Origin: Bacillota bacterium
Lineage (GTDB): Bacteria > Bacillota > Bacilli > Paenibacillales > NBRC-103111
Direction of reading: 5' to 3'
NCBI GenBank assembly: GCA_023386955.1
Contig: JAEWIS010000038.1
Coordinates: 248,001 to 312,000, forward strand
DNA length: 64,000 nucleotides
The number at the start of each line of letters is the position of its first letter. Position 1 is the stretch's first letter. The notes beneath the pieces are model-generated. The model worked only from the letters and a program-made list of their open reading frames with translations. It did no database searches and was not told the DNA's origin. A program made the translations under genes and the position numbers. This document shows, one piece after another, positions 1 to 64,000 of this stretch.

Positions 1-4
1 TTCA

Positions 5-1195
5 TTACCCCAGACAGCTTAATTTAGAATCGGCGCTTCCGTCCCCGGCATTGCGCTCCGGTGCGGTCCGCCCCAGTACACGGTAATAAATATCCTCATA
101 ATCCGCCGTAATGCGGTTATTGCAGAAGGCGTTGCGGGCTCTGGACAGACAAGCCTCTACCATACGCTGGTACAGGTCGCCGTCCGACAACAGACGGATG
201 GCATCCCTGGCCATTTTGTCCGTATCTCCCACTGGGGACAGATAGCCTGTTTCCCCATCCTTCACCAGCTCCGGAATACCGCCGGCCAAGGAGCCTACCG
301 TCGGCACGCCGCAGGCCATCGCCTCCAGGGCCACCAAACCGAAGCTTTCCTTTTCGGAAGGAAGCAGCAACAGATCGGCCAAGGAGATCACCTCCGCCAC
401 ATCATCCTGCTTGCCGCAGAAGGAAACCCGGTCGCTGATGCCCAACTCCTTCACCCTGGCCATCACCTTGGACAGATCCGGCCCTTCTCCTACGAACAGG
501 AGCCGGGACGGGATGTTGTCGTTCACCTTGGCGAACACCTCCACCACATCCAGCACCCGCTTCACCGGGCGGAAGTTGCTGATATGCATCAGAATCTTTT
601 CATCCACATGGGCAAATTCAGCTCTCAGCTTGCTGACATTGCGGGGGTAATACACCCGTTTGTCCACGAAATTATAGGTCAGGTCAATGGGCCGGTCAAC
701 CAGCAGAGTCTCCCGGGTTTCCCGGATCAGATCCTCCGACACGGCGGTTACCGCATCGCTTTGATTGATGGCGTAGCGGATAAGGTCCGACAGGGAATCA
801 TCCTGGGCCAGAACCGTAATATCCGTGCCATGAAGGGTGGTGACGACCTTCAAGTGGTCCCCCACCATTTGTTTGGCGAGGAGCGCACACACCGCATGCG
901 GGATGGCATAATGCACATGCAATAAATCCAGCTTCTCCCGTTTGGCTACCTGCGCCAGCTTGCTGGCCAGCGACAGATCGTACGGAGGATAGCGGAATAC
1001 ATAATAATCGCTTACTTCCACCTCGTGGAAGAAAATATGCTTATCGAATCTGCCCAGACGAAACGGGATACTGTGCGTGATGAAGTGTACATCGTGACCC
1101 TTTTCCGCCAGCATTTTTCCCAGCTCTGTGGCAACCACGCCGGAGCCGCCCAGCGTTGGATAGCAAGTGATGCCGATCCGCAAGGTTTCGCTCAT
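5..1195 (-). CDS. bshA: N-acetyl-alpha-D-glucosaminyl L-malate synthase BshA
   Basis: Family-4 glycosyltransferase that joins UDP-GlcNAc to L-malate, the first step of bacillithiol synthesis in the cytoplasm. The 396-residue product has the N-terminal glycine-rich loop (PTLGGSGVV, residues 13-21) and the C-terminal nucleotide-sugar site ESFGLVALEAMACGVPT with the E-x7-E pair. It is slightly longer than Bacillus BshA because of a tail of about 20 residues. It lies 33 bp after bshB1, the deacetylase that uses its product. Its TAA stop overlaps an ATG at bases 3-5 (TAATG), so another gene continues out of the window; by B. subtilis gene order this would be cca, but only its first bases are here. 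Confidence 0.96.
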   Translation of the reverse strand: MSETLRIGITCYPTLGGSGVVATELGKMLAEKGHDVHFITHSIPFRLGRFDKHIFFHEVEVSDYYVFRYPPYDLSLASKLAQVAKREKLDLLHVHYAIPHAVCALLAKQMVGDHLKVVTTLHGTDITVLAQDDSLSDLIRYAINQSDAVTAVSEDLIRETRETLLVDRPIDLTYNFVDKRVYYPRNVSKLRAEFAHVDEKILMHISNFRPVKRVLDVVEVFAKVNDNIPSRLLFVGEGPDLSKVMARVKELGISDRVSFCGKQDDVAEVISLADLLLLPSEKESFGLVALEAMACGVPTVGSLAGGIPELVKDGETGYLSPVGDTDKMARDAIRLLSDGDLYQRMVEACLSRARNAFCNNRITADYEDIYYRVLGRTAPERNAGDGSADSKLSCLG

Positions 1196-1228
1196 ATCCG
1201 ATCCCCTTTCTCTTGCCGGGACATTCCT

Positions 1229-1930
1229 TTATACAAACAAATTCACCTCATGAGGCATGAGGGAAACAAATCCTTCCGCATATGTAAGGCCGAGCTTCTG
1301 CCCCAGCAGCCGGTCTCTGGCTTCCACCCGGGTCAGATACGATTGGTTCAGCGGAGTGGCCACATAGTCGTTATCCGGCCCGGCCGCCGTAAATTGAGAG
1401 CGGTAGGCGGACAGGGCCGCTGTTTTTCGGTCATATACCTCCCCCGCATCTACAACCAAATCGGCATCATAGACGTCGTTAATAAAATAAAACAGCAGCT
1501 TCTCCACCAAAACCGGCTCGCTCTCCGGAAGATACCGCCGCAGCTTGGCGTTGAATACCGCCTCCTTGACCAGATGGCTGCAAGCCACATGATCGGGATG
1601 GCGGTCCTGCCAATATGGCGCCATAACGATCCGCGGACGGTGCCTGCGGATTTCTAAGGTAATGGCGTCGATATGCTCCTTGCAAATAAACAGCCCCCGG
1701 TCCGGGAGTCCCAGATTGGTGCGGAGGGCAAGACCCAGAATCTCCGAGGCCTGCTCCGCTTCAAGCTTGCGGGTTTCCACATCCCCGTTGGAGGACATCT
1801 CCGCCCGGGTCAGGTCGCAAATGCCTACCCGGAGACCGGAGGAGGTATGTTTATAGATGGTGGCTCCCATGCCGATTTCGGCATCATCCGGATGGGCGCC
1901 GAAAATCAGGATATCCAATCCGTCCGTCAT
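1229..1930 (-). CDS. bshB1: Bacillithiol biosynthesis deacetylase BshB1
   Basis: Zinc-dependent deacetylase of the PIG-L/LmbE family, which removes the acetyl group from GlcNAc-malate in bacillithiol synthesis. The 233-residue product has the metal-binding motif [10 protein letters not shown] near the N terminus and HPDHVA near residue 112, both diagnostic of the family. Its ATG overlaps the mgsA stop by 4 nt (ATGA), so the two are translationally coupled, and bshA follows it. Together with bshA this indicates a bacillithiol-producing organism; the last enzyme, BshC, is not in the window. Confidence 0.95.
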
Positions 1931-2355
1931 CCCTCAACACCCGGCTTGTATTTATGAACCAGCTCCCGCCAGGCGAAATCCCCGCGCTCCAGAGCCTTAA
2001 TCAGAATCTCGGCCGTCGCGATATTGGTGGCGACAGGAATCCCCTGGACATCGCACAAGCGCAGGAGCGCCGTGATGTCGGGTTCGTGGGGCTGGGCCAT
2101 CAACGGATCACGCAGGAAGATGACCAGGTCCATCTCATTTTGGGCAACCAAAGCGCCGATCTGCTGGTCGCCTCCCAGCGGCCCGGACATAAAACGTTTG
2201 ACGGTAAGGTTGGTGGCATCCATAATCCGTTGCCCGGTGGTGCCGGTGGCAAACAGCTCATGGTCATCGCAGAATACATGTTCGAAGGCCACCACAAAAT
2301 TGACCATTTCTTCTTTTTTTCGGTCGTGGGCGATCAAGGCTATCTTCATGGGCAT
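1927..2355 (-). CDS. mgsA: Methylglyoxal synthase
   Basis: Converts dihydroxyacetone phosphate to methylglyoxal and phosphate, a bypass that relieves sugar-phosphate stress. The 142-residue product carries the family signatures [12 protein letters not shown] (with the catalytic Asp), [14 protein letters not shown] and NIATAE. An open frame extends eight codons further upstream, but the ATG at 2355 has a good ribosome site (AAGGGGAG, 8 nt away) and gives the usual N terminus [11 protein letters not shown]. The gene sits between dapB and bshB1 as in B. subtilis. Confidence 0.95.
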
Positions 2356-2442
2356 CGTACTCTCTCCCCTTCTTGTCATTCGAAGGAACGCATTGAGCCT
2401 CCGGCTCGCTTCATTCTCTCTCTTTTTCGTTACACCACAGGT

Positions 2443-3246
2443 TCAATCAATAAAATGCTCGAAGCCGTACACCATCCCCGTGGTTTGCAGGACCTTCTTG
2501 ACGGCCATATTGACTCCGGGCATATATCCGGCGCGTTCGAAGGAATCATGGCGGATTTTGAGGGTCTGGCCATAACCGCCGAACACAACCTCCTGCTGGG
2601 CGAATACACCGGGAAGACGGACGCTATGGATTCTAAACCCATTGTAGTACCCGCCGCGGCTTCCTTCAATAGTTTCCTCTTCCTCGGGATTGCCCTGGCG
2701 CAGCTCCCTGCGGTTTTCCGCGATGAGCTCAGCTGTTTTGATTGCCGTACCTGAGGGCGCATCCAGCTTCTGGTCCCCGTGGAATTCGATAATCTCCACA
2801 TGCGGCATGTACTTGGCAGCTTGAGCGGCAAACTTCATCATGAGAATAGCCCCAATGGAAAAATTGGGGGCGATCAGCCCGCCGATCCCTCTCTCGAGGC
2901 ACTGCTTGTCCAATTCGGCAATATCCTCCGGCGTAAAGCCGGTGGTGCCGATAACCGGCCGTACGCCGCAGCGGATGGCCACACTGGTATTCACGACAGC
3001 AGATTGGGGAATGGTGAAATCCACCAGAACATCGGGACCGGTCCGGATGAGGGTTTCCTCCAGATTCCGGGTAAGAGAAACTCCGCAATCCGGAAGCCCA
3101 ACCAGGCTTGCCGCATCCTGGCCTTCCCCGTAGTGGTCCACAGCGGCAACAAGCTTCAGTTCCGGGTCCTCCAGGACCATCTTGACTACTTCTTTGCCCA
3201 TCCGCCCGCTTGCGCCCGATACCGCAACTTTAATGATGTTTGTCAT
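2443..3246 (-). CDS. dapB: 4-hydroxy-tetrahydrodipicolinate reductase
   Basis: NAD(P)H-dependent reductase of the lysine/diaminopimelate pathway, which also supplies dipicolinate for spores. The Rossmann loop AVSGASGRMG is at the N terminus and the substrate motif reads EFHGDQKLDAPSGTA. In the E. coli enzyme this motif contains two adjacent histidines; here the first is kept and the second is Gly. I chose the ATG at 3246 (267 residues) because AGGTGA lies 5 nt upstream; a GTG at 3255 is the alternative. It is followed by mgsA after an 87-bp gap. Confidence 0.95.
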   Translation of the reverse strand: MTNIIKVAVSGASGRMGKEVVKMVLEDPELKLVAAVDHYGEGQDAASLVGLPDCGVSLTRNLEETLIRTGPDVLVDFTIPQSAVVNTSVAIRCGVRPVIGTTGFTPEDIAELDKQCLERGIGGLIAPNFSIGAILMMKFAAQAAKYMPHVEIIEFHGDQKLDAPSGTAIKTAELIAENRRELRQGNPEEEETIEGSRGGYYNGFRIHSVRLPGVFAQQEVVFGGYGQTLKIRHDSFERAGYMPGVNMAVKKVLQTTGMVYGFEHFID

Positions 3247-3299
3247 CCGCTTCACCTAGTTCCTTCCATCTTGATCTCTATTGTCTGCTATTCGTGCTA

Positions 3300-3818
3300 C
3301 TACTTATTTCGAAGCGTCTTGGACAGCCGCTTTTCCAGCTCGGCCTGCAGTCCGCGGACGCGTTCGTGCTGGGGATTCAGCCGTGAAGCCTCCTTCAAAG
3401 CGGCAATCGCCTGAGGGTACTCCTCCAGCTCGCCCAAGGCATATCCCAGCAGCAGACGCGCCTCCACCGACAAGGGATCCAGCCGGATCGCCTCCTTCAA
3501 GAGCGTAACCGCCAAGTACAGCTGAGATCCGCCCTGCTTGAGGCAGGCCTCTGCCTGAACCGCTTTTTCCTTGGCCAAAAGATAATCCAAATGCAGCTGG
3601 TACACCGGCTCACCGGCCGACAGCCGCAGCGCTTCCCGGGCATAACTCAAGGCCGCGGGCAGTTTATCGCTTCTGGCGCAGGTGATGGACAGCCGGTAAT
3701 AATAATCCGGATTATCCGGCTCCAGGGCAACCGCTTCGAGAAACCATTCCACAGCCGCTTCAAAGTCGCTTTTCAAAATCGCCTCATACGCTCGTTGGAT
3801 TGCCTCCGCGCCATTCAT
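3300..3818 (-). CDS. Tetratricopeptide repeat protein
   Basis: The 172-residue protein is built of TPR-like helical hairpins: residues about 6-40 (AIQRAYEAILKSDFEAAVEW), 41-75 and 110-150 (ARLLLGYALGELEEYPQAIA). It has no signal peptide or membrane segment, so it is probably a cytoplasmic scaffold; its partner cannot be told from the sequence. The ATG at 3818 follows GGGAGGGG and is preferred to a start nine codons upstream. It lies between the MazG-like gene and dapB and is probably co-transcribed with them. Confidence 0.8.
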   Translation of the reverse strand: MNGAEAIQRAYEAILKSDFEAAVEWFLEAVALEPDNPDYYYRLSITCARSDKLPAALSYAREALRLSAGEPVYQLHLDYLLAKEKAVQAEACLKQGGSQLYLAVTLLKEAIRLDPLSVEARLLLGYALGELEEYPQAIAALKEASRLNPQHERVRGLQAELEKRLSKTLRNK

Positions 3819-3834
3819 TCTATCCCCTCCCATA

Positions 3835-3852
3835 ACCCGGTTCAAACCGGGT
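3835..3852. repeat. Short perfect inverted repeat
   Basis: A 7-bp perfect stem (ACCCGGT/ACCGGGT) with a TCAA loop lies between the MazG-like gene and the TPR gene. No U-tract follows on either strand, so it is not a typical terminator; it may be an RNA-processing or stability hairpin. Confidence 0.5.
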
Positions 3853-3864
3853 GGATGAGATATT

Positions 3865-4212
3865 TTATGACGGGAGCTCGCTATCGGTGTCCCGCCGCTG
3901 CCAGCGGTTGGCGTCGCGCGTATTGAATTTGTGCATCACCTTATGATGTGCCTCCGTTAAATCAATCCCGAGGGAATTGGCGAAGCACACGGTAATAAAC
4001 AAAATGTCGCCCAGCTCCAGCTCAATGGAGTTCTCGGCTTCATCGGGTTTTTTCGGTTTTTCGCCGAACTGGTGATTTACTTCCCGCGCCAGCTCCCCGA
4101 CTTCCTCCGTCATCCGGGCCAGCATGGTCATGGGGCTGAAATAGCCTTCCTTGAACTGGGATATGTATTGGTCCACTTCCTGCTGGATATCCTGAAGCGT
4201 CTTCGCCTGCAA
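3865..4212 (-). CDS. MazG-like nucleotide pyrophosphohydrolase (YpjD type)
   Basis: Small all-alpha NTP pyrophosphohydrolase of 115 residues, the size of B. subtilis YpjD. The metal-binding residues are visible as EEVGELAREVNH (residues 36-47) and ELELGDIL (about 64-71). The start is a TTG at 4212, chosen because AAGGAGG lies 9 nt upstream and the N terminus then matches the family. It heads the operon containing dapB, mgsA and the bacillithiol genes. The family cleaves non-canonical or excess nucleotides; the substrate here is unknown. Confidence 0.88.
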   Translation of the reverse strand: MQAKTLQDIQQEVDQYISQFKEGYFSPMTMLARMTEEVGELAREVNHQFGEKPKKPDEAENSIELELGDILFITVCFANSLGIDLTEAHHKVMHKFNTRDANRWQRRDTDSELPS

Positions 4213-4269
4213 CGCCTTCCGCCTCCTTGATCGTAGCCTGCTTGTTGTCTTGGTGCATGTTTACATACG

Positions 4270-4278
4270 ATAATAGCA
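4270..4278 (-). promoter_or_regulatory. Probable extended -10 promoter of the mazG-dapB-bsh operon
   Basis: The minus strand reads TGCTATTAT about 60 bp upstream of the TTG start of the MazG-like gene. This is an extended -10 element of the sigma-A type; the -35 region is poor, as is common with extended -10 promoters. Confidence 0.45.
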
Positions 4279-4383
4279 TTGATTGTCGGGTTTTGCACAT
4301 AGGGAAATAAGAAAGCCGCCCGTCTTCGGCCCAAGCCCGATTCATTTAGCGGCCGCCCGACGTCCATAAAAAGAAAAAACAGG

Positions 4384-4389
4384 GTATAA
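4384..4389 (+). promoter_or_regulatory. Possible -10 element of the YitT-family gene
   Basis: A perfect TATAAT lies 74 bp upstream of the plus-strand ATG at 4463. No good -35 hexamer is present 16-18 bp upstream, so this is only a candidate. Confidence 0.3.
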
Positions 4390-4462
4390 TGGATGCTGTA
4401 TGCAGCCATTGTTACCCTGAATTCACACGGGCTTGATTCTAGGAAGGGGTGTTGGGAACAAA

Positions 4463-5332
4463 ATGCCAAACCGCCGGCAATGGGACTTGTGGAAAACGGT
4501 GTTTTTCATTGTGTTGGGGGCCGCCATCTATGCGTTCGGACTCCATTATTTTGTCATCTCCAACCAGCTGATGGAAGGCGGCGTTACCGGCATCGCCCTG
4601 CTCTTGTATTACGCCGGCGGTTTTCCCCCTTCTGTGACTACCTTGGTCCTGAACATCCCCTTGTTCATATTGGGCTGGAGCATTCTGGGCAAACAGGCCA
4701 TGCGGCTGACGATTCTGGGCACCGTTGCGGTTTCCCTGTTTCTCGCCTTGATGGAGCGGTGGATTCACGCAGGCTGGATTAAACCCTTCGAGAAGCCGGA
4801 TGATCTTCTGCTGGTTGCCCTTTATGCAGGCATCACCCTGGGAACGGGCTTGGGGCTGGTATTCCGGTTCGGCGGCACCACGGGAGGCGGCGATATCATC
4901 GCCCGTCTCGGCAACAAATACCGGGGCTGGAGTATGGGCCAGGTGATCCTGGGTTTTGATGCCGTGGTGATCGGTGCGGCTCTGTTTTATCTGCCTCAGG
5001 AACGGGTGCTGTACACTCTGGTTTCGGTATTCATTGCGACCCGCATGATCGACTTCATCACCGAAGGGGCTTACGCGGCCAAGGAGTTTACCGTCATTAC
5101 CGATAAAGGCGAGGAGCTTGCCGCAGCCATCACCAAGGAGCTGGACCGGGGAGTAACGCTGCTGCCTGCTATCGGGGCGTATTCCCAAGCCGCCAAAAGT
5201 ATGGTGTACTGCATTGTCGGGCGCGCCGAGGTTAGACGCCTCAAGACATTGGTGCGGGCCGTCGATCCGCAGGCCTTCATCGTCATCAACGATGTGCACG
5301 ACGTGCTGGGTGAAGGATTTAAGAAGGAGTAG
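4463..5332 (+). CDS. YitT family membrane protein (YpjC type)
   Basis: Integral membrane protein of 289 residues with about five or six hydrophobic segments in the first 190 residues (for example FFIVLGAAIYAFGLHYFVIS) and a soluble C-terminal DUF2179 domain (EFTVITDKGEELAAAITKEL onwards). The ATG at 4463 is preferred over an in-frame TTG at 4433; GGAAGGGG lies 13 nt upstream, a rather long spacing. It is divergent from the mazG-dapB operon and convergent with ypjB, as in B. subtilis. The transported substrate is unknown. Confidence 0.88.
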   Translation: MPNRRQWDLWKTVFFIVLGAAIYAFGLHYFVISNQLMEGGVTGIALLLYYAGGFPPSVTTLVLNIPLFILGWSILGKQAMRLTILGTVAVSLFLALMERWIHAGWIKPFEKPDDLLLVALYAGITLGTGLGLVFRFGGTTGGGDIIARLGNKYRGWSMGQVILGFDAVVIGAALFYLPQERVLYTLVSVFIATRMIDFITEGAYAAKEFTVITDKGEELAAAITKELDRGVTLLPAIGAYSQAAKSMVYCIVGRAEVRRLKTLVRAVDPQAFIVINDVHDVLGEGFKKE

Positions 5333-5350
5333 CCGTTTTGCTTGCGCGGT

Positions 5351-6229
5351 TCATCTTCCTCCGCCCATACCCCGGAAGCGGGGCGGCCGCACGGCCTCAC
5401 GCTCCACGCGGATCATCCGCCATCCCGCAAAGGCCAAAACAGTGGCAATGACCATCCCGATGGTCAGTGTCCACAGAATAGGCTGATCCGGCTCTATAAT
5501 GGGCAAATAGACGGACTGATCGTCCCCTTTGCGGAACAGGGCCGAGAGGGTCTCCCGCCATTGCCGGAGGCCGCCTTCGAGGGTTTCCTTCTGGAATGCC
5601 GCCGGCTCCACCTGCTTCGCAAAAAAGGTCAAAAGAGAATCCATCCGCTCCGCCTCCTCCGGGGTGCGGCTGATCCAGACGGAGGGCCGGATGGCATCGT
5701 AATGGCCGGACAGCGCCACAAAAGCCGCTTTCGCCGCAGCCTGATTCCCCTTCGCTACCGCTTCCTCCAGACGGCCGGTATCCCCGTTTAAGACCTTATA
5801 ATAATGGAGCCACATGGGCTGTTTTTTGTGGGTCAGGGCATCTGCAGCCAGCTTCAGCCGCGCTGCCGAGTGGACTACCTTCTCCGGATCCAGCCGGGCC
5901 GCATTGAATTGACGCTTGGCCTCCACCACCGCATCCGTCAGCGCATTCACACCCTCAATGCCGGTTACGCCCGCATACGAAGCGGAAGCCGCCAGTGTCC
6001 CGAATTCCTCCAGCGCCTGCCTGGCCTCCAAATATTGCCCGGCAGCGGTATGTTTGTACAGCTCGTCCGCCTTTATATTCAAAGTCTGAAGCTGGCCTGC
6101 TTCCTCCGCAGGCGGCACCTGTATGCTGTTTGCGCTGTCCGTCTGTCCGCGCCCGCAGCCTGCCAGAGCCAGCATCACGAATAGCCCCAGCAGACAGAGC
6201 GGGATCCTGCCAATTCTACCAATGTTCAT
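5351..6229 (-). CDS. ypjB: Sporulation protein YpjB (lipoprotein)
   Basis: The 292-residue protein begins with a lipoprotein signal peptide with lipobox LALAGC (Cys at about residue 25) and ends with one membrane helix (ILWTLTIGMVIATVLAFAGW) followed by a basic tail. The extracytoplasmic part is alpha-helical and about 200 residues long. Length, topology and its position between the YitT gene and the DUF1405 gene match B. subtilis YpjB. Molecular function is not known. Its start follows AAAGGGGG. Confidence 0.85.
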   Translation of the reverse strand: MNIGRIGRIPLCLLGLFVMLALAGCGRGQTDSANSIQVPPAEEAGQLQTLNIKADELYKHTAAGQYLEARQALEEFGTLAASASYAGVTGIEGVNALTDAVVEAKRQFNAARLDPEKVVHSAARLKLAADALTHKKQPMWLHYYKVLNGDTGRLEEAVAKGNQAAAKAAFVALSGHYDAIRPSVWISRTPEEAERMDSLLTFFAKQVEPAAFQKETLEGGLRQWRETLSALFRKGDDQSVYLPIIEPDQPILWTLTIGMVIATVLAFAGWRMIRVEREAVRPPRFRGMGGGR

Positions 6230-6271
6230 TGTGGAAATCCCCCTTTAAGACAAGCATATGGGGGATTGTCC

Positions 6272-6931
6272 TTATTTAGACCGCTTTCTCCTGCCGCATA
6301 TCCACCAGGCAAGACACAGCCCGGTTACACTGAGCAGCATGGTAAAGGCTTGGATTACCGTCAGATCGTCATCAAGCACATTGGGCAAATACGGGTAGAT
6401 GCCGAAGCGGTAATCTGCCAGGTCGTTGTACAGTGTCCAGAAAGCCACGGCAGCCAACGTTCCCGGACGGACACGGAAAAAACGGGCATACAACAGCGCC
6501 TCCGCTGCCATGCCAAGATGGGAGGCCACCAGCATATAATGCTGCCAATTGAGGATATCCCCCTGGGCTTGTCCGCCGAATATCATGGCAACCGCCCAAA
6601 TCCCGTACTTAAACGACGTGACCACCGCAAAAACCTCCACGAAGCTGCGGATAATCAGCGTATTGGGGTTGGAGAGCCGCCGTTCCGGCGCAAGCCACAG
6701 CCATCCGATGGCAAGGGTGAAGAACAGGCTGGCCGTAGGGCTGTCCGGCACCAACAGCACCATCCACGCCGGCTTGGTGTCCCACACCTCCTGGAGCTGT
6801 CCCCAGTACCAGTAGTAGCCGTACACCGTTCCCAAGGCATTGATCCAAAACAGGCTTTTCAGCATAAAAGGGGATAACAGTCCTTTTTCCCCCAACCAAA
6901 ATCCAACACTCCGTAAGTATCGTTCCTGCAA
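6272..6931 (-). CDS. ypjA: DUF1405 family membrane protein (YpjA type)
   Basis: Polytopic membrane protein of 219 residues with about six hydrophobic segments and the family blocks YGYYWYWGQL, VPDSPTASLFF and FKYGIWAV. The start is uncertain: the frame opens at a TTG at 6931 with a weak ribosome site, and an ATG 17 residues in (MLKSLFWINA) would remove part of the first helix. It lies 42 bp upstream of ypjB. Function unknown. In B. subtilis the qcrABC genes lie just upstream of this gene; they are absent here. Confidence 0.85.
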   Translation of the reverse strand: MQERYLRSVGFWLGEKGLLSPFMLKSLFWINALGTVYGYYWYWGQLQEVWDTKPAWMVLLVPDSPTASLFFTLAIGWLWLAPERRLSNPNTLIIRSFVEVFAVVTSFKYGIWAVAMIFGGQAQGDILNWQHYMLVASHLGMAAEALLYARFFRVRPGTLAAVAFWTLYNDLADYRFGIYPYLPNVLDDDLTVIQAFTMLLSVTGLCLAWWICGRRKRSK

Positions 6932-7000
6932 CGTGTAATCCCGACCTTTGTCTATGTAGTGTGGTAACCGAAACTGAATTCATAGTACCACAAAACGGCA

Positions 7001-7045
7001 AAAAAAAGACTTACGAAATTAGGATATCATTTCATAAGTCTTTTT
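7001..7045. terminator. Terminator spanning the stop codon of the IDEAL gene
   Basis: A 14-bp stem (7006-7019 with 7029-7042, one G-U pair) is followed on the minus strand by seven U residues and on the plus strand by five T residues, so it can act in both directions. The TAA of the IDEAL gene (7019-7021) lies at the edge of its 9-nt loop. Confidence 0.85.
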
Positions 7046-7225
7046 GAGCAAACGGAGTTCATTTGTCAAGAAGAGGAAGCGTTTTTCATCCCGTTTGGCC
7101 AATGCCGCGTCAATTTCATGATATAGCGTCTTTTCCTTATATTTGCGTACGGATTCGTCCAGCACCAGCTCAGCATAAAGCGACAGCATGGCTTCATAAG
7201 ATGCATACATTTTTCCCATTGACAT
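7019..7225 (-). CDS. IDEAL domain protein
   Basis: Small protein of 68 residues. The block LYHEIDAALAKRDEKRFLFL matches the IDEAL domain found at the C terminus of Firmicute proteins such as YpiB and ComK-related proteins. Two ATGs compete: 7225, only 3 nt after AGGAGG, and 7219, 9 nt after it; the latter is the likelier initiation site and gives 66 residues. It probably forms a single-gene unit, given its own strong terminator. Function unknown. Confidence 0.75.
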   Translation of the reverse strand: MSMGKMYASYEAMLSLYAELVLDESVRKYKEKTLYHEIDAALAKRDEKRFLFLTNELRLLKKTYEMIS

Positions 7226-7263
7226 GAACCTCCTCGTACCCTTCCCTTTGCGTGCTGACACGG

Positions 7264-7310
7264 CCCTCAAATCGGCTTCGCCCGTTTCGAGGCTTCCACA
7301 ACCTGATCCA
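7264..7310 (+). repeat. Structured intergenic repeat, copy 1
   Basis: This segment reads CCCTCAAATCGGCT, then GCCCG, then TTTCGAGGCTTCC and CAACC. It can fold into a hairpin and is about 85 percent identical by eye to 49242-49288 on the opposite strand. It lies between the IDEAL gene and the carbonic anhydrase-like gene. Confidence 0.6.
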
Positions 7311-7385
7311 GCCAATGGCAAGGAACAGGTTATTTCAGAGTGCGCTGGAGGCACAGTCATGGATGTGCTTATGGCGTCATTTTCT

Positions 7386-7898
7386 TCAGGAGCCCTGCCG
7401 GTACTCTTTGCCCCGAAGGATATATCCTTCGGAGGTGCGCCGCATCCGATCCAGATCCGCCTGCGTCAGTTCCCGCACCACCCTGGCCGGAGAGCCCATT
7501 GCCAACGTGTAGGGAGGGATGATTTTATTTTCGGTTACAAGAGATCCGGCTCCTACTAAAGCATATTCACCGATGTCTGCGCCGTTTAGTACGATAGCCC
7601 CCATGCCGATTAATGTGCCTCTGCCTATCCGGCAGCCGTGGATAATGGCATTATGGCCTACGGAAACATCCTCGCCCACCAGAAGGGGCTGCCTTTCATT
7701 CACATGCCCGATGCTGCCATCCTGAATATTGGAGCCCCTGCCGATGACAACCGGCGCCAGATCGCCCCGAAGCACCGCATTGAACCAAACGGAGGCTTCT
7801 TCCCCGATGGTTACGTCGCCGATCAGCTTCACTCCTTCGGCAATATAAGCCGTTGCACCGATGGCCGGTAAAATCCCGTTGTAAGGAATCAACATCAT
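7386..7898 (-). CDS. Gamma carbonic anhydrase-like hexapeptide-repeat protein
   Basis: The 170-residue protein is a left-handed beta-helix of hexapeptide repeats (for example IGDVTIGEEASVWFNAVLRG and IGRGTLIGMGAIVLNGADIG), like B. subtilis YtoA and E. coli YrdA. Histidines in SIGHVNE and SVGHNAIIHGC are in place for the zinc site of the gamma carbonic anhydrase fold, although the family includes members without proven carbonic anhydrase activity. The start ATG follows GGCGGGAG. It has no obvious operon partner. Confidence 0.88.
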   Translation of the reverse strand: MMLIPYNGILPAIGATAYIAEGVKLIGDVTIGEEASVWFNAVLRGDLAPVVIGRGSNIQDGSIGHVNERQPLLVGEDVSVGHNAIIHGCRIGRGTLIGMGAIVLNGADIGEYALVGAGSLVTENKIIPPYTLAMGSPARVVRELTQADLDRMRRTSEGYILRGKEYRQGS

Positions 7899-7960
7899 TT
7901 CTCCCGCCTCTCACCCATGGTTTGGGGAGAATTCTAACGCACCTGCGGCGGGATTGTCAA

Positions 7961-9082
7961 TTATTTGCATTCCACGTTCAGCTTGTCCTCCTCCGGCAGC
8001 CAGGTGCCCTGAATCACGCTTTTGCCCAAAGCGGATACCTGAATCACCGCTGCACCTCCATCATTCGCCCCGATCCTCAACAGACCCAGATGCATCAGCA
8101 TGGGAAGTACGCGGGATTCCAGAATGTCCCGTGGGGTGTCATAATAATAGGGCTTGATCAGCGGGCAAAGCACCTGCGCCGCCGATTCCGCCGTTACCCA
8201 CCGTTCAACCAGTCTGGAGAGCCAATGGGTCAGCGCTTGGAGATTAGGCACAGGCTCGCGGTAAAGACGGAGCCAGAAGGTGTAGAGCTCCTTCACTGTC
8301 GGCCGGACGCCTGACTCTGCCAACTTCCGTCCTGAGGGGGTCAGTCTTACCTCCGTTCCCTCTTCCTGCAGAAGTCCGTGATAGAAGCAATAGTCATAGA
8401 TGAACGAAAACCGGATGGGATATTCCCGGTACCGTCTTCCGTAGCCGAAGCGCCATGCGGTTTTGGCCACCGGCTCCTCCTGGACGGACAACTGGCCGAT
8501 GAGCTGCTGCACCTGTTTTTTGTAGAGAAACCCCTCCGCATTAACCGGCAAAGCGGACTGCAGCAGCACCTTCAGGAGCATGTAGACATCCTCTGCCAAC
8601 CGGTTCTGCTCGTCCCGGTATACCCGGGGAGTCGTGTCCAGGTATTCCAGCTTCCGGCCGTAATGCCTCTCCAGCGCTTCTGTGAACCGCCGCTTCAGAT
8701 CGTCGGGCACCTGGAACAGGTATTGGGACTCCCGGGAATAGCCGTTAAAAAGCCAGCCATGCTGCTTAAACCGGGTGACCAGCTCCCGCGGATTCCACTC
8801 TACTCCCTCCTTTTCTTCTGGCCGGGAGTTGTTGGCGCGGGCCATAAGATCCTCCAAGCTGAAAGCCTTCCGTTCTTCAAACAATAGCGAATTGAGAAAT
8901 TGGATGTCCGCCTTCTCCATCCCGGCTACCATTTCATCCAGCACACGCTGCCGCCCCACTGTGGACAAAATCGACTGAATGAGCTCGTTTTTGGAATGGG
9001 TGCTGCATTGGCAGTTATAATTCCGGGCGATGCGGCCCAGCTCTTGAATATCGGTGTAATTCAGCATCTCTGCCAAGTTCAT
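7961..9082 (-). CDS. Unknown protein with possible winged-helix segments
   Basis: I do not recognise this 373-residue protein. The ATG at 9082 has a strong ribosome site (GGAGGGG, 5 nt away), and the longer frame upstream runs through a terminator and is unlikely to be coding. The protein is soluble, rich in helices and charged residues. The C-terminal part (QVSALGKSVIQGTWLPEE) and the segment VRLTPSGRKLAESG look like winged-helix wings, reminiscent of the N-terminal domain of XPB-type helicases, but no helicase motifs are present. It lies just after the anti-sigma gene, separated by a terminator. Confidence 0.75.
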   Translation of the reverse strand: MNLAEMLNYTDIQELGRIARNYNCQCSTHSKNELIQSILSTVGRQRVLDEMVAGMEKADIQFLNSLLFEERKAFSLEDLMARANNSRPEEKEGVEWNPRELVTRFKQHGWLFNGYSRESQYLFQVPDDLKRRFTEALERHYGRKLEYLDTTPRVYRDEQNRLAEDVYMLLKVLLQSALPVNAEGFLYKKQVQQLIGQLSVQEEPVAKTAWRFGYGRRYREYPIRFSFIYDYCFYHGLLQEEGTEVRLTPSGRKLAESGVRPTVKELYTFWLRLYREPVPNLQALTHWLSRLVERWVTAESAAQVLCPLIKPYYYDTPRDILESRVLPMLMHLGLLRIGANDGGAAVIQVSALGKSVIQGTWLPEEDKLNVECK

Positions 9083-9164
9083 GGGTTCCCCTCCAAAGGA
9101 CCAACATTTATTACCATTATGGAACGATCCGGCAGGTTGTATACGCGGTGGAAATGCCGGCAGC

Positions 9165-9203
9165 AAAAAAAGCCCCCTCTTGCAGGCCCGCAAGGGAGAG
9201 CTT
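9165..9203 (-). terminator. Terminator after the sigma/anti-sigma operon
   Basis: The minus strand forms a 13-bp stem with one mismatch (AGCTCTCCCTTGC with GCAAGAGGGGGCT, loop GGGCCT) followed by seven Ts. Confidence 0.85.
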
Positions 9204-9273
9204 TTCAGACAGGGACGAATCCCGTTTTGAATATATGTGGCTGTAGAGCTGATTCCGGTGTGGCATCCCGCCG

Positions 9274-9894
9274 TTACGTACGTGTGCGTGAGAGCCAATT
9301 CATAATCAGCAGAGTTGAGATTAATCCCAGGATGGACAGCGACAGCATATAGTCAGGCATACTCCGCAGCGGCCCGATCTTCACAGGATCAATAATCGTG
9401 GGGCTGACACTGGCCATGGCTGTGTTCGGCATGGAGTGAACGTTCAACGAATCCGCGGGGTTAATGGTGGCTTTGGCAGCCTGGTTAATTCCGTAATCCT
9501 TGGTAGGGACAGGCTCCGCAGAATGCTGGGTATTATAAGCCGTATGCAGAAAGCTGACCAGGAACAAAGCTACGAAGAAGGCAGCCATGATCGTCAGCTT
9601 GCGCCTAAGAGCAAAGGAAATTGAGTAGATTCTGTTGGAGATGGGGGTGCGCCAGGCCTCCTGCTGGTAGATCCGCTTCATCACCTGATCCGTTACCATC
9701 GGGGCGCTGTAAAGGACAGGTTCGGTTTCCTCCTGGGACAGCCGGATCAAATCGGCGCTTTCTTCCCAGATACGGAATTCTTCCCAGCAGGATTCACACT
9801 GCCGGATATGCTCATCCACGGCAATGCGGTCCTCGTCTCCCTCTGGCAGGTCAAAGTAAATCCCCAGCCGTTCTTGAATATCTTCGCATTTCAT
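9274..9894 (-). CDS. Zinc-finger (zf-HC2) anti-sigma factor
   Basis: The 206-residue protein starts with a zinc-binding anti-sigma domain: His and two Cys in the H-x3-C-x2-C motif HIRQCESC (residues about 30-37). A membrane helix follows at about 105-127 (LTIMAAFFVALFLVSFLH) and a second hydrophobic segment lies near the C terminus (LSLSILGLISTLLIMNWL). Its ATG overlaps the stop of the sigma-factor gene by 4 nt, the usual arrangement for a cognate pair. It probably holds the sigma factor at the membrane until an envelope or redox signal releases it. Confidence 0.87.
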   Translation of the reverse strand: MKCEDIQERLGIYFDLPEGDEDRIAVDEHIRQCESCWEEFRIWEESADLIRLSQEETEPVLYSAPMVTDQVMKRIYQQEAWRTPISNRIYSISFALRRKLTIMAAFFVALFLVSFLHTAYNTQHSAEPVPTKDYGINQAAKATINPADSLNVHSMPNTAMASVSPTIIDPVKIGPLRSMPDYMLSLSILGLISTLLIMNWLSRTRT

Positions 9895-10484
9895 CGTTGA
9901 TTCATCCCCTCAACCTCTTCAAAGATCGGATCCGAAAAGTATGGCTCCAGTTGAAGCTTCACACTGGCCCTGGCGCGGAAAAGCAGCGACTTCACGGCAC
10001 TGACCGTCTGGCCCAGGATATTGGCGATCTCCTGGTAATCCATCTGCTCATATTCCCTGAGGATCAGCGCAGAACGCTGCTTCTCCGGCAGATTGTTGAT
10101 GGCCTCCCGGACCATGCTTACCTTCTCGTTCTTGAGCATGCTCTGCTCGGGCATAGAGTCCAGCGGAGCGCGGGGCACATGGCCCGACTCATCCAGGGAC
10201 ACCCGGACAAACTTCTGTTTCCGGAGCTCGCTTAACACCGTATTGCGGGCAATGGTGTACAGCCAGGTGGAAAAGGAGGCGTCCACCTCCCGGAAGGTCT
10301 GCAGACTGCGGTAAGCTTTATAAAAGGTCTCCTGGCACAAATCATCTGCCATGATTTCCATGTGGGCGCTTTTCAACATGTGGAATACGAAGGCGAGTAT
10401 CTTCCGCTCGTAACGACGCATCAGTTCAGCATACAGTTCCACATTGCCGTCTTTAATTTCTCGGATTAACTGGGAATCGGTCAT
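9891..10484 (-). CDS. ECF-type RNA polymerase sigma factor
   Basis: The 197-residue protein has sigma region 2 (residues about 20-90, with DDLCQETFYKAYRSLQTF and FSTWLYTIARN) and region 4 (LPEKQRSALILREYEQMDYQEIANILGQ, then SAVKSLLFRAR), with no region 1 or 3, as in group-4 sigma factors. The ATG at 10484 follows AGGAGGG by 9 nt; an upstream in-frame extension of 17 codons is unlikely. The anti-sigma gene overlaps its end. It resembles the SigW/YlaC-like branch, but I cannot assign an orthologue from sequence alone. Confidence 0.9.
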   Translation of the reverse strand: MTDSQLIREIKDGNVELYAELMRRYERKILAFVFHMLKSAHMEIMADDLCQETFYKAYRSLQTFREVDASFSTWLYTIARNTVLSELRKQKFVRVSLDESGHVPRAPLDSMPEQSMLKNEKVSMVREAINNLPEKQRSALILREYEQMDYQEIANILGQTVSAVKSLLFRARASVKLQLEPYFSDPIFEEVEGMNQR

Positions 10485-10539
10485 TACAAGCAACCCTCCT
10501 TGCTTGCATCCGCCCCAGGTTTTGGCTTCACACATAAAT

Positions 10540-10561
10540 ACCCCTGGCGCGGAAAAAAGTT
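10540..10561 (-). promoter_or_regulatory. Possible ECF (autoregulatory) promoter of the sigma gene
   Basis: About 55 bp upstream of the sigma-factor ATG the minus strand reads GCAACTTTTTT, and 16 nt after the AAC it reads GGTATTT. This resembles the AAC...CGT layout of ECF promoters, with one mismatch in the -10. ECF operons are often autoregulated. Confidence 0.35.
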
Positions 10562-10693
10562 GCGCGATCTTCTATAAAAACCTTTATCTATGTAAGGTAT
10601 GGACGAATTTTTGGAAACATGACATCTGAAAAGGTATGCGCTGCATAACCTTGCAACAATAATTCTAGATGAGGGGTCAAAACTCCTGCTAGC

Positions 10694-10702
10694 TTCGACA
10701 AA
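10694..10702 (-). promoter_or_regulatory. Possible Spo0A box
   Basis: The minus strand reads TTTGTCGAA, a full match to the Spo0A-box consensus TTTGTCRAA, about 210 bp upstream of the sigma-factor gene. A single short box can occur by chance. Confidence 0.3.
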
Positions 10703-10756
10703 AAAGTACATGCCACACAAAACTCCCTCAATTTGGAAAAGAAATGCCTTACAATA

Positions 10757-10784
10757 GCTCTCTATTTATACGTAAGCAGAGAGC
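10757..10784. repeat. Intergenic hairpin
   Basis: A perfect 7-bp stem (GCTCTCT/AGAGAGC) with a 14-nt loop lies between the candidate small RNA and the sigma-factor gene. No U-tract follows. I see no gene in the rest of 10485-11078 beyond the sites listed. Confidence 0.4.
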
Positions 10785-10865
10785 ATTAGGGTGCAATCCC
10801 GGAATATTTTCGGAATTAAATTCGGCGGAAGTTTCCCTGTAAGGGTTCCATACCCGTCTTTGGCC

Positions 10866-10894
10866 AAAAAAAAACCGCCGTTCACACGGCGGGT
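10866..10894 (-). terminator. Terminator of the candidate small RNA
   Basis: Stem CCGCCG/CGGCGG with loop TGTGAA, extended by A-U pairs, followed on the minus strand by nine Ts. Confidence 0.85.
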
Positions 10895-10938
10895 GCACAT
10901 TGTGCAATTCGGATAGGAGTGGAGAGAAACCATACTGT
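10866..10938 (-). ncRNA. Candidate small RNA of about 73 nt
   Basis: A transcript is predicted from a perfect consensus promoter (listed separately) to a strong terminator. It starts with an unstructured pyrimidine-rich stretch containing TTTCTCTCCACTCC, followed by a small hairpin (TGCAC-AAT-GTGCA) and the terminator stem CCGCCG/CGGCGG with nine Us. The only reading frame starts at an ATG without a ribosome site and runs through the terminator, so it is probably not coding. The C/U-rich stretch is complementary to Shine-Dalgarno-like sequences, which suggests a trans-acting regulator. It could instead be an attenuated leader of the sigma-factor gene, about 380 bp downstream. Confidence 0.6.
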
Positions 10939-10944
10939 ACTTTT

Positions 10945-10973
10945 ATTATATGTATCCGTTTTCAATCTGTCAA
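10945..10973 (-). promoter_or_regulatory. Consensus sigma-A promoter of the candidate small RNA
   Basis: The minus strand has TTGACA at 10973-10968, a 17-nt spacer and TATAAT at 10950-10945, a full 12/12 match to the sigma-A consensus. Transcription should begin near 10938. It lies about 60 bp after the terminator of the hisC-tyrA unit, so it is an independent promoter. Confidence 0.85.
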
Positions 10974-11033
10974 CCCTTTTTTGAAAACGATTCCTTTTTT
11001 AGTTGGTTGCATTATCGCCACCCATCCGCCAGG

Positions 11034-11070
11034 AAAAAAGCTCCTTCGAAAGAGACATCCGAAGGAGCTT
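11034..11070 (-). terminator. Terminator of the hisC-tyrA unit
   Basis: A perfect 11-bp stem (AAGCTCCTTCG/CGAAGGAGCTT) with an 11-nt loop is followed on the minus strand by a run of Ts, 9 bp after the tyrA stop. Confidence 0.9.
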
Positions 11071-11078
11071 CCCATGGG

Positions 11079-12167
11079 TTACATGTGTATCGGGTAATGG
11101 GTTTTCAGCAGTTCCACGGCACGGTCCTGATCCGCCTGGTTGCGGAAGCTCAGCCGCAGGATACCCGGCACATCAGCACGGCTTTCAATAATTTGGATAT
11201 TGCTCAGATTGACCCGCTGATCGCCCAAGATGGAGGCGATATGCCCGATAATGCCCGGATGGTCGGGAACATCCACGTATACGTCATACAGCGACGTCAG
11301 CACACCCTTGCGGCGCTCCGGCAGACGGCTGCGGAATTCCCTGGCTGAGCCGAAGGCATTCTCGATTCCGTCGCCATCCTCATATTCCAGCATCTGCGCG
11401 AAGCGGTCCATTTCCAGACCCCAGTCCTTCAACAGACGCAGCACCACCCGTCTGTTGTTCAACAGAATGTCCCGCCAGATGCCCGGTTCACTGGAGGCAA
11501 TCCGGGTAATATCCCGGAAGCCGCCCGCGGCGAGCGACTCATACAGGGAGTCCTCCCGGTTATAACCGGCGATCTGGTTCACCAGCGCCACTGCAATAAT
11601 GTGGGGCAAATGGCTGATAGCCCCTACAATATCGTCATGCTGCCGTGCATCCACCCGAACAATCTGCGCCTTGGTCAACCGGAGAAGCTCCTCCAGGCGG
11701 CCATAAATTTCCTCCGGCACTTGCTCCGAGGGAGTCAGCACGTAGAAGGCGTTTTCGTAGAGATGGGACGAAGCCGCCTCCACCCCGGAGCGCTCCGAAC
11801 CGGCCATAGGATGGCCACCGATAAACCAGGCGCCTTTCCAATCCAGGCGCGAGGCAGTTTCCGCTACCGAACCTTTTGTGCTGCCTACATCGGTGATGAT
11901 GCAACCGGGTTTCAGATCGAAGGTTTGGAGCTCCAAGAGGTATTCCTCCAGATTGCCCACGGGCACACACAGGAAGATAAAATCTGCCCCCTCCGCCGCC
12001 TCCCGCATGGAGGTGGTTGCGGAATCCACCACCTCCCGCTTCAGATACTTATCCACGGATGCTTGGCTCCGGGAATGGCCGACAACATGGAGACCCGGTT
12101 TGCCCTTGAAGCATAAAGCCAAAGAGCCGCCCATCAAGCCTACGCCGAAAATCGTGATTTTGGTCAT
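11079..12167 (-). CDS. tyrA: Prephenate dehydrogenase
   Basis: Oxidative decarboxylation of prephenate to 4-hydroxyphenylpyruvate, the committed step of tyrosine synthesis. The 362-residue product has the NAD loop FGVGLMGGSLA (residues about 5-15), the motif GGHPMAGSERSG (about 117-128) and a C-terminal ACT domain (about 293-362) of the kind that binds tyrosine for feedback control. Its ATG overlaps the hisC stop by 4 nt. In B. subtilis aroE (EPSP synthase) follows tyrA; here a terminator follows instead. Confidence 0.96.
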   Translation of the reverse strand: MTKITIFGVGLMGGSLALCFKGKPGLHVVGHSRSQASVDKYLKREVVDSATTSMREAAEGADFIFLCVPVGNLEEYLLELQTFDLKPGCIITDVGSTKGSVAETASRLDWKGAWFIGGHPMAGSERSGVEAASSHLYENAFYVLTPSEQVPEEIYGRLEELLRLTKAQIVRVDARQHDDIVGAISHLPHIIAVALVNQIAGYNREDSLYESLAAGGFRDITRIASSEPGIWRDILLNNRRVVLRLLKDWGLEMDRFAQMLEYEDGDGIENAFGSAREFRSRLPERRKGVLTSLYDVYVDVPDHPGIIGHIASILGDQRVNLSNIQIIESRADVPGILRLSFRNQADQDRAVELLKTHYPIHM

Positions 12168-13273
12168 GGAGCCGCCTCCAATTCCGGAACTTCCGCCAAT
12201 GTCTCTACCAATGCTGCAATAAAACCCTCGTTCTGTTGGCGGCTTCCTACGGTCACACGGATCATAGTGGGGAAGTCCAGCTTGTGTCCGCCGCGGATGA
12301 TGTAACCTTTTCTCAGAAGTGAATCAAATACGTCGCCCGCAGGCCGGTTCAGCTCCACCATAATGAAATTGCCGTACGCAGGCAGCCAGGTCAGCCCCAA
12401 CCGGTCAAACTCAGCCGTCAGATACTCCAGCCCCTCCCTGTTCCGTTCCTTGCACGCCTCTACAAAAGCCTGATCGGCCAATGCGGCTTTGGCGGCCACC
12501 TGGGCGAAACGAGTGGTATTGAAGGGCTCCCGCACCAGATTGATAGTCCGGATCACTTCGGGACGGCCGATGCCGTAGCCGATCCGCATGGAGGCCAAGC
12601 CGTAGATCTTGGAAAAGGTCCGGAGCAGGATCACATTGGCATGCTCCTCCAGCAGCTTCAAACCATCGTGATAATCCGGGCTGGTGACATATTCGGCATA
12701 GGCTTCATCCAGCACCACCAGGGCGGTGGAGGGCACCTTTTCCATGAACACCTTCAGCTCCCGGTGGGTTACCATGGTGCCTGTGGGATTATTGGGATTG
12801 CAGATCCAGATCAGCTTGGTCTTAGGGGTTACCTTGGCCAGCATGGCGTCCAGATCATAGGTGTTGTTCTTCAACGGAACCTCGTGAATGACGGCATTCT
12901 CAATCTCAGCGTTATGCTTGTATTGCCCAAAGGTATGAGTGGACATCACGGTTTCGTCACCCGGCACCAGGTAGGCCCTGGCAAGCATGAGGATCACTTC
13001 ATCGGAGCCCGCCCCGAAAATAATCTGATCGGTCCCTACTCCCCAGAAGGCAGCCACCGCCTCCGTCAGCTCAACAGCGCCTCCGTCGGGATAGAGGCTC
13101 ATATGCTCCATTTCACGGATAAGTGCATCCTTAACGGCAGGAGACGAGCCAAAGGGATTTTCATTAGAGGCCAGCTTGGTCACCTCGGTTAATCCCAGCT
13201 CCCGTTTCACTTCTTCTATAGGCTTGCCGGGCTGGTAAACCGGCAAATGGACAATATTCGGCTTTGGCTGCAT
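12164..13273 (-). CDS. hisC: Histidinol-phosphate/aromatic aminotransferase
   Basis: PLP-dependent class I/II aminotransferase of 369 residues. It transaminates histidinol phosphate and, in Bacilli where it sits in the aromatic cluster, also the phenylalanine and tyrosine keto acids. Visible motifs are the N-terminal LASNENPFGSSP, ICNPNNPTG and the PLP-lysine region RTFSKIYGLASMRIGYG. It overlaps tyrA. Unlike B. subtilis, where it directly follows trpA, it is separated from trpA by 684 bp that hold a terminator, repeats and a possible promoter. Confidence 0.94.
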   Translation of the reverse strand: MQPKPNIVHLPVYQPGKPIEEVKRELGLTEVTKLASNENPFGSSPAVKDALIREMEHMSLYPDGGAVELTEAVAAFWGVGTDQIIFGAGSDEVILMLARAYLVPGDETVMSTHTFGQYKHNAEIENAVIHEVPLKNNTYDLDAMLAKVTPKTKLIWICNPNNPTGTMVTHRELKVFMEKVPSTALVVLDEAYAEYVTSPDYHDGLKLLEEHANVILLRTFSKIYGLASMRIGYGIGRPEVIRTINLVREPFNTTRFAQVAAKAALADQAFVEACKERNREGLEYLTAEFDRLGLTWLPAYGNFIMVELNRPAGDVFDSLLRKGYIIRGGHKLDFPTMIRVTVGSRQQNEGFIAALVETLAEVPELEAAP

Positions 13274-13600
13274 GGTTGTTCAACACCCCGTCTTTTTTTG
13301 ATCTGTATGCTTTTTGGGGAAGTCCGCCAAGCGGATCAGCTGTGAGCTTTCACCATCCGGGGCACATCCCATATATGCGGAAAGGCTTGTGACAGAAGGA
13401 GCCTTTTCGCGCTTTAAAGCAGGTATGCCTCTAATTGTCGCACAAGGCATGCCGGAATGTAAATAGAAAATGTAAAGGAGGGCCACTGAACCGTAGACGA
13501 TTTATACGGAAGCCTGCACCTTTATTGGGCTCCAAACAGAGTTTGCGGCAATGAGTTTGGATCAGGTTGGCGAACTGGAGAGGGACACACACGTGGGAAC
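13274..13600 (-). promoter_or_regulatory. Long upstream region of hisC with a possible promoter
   Basis: No convincing gene lies here. The minus strand has TTTACA, an 18-nt spacer and GACAAT near 13430-13460, a moderate sigma-A match that would give a leader of about 150 nt. The leader can fold (for example AAAGGCT with AGCCTTT) and contains GGATGGTGAAAG, which resembles a T-box stem I loop, but there is no T-box core sequence, so I do not call a riboswitch. Confidence 0.35.
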
Positions 13601-13623
13601 GTTGCTCCCAACCTCTTGGGAAA

Positions 13624-13802
13624 TGCAAAAGTGCAGGTATTTGATAAACAAATCTTCGTTTTTCGGTCTATCCTGCAAAAGTGCAGTTATTTTCGTCAGA
13701 TGGGAGCAAGACTTACTCCGCAGCAGAAAATTGATGCACATTTGCATTTGGAATGCAGGAAGAGGCGGAATTCCGGCAGAATAGATGCACTTTTGCAGCA
13801 TA
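13624..13802. repeat. Cluster of TGCAAAAGTGCA repeats
   Basis: Two direct copies of TGCAAAAGTGCAG followed by G/T-TAT occur at 13624 and 13674, with an inverted copy (TGCACTTTTGCAG) at about 13786 and a degenerate one (TGCACATTTGCA) at about 13735. The whole forms an inverted-repeat cluster of about 180 bp between hisC and trpA, with no coding potential. Confidence 0.6.
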
Positions 13803-13901
13803 AGGGTGGAAAGCTTACGGAGCGGCTCTCACCACCGTTAGCACTGGCACCTCCCCCTTGCACAAGCGCCGTTAGCCGTAACGGCAGCCCCTGTCCTCGG
13901 C

Positions 13902-13940
13902 AAAAACATAACAAGCCCCGGCCTCAACCCGGCCGGAGCT
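13902..13940 (-). terminator. Terminator of the aro-trp operon
   Basis: A 10-bp stem with one G-U pair (AGCTCCGGCC/GGCCGGGGCT, 7-nt loop) lies 18 bp after the trpA stop. The T-tract is broken (TGTTATGTTTTT), so termination may be partial. Confidence 0.7.
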
Positions 13941-13957
13941 CATCATAACGCTATTGT

Positions 13958-14764
13958 TTAACCCTTCAGCTCCCGAACAAACTCCCGGATGCGGCCAAGC
14001 CCCTGCTCCCGCGTACCGGCCTCTGCCAGCAGCGACTCCGCTTCACCAACCGTCCGCACAATGGCGCTGCCGACCACCACACCGTCGCATACCTTGCCGA
14101 AGCGCTCCACCTGCTCTCGGCTGGAAATACCGAAGCCCACCGCCACCGGCAGATCCGTGGACCGCTTCACATCGGAGATAAACTCCTCCACCCCGCCGAA
14201 GAATTGCGTCCTGGTCCCGGTTACGCCCAAGGAGGAGACACAATAGATGAAGCCTTGGGCTGTTTCCGTAATCCGCTTAATCCGCTCCTTGGAGGTTGGC
14301 GCCACCAAGGGGATCAGATGGACGCCGTGGGCCTCGCAAAGCCCCCGTACCTCCTCGTTCTCCTCATACGGTAAATCGGGGATGATGGCGCCATGAATGT
14401 CATTTTCCGCCAGCAGCTGGAAGAACCGGTCGAAGCCCAGCTGCATCACGGGATTGTAGTAGGTGAAGATGATAAAAGGCAGGCTGATTCCTTGTTTTCT
14501 GGCCCGACCGGCCACCTGGATACAGTCAACGATGCTGACCTTATGCCGGAGAGCCCGGGAGGAGGAGGCCTGAATAACCGGACCGTCCGCCAGCGGATCG
14601 GAATAAGGAACTCCCAGCTCCACAATATCCGCTCCTGCCCGCTCCAGCTCCCGGAGAATATCCACAGAGGTGTCCAGATCAGGGTCACCTACTGTAATAA
14701 ACGGGATCAGCGTCAGCTTCCCTGCTGCCCGGTTTTGTTGAAACGCCGCATCAATTCCGTTCAT
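13958..14764 (-). CDS. trpA: Tryptophan synthase alpha chain
   Basis: Cleaves indole-3-glycerol phosphate to indole and glyceraldehyde 3-phosphate within the alpha2-beta2 tryptophan synthase complex. The 268-residue TIM barrel has the catalytic region ELGVPYSDPLADGPVIQ (Glu and Asp) and the phosphate site VGFGISSREQ. Its ATG shares one base with the trpB stop (TAATG). It is the last gene of the trp operon. Confidence 0.97.
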   Translation of the reverse strand: MNGIDAAFQQNRAAGKLTLIPFITVGDPDLDTSVDILRELERAGADIVELGVPYSDPLADGPVIQASSSRALRHKVSIVDCIQVAGRARKQGISLPFIIFTYYNPVMQLGFDRFFQLLAENDIHGAIIPDLPYEENEEVRGLCEAHGVHLIPLVAPTSKERIKRITETAQGFIYCVSSLGVTGTRTQFFGGVEEFISDVKRSTDLPVAVGFGISSREQVERFGKVCDGVVVGSAIVRTVGEAESLLAEAGTREQGLGRIREFVRELKG

Positions 14765-15963
14765 TACAAGCCGCCTCCCAGATACTTCATAATCGATTCC
14801 ACGTCCTTATCTCCCCGGCCGGACAGGCTGACGACAATAATTTCATCCTTCTTCATGCTAGGCGCCACCTTCATGGTCTGAGCAATGGCATGGGCGCTCT
14901 CCAGCGCAGGAATCACGCCCTCCAGCCTGCTCAGCAGCTGCAAGGCCTCCAGCGCCTCTGCATCGGTAATCGGCACATATTCGGCTCTGCCCGTATCCTT
15001 CAGATAAGAGTGCTCAGGTCCCACACCCGGATAGTCCAAACCGGCGGATATGGAATGGGCCTCCACCACCTGGCCGAATTCATCCTGCAGAAGATAGCTC
15101 AACGAGCCTTGGAATACCCCGTGGCTGCCCTTGGACATGGTAGCGGCATGTTTGTCGGTATCCACACCCTTGCCTGCGGCCTCTACACCCATCAGCCTGA
15201 CGGATTCATCCTCCACGAAGGGATAGAATATTCCCATGGCGTTGCTGCCGCCCCCTACACACGCGATAACCAGATCGGGAAGACGTCCCTCCATCTCCTG
15301 AATCTGCGCTCTGGCCTCGTCCCCGATCACACGCTGGAAGTCCCGCACCATCATGGGATAAGGATGCGGTCCTACCACACTGCCCAATATGTAGAAGGTA
15401 TCCTCTACATTGCTGACCCAATAGCGCAGCGCTTCATTCCCCGCGTCCTTCAGTGTCCGGGAGCCGGAGGTCACCGGCACTACCTCGGAGCCCAGCAGGT
15501 TCATCCGGAAAACATTCAGCTGCTGGCGCTTAGTGTCCTCTTCTCCCATAAACACCTTGCATTCCATCCCCAGCAAGGCAGCAATGGTAGCGGTAGCCAC
15601 ACCGTGCTGGCCTGCCCCGGTTTCGGCGATGACCTTCTTTTTGCCCATCCGTTTGGCCAAGAGCCCCTGTCCGATGGTGTTGTTGATCTTATGCGCACCG
15701 GTATGGTTCAGATCCTCGCGCTTCAAATAAATTTTCGCACCGCCCAAATGCTCCGTCAGGCGCTCCGCATAATACAAATTGGTGGGGCGTCCGGAATAAT
15801 GCTTCAACAGCCCGTCCAGCTCGGCGATAAACTCCGGGTCCTTGGAGTATTTCTTATATGCCTCCTCCAGCTCAAGGAGGGCGTTCATTAAGGTTTCGGG
15901 GACATACCGTCCTCCGAATTTGCCGAATCGGCCATATTGGTCAGGCACTTGTCCGATACTCAT
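14764..15963 (-). CDS. trpB: Tryptophan synthase beta chain
   Basis: PLP enzyme that joins indole and serine to make tryptophan. The 399-residue product has the PLP-lysine motif [10 protein letters not shown] (about residues 84-93), the phosphate loop GGGSNA (about 236-241) and the N-terminal signature [11 protein letters not shown]. Its ATG overlaps the trpF stop by 4 nt (ATGA), which fits the coupled synthesis of the complex. Confidence 0.97.
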
Positions 15964-16661
15964 GATCGTTTCACCCTTTCCACGAAAATCCGGATCTTAT
16001 CCGGGTCCTTCACACCATCAGTCTCCACACCGCTGGACACATCCACGCCGTCGGGACCATAATCCGCCAACAGCTGTTCCACATTATCTCCATGAAGCCC
16101 TCCGGCAATAATCAGCCTGTGCCCCGCCTTGCGGGCCCAATCACGGACAGGGGGAATCGCCTGCCACGGGAACGTCCTGCCGCTGCCTCCACCTATAACG
16201 GGATCGAAGGTATCCAGCAGAAACGCATCTGAATAAGGCACATAGGGCTCCAGTGTCTCCGTCAATCGGGCAACCGTAACCTCGGTCAGATCACCCACTC
16301 CGCCTTCCCCTGACTCCGGTAAACTGGCTGCCTTAAAGATTCCTACACCGAAGCGTTCCTTAACCTCTTGGCAAAATAAAGGCGTTTCCTGTCCATGCAA
16401 TTGTACAATGTCCAGAGGCGCCTCCGCCAGCACAGCCTCCAATTCCTCCAGGGTGGGATTAACGAACACTCCCGCCGCCAGAAAGCCCCCCTGCTCCTGG
16501 AAGCCCTCCTCCCGGAGCAGCCGGATCAGACGGCCCGCTTCCTCCGGGCTGACCTGCCTTTTGCTTTTGGCGAAAACAAAGCCGATATGATCCACCGGGA
16601 GCCCCTTCATGGCCAAGAGCGTTTCCGGCATGCGGATGCCGCAAATTTTCACTGTTGGCAT
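15960..16661 (-). CDS. trpF: Phosphoribosylanthranilate isomerase
   Basis: Isomerises phosphoribosylanthranilate to CdRP. Motifs are VKICGIR with the catalytic Cys, VQLHGQE, the Asp-bearing [15 protein letters not shown] and AGGLHGDNV. At 233 residues it is somewhat longer than usual; the extra residues lie between the VQLHGQE and LLDTFD strands (about residues 120-150). I chose the ATG at 16661 because AGAGGTGA lies 8 nt upstream; the overlapping GTG at 16673 has no ribosome site. Confidence 0.93.
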
Positions 16662-16669
16662 AAGCGGCT

Positions 16670-17470
16670 TCACCTCTTACCTTCCACGACAGGACCTAAG
16701 AGATCAATAACCGCCTGCCCTACATCCGGCTGGCGCATGAAATGCTCTCCAATCAGCACAGCCTTGGCTCCCACACTCTGCAAGTAGCTGATTTCCTCAG
16801 GCCGTCCAATGCCGCTTTCGCTGACGACAGGAACTTCCTTGGGAACATACCGGATCAGCTCCTCTGTTGTGCGGATATCTGTCACGAAGGTATGCAGATT
16901 CCGGTTATTGATACCGATAAGCGGTACACCCAGCTCTAGGGAACGCTCCAATTCGGACCGGTCATGCACCTCTACCAAAGCATCCAGACCAATGTCCCGG
17001 GCAATGGTGAGCAGTTCCTTCATCTCTTGGGGCTTCAGGATGGCGGCAATCAGGAGCACCGCATCCGCTCCCAGCAGCCGGGCTTCATAGACCTGGCGGT
17101 AATCGATGGTAAAATCCTTGCGCAGCAGCGGCAGCGCTACTGCTTCGCGGACGGCGCGCAGATAATCGTTACTGCCCTGGAAATAATCCTTGTCTGTCAA
17201 CACGGAGATGCAATCGGCTCCGGCATCACGATAGGCCTTTGCCAGGCGCACAGGGTGAAAGTCCTCCCGGATGAGACCCTTGGAGGGGGATGCCTTCTTC
17301 ACTTCAGCGATCAGCCCCATCGGCCTATTGCTGTTCCTGCCCGCTTTATCCGCAAACCCGAGGCAAGGAGCCATTCCGGCGATCTGTGCTTCCGCCTTGG
17401 ACAAGGAAAAGACCGACTTCAACTGCTCTACTTCCTGCTTTTTGGTGGAGACAATCCGATCAAGAAACAT
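16670..17470 (-). CDS. trpC: Indole-3-glycerol phosphate synthase
   Basis: TIM-barrel enzyme of 266 residues that closes the indole ring. Motifs are AEVKKASPSKG (catalytic Lys), SVLTDKDYFQGS, LLRKDFTID and VSESGIG. It overlaps trpD by 11 nt, and its ribosome site (GGGGAG) lies inside the end of trpD. The gene is separate from trpF, as in Bacillus. Confidence 0.97.
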   Translation of the reverse strand: MFLDRIVSTKKQEVEQLKSVFSLSKAEAQIAGMAPCLGFADKAGRNSNRPMGLIAEVKKASPSKGLIREDFHPVRLAKAYRDAGADCISVLTDKDYFQGSNDYLRAVREAVALPLLRKDFTIDYRQVYEARLLGADAVLLIAAILKPQEMKELLTIARDIGLDALVEVHDRSELERSLELGVPLIGINNRNLHTFVTDIRTTEELIRYVPKEVPVVSESGIGRPEEISYLQSVGAKAVLIGEHFMRQPDVGQAVIDLLGPVVEGKR

Positions 17471-18497
17471 GGCTCAGCTCCCCGGTATATTGTATAAGCT
17501 CTTGCAGCTTCTGGTAAGCACGTCCCGAATCGATGGCAGCGGCAGAGAGCTTGACTCCCTCCTGGAGGGTGGTGCAGCGTTCGGACACATAGAAGCAGGC
17601 TCCCGCATTGGCCAGCACCACATCCCGGTAGGCTCCCCGTTCGCCGCGGAGCACGGACAGGATGATGTCCGCATTGGTTGACGCGTCTCCGCCGGCAATG
17701 GCCTCGATGCCCGATGCCCGAAGCCCCAGATCATCCGGCGTCAGCTCGAAAGTGGATACCTCCCCGTTTTTCAGCTCGGTGATCCGTGTCGGTGCGGAAA
17801 TACTGATTTCGTCCAGCCCGTCCCGGCTGGCTACCACCATTCCCCTCTTCAGCCCCAGCTCCTTCAGCACATTGGCCATCAGCTCGGTTTTTTCCAGATC
17901 GAATACACCCAGCAGCTGGCGGTCCGCCGATGCCGGATTGGTCAAGGGACCCAGCAGATTGAATACAGTACGGATACCGATCTCCTTGCGGGGTACGGCG
18001 GCATGCTTCATCGACTGATGGAATACCTGGGCAAACATGAAGCAAATCCCCAGTTTATCCAGACAGCGGGCAGCTCCCGCGTCATCCAATGCGATATTCA
18101 CGCCCAACGCTTCCAGCACATCCGCACTGCCGCTTTTGCTGGAGGCCGCCCGGTTCCCGTGCTTCGCTACGCGGATGCCTCCAGCAGCCGCCACCAGCGC
18201 CGATGCGGTGGAGATGTTGAAGGTATGCGCGCCGTCCCCGCCGGTTCCGCAGGTATCCAGCAGATTGGCGCTGTCCGTGGCCACTTTCCGGGCATACCGC
18301 CGCATGGACTGGGCAAAACCGGTGACCTCCTCGATGGTTTCGCCTTTGATCCGCAAGGCCGTCACCAAACTGCCGAATTGCGCCTGGCTGACCTGTCCTT
18401 CCATTATCTGAGCCATCACGGAGGCGGCCTGCTCACGGTTCAAATGCCGGCCCTCCACCAGTTGGGCGATGCCCTGCTGAATAGTAAACGTCTCCAC
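17460..18497 (-). CDS. trpD: Anthranilate phosphoribosyltransferase
   Basis: Transfers phosphoribose from PRPP to anthranilate. The glycine-rich PRPP loop CGTGGDG and the following NIST are visible, as is KHGNRAASSKSGSADVLEALG. The GTG at 18497 (345 residues) has GGGGGA 6 nt upstream and is preferred to the GTG at 18515. It begins 66 bp after trpE. No trpG glutaminase gene is present in the operon; in B. subtilis that subunit comes from the folate operon. Confidence 0.95.
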   Translation of the reverse strand: METFTIQQGIAQLVEGRHLNREQAASVMAQIMEGQVSQAQFGSLVTALRIKGETIEEVTGFAQSMRRYARKVATDSANLLDTCGTGGDGAHTFNISTASALVAAAGGIRVAKHGNRAASSKSGSADVLEALGVNIALDDAGAARCLDKLGICFMFAQVFHQSMKHAAVPRKEIGIRTVFNLLGPLTNPASADRQLLGVFDLEKTELMANVLKELGLKRGMVVASRDGLDEISISAPTRITELKNGEVSTFELTPDDLGLRASGIEAIAGGDASTNADIILSVLRGERGAYRDVVLANAGACFYVSERCTTLQEGVKLSAAAIDSGRAYQKLQELIQYTGELSHVS

Positions 18498-18563
18498 GTT
18501 CAATCCCCCTGTCACGAAATAACCTGGCCCTTAGCCTCTGGCCGGATGTAACCCTCTATGCTT

Positions 18564-20108
18564 TTAGCCTCCGATAAAATAATCCCCATTCACCGTAACC
18601 GCCGGCTCCGCGCCGAACACCGCTTCTGCTGTGCGGATGGCCTTCAACAGCGCCTTGGCCTTGTTTACCGTCTCCTCGTATTCCTTCTCGGGGACGGAAT
18701 CCCAGACAATACCGGCGCCAGCTTGAACGTAGGCTTTGCCGTTTTTGAACACGACTGTGCGGATGGTGATGCAGGTGTCCAGATTACCGGAGAAGCCCAG
18801 GTAGCCGATGGCTCCGGCGTAGCAGCCTCTCGCTTCATTTTCCAGCTCGGCGATAATCTCCATAGCCCTCAGCTTGGGAGCACCGGAGACGGTGCCTGCC
18901 GGCATACAGGACAGGAAAGCGTCGAAGAAATCCTTATCCCGCCGGATCCGTCCGGTCACGTTGGATACGATGTGCATCACGTGGGAGTAACGCTCAATTT
19001 CCATGAAGGTGTTGCATTTGACGGTGCCGAATTCGGAAACCCGGCCCAGATCGTTGCGGCCCAGGTCCACCAGCATCAGATGCTCTGCCCGTTCCTTTTC
19101 GTCAGCGAGGAGGTCCCGTTCCAGCTCTTCGTCCTCCTCGGGCGTTGCACCTCTTGGCCGGGTGCCGGCGATAGGCCGGGTTTCCACCTGCTCATCCTCC
19201 ACCCGCACCAGCAGCTCGGGGGAAGTGCCGACGATCACCTCGTCATCCAGCTTCAGCACGTACATATATGGGGAAGGATTCATCGTCCGCAAAATCCGGT
19301 AGACCTGAAGAGGCTCCACGGCCGTTTCGATTTCGAAGCGCTGGGACAGCACCACCTGAAAAATATCCCCGGCCCGGATATAATCCTTGGCCGCCTCCAC
19401 ATTGGCGATAAATTTATCCTTGGTCACATTGGAGCGGATATCGCCCAGCTCCACATTGTCGGGTATGGGGCGGTGAATCATCCGGTTGGCCGGGACAGGC
19501 CGGGTCAGCTTGGTGATCAGTGCGTCAATTTTGGCGCAGGTTTCGTCGTAGGCCCGGATAATCTGGGCATCCGTCGCCCCCTCCGGAATATGGACATTGG
19601 AGATTACCTTCAGCTGCTGCTTAAAATGGTCAAAGGCGATGACCTGGTCACAGAACATAAAGTGGATATCGTCCATCTCCAGATCATCCAGCTTGTGCTT
19701 GGGCAGCCGTTCATAATATTGCAGGAGATCATAACCGAAAAATCCGACGGCGCCTCCGGTGAACCGGGGCAGATCCGGTATGGATGGACTTCTATACGAC
19801 CGGAGAAGGGATTTCAGGACCTCCACCGGCTTTTGCTCCTCGTAACGGACATGTTCCTTGCCATTTTGGATTTCAGTGATCCCGTTTTTGGCTTTTACCA
19901 GCAGGAACGGATCGGTTCCAATAAAGGAGTAGCGGGCCCACTTGACTCCACCTTCCACACTTTCCAACAGGAACGCACGCTTTTCGTTATAAAATTGCTG
20001 AAACACCCGGATCGGCGTTTCCGTATCGGCCAGTAAATGGCGGACAACGGGAATCAGATTATATTCCCGCGCCAGGCGGATCACCTCTCCGACGTTAGGT
20101 GAGTACAT
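18564..20108 (-). CDS. trpE: Anthranilate synthase component I
   Basis: Makes anthranilate from chorismate with a glutaminase partner. The 514-residue product has the tryptophan feedback-site motif LLES (about residue 54) and the chorismate-binding C-terminal half (GTSPELLVRV, IAGTRPRG, LVDLGRNDLGR, PAGTVSGAPKLRAMEI). The ATG at 20108 is preceded by GGAAAGGAG; the frame continues 11 codons upstream but into the leader repeats. It is the first gene after the trp attenuator. Confidence 0.97.
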   Translation of the reverse strand: MYSPNVGEVIRLAREYNLIPVVRHLLADTETPIRVFQQFYNEKRAFLLESVEGGVKWARYSFIGTDPFLLVKAKNGITEIQNGKEHVRYEEQKPVEVLKSLLRSYRSPSIPDLPRFTGGAVGFFGYDLLQYYERLPKHKLDDLEMDDIHFMFCDQVIAFDHFKQQLKVISNVHIPEGATDAQIIRAYDETCAKIDALITKLTRPVPANRMIHRPIPDNVELGDIRSNVTKDKFIANVEAAKDYIRAGDIFQVVLSQRFEIETAVEPLQVYRILRTMNPSPYMYVLKLDDEVIVGTSPELLVRVEDEQVETRPIAGTRPRGATPEEDEELERDLLADEKERAEHLMLVDLGRNDLGRVSEFGTVKCNTFMEIERYSHVMHIVSNVTGRIRRDKDFFDAFLSCMPAGTVSGAPKLRAMEIIAELENEARGCYAGAIGYLGFSGNLDTCITIRTVVFKNGKAYVQAGAGIVWDSVPEKEYEETVNKAKALLKAIRTAEAVFGAEPAVTVNGDYFIGG

Positions 20109-20133
20109 GGGCACCTTCTCCTTTCCTTTTTTG

Positions 20134-20191
20134 TCCCCCAAAAGTGAAGTTCAGCTCCGTAGCCCACTCCGATTACTTTTGGGGGAGCCCC
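20134..20191 (-). repeat. Palindromic element in the trp leader, copy A
   Basis: A perfect 11-bp stem (CCCCCAAAAGT with ACTTTTGGGGG) encloses about 29 nt, with GGGGCTCCCCC at its upstream edge. It ends about 12 bp before the trpE ribosome site. Copy B follows in the same orientation and differs at only a few positions, nearly all in the loop. Confidence 0.8.
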
Positions 20192-20201
20192 GTCTAACCA
20201 A

Positions 20202-20260
20202 TCCCCCAAAAGTGAAGTTCAGCTCCGTAGCTTATTCCGATTACTTTTGGGGGAGCCCCC
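20202..20260 (-). repeat. Palindromic element in the trp leader, copy B
   Basis: Second copy of the 58-nt element, with stems at 20203-20213 and 20243-20253. It lies just after the attenuator terminator, so both copies are in the transcribed region between attenuator and trpE. A degenerate relative is at 41547-41585. Confidence 0.8.
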
Positions 20261-20272
20261 GAAAAAATATGC

Positions 20273-20302
20273 AAAAAAGCCCCTACTTTGGAAGTAGAGG
20301 CT
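20273..20302 (-). terminator. trp operon attenuator terminator
   Basis: Minus-strand stem AGCCTCTACTT/AAGTAGGGGCT (one G-U pair, loop CCA) followed by six Ts. It lies about 200 nt into the predicted trp leader. Its 5' arm can instead pair with 20435-20451, so it looks like a regulated terminator. Confidence 0.85.
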
Positions 20303-20495
20303 GCCGAGTCGTTATGGAAGAAATGAGTCCAATAGGAAATAAGCACCCTGATTGCGGCTAATGCGGCAAACAAGGAATGCGGCAAGAGACACCGTTACGC
20401 TTCCTGCGTCCCCGGCCTTCTCAGCTCTGCTTCACTCGGCTCAACTCTTCCAACTTGCTCTCTGGCTTGGCATCTACTGCCCTCAACTGACTCTC
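20290..20495 (-). promoter_or_regulatory. trp leader with TRAP-binding triplets and antiterminator
   Basis: At 20420-20447 six triplets GAG-GAG-GAG-AAG-GAG-GAG are spaced by exactly 2 nt, with further GAG, TAG, CAG and AAG triplets upstream to 20495, about 11-13 in all. This is the layout bound by the 11-subunit TRAP ring. The segment 20435-20451 (GGAAG...GCCGAG) can pair with 20290-20308 in a 7+6 bp antiterminator that excludes the terminator. TRAP binding would cover the first strand and let the terminator form when tryptophan is plentiful. The mtrB gene is at 32537-32767. Confidence 0.8.
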
Positions 20496-20509
20496 ATTGC
20501 TTGTTATCC

Positions 20510-20538
20510 ACTATACCCCATGCTCCCGTTCCCGTCAA
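20510..20538 (-). promoter_or_regulatory. trp operon promoter
   Basis: TTGACG at 20538-20533, a 17-nt spacer and TATAGT at 20515-20510 on the minus strand, 10 of 12 consensus bases. Transcription would start near 20503, about 8 nt before the first TRAP triplet. Read-through from aroH is also likely, since no terminator separates the two. Confidence 0.8.
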
Positions 20539-20610
20539 TAGACAATGGATTGCGCCAAGACTTCTTCTAGGCGACCATTATCCATAGGCAATATGCCGCT
20601 TCCACTTAAC

Positions 20611-20976
20611 CTATCCGGCAATATCCGGCCGCAGCACCCTGGCTTCATTCAGATAGACATGACGGATTTCCTTCTGGGCTTTGTCCGTATTCACATGCAC
20701 CATCAGCCGGATGCACTTGGGCAGGCTGGGCTTAACGGGTATTTCCAGAGAGCACATCAGAGGCACCAGCTCCCAGCCCTCCATTTGGCGGATAGCCTTG
20801 GCGGGAAAAGCAGCGGTCAGATCCTCCGTTGTAGTGACAAACACACTACAAATATCCTCCGGTTCCACATGGTTATCCTCCACAATCCGGAGCAGCAGGT
20901 CCGAGGTGGCCTGCAGGATTTCCGGTTCATTATCCAAAGCGACTGTAGTTGCGCCGCGTATGCCGCGTACTGTCAT
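20611..20976 (-). CDS. aroH: Monofunctional chorismate mutase (AroH type)
   Basis: Rearranges chorismate to prephenate. The 121-residue protein matches the B. subtilis AroH trimer fold throughout: RGIRGATTV (with catalytic Arg7), FPAKAIRQMEGWELVPL, MCSLEI (with Glu78) and CIRLMVHVNT (with Arg90), then IRHVYLNEARVLRPDI. It follows aroB by 3 bp. The C terminus is a few residues shorter than in B. subtilis. Confidence 0.96.
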   Translation of the reverse strand: MTVRGIRGATTVALDNEPEILQATSDLLLRIVEDNHVEPEDICSVFVTTTEDLTAAFPAKAIRQMEGWELVPLMCSLEIPVKPSLPKCIRLMVHVNTDKAQKEIRHVYLNEARVLRPDIAG

Positions 20977-20979
20977 GGA

Positions 20980-22080
20980 TTACTCTCCTCCTTTAAGCTC
21001 ATCCACTACGGCACGCACCATATCCGCCGAAACCGAGCTGTCGATCTTAACCCTGCCGATGGCTGTTGGCACAATGTAGACCATATTGCCGTCACGGAAT
21101 TTCTTGTCGTGCTGCATAGCGGACATAATGTCATCCGTGCTGTACGCCGCATCGATCACCACAGGTAATTGGAACTTCTCCATAAGCGCCTTGGTGACAG
21201 TATGAATGTCCTCGGGGTACCCCATCTTAACCGCAAGACGGGCCGCCCCCACCATACCAATGGCTATAGCCTCCCCATGAGTCAGCTCGCCATAACCGGC
21301 TACGGCCTCCAGAGCATGGCCCAGCGTGTGGCCCAGATTCAGGATTGCCCGCAGCCCGTTCTCCTTCTCGTCCTCGGATACTACCTGCGCCTTTACCTTG
21401 CAGCCGAAGTACAGCGCCTCGCCCAACGCTTCCAAATCCAGACTCAGCAGCCTGCCTGCATTTTCATTGCACCAGGAGGTAAAGTCCTCATCCCAAATCA
21501 GGCCATGCTTGACTACCTCCGCCAGACCGGAGCGGACATCCCGCGGGGGCAGGGTCAACAGCAGCTTGGTATCATAAATGACAATCTCCGGCTGATAAAA
21601 AGCCCCGATAACATTCTTAGCCTTGGGATGATTAACGGCAACCTTCCCGCCAACACTGCTGTCATGGGCCAAAATGGTAGTGGGCACTTGCACGAAACGG
21701 ACTCCGCGCATGTAACTGGCCGCTGCGAACCCGCACAAGTCCCCGATAACTCCTCCGCCCAAAGCGATAAACACCGAATTCCGGTCCAGGCCCGTGTCCA
21801 ATGCGGTGCCGATAATGTCCTGAAGTACAGCCAGCGACTTGGTAGCTTCACCCGGCTCCGCGATGTATGTGCCGACCTTGTAGCCGGATTGGCCCAACAG
21901 TCCAACAATCCGGTCCAGGTGCAGCGCCGCTACATTCCGATCTGTCACAATCAAGAGAGAGGTACCCGGCTTGATCCCCCTGTCCGCCAAGAGGCTTCCG
22001 ATGGAAGCCGTCACATCCTCGCCGATATGGATGGGATAGCTGCGCTCTCCCAGGTCCACGTTCAGAATTTTGGTCTCCAT
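20980..22080 (-). CDS. aroB: 3-dehydroquinate synthase
   Basis: NAD- and metal-dependent enzyme that makes 3-dehydroquinate from DAHP. The 366-residue product has EPGEATKSL, the glycine-rich GGGVIGDLCGFAAASYMRG, TTILAHDSSVGGKVAVNHP, and the metal-binding Glu/His region NLGHTLGHALE and HGEAIAIGM. It lies between aroC and aroH with gaps of 3 bp on each side. Confidence 0.97.
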   Translation of the reverse strand: METKILNVDLGERSYPIHIGEDVTASIGSLLADRGIKPGTSLLIVTDRNVAALHLDRIVGLLGQSGYKVGTYIAEPGEATKSLAVLQDIIGTALDTGLDRNSVFIALGGGVIGDLCGFAAASYMRGVRFVQVPTTILAHDSSVGGKVAVNHPKAKNVIGAFYQPEIVIYDTKLLLTLPPRDVRSGLAEVVKHGLIWDEDFTSWCNENAGRLLSLDLEALGEALYFGCKVKAQVVSEDEKENGLRAILNLGHTLGHALEAVAGYGELTHGEAIAIGMVGAARLAVKMGYPEDIHTVTKALMEKFQLPVVIDAAYSTDDIMSAMQHDKKFRDGNMVYIVPTAIGRVKIDSSVSADMVRAVVDELKGGE

Positions 22081-22083
22081 GAC

Positions 22084-23247
22084 TCAGTACTCCTTCACCT
22101 GTTCCAGGTAGCTTGTATAATTGCGGCGAATTTCCTCAATGGAATCCCCGCCGAATTTCTCCATAAACGCCTGAGCCACCACCCATGCCACAACGTTCTC
22201 CATAATAACGCCTGCAGCAGGCACGGCGCAGGTATCGGAGCGTTCGATCTGAGCGGTAAAGACTTCCTTGGTGTCGATGTCTACACTAGGCAGCGCTTTG
22301 TAGAGTGTTGCGATGGGCTTCATAACTCCACGCACCACAATGGGTTCACCTGTGGTCATCCCGCCCTCCAGGCCTCCCGCCCGGTTGGTTCTGCGGTTAA
22401 AGCCTTCTTCCTCCGAATACAGAATCTCGTCATGGAGCTTGGAGCCTTTGGTGGACGCGGCTTCGAACCCGATACCAAACTCCACACCCTTGAAGGCCTG
22501 GATGGATACAACCGCCTGGGCAATACGGCCATCCAGCTTCCGGTCCCATTGCACATGGCTTCCGAGGCCTACAGGCACACCCTCTATGATCACTTCCACA
22601 ATCCCACCCAGGGTATCCCCCTCGGACTTGGCTTGGTCGATGGCGGCCATCATTCTGGCTTCCGCTCCTTTATCCGTCACGCGGACCGGAGATTCCTCCG
22701 TCAGCCGGATCAGTTCATCTAACGGCAGCTCCTGGCGTACTGCCTCCACCTCGCCGATACGGATCACCTGGCCGGCCACCTTGATGCCGAATTCCGCAAG
22801 GAAGGCCCGGGCAATGGCCCCAACTGCAACTCTTACAGTCGTTTCGCGGGCGCTGGAGCGTTCGAGAATATTGCGCAAGTCTCGCTGGTTATATTTCAAT
22901 CCGCCGTTCAGATCCGCATGTCCGGGACGCGGGCGGTTCACCCGGCGTTTGCCTTCGTTCTCCTCTTCCACCGGCTCCACACTCATCACCTTGGTCCAGT
23001 GGGCCCAATCCTTGTTTTCCACCACAAGGGCAACCGGAGCTCCGGTGGTTTTGCCATGGCGGACACCGCCGACAATGTTCACCGTGTCCTTCTCAATCTG
23101 CATCCGCAGACCCCGGCCGTATCCCTTTTGCCTGCGAGCCAGCTGGTTATTAATCTCCTCCGCCAATACGTTCATATTGCTGGGGAGGCCTTCGATAATC
23201 GCCGTCAACTGCGGTCCGTGGGTTTCGCCTGCCGTCAAATATCTCAT
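22084..23247 (-). CDS. aroC: Chorismate synthase
   Basis: FMN-dependent last enzyme of the shikimate pathway (called aroF in B. subtilis). The three signatures are present: [14 protein letters not shown] at the N terminus, [13 protein letters not shown] and [18 protein letters not shown]. The ATG at 23247 has AGAGGAGA 7 nt upstream and gives 387 residues; the frame opens two codons earlier at a TTG. It is the first gene of the aroC-aroB-aroH-trp supraoperon and has its own strong promoter. Confidence 0.97.
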
Positions 23248-23338
23248 GAGCAATTCTCCTCTATTTTCTGTATCGCTTTAAAGCGTGTCATCAAATCCGC
23301 ATTTTACTTTAGCGCTTTTATGCACTAACTTATGGGTT

Positions 23339-23367
23339 ATTATAGTACAGATCCGCCGGTTTGACAA
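23339..23367 (-). promoter_or_regulatory. Promoter of the aroC-aroB-aroH(-trp) supraoperon
   Basis: TTGTCA at 23367-23362, a 17-nt spacer and TATAAT at 23344-23339 on the minus strand, 11 of 12 sigma-A consensus bases. The leader to aroC would be about 85 nt. Confidence 0.8.
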
Positions 23368-23469
23368 TCCCTTGCTCCACTTCATGTTTGCTGGGAGGAG
23401 CTTTGGAGGTTATCTAGGCATTGAAGGTATGAATCTCCGGAGGTGGCGGATACCCTCGCACTCAGGTGG

Positions 23470-23990
23470 ACCAGGCTAACGGCGGCCACAGCCCTTATTT
23501 CGGCCACATCGCACCTTTGGAAATTCTAACGGCGGCCAGCGCCGCTATCTGTCTCATTTCGCCCCTTAAACAGGCTAAATCCCACTAATAGCGGCACTCA
23601 CTTCCGTTAGATTTTTAATCTGCCGATTTGTAGGCAAATAGCGGCTCTGGTTTCCGTTAGAATCAGCCGTAGCGGCTGCCAGTCATCTCTGTCGGTCATC
23701 GACGATGACACGGCAGCAGGCCACAGGCCGCAGTCAAGCCATTATCACAATCGATCACCGCTGCTCCCGCCAATATGAAGCAGCACCCGTCCGCCGCTAA
23801 CGGAACTAAGAAACCTTTAGCGAGCAAAAACAGGCTGTTTGCTATTTTTACGGAACTCAGCGTTCCTTAGAGTCGTTTTCAGCAGCATACTACGTTGTTT
23901 ACCGCCTCTAAGGGTCGGAGAGTTCCGTTACCCGGCGACAATGTGACTTTTTCCCGTTTAAGGTCGGCTGAGTTCCGTTAAAAAAGGAAC
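23470..23990. repeat. Intergenic region rich in TAACGG/CCGTTA repeats
   Basis: This stretch holds no convincing gene. It contains repeated short blocks: CTAACGGCGGCC at 23476 and 23527, TAGCGGC...TTCCGTTAGA at 23586 and 23642, GCTAACGGAACTAAG at 23796, and GAGTTCCGTTA at 23920 and 23970. Direct and inverted copies alternate about every 50 bp. It may be a degenerate mobile or recombinogenic repeat array. Confidence 0.55.
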
Positions 23991-24066
23991 CTGCTTCTCC
24001 ACCAGACTAATTAACATGATATTTCACAAGCACTCACCGGATTCGGCCCTTTAATCAAGTACACCC

Positions 24067-24894
24067 TCATATGCTGCTCTCCAATAATACTTCTAACAGA
24101 TGAACCCGCTTATGTACTGTGGTAACACCATTCAATAATGGACCAACAACACGATACAAGGTGACCTGCAGCATACAACAATCAAATATTTCTTCATTCA
24201 TTACTTCCGAATATACTTTTGCCCAGGTGTGAAGTGAAGCTGCAGATTCCTCCTGCCATAATACATTCCAGTATAAAAATTGACAGAGCCCATACATCTC
24301 GGGGGCAATTTGTGGAGTGAAATCGATTATGGACGTAACCATATTCCCACGCATCAGAAAGTTATCTGCACCTAAATCACCGTGAATGAGCTGCTTGGGC
24401 AACGTTGTGATCAAATCCCTCATCCTGGATAACCTTGCTGTTGCTTCTGCAATAGAAGGAGAAACCGAGAAAATTCCGGTATCCGGTAATTTATCCAAAA
24501 GGAACTCCAATGATTGAGCATCGTCCCAAGCATTCTGTCTTTCCAATTTAACATCGTTAATCGGAAAGCTTCGCAATGCTTCAAAATATTTTTTTATATA
24601 TTTAATTGCCTGTTTAGTTTGTACTTCGGAAAAAACCTTACAAGTGTCCCCAGTTATCCATTCATATAGAACTAACCGATTACTACGGGCTATAATATGG
24701 CTTTGTTTAAGCCCGGAGGACTCTAATAACGGCAATACCTTCTCGTACAAATCCAAAAAATCCTGCCGTTCTCCCACTTTGGCAATGTAACGTCCCTTTT
24801 GGGTTTGAACGATAGAGGTAGCTCCGCTTCCGCATTCAGTAGGGATAATGATCAGCACCTCTTCACCCAACTGCCTCTCCACCCATCCACGCAT
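24067..24894 (-). CDS. Aminoglycoside phosphotransferase-like kinase
   Basis: The 275-residue protein has the protein-kinase-like fold of the APH/choline kinase family: the catalytic loop HGDLGADNFL (about residues 187-196) and the metal-binding IDFTP (about 207-211), with an N-terminal lobe lysine in GRYIAKVG. The substrate cannot be assigned; the family includes aminoglycoside, macrolide and small-alcohol kinases. The gene is clearly more AT-rich than its neighbours and flanked by a repeat-rich region, which suggests acquisition. The ATG at 24894 follows GGAGGGG by 6 nt. Confidence 0.82.
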   Translation of the reverse strand: MRGWVERQLGEEVLIIIPTECGSGATSIVQTQKGRYIAKVGERQDFLDLYEKVLPLLESSGLKQSHIIARSNRLVLYEWITGDTCKVFSEVQTKQAIKYIKKYFEALRSFPINDVKLERQNAWDDAQSLEFLLDKLPDTGIFSVSPSIAEATARLSRMRDLITTLPKQLIHGDLGADNFLMRGNMVTSIIDFTPQIAPEMYGLCQFLYWNVLWQEESAASLHTWAKVYSEVMNEEIFDCCMLQVTLYRVVGPLLNGVTTVHKRVHLLEVLLESSI

Positions 24895-24928
24895 TCCACT
24901 CCCCTCCTCCATCCTCCCCCACAAAGAC

Positions 24929-24965
24929 AAAAAACCGGCTGCAAGGAATCGATCCCTGCAGCCGG
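24929..24965 (-). terminator. Terminator of the small 57-residue gene
   Basis: A 9-bp perfect outer stem (CCGGCTGCA/TGCAGCCGG) with inner pairing is followed on the minus strand by six Ts. Confidence 0.85.
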
Positions 24966-24981
24966 GTCTTTATACGCCGCG

Positions 24982-25155
24982 CTACAACAGTGGAAGAGAG
25001 GATGGAGACGAATCCTTCCGCATCCGTACCTCCTGCAGCTCGGGATCGTTCATCATGCCGGTAAGCTGAGACAAATCGATGCCCAATATCTGCGCACACT
25101 CCTGCATCGTAATAAACCCGCGGCGGTAAGCTGTAATCACCTTCCGCTTATCCAT
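24982..25155 (-). CDS. Small hypothetical protein with a helix-turn-helix-like segment
   Basis: A 57-residue basic protein, MDKRKVITAYRRGFITMQE... The segment ITMQECAQILGIDLSQLTGM looks like a helix-turn-helix core, but no family can be named. The ATG at 25155 has AGGGGG 8 nt upstream. It has its own terminator. In other genomes a similar reading frame should be sought next to cheR. Confidence 0.65.
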   Translation of the reverse strand: MDKRKVITAYRRGFITMQECAQILGIDLSQLTGMMNDPELQEVRMRKDSSPSSLPLL

Positions 25156-25277
25156 CTCGACGTCCCCCTCATGCGATCTGGAAGTCAAGCCGCTTCCTTT
25201 TGGTTGCGTCTGGAGTCATTGGAAAAAGCGGCTTATGTGTATAGTATAGGAAAAGCTGGGAACCCTTATACTCCCCT

Positions 25278-26054
25278 TTACTTTTTCCTGTAAAAGAATG
25301 TATCTGCAGGCTCCATGTTATACTGGCCCGGCGAAAAAATCTGCTCCGTGCTGCCGACAAACAGGATTCCGCCCGGCTTCAGCGCCTTGGCAAACTTGTG
25401 GTACAGCAAATGCTTGGCCTCTTCCGTGAAATAGATCATCACATTGCGGCAAACGATCAAATCGAAGCCTTCCTCAAACTGGTCCACCAGCAAATTCTGC
25501 TTTTGGAACCGGATCATACGCTTCAGCTCATCCGTCACACAAAAGGTCAGCTGGTCCTGACGGAAGAACTTCTTCAGGTAGGAGGCAGGCACATCCCGGA
25601 TGGAGCGGTCCGGATAAACCCCTTTTTTGGCCTTCTCCAGCGCTCCTTCATCTATATCCGTGGCCAGCAGCTGAATATCCATCCCTTTGCCTTGCTCCGC
25701 CAGAATCATCGCCAGGGTGTACGGCTCTTCGCCGGTGGAGCAGGCCGCACTCCATACCTTGGGGCGTCTGGTGGCCTTCAGCATCTCCGGCACAAATTGC
25801 TTCTCCAGAATCTCCCACCTGTTCGGATTGCGCCAAAATTCAGAGACATTGATGGTCATTCTGTCCAAAAATTCATAGAACAGGTTCTTGTCCTTCATCA
25901 TGGCGTCGAAAAAATCCGCAAAGGTTTTATAACCCTTTTTTTCACGCAGAGTGGTGAGACGCCGTTTCATTTGCGCTTCTTTGTATTGCGACAAATCAAT
26001 CGCGGTAAAATCCTTAACTTTTTTAATAAAGAGGGCAAAATCCTTGTCTTCCAT
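25278..26054 (-). CDS. cheR: Chemotaxis protein methyltransferase CheR
   Basis: SAM-dependent enzyme that methylates glutamates on chemoreceptors. The 258-residue product has the N-terminal helical domain with the RRLTTLREKKGY basic patch, the SAM loop SAACSTGEEPYTLAM (about residues 100-114) and the catalytic-domain motif FDLIVCRNVMIYF. The ATG follows GGGAGGAAA. Its position between ndk and the aro genes is as in B. subtilis; other chemotaxis genes are not nearby. Confidence 0.95.
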   Translation of the reverse strand: MEDKDFALFIKKVKDFTAIDLSQYKEAQMKRRLTTLREKKGYKTFADFFDAMMKDKNLFYEFLDRMTINVSEFWRNPNRWEILEKQFVPEMLKATRRPKVWSAACSTGEEPYTLAMILAEQGKGMDIQLLATDIDEGALEKAKKGVYPDRSIRDVPASYLKKFFRQDQLTFCVTDELKRMIRFQKQNLLVDQFEEGFDLIVCRNVMIYFTEEAKHLLYHKFAKALKPGGILFVGSTEQIFSPGQYNMEPADTFFYRKK

Positions 26055-26057
26055 CGT

Positions 26058-26198
26058 CTATTTTCCTCCCGGGTCGGCATACGCTAGGAAGTCTTTCCAT
26101 GAGACCCACAGCTGATGCTTACGATGCTTGTTCACTTTTTTGAACCGCCGGACGGGACAAATTCGGATAAATGCGTTCGGCTCCGCTATGTATTCCAT
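26058..26198 (-). CDS. Possible small ORF upstream of cheR
   Basis: A 46-codon frame (MEYIAEPNAFIRICPVRRFK...) ends 3 bp before the cheR ATG, with the cheR ribosome site inside its last codons. Its own ribosome site (AAGGAG) is about 14 nt away, too far for comfort. The arrangement would allow translational coupling, but it may be chance. Confidence 0.3.
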   Translation of the reverse strand: MEYIAEPNAFIRICPVRRFKKVNKHRKHQLWVSWKDFLAYADPGGK

Positions 26199-26253
26199 GC
26201 GTTTGCGCCAAACTCCTTCTTGCCCCGACAAAAAATCCGTGCCTCGGCAGACA

Positions 26254-26288
26254 ACAAAAACACCCGGATTCCAGGAATCCAGGTGTCC
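26254..26288 (-). terminator. Terminator of ndk
   Basis: A stem of about 12 bp with one mismatch (ACACCTGGATTCC/GAATCCGGGTGT) is followed on the minus strand by TTTTGTTG, 14 bp after the ndk stop. Confidence 0.8.
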
Positions 26289-26301
26289 GGCATGATAACG
26301 C

Positions 26302-26745
26302 TTAAATCCATCTGTTATTTGCCCGTTCATAGGCAACGAGCTCCTCCGGAGGGAAGAAGTTGCCGATTTCCCTTACCGCCGCTTCCGGCGAATCGGAGCC
26401 GTGAATCAGGTTCATGCCCGTATGTATTGAAAAATCGCCCCGGATTGTGCCGGGAACTGCATCCACCGCTTTGGTTTTGCCCATCATCAGCCGCGAGAGG
26501 GTGACAATATCATCCCCCTGCCAAACCATGGCAAACACCGGTCCGGAGGTGATAAAATCCACCAATTCCCCGTAGAACGGTTTTTCCCGGTGCTCCGCAT
26601 AATGAAATTCCGCCTGTTCCTTCGAGACAATCAACAGCTTGGCGGCGATAAGTTGAAACCCTTTCATTTCAAAGCGCTTCACAATTTCTCCGATTAATCC
26701 GCGTTGCACACCATCGGGCTTCACCATCAAGAAAGTCTTATCCAA
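26302..26745 (-). CDS. ndk: Nucleoside diphosphate kinase
   Basis: Balances nucleoside triphosphates by phosphoryl transfer from ATP. The 147-residue product has the N-terminal [18 protein letters not shown] and the active-site motif [11 protein letters not shown] with the phosphorylated His (about residue 115). The start is a TTG at 26745, supported by AGGTGA 6 nt upstream and by the usual N terminus. It lies between hepT and cheR, as in B. subtilis. Confidence 0.96.
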
Positions 26746-26903
26746 CTGTCATCACCTCAGTTTATGTATGACGAAAATCACATGACTAGTGTACTCTATA
26801 TAAGTATGATTCGCAAATGCAAACGATGCTTATGTATCGGAGCGGCACCTAACGTAAATCCTTGGTTTTCTTCGTCAAAACACAGCGGGATCAGGAGTAG
26901 CTT

Positions 26904-27878
26904 CTAATACGAGCGGTTGCCCACAAAATGGGCAATGCGGATCAGATCATCCTTATGGCGGCCTGCGGGAAGCGGCTCCAACACCTGAATGGCCTTTTGG
27001 ATATAACGCTCAGCCAAGGCTTCGGCACGCTGCACACCCCGGCTGGAGAGCACCAGCTCCAAAAACCGGCTAATGTCCGTCTGTCCGTCGGCAGCTTGGA
27101 TACGCTCAATTTCCGTCAGGAGCTCCACATTCAAATCCTCCTGCCGGAGCGCGTAGATGACCGGCAGGGTAATATTACCCTGGCGGATATCACTTCCCGG
27201 CGGTTTGCCAATCTGCTCCTCCGTTCCGCTTAAATCCAGCACATCATCCCTGATCTGGAAAGCCATACCGACATAATAACCGTATTGGTACAGCTTGGTG
27301 CTGATCACATCACCCGCTTCTGCCGCTAATGCCCCCAGCTGGCAGCTTACTGCGATGAGCAGGGCCGTTTTCCGCTTAATGCGGAGCAGATAATCCCTTA
27401 CCCGCTGGCCTGAATGGAAAAACAGGCGGATCTGCTCCATTTCACCGATGCTCATCTCCACCAAGGCGGAGGACATAGAGCGGTGGATACGGGGGTCAGC
27501 CAGCTGGGTAATCACCTCTAAGGCCCGGGCAAAAATGTAATCGCCCGTATACATGGCCACCCGGTTATCCCATTTGGCCCTGACGGTGGGTTGGCCGCGG
27601 CGGGTGTCCGCATCGTCAATCACATCGTCATGGACCAGCGAAGCCATGTGGATCAGTTCCATGGAAACGGCAATGTTCTTCAGCCTGTCCATATCGTACC
27701 GGCCGAACTGGCCGGACAGCAGGACAAACACTGGACGCAGCCGCTTGCCGCCCGCTTTAAGCAGATGCAGGGAGGTTTCGCTCAGTTGGACATGCTCCGA
27801 ACGGACGGAACGATCCAGCTCTTTTTCAATGTGATTCAGATCTTTTTTTAAGCGGGCATAAATGTCGACTATTTTCAT
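26904..27878 (-). CDS. hepT: Heptaprenyl diphosphate synthase component II
   Basis: Catalytic subunit that, with HepS, makes the C35 side chain of menaquinone-7. The 324-residue product has the two aspartate-rich motifs HDDVIDDADTRRG (about residues 83-95) and QIRDDVLDLSG (about 210-220), and the GGKRLRP motif. The ATG at 27878 overlaps the mqnA stop (ATGA) and follows AGGTGAAGGA; the long frame upstream belongs to mqnA in another frame. Confidence 0.96.
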   Translation of the reverse strand: MKIVDIYARLKKDLNHIEKELDRSVRSEHVQLSETSLHLLKAGGKRLRPVFVLLSGQFGRYDMDRLKNIAVSMELIHMASLVHDDVIDDADTRRGQPTVRAKWDNRVAMYTGDYIFARALEVITQLADPRIHRSMSSALVEMSIGEMEQIRLFFHSGQRVRDYLLRIKRKTALLIAVSCQLGALAAEAGDVISTKLYQYGYYVGMAFQIRDDVLDLSGTEEQIGKPPGSDIRQGNITLPVIYALRQEDLNVELLTEIERIQAADGQTDISRFLELVLSSRGVQRAEALAERYIQKAIQVLEPLPAGRHKDDLIRIAHFVGNRSY

Positions 27879-28732
27879 TCCTTCACCTGCATTAAGGTAT
27901 TTTCCTTCCAGATCCGGATGGTTGGCTGCTTGTCCAACAGACCAAGCTCCGCAGCCAGCTTGAAATACAGCGACAATCCCTTCCACTGGGGCTCGGCAAA
28001 GTCGTAGGTCAGCTGATGAAAGTACCGGTCCCAATAGGCTTCAGTGCCCCCAATTGTAGCAACGGCCAAGCTGATCATGCCGCTGGCATCCTTCAAGCCC
28101 TTCTCCTTGCTTTCTACGAAGGATTCGTACACCTCGCGGACCAGCTCCGGATACGCGTTCACCGCATCCTCCCGGATGGCCCAGACAGCGAAGGACATCC
28201 AATGCCCCGTCAGCCGGTTCCATTCCTGACCCAAGTCGGTTACCTGGTAACCGTGGTCCAGCCAGCTTGCCCGGATGGCGTCATCCCCGATAAGAAGAGC
28301 GCCATCGGCTTCCTGCATCATGGCGTCCAAATTGGGCGGGGAGGAAAAATAAGACGGTGTCCCTTTATAATAATGCTCCAGGATGATCTTTAGCAAATTT
28401 ACGGAGGTGGCCGAGGTGTTCACCAGGGCAATCCGGCCGTTGGCAATCTCGGCCAGCGGCTTCCGGTGGAACAGCAGGATGGAATTCACCGGCCCCCAGG
28501 CGCTGACGGACAGGTCCGGCAGCAGCACATATTCATCCGCATGCTCGCCGTAGGCGAAGCTGGATATGGGTCCCATGGCTACCGTTCCCTCCGCCATAGC
28601 CCGGTTCAAGCTGGCGGGAACCTGACGGAGCAGTTCCACACGTCCGGTGAATCGGTGTTCAGGAAAGTGATGAAAAATCGGCCACACATTGGTGTAATCA
28701 ATCCGGCCGATCCGTATCGGATATGGATTCAT
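27875..28732 (-). CDS. mqnA: Chorismate dehydratase MqnA
   Basis: Converts chorismate to 3-enolpyruvyl-benzoate, the entry to the futalosine route of menaquinone synthesis. The 285-residue product has the periplasmic-binding-protein-like fold of MqnA/MqnD, with RIGRIDYTNVWPIFHHF at the N terminus and GDDAIRASW. The ATG at 28732 has GGGGAG 9 nt upstream and lies inside the end of ubiX (35-nt overlap). Its place between ubiX and hepT supports the menaquinone role. Confidence 0.92.
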   Translation of the reverse strand: MNPYPIRIGRIDYTNVWPIFHHFPEHRFTGRVELLRQVPASLNRAMAEGTVAMGPISSFAYGEHADEYVLLPDLSVSAWGPVNSILLFHRKPLAEIANGRIALVNTSATSVNLLKIILEHYYKGTPSYFSSPPNLDAMMQEADGALLIGDDAIRASWLDHGYQVTDLGQEWNRLTGHWMSFAVWAIREDAVNAYPELVREVYESFVESKEKGLKDASGMISLAVATIGGTEAYWDRYFHQLTYDFAEPQWKGLSLYFKLAAELGLLDKQPTIRIWKENTLMQVKE

Positions 28733-29336
28733 TCGTATGCGCTCCCCATCTTGTATACATATCATGCTCGACATCCATCATATCCAGAATTTTCCCAACC
28801 AGGAAGCGGACAATATCCTCCAGGCTCCGGGGCTGGTGGTAAAAGCCCGGCATGGCAGGAATAATCTTCACTCCGCTCCGGGCAAGAATTAGCATATTTT
28901 CCAAATGAATCGCATGCAAGGGTGTTTCCCGCGGCACCAGAAGGAGGGGTCTGCCCTCCTTCAGCACCACGTCCGCCGCACGCTCCAGCAGATTGTCGGA
29001 AGCCCCCCTCGCCACGGCGGACAGGGTCCCCATGGAGCAAGGAACAATGACCATACCGGATGTGAGAAAGGAGCCGCTGGCTACAGACGCTCCCACATCC
29101 CGGACCGGATGAAGGGTAAGCAGGCCTTCCGCCGGGTCCAGCTGCGCTCTCAGCTCCGCTGTGCGGTCCGAGGTGTCCCAGCCCAGCTCGTCCTTCAACA
29201 CCCGCCACCCGGCATCCGTTACGATCAGGTGCACGGGGATCCGCTGCCGGAGCAGCTCGCGGCACAGCTCCACGCCGTACACTACACCGCTTGCTCCCGT
29301 TATACCGACGATCCACGGCTTCCTTGCCTTTGACAT
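28698..29336 (-). CDS. ubiX: UbiX-type flavin prenyltransferase
   Basis: Makes prenylated FMN, the cofactor of UbiD-type decarboxylases. Of 212 residues, the FMN/prenyl-binding features are VGITGASGVVYG at the N terminus, VPCSMGTLSAVARG (about 107-120) and VPRETPLH (about 140-147). The ATG at 29336 shares a base with the mqnP stop (TGATG). In futalosine-type clusters UbiX and a UbiD-like enzyme carry out the late ring decarboxylation; no ubiD is in this window. The C-terminal tail overlaps mqnA. Confidence 0.9.
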   Translation of the reverse strand: MSKARKPWIVGITGASGVVYGVELCRELLRQRIPVHLIVTDAGWRVLKDELGWDTSDRTAELRAQLDPAEGLLTLHPVRDVGASVASGSFLTSGMVIVPCSMGTLSAVARGASDNLLERAADVVLKEGRPLLLVPRETPLHAIHLENMLILARSGVKIIPAMPGFYHQPRSLEDIVRFLVGKILDMMDVEHDMYTRWGAHTNESISDTDRPD

Positions 29337-30202
29337 CAATGCACCACCATATCAAATAAGGTAAATACGAATACCAGCATGCTCAGAATGCCATTCATCG
29401 TAAAGAACGCCGTATCCAGCTTGCTCAGGTCATGAGGCTTCACCAGGTGGTGCTCATAATACAGAATTACATAAGCAATAATGAGTCCCGCAAAAAATAC
29501 CCAGCTTAAATCCGTAATCAGGTACAGAGCCGCAAAACCGACTGCAGTCATCACATGGAGCCCTCTGGAGATAATCAAAGCCTTGGCAATCCCGAAGCGC
29601 GCCGGAATGGAATGCAGTCCTTCAGAACGGTCATACTCCACATCCTGGCAGGCATAGATAACATCAAATCCTGCAGTCCAGCATGCAACCGTCAAATAAA
29701 ACACAATCGAGATCCAGTCGATCCGTCCGGTCACCGCCACCCAGCCGCCCAGCGGCGCAAGCGCAATGGTTAAGCCGAGAATGATATGGCACAGCCAGGT
29801 AAACCGTTTGGTATAAGAATAAAAGACCAGGAAAAATACGGCGATAGGAAGCAGCTTGACGCATAATGGGTTCAGCTGGGAGCTGGCCCAGATTAATAAG
29901 GCGAATGAGGCCACAATAAACAGGATGACTTCTGCCGAGCTGATGAGACCCGCGGGAATAGCGCGGTTTTTCGTTCTGGGATTTCGTGCATCGATGGCCT
30001 TGTCAATGACCCGGTTCAGGCTCATGGCGGCCGTTCGGGCTCCCACCATCGCCAGGGTTACCCAGCCGATCTGGCTCCAAGAGGGCAGATGCCCGTTCAC
30101 CGTCATCGAACCCAGCAGGGCGCCCATATAAGCAAAGGGTAAGGCGAACACTGTATGTTCAAACTTAATCATTTCCAAGAAAATCTTAATTTTATTCCAC
30201 AT
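29336..30202 (-). CDS. mqnP: UbiA-family polyprenyltransferase (MqnP type)
   Basis: Membrane enzyme that attaches the prenyl chain to the aromatic ring precursor. The 288-residue product has about eight helices and the two Asp-rich motifs NRVIDKAIDARNPRT (about 62-76) and YACQDVEYDRSEGL (about 183-196) that bind the prenyl diphosphate through Mg. Its start overlaps menG by 11 nt. The context (menG, ubiX, mqnA, hepS, hepT) favours the menaquinone precursor as acceptor rather than 4-hydroxybenzoate. Confidence 0.92.
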   Translation of the reverse strand: MWNKIKIFLEMIKFEHTVFALPFAYMGALLGSMTVNGHLPSWSQIGWVTLAMVGARTAAMSLNRVIDKAIDARNPRTKNRAIPAGLISSAEVILFIVASFALLIWASSQLNPLCVKLLPIAVFFLVFYSYTKRFTWLCHIILGLTIALAPLGGWVAVTGRIDWISIVFYLTVACWTAGFDVIYACQDVEYDRSEGLHSIPARFGIAKALIISRGLHVMTAVGFAALYLITDLSWVFFAGLIIAYVILYYEHHLVKPHDLSKLDTAFFTMNGILSMLVFVFTLFDMVVH

Positions 30203-30935
30203 GCGCCGAGTCTCCCTTCTCCTGCCGGGGTTTGATCCCCAGATGCAGAGCGGCTATTCCGCCTGTGAAGGGCCTTGCTTCTACCCGCTCCAGGCCGCAA
30301 TCCCTGAATATCCGGGCCAATTCCTTATGATCGGGAAACGTGATCAATGATTCCGGCAGCCACTTGTACTGCTCGTACCGCTTAGCCAGCAGGCGCCCCA
30401 GCACAGGAAGAATCCGCTGGAAGTAAAAATAATAAATCGACTTAAAGGGCTGCCAGGTAGGCTTGGACAATTCCAATGAAACCACCATCCCGCCGGGTTT
30501 TACCACCCGCCGCATCTCCTCAATCACCTTAACCAGATCGGGTACATTGCGGAGCGCAAAGCCGATCGTGGCGTAATCGAAGGTATTATCCGGGAACGGA
30601 AGCTCCATCGCGTTGCCTTCCATCAGCTCGATCTGCCGCTCCAGCCCCACATCCCGGACCTTAACTCTCCCCCGCTCCAGCATATTCCGGCTGAAATCAA
30701 GACCGACAATCCGCCCGGAGCCGCTGGCCTGGGCCATGGAGATGGTCCAGTCGCAGGTGCCGCAGCACAGGTCGATGGCCGTATCCCCCGGCTTCATGGC
30801 CATCCGTTTCATGGTTCGCTTGCGCCATAACTTATGCTGCCTGAAGCTCAGCACATCATTCATCAGATCGTACTTAGGGGCGATGCTCTCAAAGACCTCA
30901 TGCACAAATTTTTCCTTGGATTGGGTGGAACTCAT
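30192..30935 (-). CDS. menG: Demethylmenaquinone methyltransferase
   Basis: SAM-dependent C-methylation, the last step of menaquinone synthesis. The 247-residue UbiE/MenG protein has the N-terminal FESIAPKYDLMNDVLSF, the SAM site DLCCGTCDWT (about residues 56-65), and EGNAMELPFPDN. It follows hepS by 7 bp, with its ribosome site AGGTGA inside the end of hepS. The order hepS-menG-(three genes)-hepT is the B. subtilis hepS-menG-hepT operon with three genes inserted. Confidence 0.96.
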   Translation of the reverse strand: MSSTQSKEKFVHEVFESIAPKYDLMNDVLSFRQHKLWRKRTMKRMAMKPGDTAIDLCCGTCDWTISMAQASGSGRIVGLDFSRNMLERGRVKVRDVGLERQIELMEGNAMELPFPDNTFDYATIGFALRNVPDLVKVIEEMRRVVKPGGMVVSLELSKPTWQPFKSIYYFYFQRILPVLGRLLAKRYEQYKWLPESLITFPDHKELARIFRDCGLERVEARPFTGGIAALHLGIKPRQEKGDSAHVE

Positions 30936-30942
30936 CTGATTG

Positions 30943-31812
30943 TCACCTCATCGCTCCTCCAGCAGCCGGCGGCTGCCGCACCAGACGGAGAAAAGGATCC
31001 CCGATCTGCAGCAGCTCCTGCATCAGTCTGTCCGAATCCAGTCGCCTTGCTTTTTCATATAAATGACCCACTTGCTCATCCAATAACTGTAGAAGCTGTT
31101 CTTTAATCCTGCATTTCTGCATCAAGGCGTTGATCTGCTCCTGCTTGTCCGCGGACGATTCCAGCTGGCCAAGAAGTTCTCCGTACCCCTGCTCCCTCAT
31201 CCGCCAGAATGCCCAGCTTTCCCGAAGCCGCTCCGGGTTGCCAAGCTGGTCCAACTCGTCCGCCAGCAGCTCGCAGCGGGTGAAGCATTCAAGAATGTCC
31301 TGCCATGCTTTGCCCAGCCCACTTTTCATGAGATGGTCGAACCTTGCGAAAAGCTGTGCGCGGATGCCCGCCATCTGCTGAAGATACTCCTCCGCAGTCA
31401 GCTTCAATTGCCGGATGCGGGCGTACAGCGTCATTTTGAGCCGGTTGACCTCGCATATGGAACCTGCAATATGCTCCACCATGCCGATCTCCCCGGCTTC
31501 GGACAGGAGATGATAATATCCTGAACTGAAATAATCACCCGCCAATACCTTCAACTGGCGGGAACGGACAGCCTTCTTTTCTTTCACCTGATTGGACATG
31601 GAAACCATCTCATGGATATCGATGCCCATTTGAACCAGAGATACGGCCAGCGTCAAGCTTTCTGCCGATTTCCCCGCATTGCCGGATTCATGAAGAAAGG
31701 CCAAAAGAAGCCTGGAGCGTGCCTCCGGAAAAGCGGGCACTTCCGTGTGAAGCCTGATCATATCGTACTGTGTATATTGCTTTGCCAACTCGGGCAGGTG
31801 AAATGAACTCAT
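30943..31812 (-). CDS. hepS: Heptaprenyl diphosphate synthase component I
   Basis: Non-catalytic regulatory subunit of heptaprenyl diphosphate synthase. The 289-residue all-helical protein has the HepS blocks LAKQYTQYDMIRLHTEVPAF near the N terminus and TLAVSLVQMGIDIHEMV. The ATG at 31812 has GGAGG 7 nt upstream. First gene of the menaquinone operon. Confidence 0.9.
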   Translation of the reverse strand: MSSFHLPELAKQYTQYDMIRLHTEVPAFPEARSRLLLAFLHESGNAGKSAESLTLAVSLVQMGIDIHEMVSMSNQVKEKKAVRSRQLKVLAGDYFSSGYYHLLSEAGEIGMVEHIAGSICEVNRLKMTLYARIRQLKLTAEEYLQQMAGIRAQLFARFDHLMKSGLGKAWQDILECFTRCELLADELDQLGNPERLRESWAFWRMREQGYGELLGQLESSADKQEQINALMQKCRIKEQLLQLLDEQVGHLYEKARRLDSDRLMQELLQIGDPFLRLVRQPPAAGGAMR

Positions 31813-31862
31813 CCGGTTGCCTCCGAACATGATGAAAATCACACTCAAATCTACAGCATTTA

Positions 31863-31871
31863 ATTATAGCA
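31863..31871 (-). promoter_or_regulatory. Probable extended -10 promoter of the hepS operon
   Basis: The minus strand reads TGCTATAAT about 50 bp upstream of hepS: a perfect -10 with the TGn extension. The -35 region is weak. Confidence 0.55.
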
Positions 31872-31918
31872 TAACCTGCAATTGACCGCACGATTTCGTG
31901 AATATTTTGTGGCGGCAG

Positions 31919-32431
31919 TCAGTTTTGTTTCATCCATAGGGGGGTGTAGCTGAAATTCCCCTGCTTTTCCAGCTCGCTCTTGAAGAGGGCAACGGGACTT
32001 TCCGCAGGCAGCACCTCTCTGTTCCATTGGCTCCGTTTAGCCTCCATGGCAAGCAGGAGCTCCTTGGAATGCCGGTCGCCGGCGTTCTGCTGCAGCACCC
32101 GAACCAGCAGATGGTTCACGTTGGCGGTGGAATTCCAGGAGAAGCTGCATAGCCCATACAAATCATGATAGACGAATCTTTCCCCGCTCACACCCTTCGG
32201 CAAAAAAAGATCCACCGACAGTACACCATGCTGCAGATTGGCGCTGGCAATCTCCAGATCCAGCGGTACCGAGGCAAGCGCGTCCACCAAATTGGTTTCC
32301 GTCAGATAACCGGCGCCCCCCGGTTGGAAGACCGGATCCGCCTGTGAGCTTCCTTGGGGCAGCCAGGACAGCCCCCAGGCAATCCCCAGTGACACCAGCA
32401 GTGCCGCGGCCAAACGCGCAGCCAGCTTCAT
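31919..32431 (-). CDS. Hypothetical exported protein
   Basis: I do not recognise this 170-residue protein. It has a signal peptide or N-terminal anchor (LAARLAAALLVSLGIAWGLSWL) and then a mixed alpha/beta domain with the segment LQHGVLSVDLFLPKG. No lipobox is present. It lies between mtrB and hepS; the mtrB terminator lies upstream, so it may have its own promoter. A 12-codon frame with a good ribosome site (start about 32480) precedes it and could be a leader peptide. Confidence 0.65.
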   Translation of the reverse strand: MKLAARLAAALLVSLGIAWGLSWLPQGSSQADPVFQPGGAGYLTETNLVDALASVPLDLEIASANLQHGVLSVDLFLPKGVSGERFVYHDLYGLCSFSWNSTANVNHLLVRVLQQNAGDRHSKELLLAMEAKRSQWNREVLPAESPVALFKSELEKQGNFSYTPLWMKQN

Positions 32432-32499
32432 TGTTTATCAACTCCAGCCGCCGGAACCAAGGCCCGGCCGATTCATATTCCCCCTTTCCATTGTACAAA

Positions 32500-32524
32500 A
32501 GAAAAAAGCAGGCTATGCCTGCTT
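32500..32524 (-). terminator. Terminator of mtrB
   Basis: Perfect 8-bp stem AAGCAGGC/GCCTGCTT with a 2-3 nt loop, followed on the minus strand by a T-run, 13 bp after the mtrB stop. Confidence 0.85.
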
Positions 32525-32536
32525 ATTCCGATATTC

Positions 32537-32767
32537 TTATTCTTCCGTATCAACAACTCCATATTTTGTCCAAATGATTGCTTTGCCCCGGACCTTCACG
32601 GCAGAGGTATGATCCGTAAACTGGGCGATCATTACTTCCCCTTTGTCCAGCTTTTCCGTATGGTGAAAGCGGGTGTCCTGTCCTCTTGTCAAACCGATTA
32701 CATGCACACCGTTATCCTTGGCCTTCACTACGAAATATTCTCCGCTCTGCGCCTGCTCCTTGTCCAT
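32537..32767 (-). CDS. mtrB: Tryptophan RNA-binding attenuation protein (TRAP)
   Basis: Forms an 11-membered ring which, when loaded with tryptophan, wraps RNA with (G/U)AG repeats and causes attenuation of the trp operon. The 76-residue product covers the whole TRAP family length, with [30 protein letters not shown], and the Lys/Arg triad region [16 protein letters not shown] that contacts RNA. The ATG follows AGGAGG by 9 nt. In B. subtilis it is the second gene of mtrA(folE)-mtrB; no folE is present here. Its likely target is the leader at 20290-20495. Confidence 0.96.
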
Positions 32768-32841
32768 CTGCTTGGACCTCCTCTAAAAGCTTCCTATCCC
32801 TATGATGCTGGATTGTTCCTCTCCTGTCAAACCCCGGAGAA

Positions 32842-32873
32842 AAGAAAAAAGACACCGCAGTTAACGATGTCTT
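32842..32873 (-). terminator. Terminator of tRNA-Pro copy 1
   Basis: 8-bp stem AGACATCG/CGGTGTCT (one G-U pair) followed on the minus strand by a T-rich tract, 9 bp after the CCA end. Confidence 0.85.
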
Positions 32874-32881
32874 TCCTCACA

Positions 32882-32958
32882 TGGTCGGAGTAACACGATT
32901 TGAACGTGCGACCTCACCCACCCCAAGGGTGCGCGCTACCAGGCTGCGCTATACCCCG
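32882..32958 (-). tRNA. tRNA-Pro (anticodon GGG), copy 1
   Basis: A 77-nt cloverleaf with encoded CCA: acceptor CGGGGTA/TACTCCG, D-arm GCGC...GCGC, anticodon stem CACCC/GGGTG with loop TTGGGGT (anticodon GGG, reads CCC and CCU), T-arm loop TTCAAAT. The discriminator base is A. It is identical to copy 2 and has its own promoter and terminator. Confidence 0.97.
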
Positions 32959-32980
32959 ATACCTTAAGTCAACAAAAACG

Positions 32981-33009
32981 ATTATATTCGTTTTTTAACC
33001 ATTTGTAAA
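32981..33009 (-). promoter_or_regulatory. Promoter of tRNA-Pro copy 1
   Basis: TTTACA at 33009-33004, a 17-nt spacer and TATAAT at 32986-32981 on the minus strand, 11 of 12 consensus bases, about 23 bp before the mature 5' end. Confidence 0.8.
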
Positions 33010-33019
33010 GAGTTCCAGA

Positions 33020-33056
33020 AAAAAAAGAAAAAAGACATCGCAATTGACGATGTCTT
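33020..33056 (-). terminator. Terminator of tRNA-Pro copy 2
   Basis: Perfect 9-bp stem AAGACATCG/CGATGTCTT with a 7-nt loop, followed on the minus strand by a long T-rich tract. It resembles the copy 1 terminator, so the duplication included it. Confidence 0.9.
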
Positions 33057-33063
33057 CTTCACA

Positions 33064-33140
33064 TGGTCGGAGTAACACGATTTGAACGTGCGACCTCACC
33101 CACCCCAAGGGTGCGCGCTACCAGGCTGCGCTATACCCCG
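33064..33140 (-). tRNA. tRNA-Pro (anticodon GGG), copy 2
   Basis: Identical over all 77 nt to copy 1, with encoded CCA. It lies 106 bp upstream of copy 1 in the same orientation. The flanking 5' GGTAT and the 3' TGTGA segment are also shared. Confidence 0.97.
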
Positions 33141-33179
33141 ATACCTTTAAGCGCCCGCCATTTCCCGGCGGCAAAAATG

Positions 33180-33208
33180 AGTTTACCTTATTTCGCAAGG
33201 TGTGTCAA
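33180..33208 (-). promoter_or_regulatory. Promoter of tRNA-Pro copy 2
   Basis: TTGACA at 33208-33203, a 17-nt spacer and TAAACT at 33185-33180 on the minus strand, about 40 bp before the mature 5' end. The 5' leader can form a hairpin. Confidence 0.8.
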
Positions 33209-33298
33209 CCTTTTCGATATCACTTTTTTAAAGTCAGACAATTCAGGACAAATCAGACTTTTCCGTCGAAGGAGCTCCGCGGATACCCGCAGGGCATC

Positions 33299-33335
33299 AA
33301 AAAAGCCGAAGAATCCGAAAATCAGATTCCACGGC
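33299..33335 (-). terminator. Terminator of hup
   Basis: Minus-strand stem GCCGTGGAATC/GATTCTTCGGC (two central mismatches) followed by six Ts, about 40 bp after the hup stop. Confidence 0.7.
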
Positions 33336-33372
33336 CTGTCGTTTTTCCGTATAAGCATCTATGTACGAGAGA

Positions 33373-33645
33373 TTATTGTACACCGTCTCTCAGAGCTTTG
33401 CCGGGTTTGAAGGAAGTCACCTTGCTTGCGGGAATGTCGATTTCCTTGCCGGTTTGCGGGTTTCTGCCCTTGCGAGCGGAACGCTCACGAACCTCAAAGT
33501 TACCAAATCCAACAAGCTGAACTTTGTCGCCGCCTTGCAGCGCTTCGGTGATGGCCTCGAATACCGCTTCGACAGCTTTCGTAGCGTCCTTCTTGGACAG
33601 TTCGGAGCTTTCTGCAACCTTGGCGATCAAATCGGATTTATTCAT
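33373..33645 (-). CDS. hup: DNA-binding protein HU
   Basis: Histone-like nucleoid protein of 90 residues with the full HU signature [20 protein letters not shown] (about residues 46-65) and the N-terminal [12 protein letters not shown]. The beta-arm prolines and arginines that bend DNA are present. It is preceded by GGAGGTGA. Position between spoIVA and the mtrB/hep genes matches B. subtilis hbs. Confidence 0.98.
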
Positions 33646-33824
33646 GCATATTCACCTCCCCCCGGTATATTACATGTGTTTACCGATTCTTTCGGAATTA
33701 TACGTGTCCATTGGATAAAAACGAACAAATTCATAGTAATACACCGTCGGCCCAATTTCAAGTCGATAAATGAAGTTTTCCCTTACGGATACGACAAATT
33801 GCGTGTATTGGAGCATAAATAGGC

Positions 33825-33852
33825 AAAAAGCCCCAGCCTGCGGACCGGGGTT
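33825..33852 (-). terminator. Probable terminator of spoIVA
   Basis: Minus-strand 6-bp stem CCCCGG/CTGGGG (one G-U pair) with an 8-nt loop, followed by CTTTTTG, about 40 bp after the spoIVA stop. Confidence 0.6.
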
Positions 33853-33888
33853 CCACAGGCGGAGCTTTATGGAGGGGGAAGCTTGTAA

Positions 33889-35370
33889 TCAGAGAATGAT
33901 GGCGATCAGACCGCCGGAGCCTTCGTTGATGATCCGGCCCAGGGTTTCCTGGAGCTTGTAGCGGGCATTGTCCGGCATCATGGCCAGCTTGCCCTGGATG
34001 CCCTCCCGGACGATGGAATGGAGCGACCGGCCGAAGATATCGGATTCCCAAATCTTCAGCGGATTTTCTTCGAAATCCTGCATCAGATAACGGACCAGCT
34101 CCTCGCTTTGCTTTTCCGTCCCGATGATGGGGCAGAATTCCGACTCCACATCTACCCGGATCATATGTACCGAGGGGGCTGTGGCTTTCAGGCGTACACC
34201 GAACCGGGAGCCTTGGCGGATCAGCTCCGGCTCATCCAGCGCCATTTCGGCCAGAGTAGGCGGTGCAATGCCGTAGCCGGTGGTTTTGACCATTTCCAGT
34301 GCCTCTGCGAACTGGTCGTATTCCCGCTTGGCATGGGTAAAGTCCTGCATCAGCTGCAGCAGATGGTCCTTGCCGCGGATTTCCACACCGACTACTTCCT
34401 GGAGGATATGGTCATACAGCTCATCCGGGGCGAACAGATCGATCTCGGCTACACCCTGGCCCATGTTCATATCCGCCAAGGCGGCGCGTTCGATAAAGTC
34501 GTAGGCCCCGAATTGGCCTACCACACGGTCCACATCCCGCAGCCTGCGGATGTCCTGCACCGTGTCACGGACAGAGGATTCGAACTCCGTACGCAGCCAG
34601 TGCTTCTCATTTAACACCATCACCCAACTGGGCAGGTTCACGTTCACTTCATGCACGGGGAATTCGTAGAGCACCTCGCGCAGCACGGACAGCACGTCAT
34701 CTTCACCCATGGTTGCGGCGGACAAGGCCATGACCGGTATATCATACTTGGCGGACAGCTCGGCACGCAGCTCTTGAGCCGGCTCGCTGTCAGGCTTCAT
34801 CGTGTTGATGACCAGAATAAACGGCTTGCCGACTTCCTTCAGCTCGGCTACCACCCGCTCTTCCGCATCTACGTAAGAGGAACGCGGAATTTCGGCGATG
34901 CTGCCGTCTGTGGTAATGACTACACCGAGGGTGGAATGCTCTTGAATCACCTTGCGGGTGCCGATTTCGGCAGCCTCCTGGAAGGGAATCGGCTCATCGA
35001 ACCAGGGGGTGGAGATCATCCGGGGACCGGCTTCATCCTCATAGCCTTTAGCCCCTTGTACGGCATAACCGACGCAATCCACCAGCCGGACATTCACGTT
35101 CAAGCCTTCACCAACCGAAATTTGAACCGCATTGTTGGGAACAAACTTAGGCTCGGTAGTCATGATGGTGCGGCCGGCGGCGCTTTGCGGAAGCTCATCC
35201 ACCGCTCTCACCCGATCCGACTCGTTCTTGATGTTGGGAATAACCACCGACTCCATAAACCGTTTGATGAAGGTGGATTTCCCTGTCCGTACCGCTCCGA
35301 CCACCCCGAGATAGATGTCTCCGCCGGTGCGTTCAGCAATGTCCTTAATGATATCGACTCGTTCCAACAT
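33889..35370 (-). CDS. spoIVA: Stage IV sporulation protein A
   Basis: ATPase that polymerises on the forespore surface as the base of the spore coat. The 493-residue product has the Walker A GAVRTGKST (residues about 25-33), the long middle domain and the conserved C terminus MMPDNARYKLQETLGRIINE that binds SpoVM. The ATG follows AGGAGGGG. Expression is expected in the mother cell; a possible sigma-E promoter lies 150 bp upstream. Confidence 0.98.
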   Translation of the reverse strand: MLERVDIIKDIAERTGGDIYLGVVGAVRTGKSTFIKRFMESVVIPNIKNESDRVRAVDELPQSAAGRTIMTTEPKFVPNNAVQISVGEGLNVNVRLVDCVGYAVQGAKGYEDEAGPRMISTPWFDEPIPFQEAAEIGTRKVIQEHSTLGVVITTDGSIAEIPRSSYVDAEERVVAELKEVGKPFILVINTMKPDSEPAQELRAELSAKYDIPVMALSAATMGEDDVLSVLREVLYEFPVHEVNVNLPSWVMVLNEKHWLRTEFESSVRDTVQDIRRLRDVDRVVGQFGAYDFIERAALADMNMGQGVAEIDLFAPDELYDHILQEVVGVEIRGKDHLLQLMQDFTHAKREYDQFAEALEMVKTTGYGIAPPTLAEMALDEPELIRQGSRFGVRLKATAPSVHMIRVDVESEFCPIIGTEKQSEELVRYLMQDFEENPLKIWESDIFGRSLHSIVREGIQGKLAMMPDNARYKLQETLGRIINEGSGGLIAIIL

Positions 35371-35519
35371 GATCCCCTCCTGAATTCCTTCAAAATGTAG
35401 TACACCAAGCGCCGGAGCATCCCGCCGATCCGTTTCTCCTGCCCTTCCTGTACCCGAAAAAGATGACTGATGTGCACCGCATTGGAAGCCACACTCGTAC
35501 CATCTTTTGGACTAGTAAA

Positions 35520-35547
35520 AATATATGTGTACAGCCCCGGAATATGA
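35520..35547 (-). promoter_or_regulatory. Possible sigma-E promoter of spoIVA
   Basis: Minus strand TCATATT at 35547-35541, a 13-nt spacer and CATATATT at 35527-35520. This approximates the sigma-E consensus (ATATT, 14 nt, CATACAnT). The region 35371-35695 otherwise holds no convincing gene. Confidence 0.4.
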
Positions 35548-35695
35548 CAGAGAATTCTATAGTAAAATTCCCGGGAGTGCCCACGGTCCAATTCGGCTTT
35601 CCGCAAGGTATGCGCAAAGCTTCCCCGATTTATGATATATGAGCGGTCAGCAGGGCTTATGCATGGCACGCCAATCTAAAAAAAAGCCTGAACGC

Positions 35696-35717
35696 AAAAA
35701 AAGCTGCCGCAGCAGCT
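35696..35717 (-). terminator. Terminator of the ferredoxin gene
   Basis: Perfect 6-bp stem AGCTGC/GCAGCT with loop TGCG, followed on the minus strand by seven Ts, about 13 bp after the ferredoxin stop. Confidence 0.85.
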
Positions 35718-35729
35718 CCATGCTTGTCC

Positions 35730-36074
35730 TTACCACAAATCCTCTTCCTCCTGCTGGCGTTTCAGCTGCGCTCTTATGGCCGCTTTAAGCGGTTCCTCCG
35801 GCAATTCTACCGTTACGGCCCCCGTCACCCTGGCTTGGCAGGCAAAGCGGTATCCTTGGGCCTCCAGAGCCCCCAGCTTGGCCTTCTCCGCTTGCTTCGG
35901 CTCCGTAAGCCCTTCCACCCCGCCGACGACCCGCACCTTGCACATCAGGCAGCTTAAACCGCCGCTGCACCTGGTTCGGACCGCCACCTTCGCCTGTCTC
36001 GCCGCCTCCAGCAGCGTCAATCCCGCACGGACGTTCACCCTCTTCCCATCCGGCAAAAACTCTACCTCCGGCAT
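35730..36074 (-). CDS. 2Fe-2S ferredoxin
   Basis: The 114-residue protein has a beta-grasp ferredoxin fold with cysteines spaced as C-x5-C-x2-C (CSGGLSCLMC, about residues 36-45) and a fourth in FACQ (about 79), the spacing of adrenodoxin-type ferredoxins. A charged helical tail (AAIRAQLKRQQEEEDLW) follows. The redox partner is not evident. It is a single-gene unit between spoIVA and spoVIF. Confidence 0.88.
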   Translation of the reverse strand: MPEVEFLPDGKRVNVRAGLTLLEAARQAKVAVRTRCSGGLSCLMCKVRVVGGVEGLTEPKQAEKAKLGALEAQGYRFACQARVTGAVTVELPEEPLKAAIRAQLKRQQEEEDLW

Positions 36075-36157
36075 AAGGCATCTCCCCTTTCTATCTCTTT
36101 CAAATGATGCATGCTATCATCATACCATCCGAGGGAAAATCAGAAAATCCGATTACG

Positions 36158-36183
36158 CAAAAAGACCGCCCTGAGGCGGCCGG
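36158..36183 (-). terminator. Terminator of spoVIF
   Basis: Minus-strand stem GCCGCC/GGCGGTC with loop TCAG, followed by TTTTTGCG, about 20 bp after the spoVIF stop. Confidence 0.75.
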
Positions 36184-36201
36184 TAAAAGAAGAGCAAAAT
36201 A

Positions 36202-36486
36202 TTATTTTTTGCCGCCCATCATCATTTTCATTAGGGCTTCCATATTGTTGGGATTCAGATTGCTTCCCTTAACTGCCTTCACAATTTCACTCATCGTCTG
36301 CTCCGAAACCGGGACATTCACCATCGACGCCACCTGCTTAATCAGTTGACGCAGCTGCTCCTCGCTTTGCATAGTGCCGGGCTTCACATTGCTGGCGAGC
36401 TTATGAATATCCTTTTGGGTAACGGATTTGCCGGTTTTGCTCTTGACAGCCTTCAGCACATCCTTGGACATATCTTTGCCGGGCAT
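36202..36486 (-). CDS. spoVIF: Stage VI sporulation protein F
   Basis: Small sporulation protein of 94 residues, which in B. subtilis is needed for assembly of late coat proteins. Recognisable blocks are MSKDVLKAVKSKTGKSVTQK, IHKLASNVKPGTM and LIKQVASMVNVPVSEQTM. The ATG at 36486 has GGAGGT 6 nt upstream. The C terminus MMKMMMGGKK is methionine-rich. Confidence 0.87.
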   Translation of the reverse strand: MPGKDMSKDVLKAVKSKTGKSVTQKDIHKLASNVKPGTMQSEEQLRQLIKQVASMVNVPVSEQTMSEIVKAVKGSNLNPNNMEALMKMMMGGKK

Positions 36487-36582
36487 CGGTATACCTCCCC
36501 TATTCCTTTGGCGTTCATCGCCGGATAGGGTATTGTATGACAACGTCCCGGAATTGGTTTGGGCGGACGTAGGCTTATATGA

Positions 36583-37623
36583 TCAGCCTAACCACTTGCC
36601 CGCGGCCTCCTGGGCGATCTCCTCAATCTCATGGGTGCGGACGCGGCCCATCAGATCCTCCACGCCCCGCTTGGGCTCCTTGCCCTCAAACAGCACCTGG
36701 TACAGCACCTGGGTGATGGGCATACGCACCTGATGGTGTTTGGACATTTCGTAGGCGGCGCGGGTAGTCTTGACCCCTTCCACCACCATGCCCATCTCCT
36801 CCAGCACCACAGCCAAAGGTTTGCCTTGGCCAAGCATATACCCGGCCCGCCAGTTGCGGCTGTGCCGGCTGGTGCAGGTTACGACCAGATCCCCGAAGCC
36901 GGATAGTCCCGCGAAGGTCAGCGGATTGGCCTCCAGAGCCACACCCAGGCGGGCGATCTCCGCCAGCCCCCGGGTCATGAGAGCCGCCTTGGCATTGTCG
37001 CCAAACTGCAGGCCGTCGCTCATCCCCGCTCCCAAGGCGATAATATTCTTCAGCGCACCGCTCACCTCCACCCCGACTACGTCAGGGTTGGTGTATACCC
37101 GGAAATACGGACTCATGAAGAGGTCCTGAGCCGCCTCTGCGGCTTCCAGCTGCTTGGCTGCCACCACAATCGTGGTGGGACACTTCACGATGACCTCCTC
37201 CGCATGGCTCGGCCCGGACAGGACCACGATCCGGTCCGGGTTCTGCTGCGGCAGCTCCTCGGCGATGACGGAGGTCATCCGCTTCAGAGAGTCGGCCTCG
37301 AAGCCCTTGGCGGCATGTATGACCAGCGTGTGGGGGGACAGGAAGGGCTGCATATTGCCCGCTACCTCACGCATCCCCGACGACGGGGCAGCCAGCACAA
37401 CAGCCGCTGCGCCTCGTACCGCTTCCTCCAGGCTGAGGGTGGCATGGATGTTCCCGGACAGGACCGCATCCTTCAAATAACGGCTATTGGTATGTAGGGC
37501 ATTAATTTCATGAACTTGCTCGGGATGCCGGGTCCATAAGACAACCTCATGACCATTGTCCGCCAGCACAGAGGCCAATGCGGTTCCCCAGCTGCCCGCT
37601 ACAAGCACAGCGGTTTTTTTCAC
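36583..37623 (-). CDS. gpsA: Glycerol-3-phosphate dehydrogenase [NAD(P)+]
   Basis: Makes sn-glycerol 3-phosphate for phospholipids. The 346-residue product has AGSWGTALASVLADNGHEV at the N terminus, VLSGPSHAEEV and the catalytic Lys region EVSGALKNIIALGAGMSDG. The nucleotide-binding loop, normally G-x-G-S-W-G, reads V-A-G-S-W-G here. The start is a GTG at 37623, supported by GGAGGT 9 nt upstream. It lies 39 bp after plsY, which uses its product. Confidence 0.95.
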   Translation of the reverse strand: MKKTAVLVAGSWGTALASVLADNGHEVVLWTRHPEQVHEINALHTNSRYLKDAVLSGNIHATLSLEEAVRGAAAVVLAAPSSGMREVAGNMQPFLSPHTLVIHAAKGFEADSLKRMTSVIAEELPQQNPDRIVVLSGPSHAEEVIVKCPTTIVVAAKQLEAAEAAQDLFMSPYFRVYTNPDVVGVEVSGALKNIIALGAGMSDGLQFGDNAKAALMTRGLAEIARLGVALEANPLTFAGLSGFGDLVVTCTSRHSRNWRAGYMLGQGKPLAVVLEEMGMVVEGVKTTRAAYEMSKHHQVRMPITQVLYQVLFEGKEPKRGVEDLMGRVRTHEIEEIAQEAAGKWLG

Positions 37624-37662
37624 AGGCGACCTACCTCCCTTGTCACATTTGAGGGAATACAC

Positions 37663-38262
37663 TTAGCATACCTTCTTCTTCGCTCCCAGCTTGTTTTCCT
37701 TCCCCTTGGCCAGCTTGACAATGTTGCTGCGGTGCCGGACGAAGGCGAACAGCGCCACCAGCAGACTGATCCAGAACAGCTCCATCGACCGGTCCAAAAG
37801 CAGGATAAAAACGGGAATGAATGCAGTAAACAAAAGCGATCCCAAAGAAACGTACCGGGTGATCACAATAGTAACAATAGCGATAATCCCTGCCAATAAT
37901 GACGGCAAAAAAGCAAGCGACGCCATAACACCGATGGTGGAGGCAATTCCCTTGCCCCCTTTAAAGCCAAAAAACACCGGCCAGTTATGGCCGACAATTA
38001 CCGCAACCCCACAGATGATCCGGGCCCAGATCATATCCTGACCCAACCAAACCGGCAGCCACACGGCGGCAATCCCCTTCAGCACATCCAGGCTCAGCAC
38101 CGCTATCGCCGGTCCTTTGCCCAACACGCGGAGGGTATTGGTCGCCCCCGCATTCCCGCTGCCGTGCTGGCGGATATCGATGCCCTTCAGCATCCGGCCC
38201 ATCAGGTAGCTGAAGCTGATGGAGCCCAACAGATACGCAATAACCGCTGCAACCATCCACAT
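37663..38262 (-). CDS. plsY: Glycerol-3-phosphate acyltransferase PlsY
   Basis: Membrane enzyme that acylates glycerol 3-phosphate from acyl phosphate. The 199-residue product has about five helices and the family loops GSISFSYLMGRMLKGIDIRQHGSGNAGATN, of which GSGNAGATN is the signature, and FKGGKGIAST (about 105-114). The ATG at 38262 has GGGGAG 8 nt upstream. That ribosome site begins right at the end of the der terminator U-tract. Confidence 0.95.
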   Translation of the reverse strand: MWMVAAVIAYLLGSISFSYLMGRMLKGIDIRQHGSGNAGATNTLRVLGKGPAIAVLSLDVLKGIAAVWLPVWLGQDMIWARIICGVAVIVGHNWPVFFGFKGGKGIASTIGVMASLAFLPSLLAGIIAIVTIVITRYVSLGSLLFTAFIPVFILLLDRSMELFWISLLVALFAFVRHRSNIVKLAKGKENKLGAKKKVC

Positions 38263-38275
38263 AACCAACACTCCC

Positions 38276-38303
38276 CAAAAAGCCTTCCGTTAGGGGAAGG
38301 CTT
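38276..38303 (-). terminator. Terminator between der and plsY
   Basis: Perfect 9-bp stem AAGCCTTCC/GGAAGGCTT with a 6-nt loop; the minus-strand U-tract runs directly into the plsY ribosome site (TTTTTGGGGAG). Confidence 0.85.
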
Positions 38304-38319
38304 GCTCTTCTATTACCTA

Positions 38320-39648
38320 TTAATCCTCCGATTTGCGGCGGGTGAACAGCCGCAGGGGAGTTCCTTCGAAATCAAATGCTTCCCGGATTTTGTTCTCCAG
38401 ATACCGCTCATAGGAGAAATGCATCAGCTCCGGATCATTGACGAATATCATGAATGTCGGCGGCTTCACCGCCACCTGGGTGGCATAGTTCAGCTTCAGA
38501 CGGCGGCCCTTATCCGTCGGCGGGCTGTTCAGCGCCACCGCCTCGTTGATAAGGTCGTTCAGGACGTGAGTGACCACGCGCATGGAGTGATTTTCGGCCA
38601 CCTTATTCACCACCGGGTACAGCTTTTGCAGGCGCTGGCCGGTTTTGGCGGAGACGAATACAACAGGGGCGTAGGACATAAACAGGAAATGGTCCCGGAT
38701 TTTGGTGGTGAATTGCTGCATGGTTTTATCGTCCTTCTCCACCACATCCCATTTATTCACCACAATAATGCTGGCTTTGCCCGCTTCATGGGCATACCCG
38801 GCAATATGCTTATCCTGTTCGATAATGCCTTCCTCACCGTTGATGATCACCAGCACCACATCCGCCCGCTCGATGGCCTTCATAGCCCGCATCACACTGT
38901 ATTTTTCAGTAGATTCATAGACCTTGCCCCGCTTGCGCATACCAGCCGTATCGATGAGCACATACTTCTGGCCGTCCTTCTCAAACGGGGTGTCAATGGC
39001 GTCCCGGGTGGTTCCCGCCACATCGCTGACGATAACCCGTTCCGAACCCAGCATAGCGTTCACCAGGGAGGACTTGCCCACATTGGGCCGGCCGATCAGC
39101 GCAACCTTGATGACGTCCTCGCCGTATTCATCCCCCGTATCCTCCGGAAAATGCTTGCTGGCCTCATCCAGAAGATCGCCAATGCCCAGCCCATGCGCTC
39201 CGGAAATGCCTACCGGGTCCCCGAAGCCCAGGGTATAAAATTCATAGATATCGTCCTGCCGCTGGATATTATCCACCTTGTTTACCGCCAGGACAACCGG
39301 CTTGCCGGATTTGTACAGAATTTCGGAAATTTCCTCATCCGTTGCGGTAACGCCCGCTTTGGCATCCACCATAAAAATAATGACATCGGCCTCTTCAATG
39401 GCCAGCTCCGCCTGAACGCGCACGGAACGGAGGATTTCATCCTCGCCGTCGATTTCGATGCCGCCGGTATCGATAATGTTAAATTCCTGCTCCAGCCATA
39501 CTCCCTTGCCGTAAAGCCGGTCGCGGGTCACACCGGGCTTATCCTCCACAATGGCCAACCGGTCGCCAATGATCCGGTTAAAGATTGTGGATTTGCCCAC
39601 GTTGGGTCTCCCCACAATCGCAATAATAGGTTTGGCCAATCCGTTCAC
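38320..39648 (-). CDS. der: Ribosome biogenesis GTPase Der (EngA)
   Basis: Double-GTPase needed for assembly of the 50S subunit. The 442-residue product has two G domains, each with Walker [11 protein letters not shown] (about residues 10 and 185), DTGG and DTAG switch motifs and NKVD/NKWD, followed by a C-terminal KH-like domain. The gene order der-plsY-gpsA is common in Bacilli. Confidence 0.98.
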
Positions 39649-39723
39649 TCCCTACATCATTACTATCTGTCTCGCAAAAGCTTCCAAAAACCTGCATGTC
39701 TCATGATAACAAAATAACCTCAC

Positions 39724-39775
39724 AAAGGGAAGTCTTGCCTTCATCCGGAGGCGGGAGCAGCACAAGACTACCTTC
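39724..39775 (-). other. Intergenic hairpin after the YIEGIA unit
   Basis: The minus strand can form an interrupted stem (GGGAAGGTAGTCTTG with CAAGACTTCCC) just after the capping-subunit gene. The following T-tract is short, so it is a weak terminator at best. Confidence 0.4.
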
Positions 39776-39785
39776 CCTACCGTCC

Positions 39786-39971
39786 CTATGCTTTGTGGTC
39801 CACCACAATCAGCTGCCCGTTTCCCAGATCATGGACCGAGGCGTCCAGTATTTTCTCCAGACGGAACGCCAGCTTTTGCCGGTCTTCCTCCAACGCAGCA
39901 ATAAAGACGGGAGCGCCGCCTCCGGCAACGGTGCTAGGGTCAGACGTGACAACCGCTACGATTTTCCCCAT
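39786..39971 (-). CDS. Small YIEGIA capping-type subunit
   Basis: A 61-residue protein (MGKIVAVVTSDPSTVAGGGA...) that matches the small family annotated as the capping complex subunit for YIEGIA. It has a single alpha/beta module ending in GQLIVVDHKA. The ATG follows AGAGGGGGAAGG. It lies 21 bp after the YIEGIA gene, so the two are almost certainly co-expressed. Function is not established. Confidence 0.75.
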   Translation of the reverse strand: MGKIVAVVTSDPSTVAGGGAPVFIAALEEDRQKLAFRLEKILDASVHDLGNGQLIVVDHKA

Positions 39972-39992
39972 GGTTCCTTCCCCCTCTCCTGC

Positions 39993-40901
39993 TCAAAGCC
40001 GGTCTCCCGAATGGACATGGGCCTCCACCGGAAGCCGGACCGCACTCTCCAGAAGCGGCACCCGCTTGACCACAGACAAGGCCAGCCCCTGGTCAGGCTG
40101 GGGCGGAAGCAGCATTACCGCCAGACGCCCGTCATTCATGTCCAGCTTGGCCATTGGCAGCAGGGAGGGTTCGCCTGTGTCCCGGTAGACTCCCATTATC
40201 GTACAGGCGTCATGCAGCAGGGCTTGCCGCTGGCCGATGCTGGACAAGGTGATGCGGCTGTTCTTATCCTTGGGCTTCAGAATACAGCCGATGCCGTGTT
40301 CGCGGATCAGCCGCCTGGTTTCATCCAATCCCACATTCATGATATAGATATCCCCCACATAAAGATCAGGTCCGTCTATGCGTACCGGGGCTGCTTCCAC
40401 ATGGGCGATACTGGACAAGGATTTGCCGGTTTTATAATAATTGGAGATGAGAAGCGCCAGAATTCCGGCCGCGGCTCCCCAATACCAGCCGAACAGAATG
40501 CCGCACATGGAGGCCACCAGGGCCGTGAACATAACCATGTAATTGCGCCCCTCAAAAACCATGGCGATTCCTTCTATATAAGTGGCGCCCCGCGGTACCA
40601 GCTCCATACTGTCGATATTGGTCAGAGTCTGCCGCTCCATGTTCCGGACATCACGGAATTGCTGTGCAGCCAGCGTCAGAAAGGTGACGGCGGTATATTG
40701 CTTTTCCAGCAGCGACGGAACCGCAAGCGACCCCAGGGAGGCGGCGATCAGCCCCAACGCCAGATGGATGATCCGGCCATGGGGGTAGGTGGGATATTGC
40801 CTGTAATCCGTGCGGAGCATAGACAGTCTTGCCAATATGCCGAACACAATCCCTGTTACGATTCCGGCTGTATAGGGAGATTCGAAAAGCTCCATCACCA
40901 T
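39993..40901 (-). CDS. YIEGIA domain membrane protein
   Basis: The 302-residue protein has about four or five hydrophobic segments in the first 150 residues, the family-naming motif GATYIEGIAMVFEGRNY (about 104-120), and a soluble C-terminal half. The family is found in spore formers and is probably sporulation-linked, but its function is unknown. The ATG follows GGAGGG by 6 nt. It is followed by its small partner and preceded by another membrane-protein gene. Confidence 0.82.
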   Translation of the reverse strand: MVMELFESPYTAGIVTGIVFGILARLSMLRTDYRQYPTYPHGRIIHLALGLIAASLGSLAVPSLLEKQYTAVTFLTLAAQQFRDVRNMERQTLTNIDSMELVPRGATYIEGIAMVFEGRNYMVMFTALVASMCGILFGWYWGAAAGILALLISNYYKTGKSLSSIAHVEAAPVRIDGPDLYVGDIYIMNVGLDETRRLIREHGIGCILKPKDKNSRITLSSIGQRQALLHDACTIMGVYRDTGEPSLLPMAKLDMNDGRLAVMLLPPQPDQGLALSVVKRVPLLESAVRLPVEAHVHSGDRL

Positions 40902-40920
40902 TCACATCCCTCCCGTCCCG

Positions 40921-41526
40921 TTATCGTTTGGTCCCCTGCCTCATGCCTTTTGACGCCAGCTTGCTCACAGCCTCCAGCAGAACCGACAGTCCTCTGGTCA
41001 AACAGAGCACAAGCCACCAGTGGTCCGCAAAAGCGGCGCCGCCGGCGAATCTTGCGGAATCCCGGTGAAACCAGACATACAGCGCCTCAGAGACAGTCAG
41101 ACCTATAGACAGGGCAATCCATTGCCAAAGCGCCCCTCTGCCCAGGAGCAGCGTAATAACGGCAATGATAAGAGCACCATTCAGCCATGCATGTCCTTGG
41201 GGCGCCACTGCAGCCCATCCGCCCAGCTCCCGCAGCAAACAGTCGAAGGTGCCCAGGAGTAAGCCGCATACCCAAACATGGGCGCGGAGGAGCGGGGTTT
41301 TCAGTATGCCGGTCACCGCCGCTGCGCAGATCAGTAGATACGGGAGTGTAAATTGGACCTCCACCCCGCCCCATTCCACCTTAAACATAGCAGCGATCAG
41401 CCATCCCGTAAAAAAAGCAAGAAGGCCCGCAAGCGGGATTCCGGGAAGCAGGATATCCTTCCAGCCGCTGGCCAGAAGGATCATGGTCACACTGATTAAA
41501 ACCAGGGACAAGTAGCCAGGATTCAT
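40921..41526 (-). CDS. YphA-like membrane protein
   Basis: The 201-residue protein has about six hydrophobic segments (for example LSLVLISVTMILLASGW and LPYLLICAAAVTGIL) and a basic C terminus. By size, topology and position between fni and the der cluster it corresponds to B. subtilis YphA. No function is known. The ATG at 41526 is 6 nt after GGGGG. Confidence 0.68.
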   Translation of the reverse strand: MNPGYLSLVLISVTMILLASGWKDILLPGIPLAGLLAFFTGWLIAAMFKVEWGGVEVQFTLPYLLICAAAVTGILKTPLLRAHVWVCGLLLGTFDCLLRELGGWAAVAPQGHAWLNGALIIAVITLLLGRGALWQWIALSIGLTVSEALYVWFHRDSARFAGGAAFADHWWLVLCLTRGLSVLLEAVSKLASKGMRQGTKR

Positions 41527-41546
41527 ATCCATCCCCCGATTACATA

Positions 41547-41585
41547 ATCCCCCAAAAAGAAAATGAAGCTTTCAGGGGGAGCCCC
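41547..41585 (-). repeat. Degenerate relative of the trp-leader palindromic element
   Basis: Shares the outer arms of the elements at 20134-20260 (GGGGCTCCCCC at one end and TTTTTGGGGGAT at the other on the minus strand) but has a shorter, different interior. Confidence 0.55.
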
Positions 41586-41615
41586 ACTCACGCTGTAAGT
41601 GTTTGGAACCCACCT

Positions 41616-42707
41616 CTAGTATGAGTTACCGGAAGAACTTTCATGCGAGTGCGGCTTGCCCCTGCTTCTTCTGGCCAAAGCCTCCGGTTCCAGTCCCCGG
41701 GCACGGCACCATTCCGCCGTTTCCCCGAGAATCACGACCGGACAGTTCCACAGCTCCTGTACCGTTCCGGCCCCCAGAGCGGACATCACCAGAAGCGTCT
41801 CCTCCTTGATCTCCGTAATGCCCCGGATAAGACCCTCCAAACCCGATTGCTGCAGCAGCCGGAGGAACAAACCCGCCATTCCAGCCGCCGATGCGCCTAA
41901 AGCCAGAGATTTAACAACCTCCAAGCCGTTGCGGAGGCCTCCGCTGGCGATCATACCGCCATTGCCGTAAACAGGCGCGCATTCCAGCAGCGCAACCGCC
42001 GTACTGCATCCCCATTGATTGAGAGCCTGGAGGGGCCGGCTCCGGCGGGCATTCTCGATAGCGGCAAAACTCGTCCCGCCCGATCCGCCCACGTCAAGAG
42101 CTTGGATCCCTGCCGCCTTCAGGCGTGCTGCCGCTTCGCCAGCTATCCCAAAGCCAACCTCCTTGACGATAACCGGCACACCCGCAGCCTCTGCAATCCG
42201 GCTGATCCGCTCCACAGTTCCCTGGAAATCCCGCTCTCCCTCCGGCATGAGCAATTCCTGCATTACATTCAAATGAATCTGTAATGCATCGGCGGAAATC
42301 ATGTCCACCGCCTCCAACGCTTGCTCCAGGGTGGCCTCTGCCCCCAAATTGGCTATCACAATACCGTCCGGGTTCATTTTGCGCACAACCTGGTAGCTGG
42401 CCCTCATGGATTTATCCTTGATAGCCGACATTTGGGACCCGACCGCCATGGCCAGGCCTGTTTCCCTGGCGGCAACAGCCAATTGGCCGTTAATGGCTTC
42501 CGTCTCCTGCGCTCCCCCAGTCATGGCATTAATAAGAATCGGCGAACTCAAATTGAGTTCGCCGATTCGTGTAGCCAATGAAACGGAAGAGAGAGAAATG
42601 TCCGGCAGGGCATTGGGAACAAGCCTCACGTCCGACAGTCCGTTGCGGCCTTGGGGCCGGAGGGACAGGGCGTGATGAATATGCTCCATCTTGCGGGATA
42701 TCCTCAT
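41616..42707 (-). CDS. fni: Type 2 isopentenyl-diphosphate delta-isomerase
   Basis: FMN-dependent interconversion of IPP and DMAPP, which feeds the heptaprenyl chain of menaquinone and the cell-wall lipid carrier. The 363-residue TIM barrel has INAMTGGAQETEAIN (about 59-73), QIHLNVMQELLMPEGER and the FMN phosphate region SGGLRNGLE. The ATG follows GAGCGGGG by 7 nt. It lies 19 bp after the S1-domain gene. Confidence 0.94.
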   Translation of the reverse strand: MRISRKMEHIHHALSLRPQGRNGLSDVRLVPNALPDISLSSVSLATRIGELNLSSPILINAMTGGAQETEAINGQLAVAARETGLAMAVGSQMSAIKDKSMRASYQVVRKMNPDGIVIANLGAEATLEQALEAVDMISADALQIHLNVMQELLMPEGERDFQGTVERISRIAEAAGVPVIVKEVGFGIAGEAAARLKAAGIQALDVGGSGGTSFAAIENARRSRPLQALNQWGCSTAVALLECAPVYGNGGMIASGGLRNGLEVVKSLALGASAAGMAGLFLRLLQQSGLEGLIRGITEIKEETLLVMSALGAGTVQELWNCPVVILGETAEWCRARGLEPEALARRSRGKPHSHESSSGNSY

Positions 42708-42726
42708 CTTTTGACCCCGCTCCCGA

Positions 42727-44004
42727 TTATTTTTTGAACTTGTTCAGCTTGTCTCCGAAACGCTCGCCCAATGTCAGGTTCAGGCTTTGGGAAGGCGGTG
42801 CAAATTCAGCATTGGAGGTATCCCGGCCAGAGCGGTGTCCGCGTTCGCCGCGTTCACGTTCTGGTCTTGGCTCTCTTACGGGAGCTTCCTGGGTGTCCTT
42901 GATGGACAGGGAAATACGCTTCTCGTCGGTATTGATGTCCAATACCTTCACTTGAACCTCTTGGCCTTCCTTCAGCACTTCATGAGGTGTGCCGATGTGG
43001 GAGTGGGAGATTTGGGAGATGTGCACCAGGCCTTCTACGCCGGGAGCCACTTCCACAAATGCGCCGAAGGTTACCAGACGCTTCACGGTGCCTTCAATGA
43101 TGTCGCCCACGTTCACCTTGCCGGCAATGCTCTGCCAAGGTCCCGGTTGGGTAGCCTTGATGGACAGGGAAATGCGTTCGCTGGCAGGATCTACCTTCAG
43201 CACGTGTACGCGAACCTTGTCGCCTTCCTTTACCACTTCGGACGGCTGCTCAACATGGTGCCAAGCCATTTCGGAAATATGCACCAGGCCGTCGATGCCG
43301 CCGATGTCGATGAACGCGCCGAACGGAGTCAGACGCTGAACGGTACCGTCCAGTTCTTGTCCAACCTTGATCCCGCCGATGATTTCCTTCTTGCTGGCTT
43401 CGAACTCTTCATCCAGAACATCCTTCTGGGAGAGGATCACCTTGTTCTTCTCACGGTCGATTTCCTTCACGCGCAGGCGCAGGGAACGGCCCTTGTAATC
43501 GGAGAAATCTTCCACGAAATGGCGTTCCACCATGGAAGCGGGTACGAAACCGCGCAGGCCTACGTCTACAACCAGACCGCCCTTCACTACATCGGCAACC
43601 TTGGCTTCCAGGATCTCCTTGGATTCCAGCTTTTCCTGCAGCACGTTCCATGCTTTTTCGCTGTCGATGGCGCGTTTGGACAATTGCAGTGTTTCCTTGG
43701 CGTCATTGATGTTAACAACCTTCAGCTCCACTTCGTCGCCTACTTGCACAGCGTCGGAAGCGTTGTCCAGCTGTACGGAGGACAGATCGCGGAGAGGGAT
43801 GATGCCGTCATATTTATAGCCGATATCCACGATCGCCTGATCGGCTTCCACTTTCACGATCTTGCCCTTGACGATGTCGCCCTTCTTGACAGTCATCACT
43901 TGAGTTAGGTCCACTGTATTTTCTGTTGCAGGCACTTCCGCTTCAACTGCGGATGCTTCTGTCGCCCCGTTTTCTGTTTGATCCATCTTGATTTCTTCAG
44001 CCAT
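42727..44004 (-). CDS. ypfD: S1-domain protein (30S ribosomal protein S1 homologue, YpfD type)
   Basis: The 425-residue protein has four S1 RNA-binding domains (about residues 36-110, 125-195, 210-280 and 295-365; each has the V-K-G-x-V...G-x-V-H-I-S pattern), an acidic N-terminal extension and a charged tail. In Firmicutes this homologue is shorter than the six-domain E. coli S1 and is not essential in B. subtilis. The ATG follows AAGGAGGAA. Confidence 0.93.
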   Translation of the reverse strand: MAEEIKMDQTENGATEASAVEAEVPATENTVDLTQVMTVKKGDIVKGKIVKVEADQAIVDIGYKYDGIIPLRDLSSVQLDNASDAVQVGDEVELKVVNINDAKETLQLSKRAIDSEKAWNVLQEKLESKEILEAKVADVVKGGLVVDVGLRGFVPASMVERHFVEDFSDYKGRSLRLRVKEIDREKNKVILSQKDVLDEEFEASKKEIIGGIKVGQELDGTVQRLTPFGAFIDIGGIDGLVHISEMAWHHVEQPSEVVKEGDKVRVHVLKVDPASERISLSIKATQPGPWQSIAGKVNVGDIIEGTVKRLVTFGAFVEVAPGVEGLVHISQISHSHIGTPHEVLKEGQEVQVKVLDINTDEKRISLSIKDTQEAPVREPRPERERGERGHRSGRDTSNAEFAPPSQSLNLTLGERFGDKLNKFKK

Positions 44005-44090
44005 TGTCTATTCCTCCTTGTTTAACAACCAAACCCCATATTTATGATGGGTGTAGTATAATTCCAAGATACCATTTCCATTCATTTCAA

Positions 44091-44684
44091 TCAATTTGAA
44101 ACCGCATTTTTCTTTGCCTGGGAGAGACTGCGGATGGCTTCCATGATCTTCTCGGTAGCCGCTTCCTGTTGTTCCGAGCTTCCTCCGTCAAATTCCGACA
44201 AATCCACAGGCTTGCCGTATGTAACGGTGGTGCGCCGGAACAGCTTGTAGCCCCCTTCAATCCAAGCGGGAACGACTGTCGCCCCCGAGCGGAGAGCAAG
44301 GCTGGCAGCTCCCTTCTTCCCCATGCCTCCGGCATTTTTGCGTGAGCCCTCGGGGAAGATAGCAAGCATATGGCCCTCCCGCAGATGGGAGATGGCCAGC
44401 TTGATGGATTCCTTGCTGACCCCGCCACGTTTCACGGGGAAAGCGCCCAGCTCCTTAATGATCCAGCCGAAGCCGGGAACCCGGAATAGCTCTGCCTTTG
44501 CCATAAAGTGAATCTGGCGTTCCAGATAACATCCGACAAAGGGCGGGTCAAAGTTGCTGGTATGGTTGCAGCACAAGATCACGGGACCCGCGGCAGGGAC
44601 ATTCTCGGCCCCTCTTATCTCCGCGCGGAACAGCACCTTGAACATGCCCCGAAACATAAACCGTATGCTTCGATACAAAACCAC
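44091..44684 (-). CDS. plsC: 1-acyl-sn-glycerol-3-phosphate acyltransferase
   Basis: Adds the second acyl chain to make phosphatidic acid. The 197-residue product has the catalytic H-x4-D box NHTSNFDPP, the acyl-acceptor motif FPEGSRK and an N-terminal membrane-associated helix. The start is GTG at 44684, with GGAGGT 6 nt upstream; the open frame upstream overlaps cmk and is not coding. It follows cmk by 55 bp, as in many Bacilli. Confidence 0.93.
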   Translation of the reverse strand: MVLYRSIRFMFRGMFKVLFRAEIRGAENVPAAGPVILCCNHTSNFDPPFVGCYLERQIHFMAKAELFRVPGFGWIIKELGAFPVKRGGVSKESIKLAISHLREGHMLAIFPEGSRKNAGGMGKKGAASLALRSGATVVPAWIEGGYKLFRRTTVTYGKPVDLSEFDGGSSEQQEAATEKIMEAIRSLSQAKKNAVSN

Positions 44685-44739
44685 CTTGTTACCTCCACTC
44701 CAATTTAGAAGCTGAATGAATGGCAAACCGCATCGGATG

Positions 44740-45414
44740 CTAGTTTCCCCGCAGCTCCTTGGTTCTGCACAGTTCGAGGACCGCGTTGACCACTTCGTCC
44801 AAGGACATTTCCGTGCTGTCCAGAAGCACCGCATCCTCGGCCTGCCGGAGTGGAGACACCTTGCGGCCGCGGTCCAGCTGATCCCGCCGTTCGATATCCC
44901 TTTCCAGGTCATCAAGCGAAATCTCGGATGCATTCATCTCCAGATACCGCCGCTCCGCCCGCTTGCGGGCGCTGGCCGTGAGGAAAACCTTCACCTCTGC
45001 GTCCGGCAGCACACTTGTCCCGATATCCCGGCCATCCATAACGACGCCCTTGGCGGCAGCCATGGATTTCTGCATGCTGACCAGCCTCTCCCGGACATCC
45101 GGAATCGCCGCTATATGCGAGACATGGAGATTAATTTCCTTGGAGCGGATACGCTCGGTAACATCCTGCCCGTCCACCAGCACAGTCTGGCCGGTCAAGC
45201 CGGGCAGCAGCTCTATACGGGTGGAAGCGGTCATATCGGCGATGGCGGACAAATCCTCCAGAGGTATGTCCTTGTGCAGGACCTTCCAGGTGATCGCCCG
45301 GTACATCGCTCCCGTATCCACATACACATATCCCAGCTCTTTGGCCACCATGCGGGCAACCGTGCTTTTCCCGGCTCCTGCCGGACCATCCAGCGCAACA
45401 TTGAATTTCCCCAA
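44740..45414 (-). CDS. cmk: Cytidylate kinase
   Basis: Phosphorylates CMP and dCMP. The 224-residue product (the same length as B. subtilis Cmk) has the P-loop ALDGPAGAGKST at the N terminus, DGRDIGT (about 103-109) and the LID-region arginines in ERRYLEM. The start is a TTG at 45414, 9 nt after GGGGGG, which gives the usual N terminus M-G-K-F-N-V-A. The frame runs 30 codons further upstream but without family similarity. Confidence 0.95.
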   Translation of the reverse strand: MGKFNVALDGPAGAGKSTVARMVAKELGYVYVDTGAMYRAITWKVLHKDIPLEDLSAIADMTASTRIELLPGLTGQTVLVDGQDVTERIRSKEINLHVSHIAAIPDVRERLVSMQKSMAAAKGVVMDGRDIGTSVLPDAEVKVFLTASARKRAERRYLEMNASEISLDDLERDIERRDQLDRGRKVSPLRQAEDAVLLDSTEMSLDEVVNAVLELCRTKELRGN

Positions 45415-45533
45415 AAGCCTCGGCCCCCCAGTAGCGAGGATAAACGCCCGGCGGCGGCCTAATGTCACCGCACGTTTACCCATAAATCGGGACGATCGCC
45501 CCAATAGAGCGCGCCCGAGATTTAAAGAAACGC

Positions 45534-45553
45534 AAAAAGCAGGCCGCGCCTGC
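45534..45553 (-). terminator. Terminator of the PilZ/DUF5359 unit
   Basis: Perfect 6-bp stem GCAGGC/GCCTGC with loop GCG, followed on the minus strand by five Ts. Confidence 0.8.
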
Positions 45554-45600
45554 GAACGTTGAAAATTATACCATAGAACCTCTTATTTATGCAAAAGCTG

Positions 45601-45822
45601 CTAAGGTTTTTTTCTCTCCTCCACGTTTCTTTCCTCCAAAACCGGAAAGGGAGTCCCTTCCAGCCTTTCCACCCGGAGAAGGGCATGACGAACTGCCGGT
45701 ATCTGCAGAAGCAGCTGCGACACCAGCAGCAGAGCCGCCAGCACAAGGGCGATAGCAAGCAGTTTTTTTTCCACAGCTGCAGAGAAGGTTTTAAACATTT
45801 CCTCATAGGTCGGTTTTTTCAT
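45601..45822 (-). CDS. DUF5359-like small membrane protein (YpfB type)
   Basis: The 73-residue protein has one membrane helix (LLAIALVLAALLLVSQLLLQ, about residues 19-38) and a charged tail. Position between the PilZ gene and cmk matches B. subtilis ypfB. The ATG at 45822 has GGAGGT 9 nt upstream. Function unknown. Confidence 0.75.
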   Translation of the reverse strand: MKKPTYEEMFKTFSAAVEKKLLAIALVLAALLLVSQLLLQIPAVRHALLRVERLEGTPFPVLEERNVEERKKP

Positions 45823-45838
45823 ATCTGCCGCACCTCCG

Positions 45839-45867
45839 CCTAGAACGTGTTTGCAAACCCGCTCTAG
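45839..45867. repeat. CCTAG...CTAG inverted repeat, copy 1
   Basis: Reads CCTAGAACGTGTTTGCAA followed by ACCCGCTCTAG; imperfect stem. It shares the CCTAG ends and the core GTGTTTGCAA with the element at 46604-46633. Lies just upstream of the DUF5359-like gene. Confidence 0.5.
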
Positions 45868-45909
45868 CATGTACGACATGCATTATTGCCAACCCCCGCA
45901 ACTATTATC

Positions 45910-46563
45910 CTAATTCTTCCGGATTTCCAGCTGGCGCTCGAAGCAGAACCGGATAATCTTCTGGCGGTCCTTATCGGAGATCTCCGAAAATTGCATCATC
46001 ACCTGCTGCCGGCCCGATTCCAGCGCTTTGGTGCGGACAACCTCTCCTTTAAAGGGAATATGCTCCGGCTTCGCATTCCGTGAAATCAGGAGCAGCCAGC
46101 AGGATAACGCATCCCCTATCTTGACGGGAATATTGCCCTCGCAGATAAAGGAGGCCCCGCCTCCGCCCACATCATCGGTGACACCCGTGAACCGAACCTG
46201 CTCCCCGAGGCTCGCCGCAATATCAAGCTCTGCAGGCACACGGAGAAAGCTCCGCCGCTGGACCTTGGTAATGGATTCCTCTGCAGGCTTCCTGATTAAT
46301 ACCGTACGGAACTCGTTATCCCGGATGCCCAGCACCGTGCTCATAAAAAAATTCTTCATGCCGCCTTCCGTCAGGAAATAAACCGACAGCTCATCCCCCT
46401 GGAACAGCCGCTTCAGCCGTCCGGTGCGTTCATTCATCGGCACTTCAATTTCCATATAATCCGCAGTTATGTCGGAAATTCTTGATTTGTACTCCTGCAT
46501 GGATTCATCCTCGTCGATAGAGTTGATCTGGATGTGCAGGACCTGGTTGATTTTGGGGAGCAT
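45910..46563 (-). CDS. ypfA: PilZ-domain flagellar brake protein (YpfA type)
   Basis: The 217-residue protein has an N-terminal YcgR-like domain and a C-terminal PilZ domain (about residues 100-213). The c-di-GMP site R-x3-R is visible in RRSFLRV (about 103-109). The second motif, normally D/N-x-S-x-x-G, reads DVGGGG, so the Ser is Gly. In B. subtilis YpfA acts on the flagellar motor when c-di-GMP is high. It lies between ypeB and the cmk unit. Confidence 0.88.
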   Translation of the reverse strand: MLPKINQVLHIQINSIDEDESMQEYKSRISDITADYMEIEVPMNERTGRLKRLFQGDELSVYFLTEGGMKNFFMSTVLGIRDNEFRTVLIRKPAEESITKVQRRSFLRVPAELDIAASLGEQVRFTGVTDDVGGGGASFICEGNIPVKIGDALSCWLLLISRNAKPEHIPFKGEVVRTKALESGRQQVMMQFSEISDKDRQKIIRFCFERQLEIRKN

Positions 46564-46603
46564 GAAGGGTTTGCCTCCTCGTCTATTCCTTGCCCGGTAG
46601 TCT

Positions 46604-46633
46604 CCTAGGGAGTGTTTGCAATCACTCCCTAGG
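46604..46633. repeat. CCTAG...CTAGG inverted repeat, copy 2
   Basis: Perfect 11-bp inverted repeat CCTAGGGAGTG/CACTCCCTAGG with loop TTTGCAAT, about 40 bp upstream of the PilZ gene. No U-tract follows toward the PilZ gene. Confidence 0.65.
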
Positions 46634-46701
46634 AATTATAACATTATTGCCGGACAAGACCAGTCCTATTTTTGTACGGGCTCCATCGTATGCAGAACAG
46701 C

Positions 46702-46735
46702 AAAAAGCCTCCCCGCCGCAGAACGGCAGGGAAGC
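46702..46735 (-). terminator. Terminator of ypeB
   Basis: 12-bp stem with one mismatch and wobble pairs (GCTTCCCTGCCG/CGGCGGGGAGGC) followed on the minus strand by five Ts, about 43 bp after the ypeB stop. Confidence 0.85.
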
Positions 46736-46778
46736 TGCTGACCACTACTTAATGCTTAAGCCTTACCGGCGACCGGAC

Positions 46779-48131
46779 TTAAGCCCCTTCCTGCACTTCC
46801 TTAAACGCCTCCACCTTCTCCTCCAGTCCGGTTTCGGCGCTAATGTAGATCTTGTAGCTGGAGTCGTTCATTTTGCCGATAAACTCATAACACAGCACTT
46901 CATCGTCCAGGTCGTTCTTGATCCAGGCCTGGTTGACGGATTCCACCTTCAGGGAAGGATTCACGTCCTTCCGGGCCTCCTCCACGGAGATGGCCGGTTT
47001 GGGGAAGCTTCTGCTCTTGTGCTCGTAGATATAATCCCCCGCCTGGAGCCCTGTTACCTCCGCATTGTCCAGCGCCACCTTGACTACGACTTTTTCGGGG
47101 TAGACTACAATTTCCCCTTCCTTCCTGGCAAAGGTAAAGGAAGCCGTGTTGGAATATTCGTCGTAATTCACAGGAAGCATGGAGTCATAACCATGAGCGG
47201 ACAAAAATTCGGCAGCGGCGTCCTGTGCACCCTTCAGGTCCACATTGCGCTCACCTACATTACGGGAGGACATGTAATAAATAATGTGCCCGCCTTTTTT
47301 GGAGACATCCAGCTGCATATCCTCCCCGGAGTAGGGGTTTTTGCCCTTTACGCTGAAGCTGCTGAATTCCGTTCCCGCTCCGTTCTCCGCAACCTCCAGT
47401 TCACCGGTCCCGTCCGGGAGCTGGAGGAACTGCGCCGCCTTCTGCTTGGCTTCCTCCGCATTGATTTCCATCCCCGGCAGCGAATTGTAGCTGCGCTTCT
47501 GGAAGGTGGACGCCATGGAAGGGCCCCAGTCCAGCTCCTCGTATTCGGACACCTTTTTGTCCACGGTCATGAAGCCGTCCACGATGGTATTGTCCATCTG
47601 CTTCTCCTGGGTGGCCAGGGCGGTCTCCACATCCATCCACCGGAGATTTTCCGAGAGCACCTTGCCCTGCACCTGCTGGAGCTCACCATTGATCTCGTTA
47701 GCATGGTCATAGAGGGTTTGCAGCGTCTTTTGCTCTTCCGGGGTCATGGGTTTTTTGGTCAAATCCCGGACAGCGGTCCGGTAGGTGAAATTGGCGATAT
47801 TCGAAAGAAATTCCTCGGTTTTGTTAAAGGGCAGCAAGGTCAGCGGCAGCTGGTTAATTTCATTCTGCGCCTGGCTGGTAATGCGCCATACATTGGTCAG
47901 GCTTCTGCGGTAATAGTCGTTGGAGGTGGAATTGGCGGCCATGGTTTTGCCCAGCTCCGTCTGCAGCTGCTCCACATGGTAGGACAAGTCATGGAAAGCG
48001 CGTTGGTACTGGTTCTCCGCCTTAATCAGCATGGCGTTCTTCTCCTGATTCTCCTGGTAGCCCCAGATGGCCGTCCCGATAAAGGCCAGGGTCATAATCG
48101 GGAACAAGATCATGCTCAATCGTCTGTACAT
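46779..48131 (-). CDS. ypeB: Germination protein YpeB
   Basis: Forespore protein that in B. subtilis is required for localisation and stability of the cortex-lytic enzyme SleB. The 450-residue product has an N-terminal membrane anchor (RRLSMILFPIMTLAFIGTAIW, residues 3-23), a long helical region and repeated PepSY-like modules in the C-terminal half (from about residue 200). The ATG at 48131 is chosen because the hydrophobic anchor then begins at once. In B. subtilis sleB precedes it directly; no sleB is found here. Confidence 0.92.
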   Translation of the reverse strand: MYRRLSMILFPIMTLAFIGTAIWGYQENQEKNAMLIKAENQYQRAFHDLSYHVEQLQTELGKTMAANSTSNDYYRRSLTNVWRITSQAQNEINQLPLTLLPFNKTEEFLSNIANFTYRTAVRDLTKKPMTPEEQKTLQTLYDHANEINGELQQVQGKVLSENLRWMDVETALATQEKQMDNTIVDGFMTVDKKVSEYEELDWGPSMASTFQKRSYNSLPGMEINAEEAKQKAAQFLQLPDGTGELEVAENGAGTEFSSFSVKGKNPYSGEDMQLDVSKKGGHIIYYMSSRNVGERNVDLKGAQDAAAEFLSAHGYDSMLPVNYDEYSNTASFTFARKEGEIVVYPEKVVVKVALDNAEVTGLQAGDYIYEHKSRSFPKPAISVEEARKDVNPSLKVESVNQAWIKNDLDDEVLCYEFIGKMNDSSYKIYISAETGLEEKVEAFKEVQEGA

Positions 48132-48229
48132 GATGGCATCAGCTTCCCCTTTCGAAAAAATGGTTCGGTTGGTTGTAGGTTGCGTTCCGGGCAGCCAGAT
48201 TATGCACACCGTTCCATGGACAACAAAAC

Positions 48230-48279
48230 AAAAAAGAGACGTTCCTGTAAACGCGTCTGCCGCGTAGGACGTCTCTTTT
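48230..48279. terminator. Terminator of the zinc ribbon gene, possibly bidirectional
   Basis: Long stem AAAAGAGACGT/ACGTCTCTTTT with further pairing inside; it starts right after the zinc ribbon stop and has T-tracts on both strands. Confidence 0.8.
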
Positions 48280-48280
48280 C

Positions 48281-48439
48281 TCAGTAATCCTCAACCTCAA
48301 TGTCAAAATCGTTCTCGTTGCTGCACAAGCATTGCCGGAAGCCCGTTTCCAGCTTGCCTTTTTCCCATTTGCCCTTCAGCACGAACTTCTCGCCGCACTG
48401 CTTGCAGTAGATTTTCACTTTGGTCCGGCCCCGATCCAT
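48281..48439 (-). CDS. Tiny zinc ribbon protein
   Basis: A 52-residue protein beginning MDRGRTKVKIYCKQCGEKF and ending FDIEVEDY. Four cysteines lie in two knuckles: C-x2-C (YCKQCG) and C-x-C (QCLCSN). The ATG follows AGGAGG by 4 nt and a terminator follows the stop, so it is very probably a real gene although too short for many gene finders. The acidic tail and zinc ribbon suggest a nucleic-acid or protein-binding role; no family is recognised. It lies between prsW and ypeB. Confidence 0.75.
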   Translation of the reverse strand: MDRGRTKVKIYCKQCGEKFVLKGKWEKGKLETGFRQCLCSNENDFDIEVEDY

Positions 48440-48498
48440 AGCGCCTCCTGTACTACTTGCGATATAGTCCCATAACTCTATATCCAGTATGGACAGGT

Positions 48499-49197
48499 TC
48501 AGGAAATTTTAATCTCCTCTTCCCGGATCACAGCCCGCAGGGGAGACCGGTCATTGGCCCGGTTAATCCGCATCATGCTTTTCCTCCACAGGAACAGCAT
48601 CAAGGGGATCATCAGCCACATCCAATAGGGCTTGGCATCTAGGATAATGTAATCGAACACACCGTGGTACACCACCGGCAAGCAGAGGGAATAAGCAAGC
48701 TCCGAACGTTCGGATGTTCCGCCGCGGAACTTGGCTTTGCCCATATGATAGCCCATCATCACCCCGAACAGCGCATGGCCCGAAACCGGCAGCAACGCCC
48801 TCATAACCAAGGAGGAAACCGAGGGGCCGAACAAAAGCGCGTACATGACATTCTCCATAGTGGCAAAGCCCAGAGAAACCGCTGTTGCATATACAATGCC
48901 GTCGTACGGCTCATCGAAAGCCTGATGCTTATAAATGAGGAAGTACAGGATGAACCACTTCAGGAATTCCTCCAGGAAGGAGGAATAGACGAATGAGTAC
49001 AAAAACGGGTTCTCACCGAAACCCAGGACAAAGGCCCGCTGCAGCACCATGGTGGGAAATACCAGCAGTACCCCCATAATGAACATGCGGATGACCGTAT
49101 GCACCGGCTCCGACTCATAGCGGTCCTTCAGATAAAAGTAGGCGAGCAAGGAAAGCCCCGGCGCAATGGCCGCCGCCAAAATAGACAACAGGAACAA
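48499..49197 (-). CDS. prsW: Intramembrane protease PrsW family protein
   Basis: Polytopic membrane metalloprotease family. In B. subtilis PrsW starts degradation of the anti-sigma factor RsiW. The 232-residue product has about eight hydrophobic segments, the glutamates in FLEEFLKWF (about residues 75-83) and the His-bearing VSGHALFGVMMGYHMGKAKF (about 142-161). The start is TTG at 49197, 8 nt after AAGGGGGG. A role toward the anti-sigma factor at 9274-9894 is conceivable but unproved. Confidence 0.88.
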   Translation of the reverse strand: MFLLSILAAAIAPGLSLLAYFYLKDRYESEPVHTVIRMFIMGVLLVFPTMVLQRAFVLGFGENPFLYSFVYSSFLEEFLKWFILYFLIYKHQAFDEPYDGIVYATAVSLGFATMENVMYALLFGPSVSSLVMRALLPVSGHALFGVMMGYHMGKAKFRGGTSERSELAYSLCLPVVYHGVFDYIILDAKPYWMWLMIPLMLFLWRKSMMRINRANDRSPLRAVIREEEIKIS

Positions 49198-49213
49198 GCA
49201 AACGTCCCCCCTT

Positions 49214-49310
49214 CAAAGCAACCAGGTCCAGGCCTTAGGCCGGATTGGTTGCGGTAGCCTCGAAATCGGCACAGCCGATTTGAGGGTTCTTCCCCACAAA
49301 GCAACCAGGT
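49214..49310 (-). repeat. Structured intergenic repeat, copy 2
   Basis: Upstream of prsW. A direct repeat CAAAGCAACCAGGT occurs at 49214 and 49297. Between them the minus strand can fold with an outer stem TGGTTGC/GCAACCA and an inner 12-bp hairpin CCTC-AAATCGGC/GCCGATTT-CGAGG. The core 49242-49288 matches 7264-7310 on the opposite strand. Confidence 0.65.
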
Positions 49311-49392
49311 TCAACCCTTGGCCAAAAAACAACATGACTTTATTCTATCACAACTCAGCCCCTGCCGGGTCTGCTAATTGACGAATAGGAAC

Positions 49393-49432
49393 AAAAAAAT
49401 GCACCCTCACCCACCGCTGTGTTGAGGATGCA
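49393..49432 (-). terminator. Terminator of mecA
   Basis: 10-bp stem with one G-U pair (TGCATCCTCA/TGAGGGTGCA, 13-nt loop) followed on the minus strand by seven Ts. Confidence 0.85.
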
Positions 49433-49468
49433 CAAGGCCGGGCAACGTTTCAGCGCGCCTTCTATGCA

Positions 49469-50071
49469 TTATTGGAAATGGCTGCACAACACTTGAACCG
49501 CGTTCTCGGCAATAACGGTTTTGCCGTATTCCTCCAGCACTGCCTGTGTAACCGAGGTTGCTTCCCCGTATTCGGACATAACCGCAATTAAGGCCTGGTA
49601 ACGGCTGTCCTTCTCATCCCAATCGGAAGGCTCAACCTGTAGAATGTACCGGTTCTTATAAGAGAACAGCTTGCCGCCTTCAGGCAGCATAGGAAGGACA
49701 ACCTTCGCCATCCGGAGCAAATCCTCAAAATCGGAGAAGGCGTAGGATATCAGCTCGCTCTCCTCCAGCGTTACTTCCATCTCATATATATCTTCCTCTT
49801 CATCCGCGGAATCAGAAGAGGTACTATTCATCTTGCCTCTGGTCACGATGACCACCATGCCTTGGGCGGGCAGCGCGAACACTTCAACCGCCAGCGGACC
49901 GGATGCATCGAAGCCTAATTCGGAATAGGCCTGCTCCATCATCTCGCTGAACAGCTCGTGGACTTTGGGAATCTCCCGCCACATGTCCTCCTTTTGGATC
50001 CCGCGCTCCGTCAAGTCGTCGAAAGTGAGGAAAATCCTTATCTTATCGGTACTCAAACGTTCAATTTTCAT
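49469..50071 (-). CDS. mecA: Adaptor protein MecA
   Basis: Adaptor that delivers substrates such as ComK to ClpCP. The 200-residue product has the N-terminal substrate-binding region MKIERLSTDKIRIFLTFDDL, an acidic linker (SADEEEDIYEME) and the C-terminal ClpC-binding domain (about 110-200, with SFEDLLRMAKVV-like and GGKLFSYKNRYIL). The ATG at 50071 follows AAGGAGGG; the upstream open frame is not family-like. It lies upstream of prsW in the same orientation. Confidence 0.94.
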   Translation of the reverse strand: MKIERLSTDKIRIFLTFDDLTERGIQKEDMWREIPKVHELFSEMMEQAYSELGFDASGPLAVEVFALPAQGMVVIVTRGKMNSTSSDSADEEEDIYEMEVTLEESELISYAFSDFEDLLRMAKVVLPMLPEGGKLFSYKNRYILQVEPSDWDEKDSRYQALIAVMSEYGEATSVTQAVLEEYGKTVIAENAVQVLCSHFQ

Positions 50072-50248
50072 TACAGGACCCTCCTTTTTGGCCAGCTCGG
50101 AACCAAAAGCATACCATAGTAATAGTTTATGAAGGAAATGCACAAAAAGTGTACAAAAATTACCTTGCTTGTCCCCGCTGCTGCTTAGAGACAAGCTGCC
50201 GGCCGCCTTCGACAGAATCGCTTAAGTTCCGACGAGCCAGCTGCTATT

Positions 50249-50257
50249 ATTATAGCA
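50249..50257 (-). promoter_or_regulatory. Probable extended -10 promoter of mecA
   Basis: The minus strand reads TGCTATAAT about 180 bp upstream of the mecA ATG. The predicted leader of about 170 nt contains a possible stem CTTGTC/GACAAG. The rest of 50072-50380 holds no convincing gene. Confidence 0.5.
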
Positions 50258-50380
50258 TGTTACCACTATTGAATGCGAATTGCACCGGAAAATTTGTGTA
50301 TAACCAAGTACAGTTTTTACGGGAAATAGAGGGAAAGGTTTCATGCTCCGGCAGCTCCGCCGGTTTCCCAATTCATGCCA

Positions 50381-50418
50381 AAAAGCCGGAGGCAATGAAA
50401 GCGCCCTCCGGCCTTTTT
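50381..50418. terminator. Bidirectional-type terminator after the giant exoprotein gene
   Basis: Perfect 8-bp stem GCCGGAGG/CCTCCGGC with a 12-nt loop and T-tracts on both strands, about 18 bp after the stop of the 2711-residue gene. Confidence 0.85.
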
Positions 50419-50435
50419 CAGTTTAACCAATCGTG

Positions 50436-53400
50436 TTAAGGCTGAATGTAATAAACGTAAACCTCATGAATGGACCAATACCGGGCGACCGCACCGGTCT
50501 GCACAATCCGGATAAACCGGGCAGTCTGGTCAGGGAAGGTGACGGTGGTTACCGCACTCCCGGTGCCGGAAGCTACGGGCTGCCCCCACTCCACTCCGTC
50601 CTGCGAAACATATACACTGTAGCCGCGGGGGAAGTCACTGGAGCTGCCGGATGCATCCAGCACCAGTTTGTTAACGGTTTGAGAAGCTTGCATGTCAATT
50701 TGGAAATATTGGCCGTACACCTGATTGGATACCGTATCCCAACGGGTTGAGGCATTGCCGTCCAGTGCTCTTCCAGCGCTCCAGGAATTATGGGAGGCGG
50801 TTGCCGTCCAACCGGTGCGGTCCAAATAAGGCTCCTTCGTGGTAAACGAGACGGGGCCGCTCAAGGGTGAGACATTCCCTGCCGTATCCACCGCCGCCAC
50901 ATGGAAGGTATACTGAGTTGCCGGAACCAGCCCTTCCAGGGTATGGGTGGTGCCTGTCACCAGCTGAGCACCATAAGGCTCCGTGCCATTGAAAATCCGG
51001 TAACCGGCCACCTCTCCATTATCAACCGATGGCTGCCAGGCCAGGCGTGCCGTTGTCTCTGTGATAGCAGAGGCGGTGAGCCCAGTCGGGATGGAAGGCG
51101 CTTCATTGTCGGTGCGGTACAAATGGATTTCATCAATGGTCCAAGGAGTGGAAGAGGCTCCGGTCTGGACGATTTTCATATAAGCAGCCGCTGCATACGG
51201 GAAGGAAATCACCGTAACGGGTGCTCCCGCGCCCCCGGCTATGGGATTGCCCCAATTTACTCCGTCCCCCGAAACATAAAGCTGATAGCTTACGGGATAC
51301 TCCCCGGAATGAGTACCTGAATCCAGTACCACTTGGTTAAAGCTTTGCTCTGCGCCTAAATGAAGCTCGAAATAATTTCCGTAGGTCTGGCCCGTAACGG
51401 TGCTCCATAGGGTGCTGCTGTTCCCGTCCAACGCCAAAGCGGCTTGGCTGGAATTAGGCGATGCCACAGCAGTCCACCCCGTTCGGTTCAAAGGAGCATC
51501 CATGGTTTTGGCAGTGGCGGCCGGACTGTCCGCTGACACATTCCCGGCAAGGTCCTTCGCCTTGACGGTAAAGGTGTAAACCGTCGCAGGCGTAAGACCG
51601 ATGGCGGTATAGGACGTCCCGGTGACAATCACCGAATTAAGCTTGCTGCCATTGGCGTACACGTCATAACCACTTACGGCCAGATTGTCTTGAGACGGCT
51701 GCCACACCAGATCCGCCGAGTTGGAGGTGATCTTGACGATCTCCACCTGCCCGGGCGCTGCCGGAGCCTCTGTGTCCTGGTTAAACAGCGCCAGATCATG
51801 GATGGACCAATAGCGGGAAATACCACCGGTCAGCGTAACCCTTACATATCTGGCCTGCTGTTCCGCGAAGGTGACTGTTGTCACAGCCGCCCCGCTTCCG
51901 GTAGCCACAGGGGCACTCCAGGTGTTGCCGTCTGCGGAGACGGTCACAGCATATGCGCGGGGGAAGTCGCCCGAGCTGCCCGAAGCGTCCAGCACCAGCT
52001 TATTAAAGACCGCTGTTCGGCCCAGATCCACCTGGTAATACTGCCCTGCCGCCTGGTTGGCGCCGGTATCCCAGCGGGTAGAAGCGCTGGCATCTACACC
52101 GCGGACTGCACCTGCCGAATTGTGGGAGGCAGTGGCGGTCCATCCCTCACGGGACAATGCGCCCGGAAGTGTGGATGCCGTCAGGCCGGAGCTGGCAGCC
52201 GACAAGCTGCCTGCCGTATCCTTTGCCCGGACGGTGAACACATAGCTTACACCCGGATTTAACCCGGTAACGGTATAGGCGGTTCCCGTCACCTCCAACG
52301 GGTTCACCCTTGCGCCATCTGCATAGATCTCGTAACCGGCAATGCCGCCAGCAGATGGCGAGGCAGTCCAGACCAGATCGATTTCCGTTTCACGTTGGCC
52401 AACCGCGGCAAGATTGGTGGGCGCCTTAAGCAACGCCCCCTCTCCTGCCCCTCCCGAGGTATACATCCGCGCCTCTTCACTAGGGGCGGATGCGCCGGTT
52501 GTTCCGGTGGCACGGATCCGGTAGGTATAGAGAGAATCCGGTAGCAGCCCGCTATCCGTAAAGATGGTTTGCCCTTGGCTTGTGATGCCCGCCGTTTCCC
52601 AGACAGGATTGCCGTTGTAACGCCGTTCAACCGTATAGCCCGAGGCTTCGCCGCTCCAGGACAATCCGATGGATGAGGCTGTACGCAGAGTGGCCTGCAG
52701 CAGCTTTGGCGCTTGAGGCTTAGGTTCAGGGAGCATGGTCAACGCATCCACCGCTGCAGTAATCCCTGCCGCATCGTTGGCAATGATGTTTAAAACGTCA
52801 TACTCGCCTACAAAAGGCGAGTTGGTATAAGAGATCTCCGCTTTTCCTGCCGACAAACCGGTTCCTTGCTCCGGCAGCAGGAACCCTCTGGCTTGGTCCA
52901 GAATCAGCACATTGGTGGAGCTGGAGCCCATCAGGACCAGATCGGACTCCTCCGTTTTCCATTGGGGGTAAGCCAAATAGGTTTTGTATTCCTGCAGACT
53001 CCTTACCACACCCCCAGGCTCCGCAAGCCCAAGGGCAGCACTGCGGCCCTTGGCCGTATAATATTGGACCAGGCGGCTGGCTTGTGCCACAATGGCCGGG
53101 TCGGCGTTCTGGCCGGCCGTCAGCGCAATGGTGAGAGGTTTATCCGTACGGGCGGCAAACGCATGCACCTGTTCATCGCGGTCCATTGCCACATTCCCTG
53201 CCGCTGCGGCAGGCTGGGGAGCCACGGTAAGCGGGACATTAACCGCCAACCCGCTCAGCAGCTCTTTGACCGTCACCGTATAACTGCCTGCATCAGTTGC
53301 CTTCACAGGTAACCGGGCGTTCAATCCGGTAGCCGAATATACGGTGGCAGGATTGCTTCCGTCTGCGGCTGTGATTGTCCATTCCAGCGGAATCCCCGTC

Positions 53401-56400
53401 ATGGGGTCAGGGTTGGCAATAACCGCAGAGGCCTCATAATAACCGGATTCACCGGCGGTTAACGAAATTTCAGGTGCTGTGACTTCAGCGGGAGGCAGTG
53501 CATACCACTGGAAGCCATGGCTTTGGAGATCCACCTGGGACGCCTCTGCTTCAGTCACCTTCCTCCCAAGACGCACATCATAAATGGGGCGCGAGGTATT
53601 CCAGGAAATTTCCCCGGTTTGCCCCACAAGATGCTGCTCGTTCCCCGGATCTGTGCGGTGGAGCTCATTGAGCACCGTCACATAGCGGGTATCCCCCGCC
53701 CGGGTGGGCACAGCCCATACGGTGGAGCTGGCGGATGCGGCTACAGGCTGTTCTTTTGCTGCCATCAGGCTGCGGAGAATGGAGATATTTTCGGCATTCC
53801 GCGACAAGAGTAATTGGGTCTGATCCGTATGGCTCTGAATCGTATAGGCCCGGATATTCATACCGGAAGCCACAGATTGCACCGGAGAAACGGATTCCGC
53901 ATCACGGAGTATGGTTCCGCCGTTATCCACAAATGCAGCCAGCTCTGTCGTAATGCCGTCATACCAATGCCAGCTGTCGTCGTATTGGTTCAGACCGGTA
54001 AGCAGAATCGTTTTCACTGAGGAAGGCAGCCCTCTCTTCAGCTCCTCCGGCGTAATGACCTTGGAGGGCCAGCCGGCGGCATGGGTCATAAACAAGGCTT
54101 CCGTCACCTTGCCCTCATGGGAGGCGTTCAGCAGTCCCTGCTCGGTAGGGGCGGAACCGGCATTATCCGGCGCATAACCCGCCCGCAGGAGCGCTTGCTC
54201 GTTGACATACAGGATGCCGACGGACGGCTCTGGCTCGGTTATGGCATATGCCCCGCCGTACTTGTGGATCCACTGGTACAGCTCCTTCTGCTCGGCAATC
54301 ATCTGCGGCTTCGCCAGACTTCCCTTGTCGTTGGGGAGGGAGTTGGTGCCGATGGACTGAATGCCCCGGGTTAACGTCATGGCGTAGGTTTTTTCCCGAT
54401 CTGCCTTGCCGAAGAATAAGGAGAAATCATCCTGAAGGGACCAGGTAGGCTTCACAGGATTATAGCTCTTCAGCCGGTCCAGCAGGGCCACTTGATGGAG
54501 AGGCTTGGAAGTATCTAGCTCATTCCAGTCGTAAGCGCTTTGCACCGGTATTTCCTCATGCATCTCCTTGCCCGGGATAGTAGCCCAATTCCAGCCGCCC
54601 CGCGCACCTACGCCGGGAGAGCTGCCGAAGGAGCCGGTGGTCATGGCGAGACTCGGATTAACAGCTTTTACTGCCTGGGCGAAGTACCCGTAATTCCGGA
54701 AGGTCTCGTTATAACGGGTAATGTAATCGGTAAATGACTTGGTGTTATCCGCAAATTGCTCATGGGCCTTGGGGTTGTAAGACCCCTGGAGGCTGGGGGC
54801 AATGGGGGTAATCAGGGATTGGCCGTCCAAGGCCCGAAACTGTTCATACGCCCTTCCCCACGGACGGTTGGGATGAGGCGGCGCCCAGTCCCAGTATTGG
54901 GCATAACCCGCATTGTCCGCACCCAGGCTGACTCCTGCCAGATTGGGATAAACGCCGAGACGCTGTAGCCCCAGCTGCAGAATCCGGTACAGCGGCTGAT
55001 GATAATCCGGCAAATAAGTCGTATAGAACGGCAAATTCTGGCTGCGCAAGTCGAAATAGTTCAAGTCCGTCATGGGAATCAGCCCGAATTGGACTCCACG
55101 GTCGGCCAGCTCCTTGGCTACTTTGTCGTGATTATTGGACTCCGGCGAATTAGCACTGAAGTTGGCATACTCGAAAACGCGGTCATATCCTGTGTCCGCC
55201 ACATAGGCGGCATAATCCGCGGGACTGCCGATATTCTGATAGCTGGCGGCATTCTCCGGATGCTCCGAATGGAAGAAACCGCCTGCGCTCATGCCATGGG
55301 GCAAATAAACGAAGTTCACGCCCAACGGTGACCGCGGCACCTCAAGACCCACCCGACTTTTCAGGGAGGACGACGCAGGCGTATATGACGGAGTCACCGG
55401 TTTGGCAGCAGACAGCGCCGTTACATCCTCATTCCACTTCGCCTGGTTAGGGAAGGTATCCGGCTTTTCCAATGCCTTGACGGTAATGGCCGGACCGCTG
55501 CCGGGAAGCTGCAAATCAATAGCGAGGGGCTCATCCTTGGGATTGCCCGGCTCTATCTCTTTGAGCCCAACATCAAAGCTGACAGGACCCCGTCCATCTA
55601 CCCAAAGCTCATAAGGTTTTCCTTTTTCATTCTGTGGCAGGAGGAGCGTCAGGGAGTTGTAGGTTTTATTGCCGCTGTTGTAAATCTCCGCCCCTTCGGA
55701 CTTCAGCACCACATTCTTCACCGAACCTGCAGCAGAGCTTGCAATCTTCACCGGGAAGACCCACAACGAATGGTCCCAGCCCCACGTCCTTGCTGTCGGA
55801 TCGGTGGTGTACATGAAGGTTTGCCCCCATCTCCAGTACAGTCCCCGGACCCAATGGTTCCCGGGATTCAGCACGTTATCGTAGGGCTGCCGGAGAGTCG
55901 GCATGTTGTTGGGACTTTGCTGCAGCCAGATTTCCGTCTTGTATTCCGCACCTGCTGCGAAGGGCTGAACGGTTTTGGCCGGGCCGGCGGGCTGGGGAAT
56001 GGTCAGAGTGATAGCCGGCCAATCCACCCCATCGGGTCCATCCACACGGGCTGCCAGCTGCCGGGTTTTGGCGTTGGTGCTGGAGCCGGTGACCAGGCCA
56101 AGGGGCATATCAAAACGCTCCAGCCGGAAGGTGGCATACTTCTCCGGAACATCGAAATCTGATGCTACGGCCACACGGGTGGCAATGGTGCCGTTTTTGT
56201 CAGCCTGGATTTGGTCATAGGTCAGAGCAGCCCCGTAAATCCGGAGAGAGTCCAGAAGACCGCGGTAGCTGTATTGGATCATCGCTCGTAAGGAGGAGTC
56301 ATAGTGCCACTCCGTGCCGATCAGCATATCCACATCATTGGGAAGTGCACCCGGATTAACAGCGGAACCATTCACTGAGCCGATCAGAGTCCCGTTTACA

Positions 56401-58571
56401 TAAAATTTGACACCGGCCCCCTCCTTGAAGGTGACGGCCACATGGAACCATTGTCCCGCCTGGATATCCGGGGAGGTGAAGGTCCAGATATTCCATTTCT
56501 CGCCGTAATCGTAGCCGAAGCGGAGCTTATTGCCCTCTAAGCCCAAATAGAAGGTGGTTCCCTTCCAGTTGGCATCCCGCTTGCTGACGATGGGCTGGTA
56601 GGAGTTCAGGTCCTGGGGTTTAATCCAGGCGGAGATGGTCATTTCGTTGCTGATTTTATCCAGCAAGCCGGTATTGGCTACCTTGGCCTGATTGGCGCCG
56701 GTCAAGGACAGAGCCTTGCCCCCTCCCGTCCTGCCGTCCACAAAAGAGGCAGGGGCCGTTATGGCTCCCGACAGTCCCAAGCCGCTGCTGTCTGTGAGAA
56801 GGCTTACATTCTGAGCATCAGGCTCCATTTCGTAACGCGCAATGAGAGGAGCCGGAATCACGTCTTGGGTAACCACCTGGAGCGCGTCGCTTGGCGCAGA
56901 ACGGTTGCCTGCCAGATCCACAGCCTCCACACGGAAGCTGTACGCGGTAGCGGGGGACAATCCGGTGAGCTGCCAGGAGGTGCCGGTGGTATACGTCACT
57001 AATTGGGTGCCGGAATACAGGTTATAACCCATAACAGCGATATTGTCCGTAGCCGGATTCCATGTTAAATCCAGTTGGGTATCCAGAACATTGGCTGCGG
57101 CAAGTCCGGTTGGTTTCGACGGCAGCTCGTTATCGGGCGCCGCGGTGCCGTACAGGTTCAAATCATTGATGGACCAGTAGACCCCAGCCGAGCCCGTGAG
57201 AACAACCCTTACAAACTTGGCGGTTTGCTCCGGAAAGGTGACCGTAATGCGCGAGGTGCTGCCGGTTCCTGCCGCAACAGGTTCGCTCCAACTGGTACCG
57301 TCATGGGAGACGCGGATCTCGTATTTCCGCGGATAGTCCCCTCCTCCGTCCATTACAAGCTTATTGTAGGCTTTATCTCCCGGACCGGTATCCACCTGGT
57401 ACCACATGCCCGAGGTTTGGGCGGAACCGGAGGTCCACCGGGTGCTGGTGCTGGCATCAATACCCTGTTTGGCGGACCCATCACCTGCAGAAGCCTTTGC
57501 GGTCCACAGAGTGCGGTTCAAAGCACCGGTGGTGGTCACCTGCAGGGGAGTTCCGGCAGGCGATGAATTTCCGGCTGCATCCAAAGCGGTTACGGTGAAC
57601 GAATAATTTGATCTCGCGGCAAGTCCGGGAATTTTGACAGAATTGGTCTGTGAAAAGCCCACCCATTGGGCTCCCGAATAAATGTCATATCCGTATACAG
57701 CGGAATTGTCCGTTGAGGGTGTCCAGCTCAATTGAACCTCCGTATCATATACGGCGCCTGCCTGAAGACCGGCCGGAGCGGAGGGCGGCACGTTGTCCGG
57801 GCTCCATTCCCCGAACAGATTCAGATCATTAATGGACCAGTAGTTGCCGTTGGCGGCATTCGCTGTAATCCGGATATAACGGGCCGTTTGGGCAGGGAAT
57901 TCTATGGTCAGCAAGGAGGCAGTTCCTGTTCCGGTGGCGACAGGCGCTCCCCATGTGCTCCCGTCCGCGGATACCGCCACGCTGTACTTCCGGATATAAT
58001 CACCGCCCCCCTCCAATACCAGCTTGCTGTAGGTTTTGGGAGCAGCCCCGGTATCAATTTGAAACCACATTCCCGCACTTTGGGCTGTACCGGATGTCCA
58101 CCGGGTAGAGCTTAGATGGTCAACCGCAAGTTTTGCCTCTGTTGTTTTATGTGAAGCGCTTACGGACCAACCCGCACGATCCAATGCCCCATTGACCAAA
58201 AGATACGCTTGGCTTGCGGCAGAGGTATTGCCTGCGGCATCCCTGGCTTTGACTGTAAAGGTGTGAGTTCCTCCCCCGGCAAGACCGTTGACCCAATAAT
58301 GGGGCGATCCATTGGAGGTGGAGCCAACAAGTGTCCCTCCGTCATAAATGTCATACGCCTCCACTCCAACATCATCCGTGGAAGGTGTCCAAACCAAATG
58401 GATGGAATCCGGCGTTCTCCATAGGGAGCCTGGATTGGCAGGAGCTGTTGGAGATTGAGTATCCGCAAGCGCTTTCACAAATGGGGCAGGAAAAACAGAA
58501 GAAACCAGTCCCATTATTACGGTTAAGACCACCATGATGGATGTCCATTTTTTAGCAATTCTCTTCATCAT
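50436..58571 (-). CDS. Giant secreted multidomain protein with FN3, F5/8C and LamG-like modules around an unassigned core
   Basis: The 2711-residue product starts with a signal peptide (SIMVVLTVIMGLVSSVFP). Modules read by eye: FN3 about 38-128; discoidin (F5/8 type C) 131-258; FN3 260-350; F5/8C 353-478; FN3 480-567; LamG-like 570-790; beta-rich region 793-1080; possible TIM-barrel core 1085-1450 (GVNFVYLPHG, GVSLGADNAGYAQYWDW); class-I amidotransferase-like domain about 1454-1580; Ig-like about 1694-1785; a domain with DLVLMGSSSTN 1791-1945; FN3 1951 and 2048; F5/8C 2136; FN3 2270; F5/8C 2360; FN3 2493; F5/8C 2583-2711. The barrel plus amidotransferase-like order recalls GH42-type glycosidases, so a polysaccharide target is likely, but the family and catalytic residues are not assigned. 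No SLH, LPXTG or C-terminal membrane anchor is seen. AAGGAGG precedes a double ATG (58571/58568). Confidence 0.85.
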   Translation of the reverse strand: MMKRIAKKWTSIMVVLTVIMGLVSSVFPAPFVKALADTQSPTAPANPGSLWRTPDSIHLVWTPSTDDVGVEAYDIYDGGTLVGSTSNGSPHYWVNGLAGGGTHTFTVKARDAAGNTSAASQAYLLVNGALDRAGWSVSASHKTTEAKLAVDHLSSTRWTSGTAQSAGMWFQIDTGAAPKTYSKLVLEGGGDYIRKYSVAVSADGSTWGAPVATGTGTASLLTIEFPAQTARYIRITANAANGNYWSINDLNLFGEWSPDNVPPSAPAGLQAGAVYDTEVQLSWTPSTDNSAVYGYDIYSGAQWVGFSQTNSVKIPGLAARSNYSFTVTALDAAGNSSPAGTPLQVTTTGALNRTLWTAKASAGDGSAKQGIDASTSTRWTSGSAQTSGMWYQVDTGPGDKAYNKLVMDGGGDYPRKYEIRVSHDGTSWSEPVAAGTGSTSRITVTFPEQTAKFVRVVLTGSAGVYWSINDLNLYGTAAPDNELPSKPTGLAAANVLDTQLDLTWNPATDNIAVMGYNLYSGTQLVTYTTGTSWQLTGLSPATAYSFRVEAVDLAGNRSAPSDALQVVTQDVIPAPLIARYEMEPDAQNVSLLTDSSGLGLSGAITAPASFVDGRTGGGKALSLTGANQAKVANTGLLDKISNEMTISAWIKPQDLNSYQPIVSKRDANWKGTTFYLGLEGNKLRFGYDYGEKWNIWTFTSPDIQAGQWFHVAVTFKEGAGVKFYVNGTLIGSVNGSAVNPGALPNDVDMLIGTEWHYDSSLRAMIQYSYRGLLDSLRIYGAALTYDQIQADKNGTIATRVAVASDFDVPEKYATFRLERFDMPLGLVTGSSTNAKTRQLAARVDGPDGVDWPAITLTIPQPAGPAKTVQPFAAGAEYKTEIWLQQSPNNMPTLRQPYDNVLNPGNHWVRGLYWRWGQTFMYTTDPTARTWGWDHSLWVFPVKIASSAAGSVKNVVLKSEGAEIYNSGNKTYNSLTLLLPQNEKGKPYELWVDGRGPVSFDVGLKEIEPGNPKDEPLAIDLQLPGSGPAITVKALEKPDTFPNQAKWNEDVTALSAAKPVTPSYTPASSSLKSRVGLEVPRSPLGVNFVYLPHGMSAGGFFHSEHPENAASYQNIGSPADYAAYVADTGYDRVFEYANFSANSPESNNHDKVAKELADRGVQFGLIPMTDLNYFDLRSQNLPFYTTYLPDYHQPLYRILQLGLQRLGVYPNLAGVSLGADNAGYAQYWDWAPPHPNRPWGRAYEQFRALDGQSLITPIAPSLQGSYNPKAHEQFADNTKSFTDYITRYNETFRNYGYFAQAVKAVNPSLAMTTGSFGSSPGVGARGGWNWATIPGKEMHEEIPVQSAYDWNELDTSKPLHQVALLDRLKSYNPVKPTWSLQDDFSLFFGKADREKTYAMTLTRGIQSIGTNSLPNDKGSLAKPQMIAEQKELYQWIHKYGGAYAITEPEPSVGILYVNEQALLRAGYAPDNAGSAPTEQGLLNASHEGKVTEALFMTHAAGWPSKVITPEELKRGLPSSVKTILLTGLNQYDDSWHWYDGITTELAAFVDNGGTILRDAESVSPVQSVASGMNIRAYTIQSHTDQTQLLLSRNAENISILRSLMAAKEQPVAASASSTVWAVPTRAGDTRYVTVLNELHRTDPGNEQHLVGQTGEISWNTSRPIYDVRLGRKVTEAEASQVDLQSHGFQWYALPPAEVTAPEISLTAGESGYYEASAVIANPDPMTGIPLEWTITAADGSNPATVYSATGLNARLPVKATDAGSYTVTVKELLSGLAVNVPLTVAPQPAAAAGNVAMDRDEQVHAFAARTDKPLTIALTAGQNADPAIVAQASRLVQYYTAKGRSAALGLAEPGGVVRSLQEYKTYLAYPQWKTEESDLVLMGSSSTNVLILDQARGFLLPEQGTGLSAGKAEISYTNSPFVGEYDVLNIIANDAAGITAAVDALTMLPEPKPQAPKLLQATLRTASSIGLSWSGEASGYTVERRYNGNPVWETAGITSQGQTIFTDSGLLPDSLYTYRIRATGTTGASAPSEEARMYTSGGAGEGALLKAPTNLAAVGQRETEIDLVWTASPSAGGIAGYEIYADGARVNPLEVTGTAYTVTGLNPGVSYVFTVRAKDTAGSLSAASSGLTASTLPGALSREGWTATASHNSAGAVRGVDASASTRWDTGANQAAGQYYQVDLGRTAVFNKLVLDASGSSGDFPRAYAVTVSADGNTWSAPVATGSGAAVTTVTFAEQQARYVRVTLTGGISRYWSIHDLALFNQDTEAPAAPGQVEIVKITSNSADLVWQPSQDNLAVSGYDVYANGSKLNSVIVTGTSYTAIGLTPATVYTFTVKAKDLAGNVSADSPAATAKTMDAPLNRTGWTAVASPNSSQAALALDGNSSTLWSTVTGQTYGNYFELHLGAEQSFNQVVLDSGTHSGEYPVSYQLYVSGDGVNWGNPIAGGAGAPVTVISFPYAAAAYMKIVQTGASSTPWTIDEIHLYRTDNEAPSIPTGLTASAITETTARLAWQPSVDNGEVAGYRIFNGTEPYGAQLVTGTTHTLEGLVPATQYTFHVAAVDTAGNVSPLSGPVSFTTKEPYLDRTGWTATASHNSWSAGRALDGNASTRWDTVSNQVYGQYFQIDMQASQTVNKLVLDASGSSSDFPRGYSVYVSQDGVEWGQPVASGTGSAVTTVTFPDQTARFIRIVQTGAVARYWSIHEVYVYYIQP

Positions 58572-58656
58572 ATGCCTCCTTCGTATAGTCCCGTACTAAC
58601 CCTTACTATTAGAACTGACAAGCCTTCCGAACAATTCAGTGCCACACCTCCCCACG

Positions 58657-58671
58657 AGTAATATTATTACT
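58657..58671. promoter_or_regulatory. Perfect palindrome upstream of the giant exoprotein gene
   Basis: AGTAATA-T-TATTACT, a 15-bp perfect palindrome about 90 bp before the start codon and in an AT-rich setting. It could be a repressor or activator site. Confidence 0.4.
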
Positions 58672-58766
58672 TTTCCGGCACAGCTACATGGTAATTGCAT
58701 TGGTATTTCGGGGCAACATACATATTTCCCACTACTAACCAAATGTCCAAAACCCGATCCGGACAG

Positions 58767-58796
58767 CAAAAAACCGGCGCTTTTGCCCGCGCCGGC
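58767..58796 (-). terminator. Terminator of the 104-residue gene
   Basis: Perfect 7-bp stem CCGGCGC/GCGCCGG with an 8-nt loop, followed on the minus strand by six Ts. Confidence 0.85.
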
Positions 58797-58818
58797 CTGA
58801 TAATATCACGATTGCCCT

Positions 58819-59133
58819 TTAATGTGTGCCCAATTGTCCTTTAGTCACATCCGTGGCGCCCAAATGATTATTGGACAGGATTTGGTCCACCTCATGCTTT
58901 ACGCCTGGGTCCTGCTTAATGAGCTCCTCCACCCGGTCCAAGGATTGATTGGTTTCGGGTTCCTTATGGGTTTTGATGCCCCGGTCGGCCATGGACATCA
59001 TTGCCTTGTCCACTACCTTAGAGAGGTTATCCCCCATTTGTGAAAATCCCATCAAAACCGTTTTGTTCGTCCTGTTCATATACATGACTGCCGCCGCGCC
59101 AGCAGCTGCACCTACCAGGAAGCTTGTAAACCG
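58819..59133 (-). CDS. Small hypothetical protein with N-terminal hydrophobic segment
   Basis: The 104-residue protein starts MRFTSFLVGAAAGAAAVMYM, a short Gly/Ala-rich membrane segment like that of YtxH-type proteins, followed by a charged helical region and EELIKQDPGVKHEVDQIL. The ATG at 59133 follows AGGAGGAG. It is divergent from the deacetylase gene and has its own terminator. Function unknown. Confidence 0.72.
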   Translation of the reverse strand, partial: RFTSFLVGAAAGAAAVMYMNRTNKTVLMGFSQMGDNLSKVVDKAMMSMADRGIKTHKEPETNQSLDRVEELIKQDPGVKHEVDQILSNNHLGATDVTKGQLGTH

Positions 59134-59306
59134 CATTGATTTTCTCCTCCTTTTTTTAGGATGTGCCTGAAGCTCACTTGAGGACACACCCAAGTGCGAT
59201 TGTTCTTTCGGGTTTATTTTCTGCTCCAGACCCGACTCTTATGTGAGAAAAAAATAGGGATTCACGGGGCCATTGTGGTAAAATAAGCCGGAAAGGTGGT
59301 AACTTT

Positions 59307-60179
59307 ATGAGCTTAAAACGAAAAAAGGCTGCGTCTCTGACTGCCGCGGCTGCGGCAGCCTTGATGCTGGTCTCCTGCAGCACGCCGGCAACCAACTCAA
59401 AAACACCCGTGTCCGCTTCGCCTGCAGGCAGTCCAGCCTCCATACAATCACCGGCTCCGGCGGCAAGCCAGACGCCTCCTGCAACCTTAGCACCGACTAC
59501 CACGGCGGCGCCAACGCCCAGTCCCTCGCCCGCCGCTGCAGTCAAGCAGTACCGGATCAATAAAAATTATGATGTAGTTCCTCTAGATACCGCTCCGGAA
59601 GCCGATAAAAAAGTGGTTCTGCTTACCTTTGACGACGGGCCCAAAAAAGAAGACATGCTGACCCTGATTCTGGATACCCTGGATAAGCATAAAGCCAAAG
59701 CCATCTTCTTCGTCAACGGAAACCGCGTCAAGCAGAACCCCGGTTTGCTGAAGCTCATCCATGAACGCAAACAAACCATTGGCAACCACACGTGGGACCA
59801 TGTGGATCTGAAGAAAGAACCGCCCGAAAGAGTGGACAGCCAAATTAACGATGTACAGACAATTGTCAAGGAGCTGATCGGGGAAGCGCCGCTATTCTTC
59901 CGTCCGCCCAATGGCTCAGGCAGCGATTATGTCCGCGAAGCGGTGAAAAAAGCAGGTATGGTCTATATGACCTGGTCCAACGGCTCTCTGGATTGGGAGA
60001 CCAAAACCGCGGATAAACCCCAAGAGGTTATCGATAATGTCATGAAGCAGCTCCATGCCGGCAGCAATATTCTCATGCATGAGCTTGCCTGGACAGCGGA
60101 AGCGCTGGACAAGCTGCTGACGGAGCTGGAGGCGAAGGGCTACAGCTTTGTGGACCCGTCCTCCATTGCCTTGGAATAA
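59307..60179 (+). CDS. Polysaccharide deacetylase lipoprotein
   Basis: Membrane-anchored NodB-family deacetylase of 290 residues. It has a lipoprotein signal (lipobox LVSC, Cys at about residue 25), an Ala/Pro/Thr/Ser-rich linker to about residue 75, then the catalytic domain: TFDDGP (metal Asp and base), HTWDH (H-x3-H), RPPNG and LMHE with the late His. The substrate is probably peptidoglycan or another GlcNAc polymer. AAAGGTGGT precedes the ATG. The downstream GNAT gene follows after 33 bp. Confidence 0.93.
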   Translation: MSLKRKKAASLTAAAAAALMLVSCSTPATNSKTPVSASPAGSPASIQSPAPAASQTPPATLAPTTTAAPTPSPSPAAAVKQYRINKNYDVVPLDTAPEADKKVVLLTFDDGPKKEDMLTLILDTLDKHKAKAIFFVNGNRVKQNPGLLKLIHERKQTIGNHTWDHVDLKKEPPERVDSQINDVQTIVKELIGEAPLFFRPPNGSGSDYVREAVKKAGMVYMTWSNGSLDWETKTADKPQEVIDNVMKQLHAGSNILMHELAWTAEALDKLLTELEAKGYSFVDPSSIALE

Positions 60180-60212
60180 ATCCGGAGTAAGGGACGTTTA
60201 TTAGGAGGAGTA

Positions 60213-60968
60213 ATGAACATTATTCAGCTTACACCTGACAATATCGACCGGGAGCACATTTGTTGTGTCATCGCGGATAAGAAGGGGGAAACCTGCGTTT
60301 CCTCCAAAAAAGCCTGGATGTCGGACCGTTTTGCCGACGGTCTGGTATTCAAGCGGTTGGATGCCCGCGGCAAGGTGTTTATTGAATACATACCGGCGGA
60401 AAAAGCCTGGTGCCCCATCCATGCCGATGGTTATATGCATATCAATTGTTTTTGGGTATCCGGACAATTCAAGGGCCAAGGTTATGGCAGCCGTCTTCTG
60501 GAGGAATGTATTGCTGACGCCAAGGCCAAGGGCAAATTGGGGCTGACTATCCTGTCATCCCCCAAAAAACAGCCTTTTTTATCGGATGCGGCTTATCTGA
60601 AGAAAAAGGGGTTCTTTGTGGCAGACCGGGCCGAACCTTACTTCGAGTTGCTTTACCTTCCCTTTGAAGCCGACGCTCCTCTTCCCCGGTTTAGAGAAAC
60701 AGCCAAGCCGGGCAAAACAGATGAGGACCAGGGATTTGTCCTGTATTACACCAATCAGTGCCCGTATACCGACAAATACGCGCCGCTCATCCGGGACATG
60801 GCTCAGGAGCGGCACCTGCCTTTCCGGCTGGTGAAGCTGGAATCTATGGAGGAGGCCCAAGCCTGTCCCTCTCCCTTTACAACCTACAGTCTGTTTTATA
60901 ACGGCAGCTTTGTGACCCAGGAAATTCTGTCGGAAAAGAAGTTTTCCGATATTCTTGCAAAGCTTTAA
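60213..60968 (+). CDS. GNAT acetyltransferase with C-terminal YoaP domain
   Basis: The 251-residue protein has an N-terminal GNAT domain (about 1-150) with the acetyl-CoA loop GQFKGQGYGSRLLEECIADA and a C-terminal thioredoxin-like YoaP domain with Cys in QCPYTDKYAPLIRDMA (about residues 183-197) and FYNGSFVTQEILSEKKF. The ATG follows TTAGGAGGAG. It is probably co-transcribed with the deacetylase gene. The acetylated substrate is unknown. Confidence 0.88.
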   Translation: MNIIQLTPDNIDREHICCVIADKKGETCVSSKKAWMSDRFADGLVFKRLDARGKVFIEYIPAEKAWCPIHADGYMHINCFWVSGQFKGQGYGSRLLEECIADAKAKGKLGLTILSSPKKQPFLSDAAYLKKKGFFVADRAEPYFELLYLPFEADAPLPRFRETAKPGKTDEDQGFVLYYTNQCPYTDKYAPLIRDMAQERHLPFRLVKLESMEEAQACPSPFTTYSLFYNGSFVTQEILSEKKFSDILAKL

Positions 60969-60984
60969 GTAGGCCGAAACGTAC

Positions 60985-61023
60985 AAAAAGCCCCGCGCCG
61001 GGAATAATCCCAGCCGGGGCTTT
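60985..61023. terminator. Bidirectional terminator between convergent genes
   Basis: Long GC-rich stem AAAGCCCCG.../...CGGGGCTTT with flanking A and T runs on both strands. It serves the GNAT gene (plus) and the oxidoreductase gene (minus). Confidence 0.85.
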
Positions 61024-61031
61024 GCTGTATC

Positions 61032-63341
61032 TTACAAATATTCGTTTTCGTGGCGAGCCTTCAGGCGGACCCAACGACGTTCCACTTCTGCTTCAAAAGA
61101 TTTGTAGGCTTCCTCATATTCGGGTTTCACCATATGCTTGGTTTTGCCCATGGTTTTCAGCCAGTCGGACAGCGGAACCCGCTTGCCCTTGTCTTCCGGA
61201 TTGTAGGTAATGGTGGTGACACCATGCTCAATTTCCAGAAGCGGGAAGAAGCAGGAATCAACAGCAGCGCCGATAATGGAGGTGCCTTCCTTCTCCTCGG
61301 ACAACCAGTTCAGCGGGCAGGTGATCAGGATTTTGCCGTAAACCAGACCTTCGTTTTGAGCATACCATTGAGCCTTGGCAGCCTTCTTCACCAGATCCTG
61401 CGGGAATGCCTCGGAGCCTGTGAAGACGTAAGGAATATTGGTTGCCGCCATGATTTGCGCGGTGTCCTTGTGGTGGAACATCTTGCCGCCTTGGTGCTTG
61501 CCTACGTTGGAGGTGGAGGTTCTGTGTCCCAACGGAGTCGAGTAGGACAGCTGGGCACCGGTGTTCATGTAACCCTCGTTATCGTACTCCAGAATGATCA
61601 TCTTGTGGTTCCGCAGAGCGGCACCGATAGCTGCGCCCATACCGATGTCCATGCCGCCGTCGCCAGTGACCATTACAAAGGTAAAGTCGTCCTTCAGACC
61701 CAGATGATCCAGTTCACCGCGGGCTTTACGCTGCCAGAAGGCTTCCACTACGCCGGACAGGGTAGCGGCACCGCTTTGGAACAGGTTGTGAATATACGTT
61801 GCTTTGTGGGCAGAATACGGATAGCCGGTGGTAACAACCATCGCGCAGCCTGTATGGAACAGGGAAACGATATCGCCTTCGATACCCTTGAAGAACAGCT
61901 CCAGACCGGAGAAAATACCACAGCCGGGACATGCGCCGTGTCCGGGGGCGATCCGCTTGGGCTTTTTGGTCAAAGCGCGGAGCGGCGGAACCTTCACGTT
62001 CAGCTTGCCGGACGCTTCGTCCTTGGTTACCGTGATCAGACCGGTTTTCAGGTCTTCAAACTTCATCGGGTTCAGAACCCGCTTCATCTTCTTGTCAGGG
62101 TCGCCGGGAGTATGTCCGTAATAAGCAAACGGAACCTCAACCTTGTTCTTCGCAACGGCTTCCAGAGCAAATTCGAACATGGCGTGGCCGTCTTCGGCAA
62201 AGAAGTCCTTGCCGCCCAGGCCGTAAATCCGGCTGATCACCATAGTGGATGTATTGCCATGGGTAAAGAGCGCCGCTTTAATTTCGTTAACCATGTTGCC
62301 GCCGTATGCGCCGTAGGAATCCGCACGGTCGCCAACAGTGATGGCCTTCACGTTTTTGAGGGCTTCAGCAATTTCCTTCTGCGGGAACGGACGGATAATG
62401 TTCGGCGCAATGGAGCCGGCCTTGATGCCCTTTTCGCGGAGCTGGTCAACCACGTCCTTGATGATTTCCGAGGAGGAGTTCATCAGGAACACAGCAACCT
62501 CCGCATCTTCCATGCGGTACAGGTCGAGAATCGGATAATCGCGGCCTGTCAGTTCCTTGTACTCCTGACGGATGCGGTCATACACGGCACCGGCACGGTA
62601 CATGGCTTCGGATTGCTGGAAGCAGTTATTTATATAGTCTGGCTCGTTCATGTACGGGCCGACGGTGATCGGGTTGTTGCGGTCCAGCACGTCGGGGTAA
62701 CCGGCCATTTGCGGCGGCTCGCCGATGAAGGCATGCACGTCCTCGCGTTTGGCGAAGGTTTGCACCCGGCGTTTTTGGTGAGAAGTAAAGTAACCGTCGG
62801 AAGCGACCATAACAGGCAGACGTACTTCCGGGTCTTCAGCCAGTTTAATGGCCAGGATGTTCATATCGTATACGGCTTGGGGATCGCGGCACATCAGGAT
62901 CGGCCAGCCGGTGTTCAAGGCAAAGTACAGGTCGGAGTGGTCACCGTGGATATTCAGCGGACCGGATACGGAACGGCAGACCAGATTCAAAACCATGGGG
63001 AAACGGGTACCGGATTGTACAGGCATCTGCTCCAGCATGTACAGGTAACCGTTAGCGCTGGTGGCGTTGAATACGCGAGCGCCTGCAGTGGACGCGCCGT
63101 AGCAGATACCCGCGGAGCTGTGTTCGCCGTCGGCGGGAATCAGCTTCACGTCATGCTGACCGCTGGCCTTCATGAGGTCCAGGAACTGCGCCACTTCGGT
63201 AGAAGGAGAAATCGGGAAATATCCCATTACATGATAGTTAATTTGATGGGCGGCATACGCGGCCATTTCGTTCCCGGATTCGTATACCATCCGTTGTTCG
63301 ACAGTGCCTTCGGTAACTTCTCTCTTTATCTCGATAGACAT
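61032..63341 (-). CDS. 2-oxoacid:ferredoxin oxidoreductase, fused alpha-beta subunits
   Basis: The 769-residue protein combines the alpha (pyrimidine and transketolase-C) domains, about 1-430 (EMAAYAAHQINYHVMGYFPI, NIHGDHSDL), with the TPP-binding beta domain, about 465-769 (APGHGACPGCGIFSG with the cluster cysteines, GDGGMDIGMGAAIG for TPP and Mg). It oxidatively decarboxylates a 2-oxoacid, probably pyruvate, and reduces ferredoxin. The TPP motif and the two-cysteine start of the beta part are intact. The gamma-delta gene precedes it by 24 bp. Confidence 0.92.
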   Translation of the reverse strand: MSIEIKREVTEGTVEQRMVYESGNEMAAYAAHQINYHVMGYFPISPSTEVAQFLDLMKASGQHDVKLIPADGEHSSAGICYGASTAGARVFNATSANGYLYMLEQMPVQSGTRFPMVLNLVCRSVSGPLNIHGDHSDLYFALNTGWPILMCRDPQAVYDMNILAIKLAEDPEVRLPVMVASDGYFTSHQKRRVQTFAKREDVHAFIGEPPQMAGYPDVLDRNNPITVGPYMNEPDYINNCFQQSEAMYRAGAVYDRIRQEYKELTGRDYPILDLYRMEDAEVAVFLMNSSSEIIKDVVDQLREKGIKAGSIAPNIIRPFPQKEIAEALKNVKAITVGDRADSYGAYGGNMVNEIKAALFTHGNTSTMVISRIYGLGGKDFFAEDGHAMFEFALEAVAKNKVEVPFAYYGHTPGDPDKKMKRVLNPMKFEDLKTGLITVTKDEASGKLNVKVPPLRALTKKPKRIAPGHGACPGCGIFSGLELFFKGIEGDIVSLFHTGCAMVVTTGYPYSAHKATYIHNLFQSGAATLSGVVEAFWQRKARGELDHLGLKDDFTFVMVTGDGGMDIGMGAAIGAALRNHKMIILEYDNEGYMNTGAQLSYSTPLGHRTSTSNVGKHQGGKMFHHKDTAQIMAATNIPYVFTGSEAFPQDLVKKAAKAQWYAQNEGLVYGKILITCPLNWLSEEKEGTSIIGAAVDSCFFPLLEIEHGVTTITYNPEDKGKRVPLSDWLKTMGKTKHMVKPEYEEAYKSFEAEVERRWVRLKARHENEYL

Positions 63342-63365
63342 AGTAATCCTCAGCTCCTCTCTTAA

Positions 63366-64000
63366 TTAAACGTTAGCCGCAAGGTCGAAGCGGTGCGGTA
63401 CGCGGTGCTCTTCGCCGTAGTTGCCTTCCTCGCGCTCACCGGTGAGGGCTTCTGTCGGACAGGCGATTACGCACTTCAGGCAGCCTTTGCAGTATTGATA
63501 GTCAATGCCTTGAAGGAACATCTGAGGGCGTCCCTTCTTATCCGGCTGCTCTTCCCATACGAAGCAGAAGTCAGGGCAGACGTTATCGCACGCAGCACAG
63601 TGGATGCACTTGTCTTCATGGTAATGCGGCATCATACCGGAGCGGGAAATGGACAGATTCTTCAATACGCTGTTGCCGGGATTCACGATTACGCCGCCGA
63701 TGGGCTGGGTCTCATAACCCAGGACCGGAGTATCATGGCGCACGAATGCCGGGAAGGAGTCGCCTTCTTCCAGCTTATAGGTTTGGAATTGAACTTCGTT
63801 ATATGCACGTTCGAAGGTGCGCAGCGCAGGCTCAACGGCTTGCGGATATTTCTTCTCCAGGGACTTGCGGATAACGTCGCGCATGATTTGGGGGTCAAGA
63901 AAATCGACGATCCGGAAGATAGCTCCCATCATCGCCATGTTAACCTTGTTCTTCTCCTCCAGCGCAATGCCGATGGCATCAATAACAGCTACGGTGCCCG
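63366..64000 (-). CDS. 2-oxoacid:ferredoxin oxidoreductase, fused gamma-delta subunits (5' end cut by the window)
   Basis: The frame is open to the window edge and reads VAVIDAIGIALEEKNKVN before the first internal Met, so the gene starts beyond base 64000. The visible 211 residues hold the end of the gamma domain (MMGAIFRIVDFLDP) and a C-terminal delta domain with two 4Fe-4S motifs: CIHCAACDNVCPDFC and CKGCLKCVIACP. It passes electrons to ferredoxin. It lies upstream of the alpha-beta gene and forms one operon with it. Confidence 0.92.
   Translation of the reverse strand, partial: GTVAVIDAIGIALEEKNKVNMAMMGAIFRIVDFLDPQIMRDVIRKSLEKKYPQAVEPALRTFERAYNEVQFQTYKLEEGDSFPAFVRHDTPVLGYETQPIGGVIVNPGNSVLKNLSISRSGMMPHYHEDKCIHCAACDNVCPDFCFVWEEQPDKKGRPQMFLQGIDYQYCKGCLKCVIACPTEALTGEREEGNYGEEHRVPHRFDLAANV

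What the first reader, a model, noticed from the sequence alone, without database searches (positions are those of the whole stretch)
10866..10973. Unannotated small RNA with a perfect consensus promoter
On the minus strand TTGACA, a 17-nt spacer and TATAAT (12 of 12 bases) are followed about 43 nt later by a short hairpin and a strong terminator, so a stable transcript of about 73 nt is predicted. Its 5' part is single-stranded and C/U-rich (TTTCTCTCCACTCC), which is complementary to ribosome-binding sites, a feature of several trans-acting Firmicute sRNAs. Promoter strength argues for high expression. An attenuated leader of the sigma-factor gene downstream is the main alternative.
Basis: partly seen in the sequence, partly recalled or inferred. 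Interest (0 to 1): 0.75.

Follow-up and report, generated by a model that had tools for sequence, protein, structure and literature searches.

The report
CcpA-linked small RNA of Bacilli
A predicted 73-letter small RNA beside tyrA is almost unchanged in nearly every Paenibacillus-type genome examined and in many other Bacilli; its promoter carries the binding motif of the sugar-response repressor CcpA, and its C/U-rich front end looks built to block ribosome-binding sites, perhaps that of a sugar phosphatase.

Summary
In detail: on the minus strand a 12-of-12 promoter drives a predicted 73-nt RNA (10938-10866) with a strong terminator. It belongs to a widespread family without an Rfam match. 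Its 5' 27-mer (at most 3 mismatches) is in 388 of 392 genomes of the order, a 22-mer core in 127 of 299 of the class. The leader-of-sigma alternative fails: of 83 order loci, 7 have sigma on the other strand and 13 none in reach. Best model: CcpA represses the RNA on preferred sugars; otherwise its 5' end pairs with ribosome-binding sites and blocks translation. Best candidate target: a Cof-type HAD-IIB phosphatase, whose ribosome-binding site matches the RNA inside and outside the window's family through different stretches, although two genomes without the RNA pattern show part of it too. Expression, CcpA binding and targeting are untested.

The parts
10968..10973 (-). -35 hexamer TTGACA
   Evidence: conserved in relatives
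10945..10950 (-). -10 hexamer TATAAT
   Evidence: conserved
10951..10965 (-). cre-like CcpA operator in the promoter spacer (TTGAAAACGGATACA, full match to WTGNAANCGNWNNCW; consensus recalled)
   Evidence: 80 of 83 order loci have a match in -75..+10
10981..10995 (+). second cre-like site upstream of -35 (TTGAAAACGATTCCT)
10866..10938 (-). predicted sRNA, 73 nt
   Evidence: promoter and terminator, alignment A1; model R1 scores it 89 bits, but it is one of the model's own sequences
10911..10938 (-). invariant 28-nt C/U-rich 5' block, proposed seed, complementary to ribosome-binding sites
   Evidence: invariant in 53 distinct transcripts except one change at position 2; 27-mer in 388 of 392 order genomes
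10894..10906 (-). small hairpin SL1 (TGCAC-AAT-GTGCA); replaced by other sequence in some relatives
10866..10892 (-). intrinsic terminator (7-bp stem, 9 T)
   Evidence: two stem pairs with changes on both sides
11037..11070 (-). terminator-like hairpin after the upstream gene tyrA (11-bp stem then T run), suggesting that the sRNA is its own unit
   Evidence: read from the sequence; not listed by the scan, whose loop limit is 8

Best explanation
A free-standing, trans-acting small RNA of about 73 nt made from a consensus sigma-A promoter that CcpA represses through cre operators in and next to the promoter. On preferred sugars CcpA keeps it off; when they run out it accumulates. Its single-stranded 5' end (ACAGUAUGGUUUCUCUCCACUCCUAUCC) is the antisense of a good ribosome-binding site (AGGAGUGGAGAGAAACC followed by AUR) and pairs with the Shine-Dalgarno and start region of target mRNAs, blocking translation. 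One conserved target is probably a Cof-type HAD-IIB (sugar) phosphatase. Shown: sequence, conservation, operator motif, target complementarity. Inferred: transcription, CcpA binding and its sign, pairing, repression.
For: 27-mer in 388 of 392 order genomes and 22-mer in 127 of 299 class genomes, one place per genome except two in G615, no reversed-pattern control hits. Invariant 5' block beside a sequence-variable 3' part whose stems form standard pairs in 93.9% of cells (shuffles 87.6%) with covariation score 0.208 (shuffles 0.071). cre in 80 of 83 order promoters against 5 of 5819 control windows. In 59 other-order loci, a promoter of at least 9 of 12 in 59 (random sites 14 of 265) and a strict terminator in 34 (random 3 of 265); cre in 10 of 59 promoters and in 12 of 59 near +60 (control 2 of 3075 windows). 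HAD phosphatase: GGAG[AT]G[AG] in 20 of 23 and 14 of 20 orthologues against 7 of 556 background genes; median z against 60 shuffled seeds -4.03 and -2.71 against -0.03.
Against: No expression data. Loci are related by descent, so counts are not independent. Two of five covariation measures do not exceed shuffles (pairs with a change on both sides 2 against 2.8; further pair types 5 against 7.7). No cre match in 49 of 59 other-order promoters, and the stricter consensus TGWNANCGNTNWCA matches 0 of 83 and 1 of 59. In one other-order genome (71% of its main contig) the best duplexes lie within the range of 12 shuffled seeds. The HAD gene was found by searching for the complement. Both HAD genes from genomes without the RNA pattern also have GGAGAG (z -2.8, -2.0), and 6 of 13 from other-order genomes with the RNA score above -1.5. 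One other family (lipoate-protein ligase, n=14) scores as strongly.
Confidence: 0.7

Rival explanations
1. Attenuated leader of the ECF sigma-factor gene: the terminator gates read-through into it.
For: Sigma gene on the same strand downstream in 63 of 83 order loci; it is the next gene in the window.
Against: Opposite strand in 7 and none in reach in 13 of 83 order loci; in other orders found in only 14 of 59, 0.5-2 kb away (reach is short in 3-kb loci). The consensus fold shows only the two hairpins and a 3-bp pairing; alternative folds were not tested.
Confidence: 0.05
2. Sponge or sRNA partner: the C/U-rich block captures a G-rich sRNA or another mRNA region, as RosA and RsaI pair with other sRNAs, rather than blocking ribosome-binding sites.
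For: CcpA-controlled sponges exist (PMC8216469 passages). No target shared by all genomes was found.
Against: RosA and RsaI use G-rich regions against C-rich partners; this RNA has the C-rich side. HAD ribosome-binding sites match it.
Confidence: 0.1
3. Short open reading frame beginning MVSLHSYP near the 5' end, the conserved product being a peptide.
For: An ATG lies a few bases after the predicted start and the block can be read in frame.
Against: Third codon positions are invariant, there is no room for a Shine-Dalgarno, and the ATG is lost in related loci (TTCTGG and GTCTGA variants).
Confidence: 0.02
4. Regulated by another LacI-family repressor, not CcpA; the sRNA part of the model stands.
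For: LacI-family operators share the central CG (recalled).
Against: Full matches to the B. subtilis cre consensus (recalled) in 80 of 83 order promoters, and at different positions in part of the other orders.
Confidence: 0.12

Closest known systems
RsaI (RsaOG), Staphylococcus aureus
   Same: Stand-alone sRNA reported as CcpA-regulated, with a C-rich region that binds mRNA (PMC8216469 passages)
   Different: No Rfam match here (that RsaI is an Rfam family is recalled); RsaI has two G-rich regions for other sRNAs and is reported conserved in Staphylococcus but not in Bacilli
RosA (S345), Bacillus subtilis
   Same: CcpA-repressed stand-alone sRNA (PMC8216469 passages)
   Different: RosA is a sponge of RoxS and FsrA with G-rich regions and a predicted CcpA site at -1 to +12; this RNA is C/U-rich with cre in the promoter
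RoxS/RsaE
   Same: C-rich seeds that pair with mRNAs (pairing at ribosome-binding sites recalled)
   Different: No Rfam match here; RoxS is controlled by ResDE and Rex and RsaE has UCCCC motifs
SgrS-yigL, Escherichia coli
   Same: Sugar-responsive sRNA acting on a HAD-type phosphatase mRNA (PMC4021124 passages)
   Different: SgrS stabilises yigL mRNA by pairing upstream of the coding region; here pairing covers the ribosome-binding site and predicts repression; no sequence relation seen

Membership tests
Any Rfam 15 family | Covariance model score at or above gathering cut-off | tested here: not met
   0 matches in the window; 3 matches with E up to 5 in 10500-11090, all below cut-off and on the plus strand
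CcpA regulon | cre consensus in the promoter region | tested here: met
   two full matches; 80 of 83 order loci; the stricter consensus TGWNANCGNTNWCA is not matched
CcpA regulon | CcpA binding and glucose response | not testable with these tools
   needs EMSA or ChIP and a ccpA deletion
Trans-acting base-pairing sRNA | Own promoter and terminator, no conserved reading frame, conserved unpaired seed | tested here: met
Trans-acting base-pairing sRNA | Conserved complementarity to a distant mRNA | tested here: inconclusive
   strong for the HAD phosphatase within the order, mixed outside it
Trans-acting base-pairing sRNA | Expressed and acting on an mRNA in the cell | not testable with these tools
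   no transcript data were available
RsaI / RosA sponge | G-rich regions pairing with C-rich sRNAs | tested here: not met
   the invariant block is C/U-rich
Leader or attenuator of sigma gene | Constant position upstream of the gene on the same strand | tested here: not met
   63 same strand, 7 opposite, 13 none in reach of 83

The most novel reading that the evidence does not exclude
An undescribed carbon-control sRNA of the class Bacilli, nearly invariant across the order of Paenibacillus, that acts as a mobile anti-Shine-Dalgarno: under CcpA control it tunes translation of many mRNAs with AGGAGUGGAGAGAAACC-like ribosome-binding sites, sugar phosphatases foremost, forming a second, post-transcriptional layer of catabolite control.
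Probability: 0.3. Interest if true: 0.85.

Novelty: new member of a known kind. Interest (0 to 1): 0.65.

Why it matters
If true, Paenibacillus and part of the class Bacilli share an sRNA with an unusually constant seed that no Rfam family matches and that the listings of searches did not describe. It would give these bacteria a post-transcriptional arm of carbon catabolite control and a concrete target to test. It would also show an operator motif that stays with an sRNA gene while sitting in the promoter spacer, at -35, or near the terminator hairpin.

Tried and rejected
(1) Rfam: no match at cut-off. (2) Full-length antisense target: the 27-mer (3 mismatches) or 22-mer (2) finds at most one place per genome, two in G615; the loci read are the sRNA gene. 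(3) 14-mer with G-U pairs in 7 genomes: 35 matches, 7 of them the sRNA itself, so 28 against 10 reversed-control hits; few lie at gene starts. (4) MFS transporter, seen in 3 genomes: of 30 homologue loci 14 could be read, 3 with GGAGTGG, so not a general target; 16 were not read. (5) GGAGTGGAGAG 2-16 before ATG in 59 genomes: 59 matches in 32 genomes against 14 control hits; few genes recur in the 30 loci read. (6) Duplex scan of 1723 predicted genes in 1.92 Mb of one other-order genome: best -33.1 kcal/mol (an amino-acid kinase with ACT domains), a little above the mean but within the range of 12 shuffled seeds. The spacer motif ranks 1 of 105 permutations, but on 2 genes. (7) GGAGAGAAACCATG in 198 genomes: 40 hits against 2 reversed-control hits; 30 loci read, 3 without a real gene after the ATG; HAD phosphatase 6, DUF4127-like 3, Wzy_C-type 3. 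The reversed pattern is not ribosome-binding-site-like, so the excess is no proof. (8) Phylum: 4 core hits beyond the order against 4 control hits, without evident promoter or terminator. (9) Viral contigs: 0 exact 19-mers.

Full report
What is there. On the minus strand, TTGACA (10973-10968), 17 nt and TATAAT (10950-10945) precede a predicted start at A10938, a 28-nt C/U-rich block, a small hairpin and a 7-bp terminator with nine T. The predicted RNA is 73 nt. Its 5' block is mostly unpaired in the minimum-energy fold and, apart from three invariant pairs, in the consensus fold. The gene before it is tyrA, which has its own terminator-like hairpin (11070-11037, read). The next gene is an ECF-type sigma factor, followed by a zinc-finger protein (Pfam; the ECF label is recalled). 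I treat G001's family as the window's (inference).

Conservation. Of 62 loci fetched by TyrA, 57 hold the promoter followed by the block and a terminator; the window makes 58. The two Cohnella loci without it, L033 and L048, come from genomes that hold it just outside the fetched stretch or on another contig (8 of 8 genomes, one exact copy each). Among 53 distinct transcripts, positions 1-28 are invariant except one change at position 2, while most of the rest varies. In 33 of the 53, chosen for a canonical first hairpin, two terminator pairs keep pairing through changes on both sides (AU/GC; CG/UA/GC/AU). There are 29 such cells against 9.2 in shuffles and a covariation score of 0.208 against 0.071, but the number of such pairs (2 against 2.8) and of further pair types (5 against 7.7) does not exceed shuffles. 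The first hairpin hardly varies there; in some other rows of A1 its sequence is quite different.

Distribution. The 27-mer with at most 3 mismatches is in 103 of 104 genomes of the family (100 exact, two with 1 mismatch, one with 3; miss G069) and in 388 of 392 of the order (misses G069, G117, G130, G136), one place per genome, with no reversed-pattern hits. In the class, 127 of 299 genomes hold a 22-mer core with at most 2 mismatches, again without control hits; 172 do not. In the phylum sample 11 of 398 have the exact 15-mer core: 7 are genomes that one search had as members of the order, and 4 others equal the 4 control hits and show no evident promoter or terminator. In 59 distinct other-order loci a promoter of at least 9 of 12 lies before the block in 59 (random sites 14 of 265), and a strict terminator pattern follows in 34 (random 3 of 265). 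Of 10 other-order loci whose reading frames I printed, 7 have an EPSP-synthase-like gene upstream (by motif; one checked by Pfam, L106) and one a TyrA-like gene. So the place at the end of aromatic-synthesis genes is partly kept.

CcpA operators. The spacer holds TTGAAAACGGATACA, a full match to the cre consensus WTGNAANCGNWNNCW (recalled); a second full match lies just upstream on the other strand, and the 64 kb holds only one more. Over 83 distinct loci of the order, 80 promoter windows (-75..+10) match, against 5 of 5819 windows elsewhere in the same loci; the misses are L018, L024 and L075. The stricter TGWNANCGNTNWCA matches 0 of 83. Inside the conserved spacer the variable positions (-24, -21, -18) are ones that the consensus leaves free; two further free positions are constant. 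In other orders 10 of 59 have a match in the promoter (control 2 of 3075 windows) and 12 of 59 have one near +60, at the terminator hairpin. Loci are related, so these are not independent events, but recurrence at different positions points to retained CcpA control in part of the class.

Not a leader, not a peptide. The sigma gene follows on the same strand in 63 of 83 order loci, lies on the opposite strand in 7 and is not in reach in 13; in other orders 14 of 59 have it within reach (reach was as little as 1.2-1.5 kb in short loci). A peptide is unlikely: third codon positions are invariant and the ATG is lost in related loci.

Targets. The complement of the block reads AGGAGUGGAGAGAAACCAU, a good ribosome-binding site. 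Exact GGAGAGAAACCATG occurs 40 times in 39 of 198 order genomes (2 reversed-control hits). Of 30 loci read, 6 are one gene, and by position a seventh hit, in G161, precedes it too: a Cof-type HAD-IIB phosphatase (Pfam Hydrolase_3; NCBIfam TIGR00099 above cut-off, YidA model below cut-off). I then took its orthologues regardless of motif. Outside the window's family, one search found it in 80 of 99 order genomes and gave the 30 best loci; 26 passed my gene caller, and dropping 3 genomes that bear the exact motif leaves 23: GGAGAG in 22, GGAGTG in 0. In the window's family (64 of 89 genomes) I took 20 upstream pieces, picked for spread: GGAGTG in 11, GGAGAG in 5. These are overlapping but different stretches of the complement. 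Background: GGAGAG 9 and GGAGTG 6 of 556 genes. Median z against 60 shuffled seeds is -4.03, -2.71 and -0.03. Against this: of 13 orthologues from other-order genomes with the RNA, 7 reach z -1.5 and 6 do not, while both orthologues from genomes without the pattern do. Among 14 gene families with at least 8 members, a lipoate-protein ligase (Pfam) upstream of the HAD gene scores as strongly (median z -5.09, n=14) and the other 12 lie between -0.64 and +0.72. I hold the sRNA at about 0.95, CcpA control at about 0.85, ribosome-binding-site pairing at about 0.75 and the HAD target at about 0.5.

Mechanism. CcpA with HPr-Ser-P (recalled) would occupy the promoter on preferred sugars. When it leaves, the strong promoter fires and the RNA blocks its targets. 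For a sugar phosphatase this makes a double negative: phosphatase made when sugar-phosphates are plentiful, withheld when they are scarce. The substrate of this phosphatase is not known. E. coli SgrS also acts on a HAD phosphatase mRNA, by stabilising it (PMC4021124, passages).

Known systems. RosA and RsaI are CcpA-controlled sRNAs (PMC8216469, passages; RsaI and RsaE also in PMC9217828, passages) but have G-rich regions for other sRNAs. No paper text in the library holds the 16-mer, and the two papers with the complement of the 14-mer core are unrelated by title. Searches on Paenibacillus or Brevibacillus with small RNA and CcpA showed no description in the listed rows (listings only: with 20 of 136, 58, 95 with 10 of 86). 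The library lacks most subscription papers, and P. riograndensis RNA-seq reports unnamed small RNAs that could include it (PMC5670726, passages).

Noticed in passing
L147 and L148 (genome G615): Two copies of the core in one genome with different promoters; L148 has a cre match near +61, L147 none.
   Followed up: no
L161, promoter spacer: The stretch between -35 and -10 contains AGGAGTGGAGAGG, the complement of the sRNA's own seed.
   Followed up: no
L134, L148, L152-L160, L162, about +60: A cre match lies at the terminator hairpin, which could let CcpA bridge promoter and terminator.
   Followed up: partly
L408, L410, L414, L419: Lipoate-protein-ligase gene (Pfam for L408) upstream of the HAD phosphatase on the same strand; its start region (GGAGGAATGACCATGCTG in most) is also strongly complementary to the sRNA 5' end.
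   Followed up: partly
window 10757-10784: Hairpin GCTCTCTATTTATACGTAAGCAGAGAGC between the sRNA and the sigma gene; no Rfam match.
   Followed up: no
window 39989 (-): GGAGAGGGGGAAGGAACCATG, a ribosome-binding-site-like stretch partly complementary to the sRNA.
   Followed up: no
L361-L363, L389, L367: Further genes with exact GGAGAGAAACCATG: DUF4127-like (3 genomes, Pfam for L363), lactose/cellobiose PTS IIA, GlpX fructose-bisphosphatase; a carbon-metabolism flavour, not tested for conservation.
   Followed up: partly
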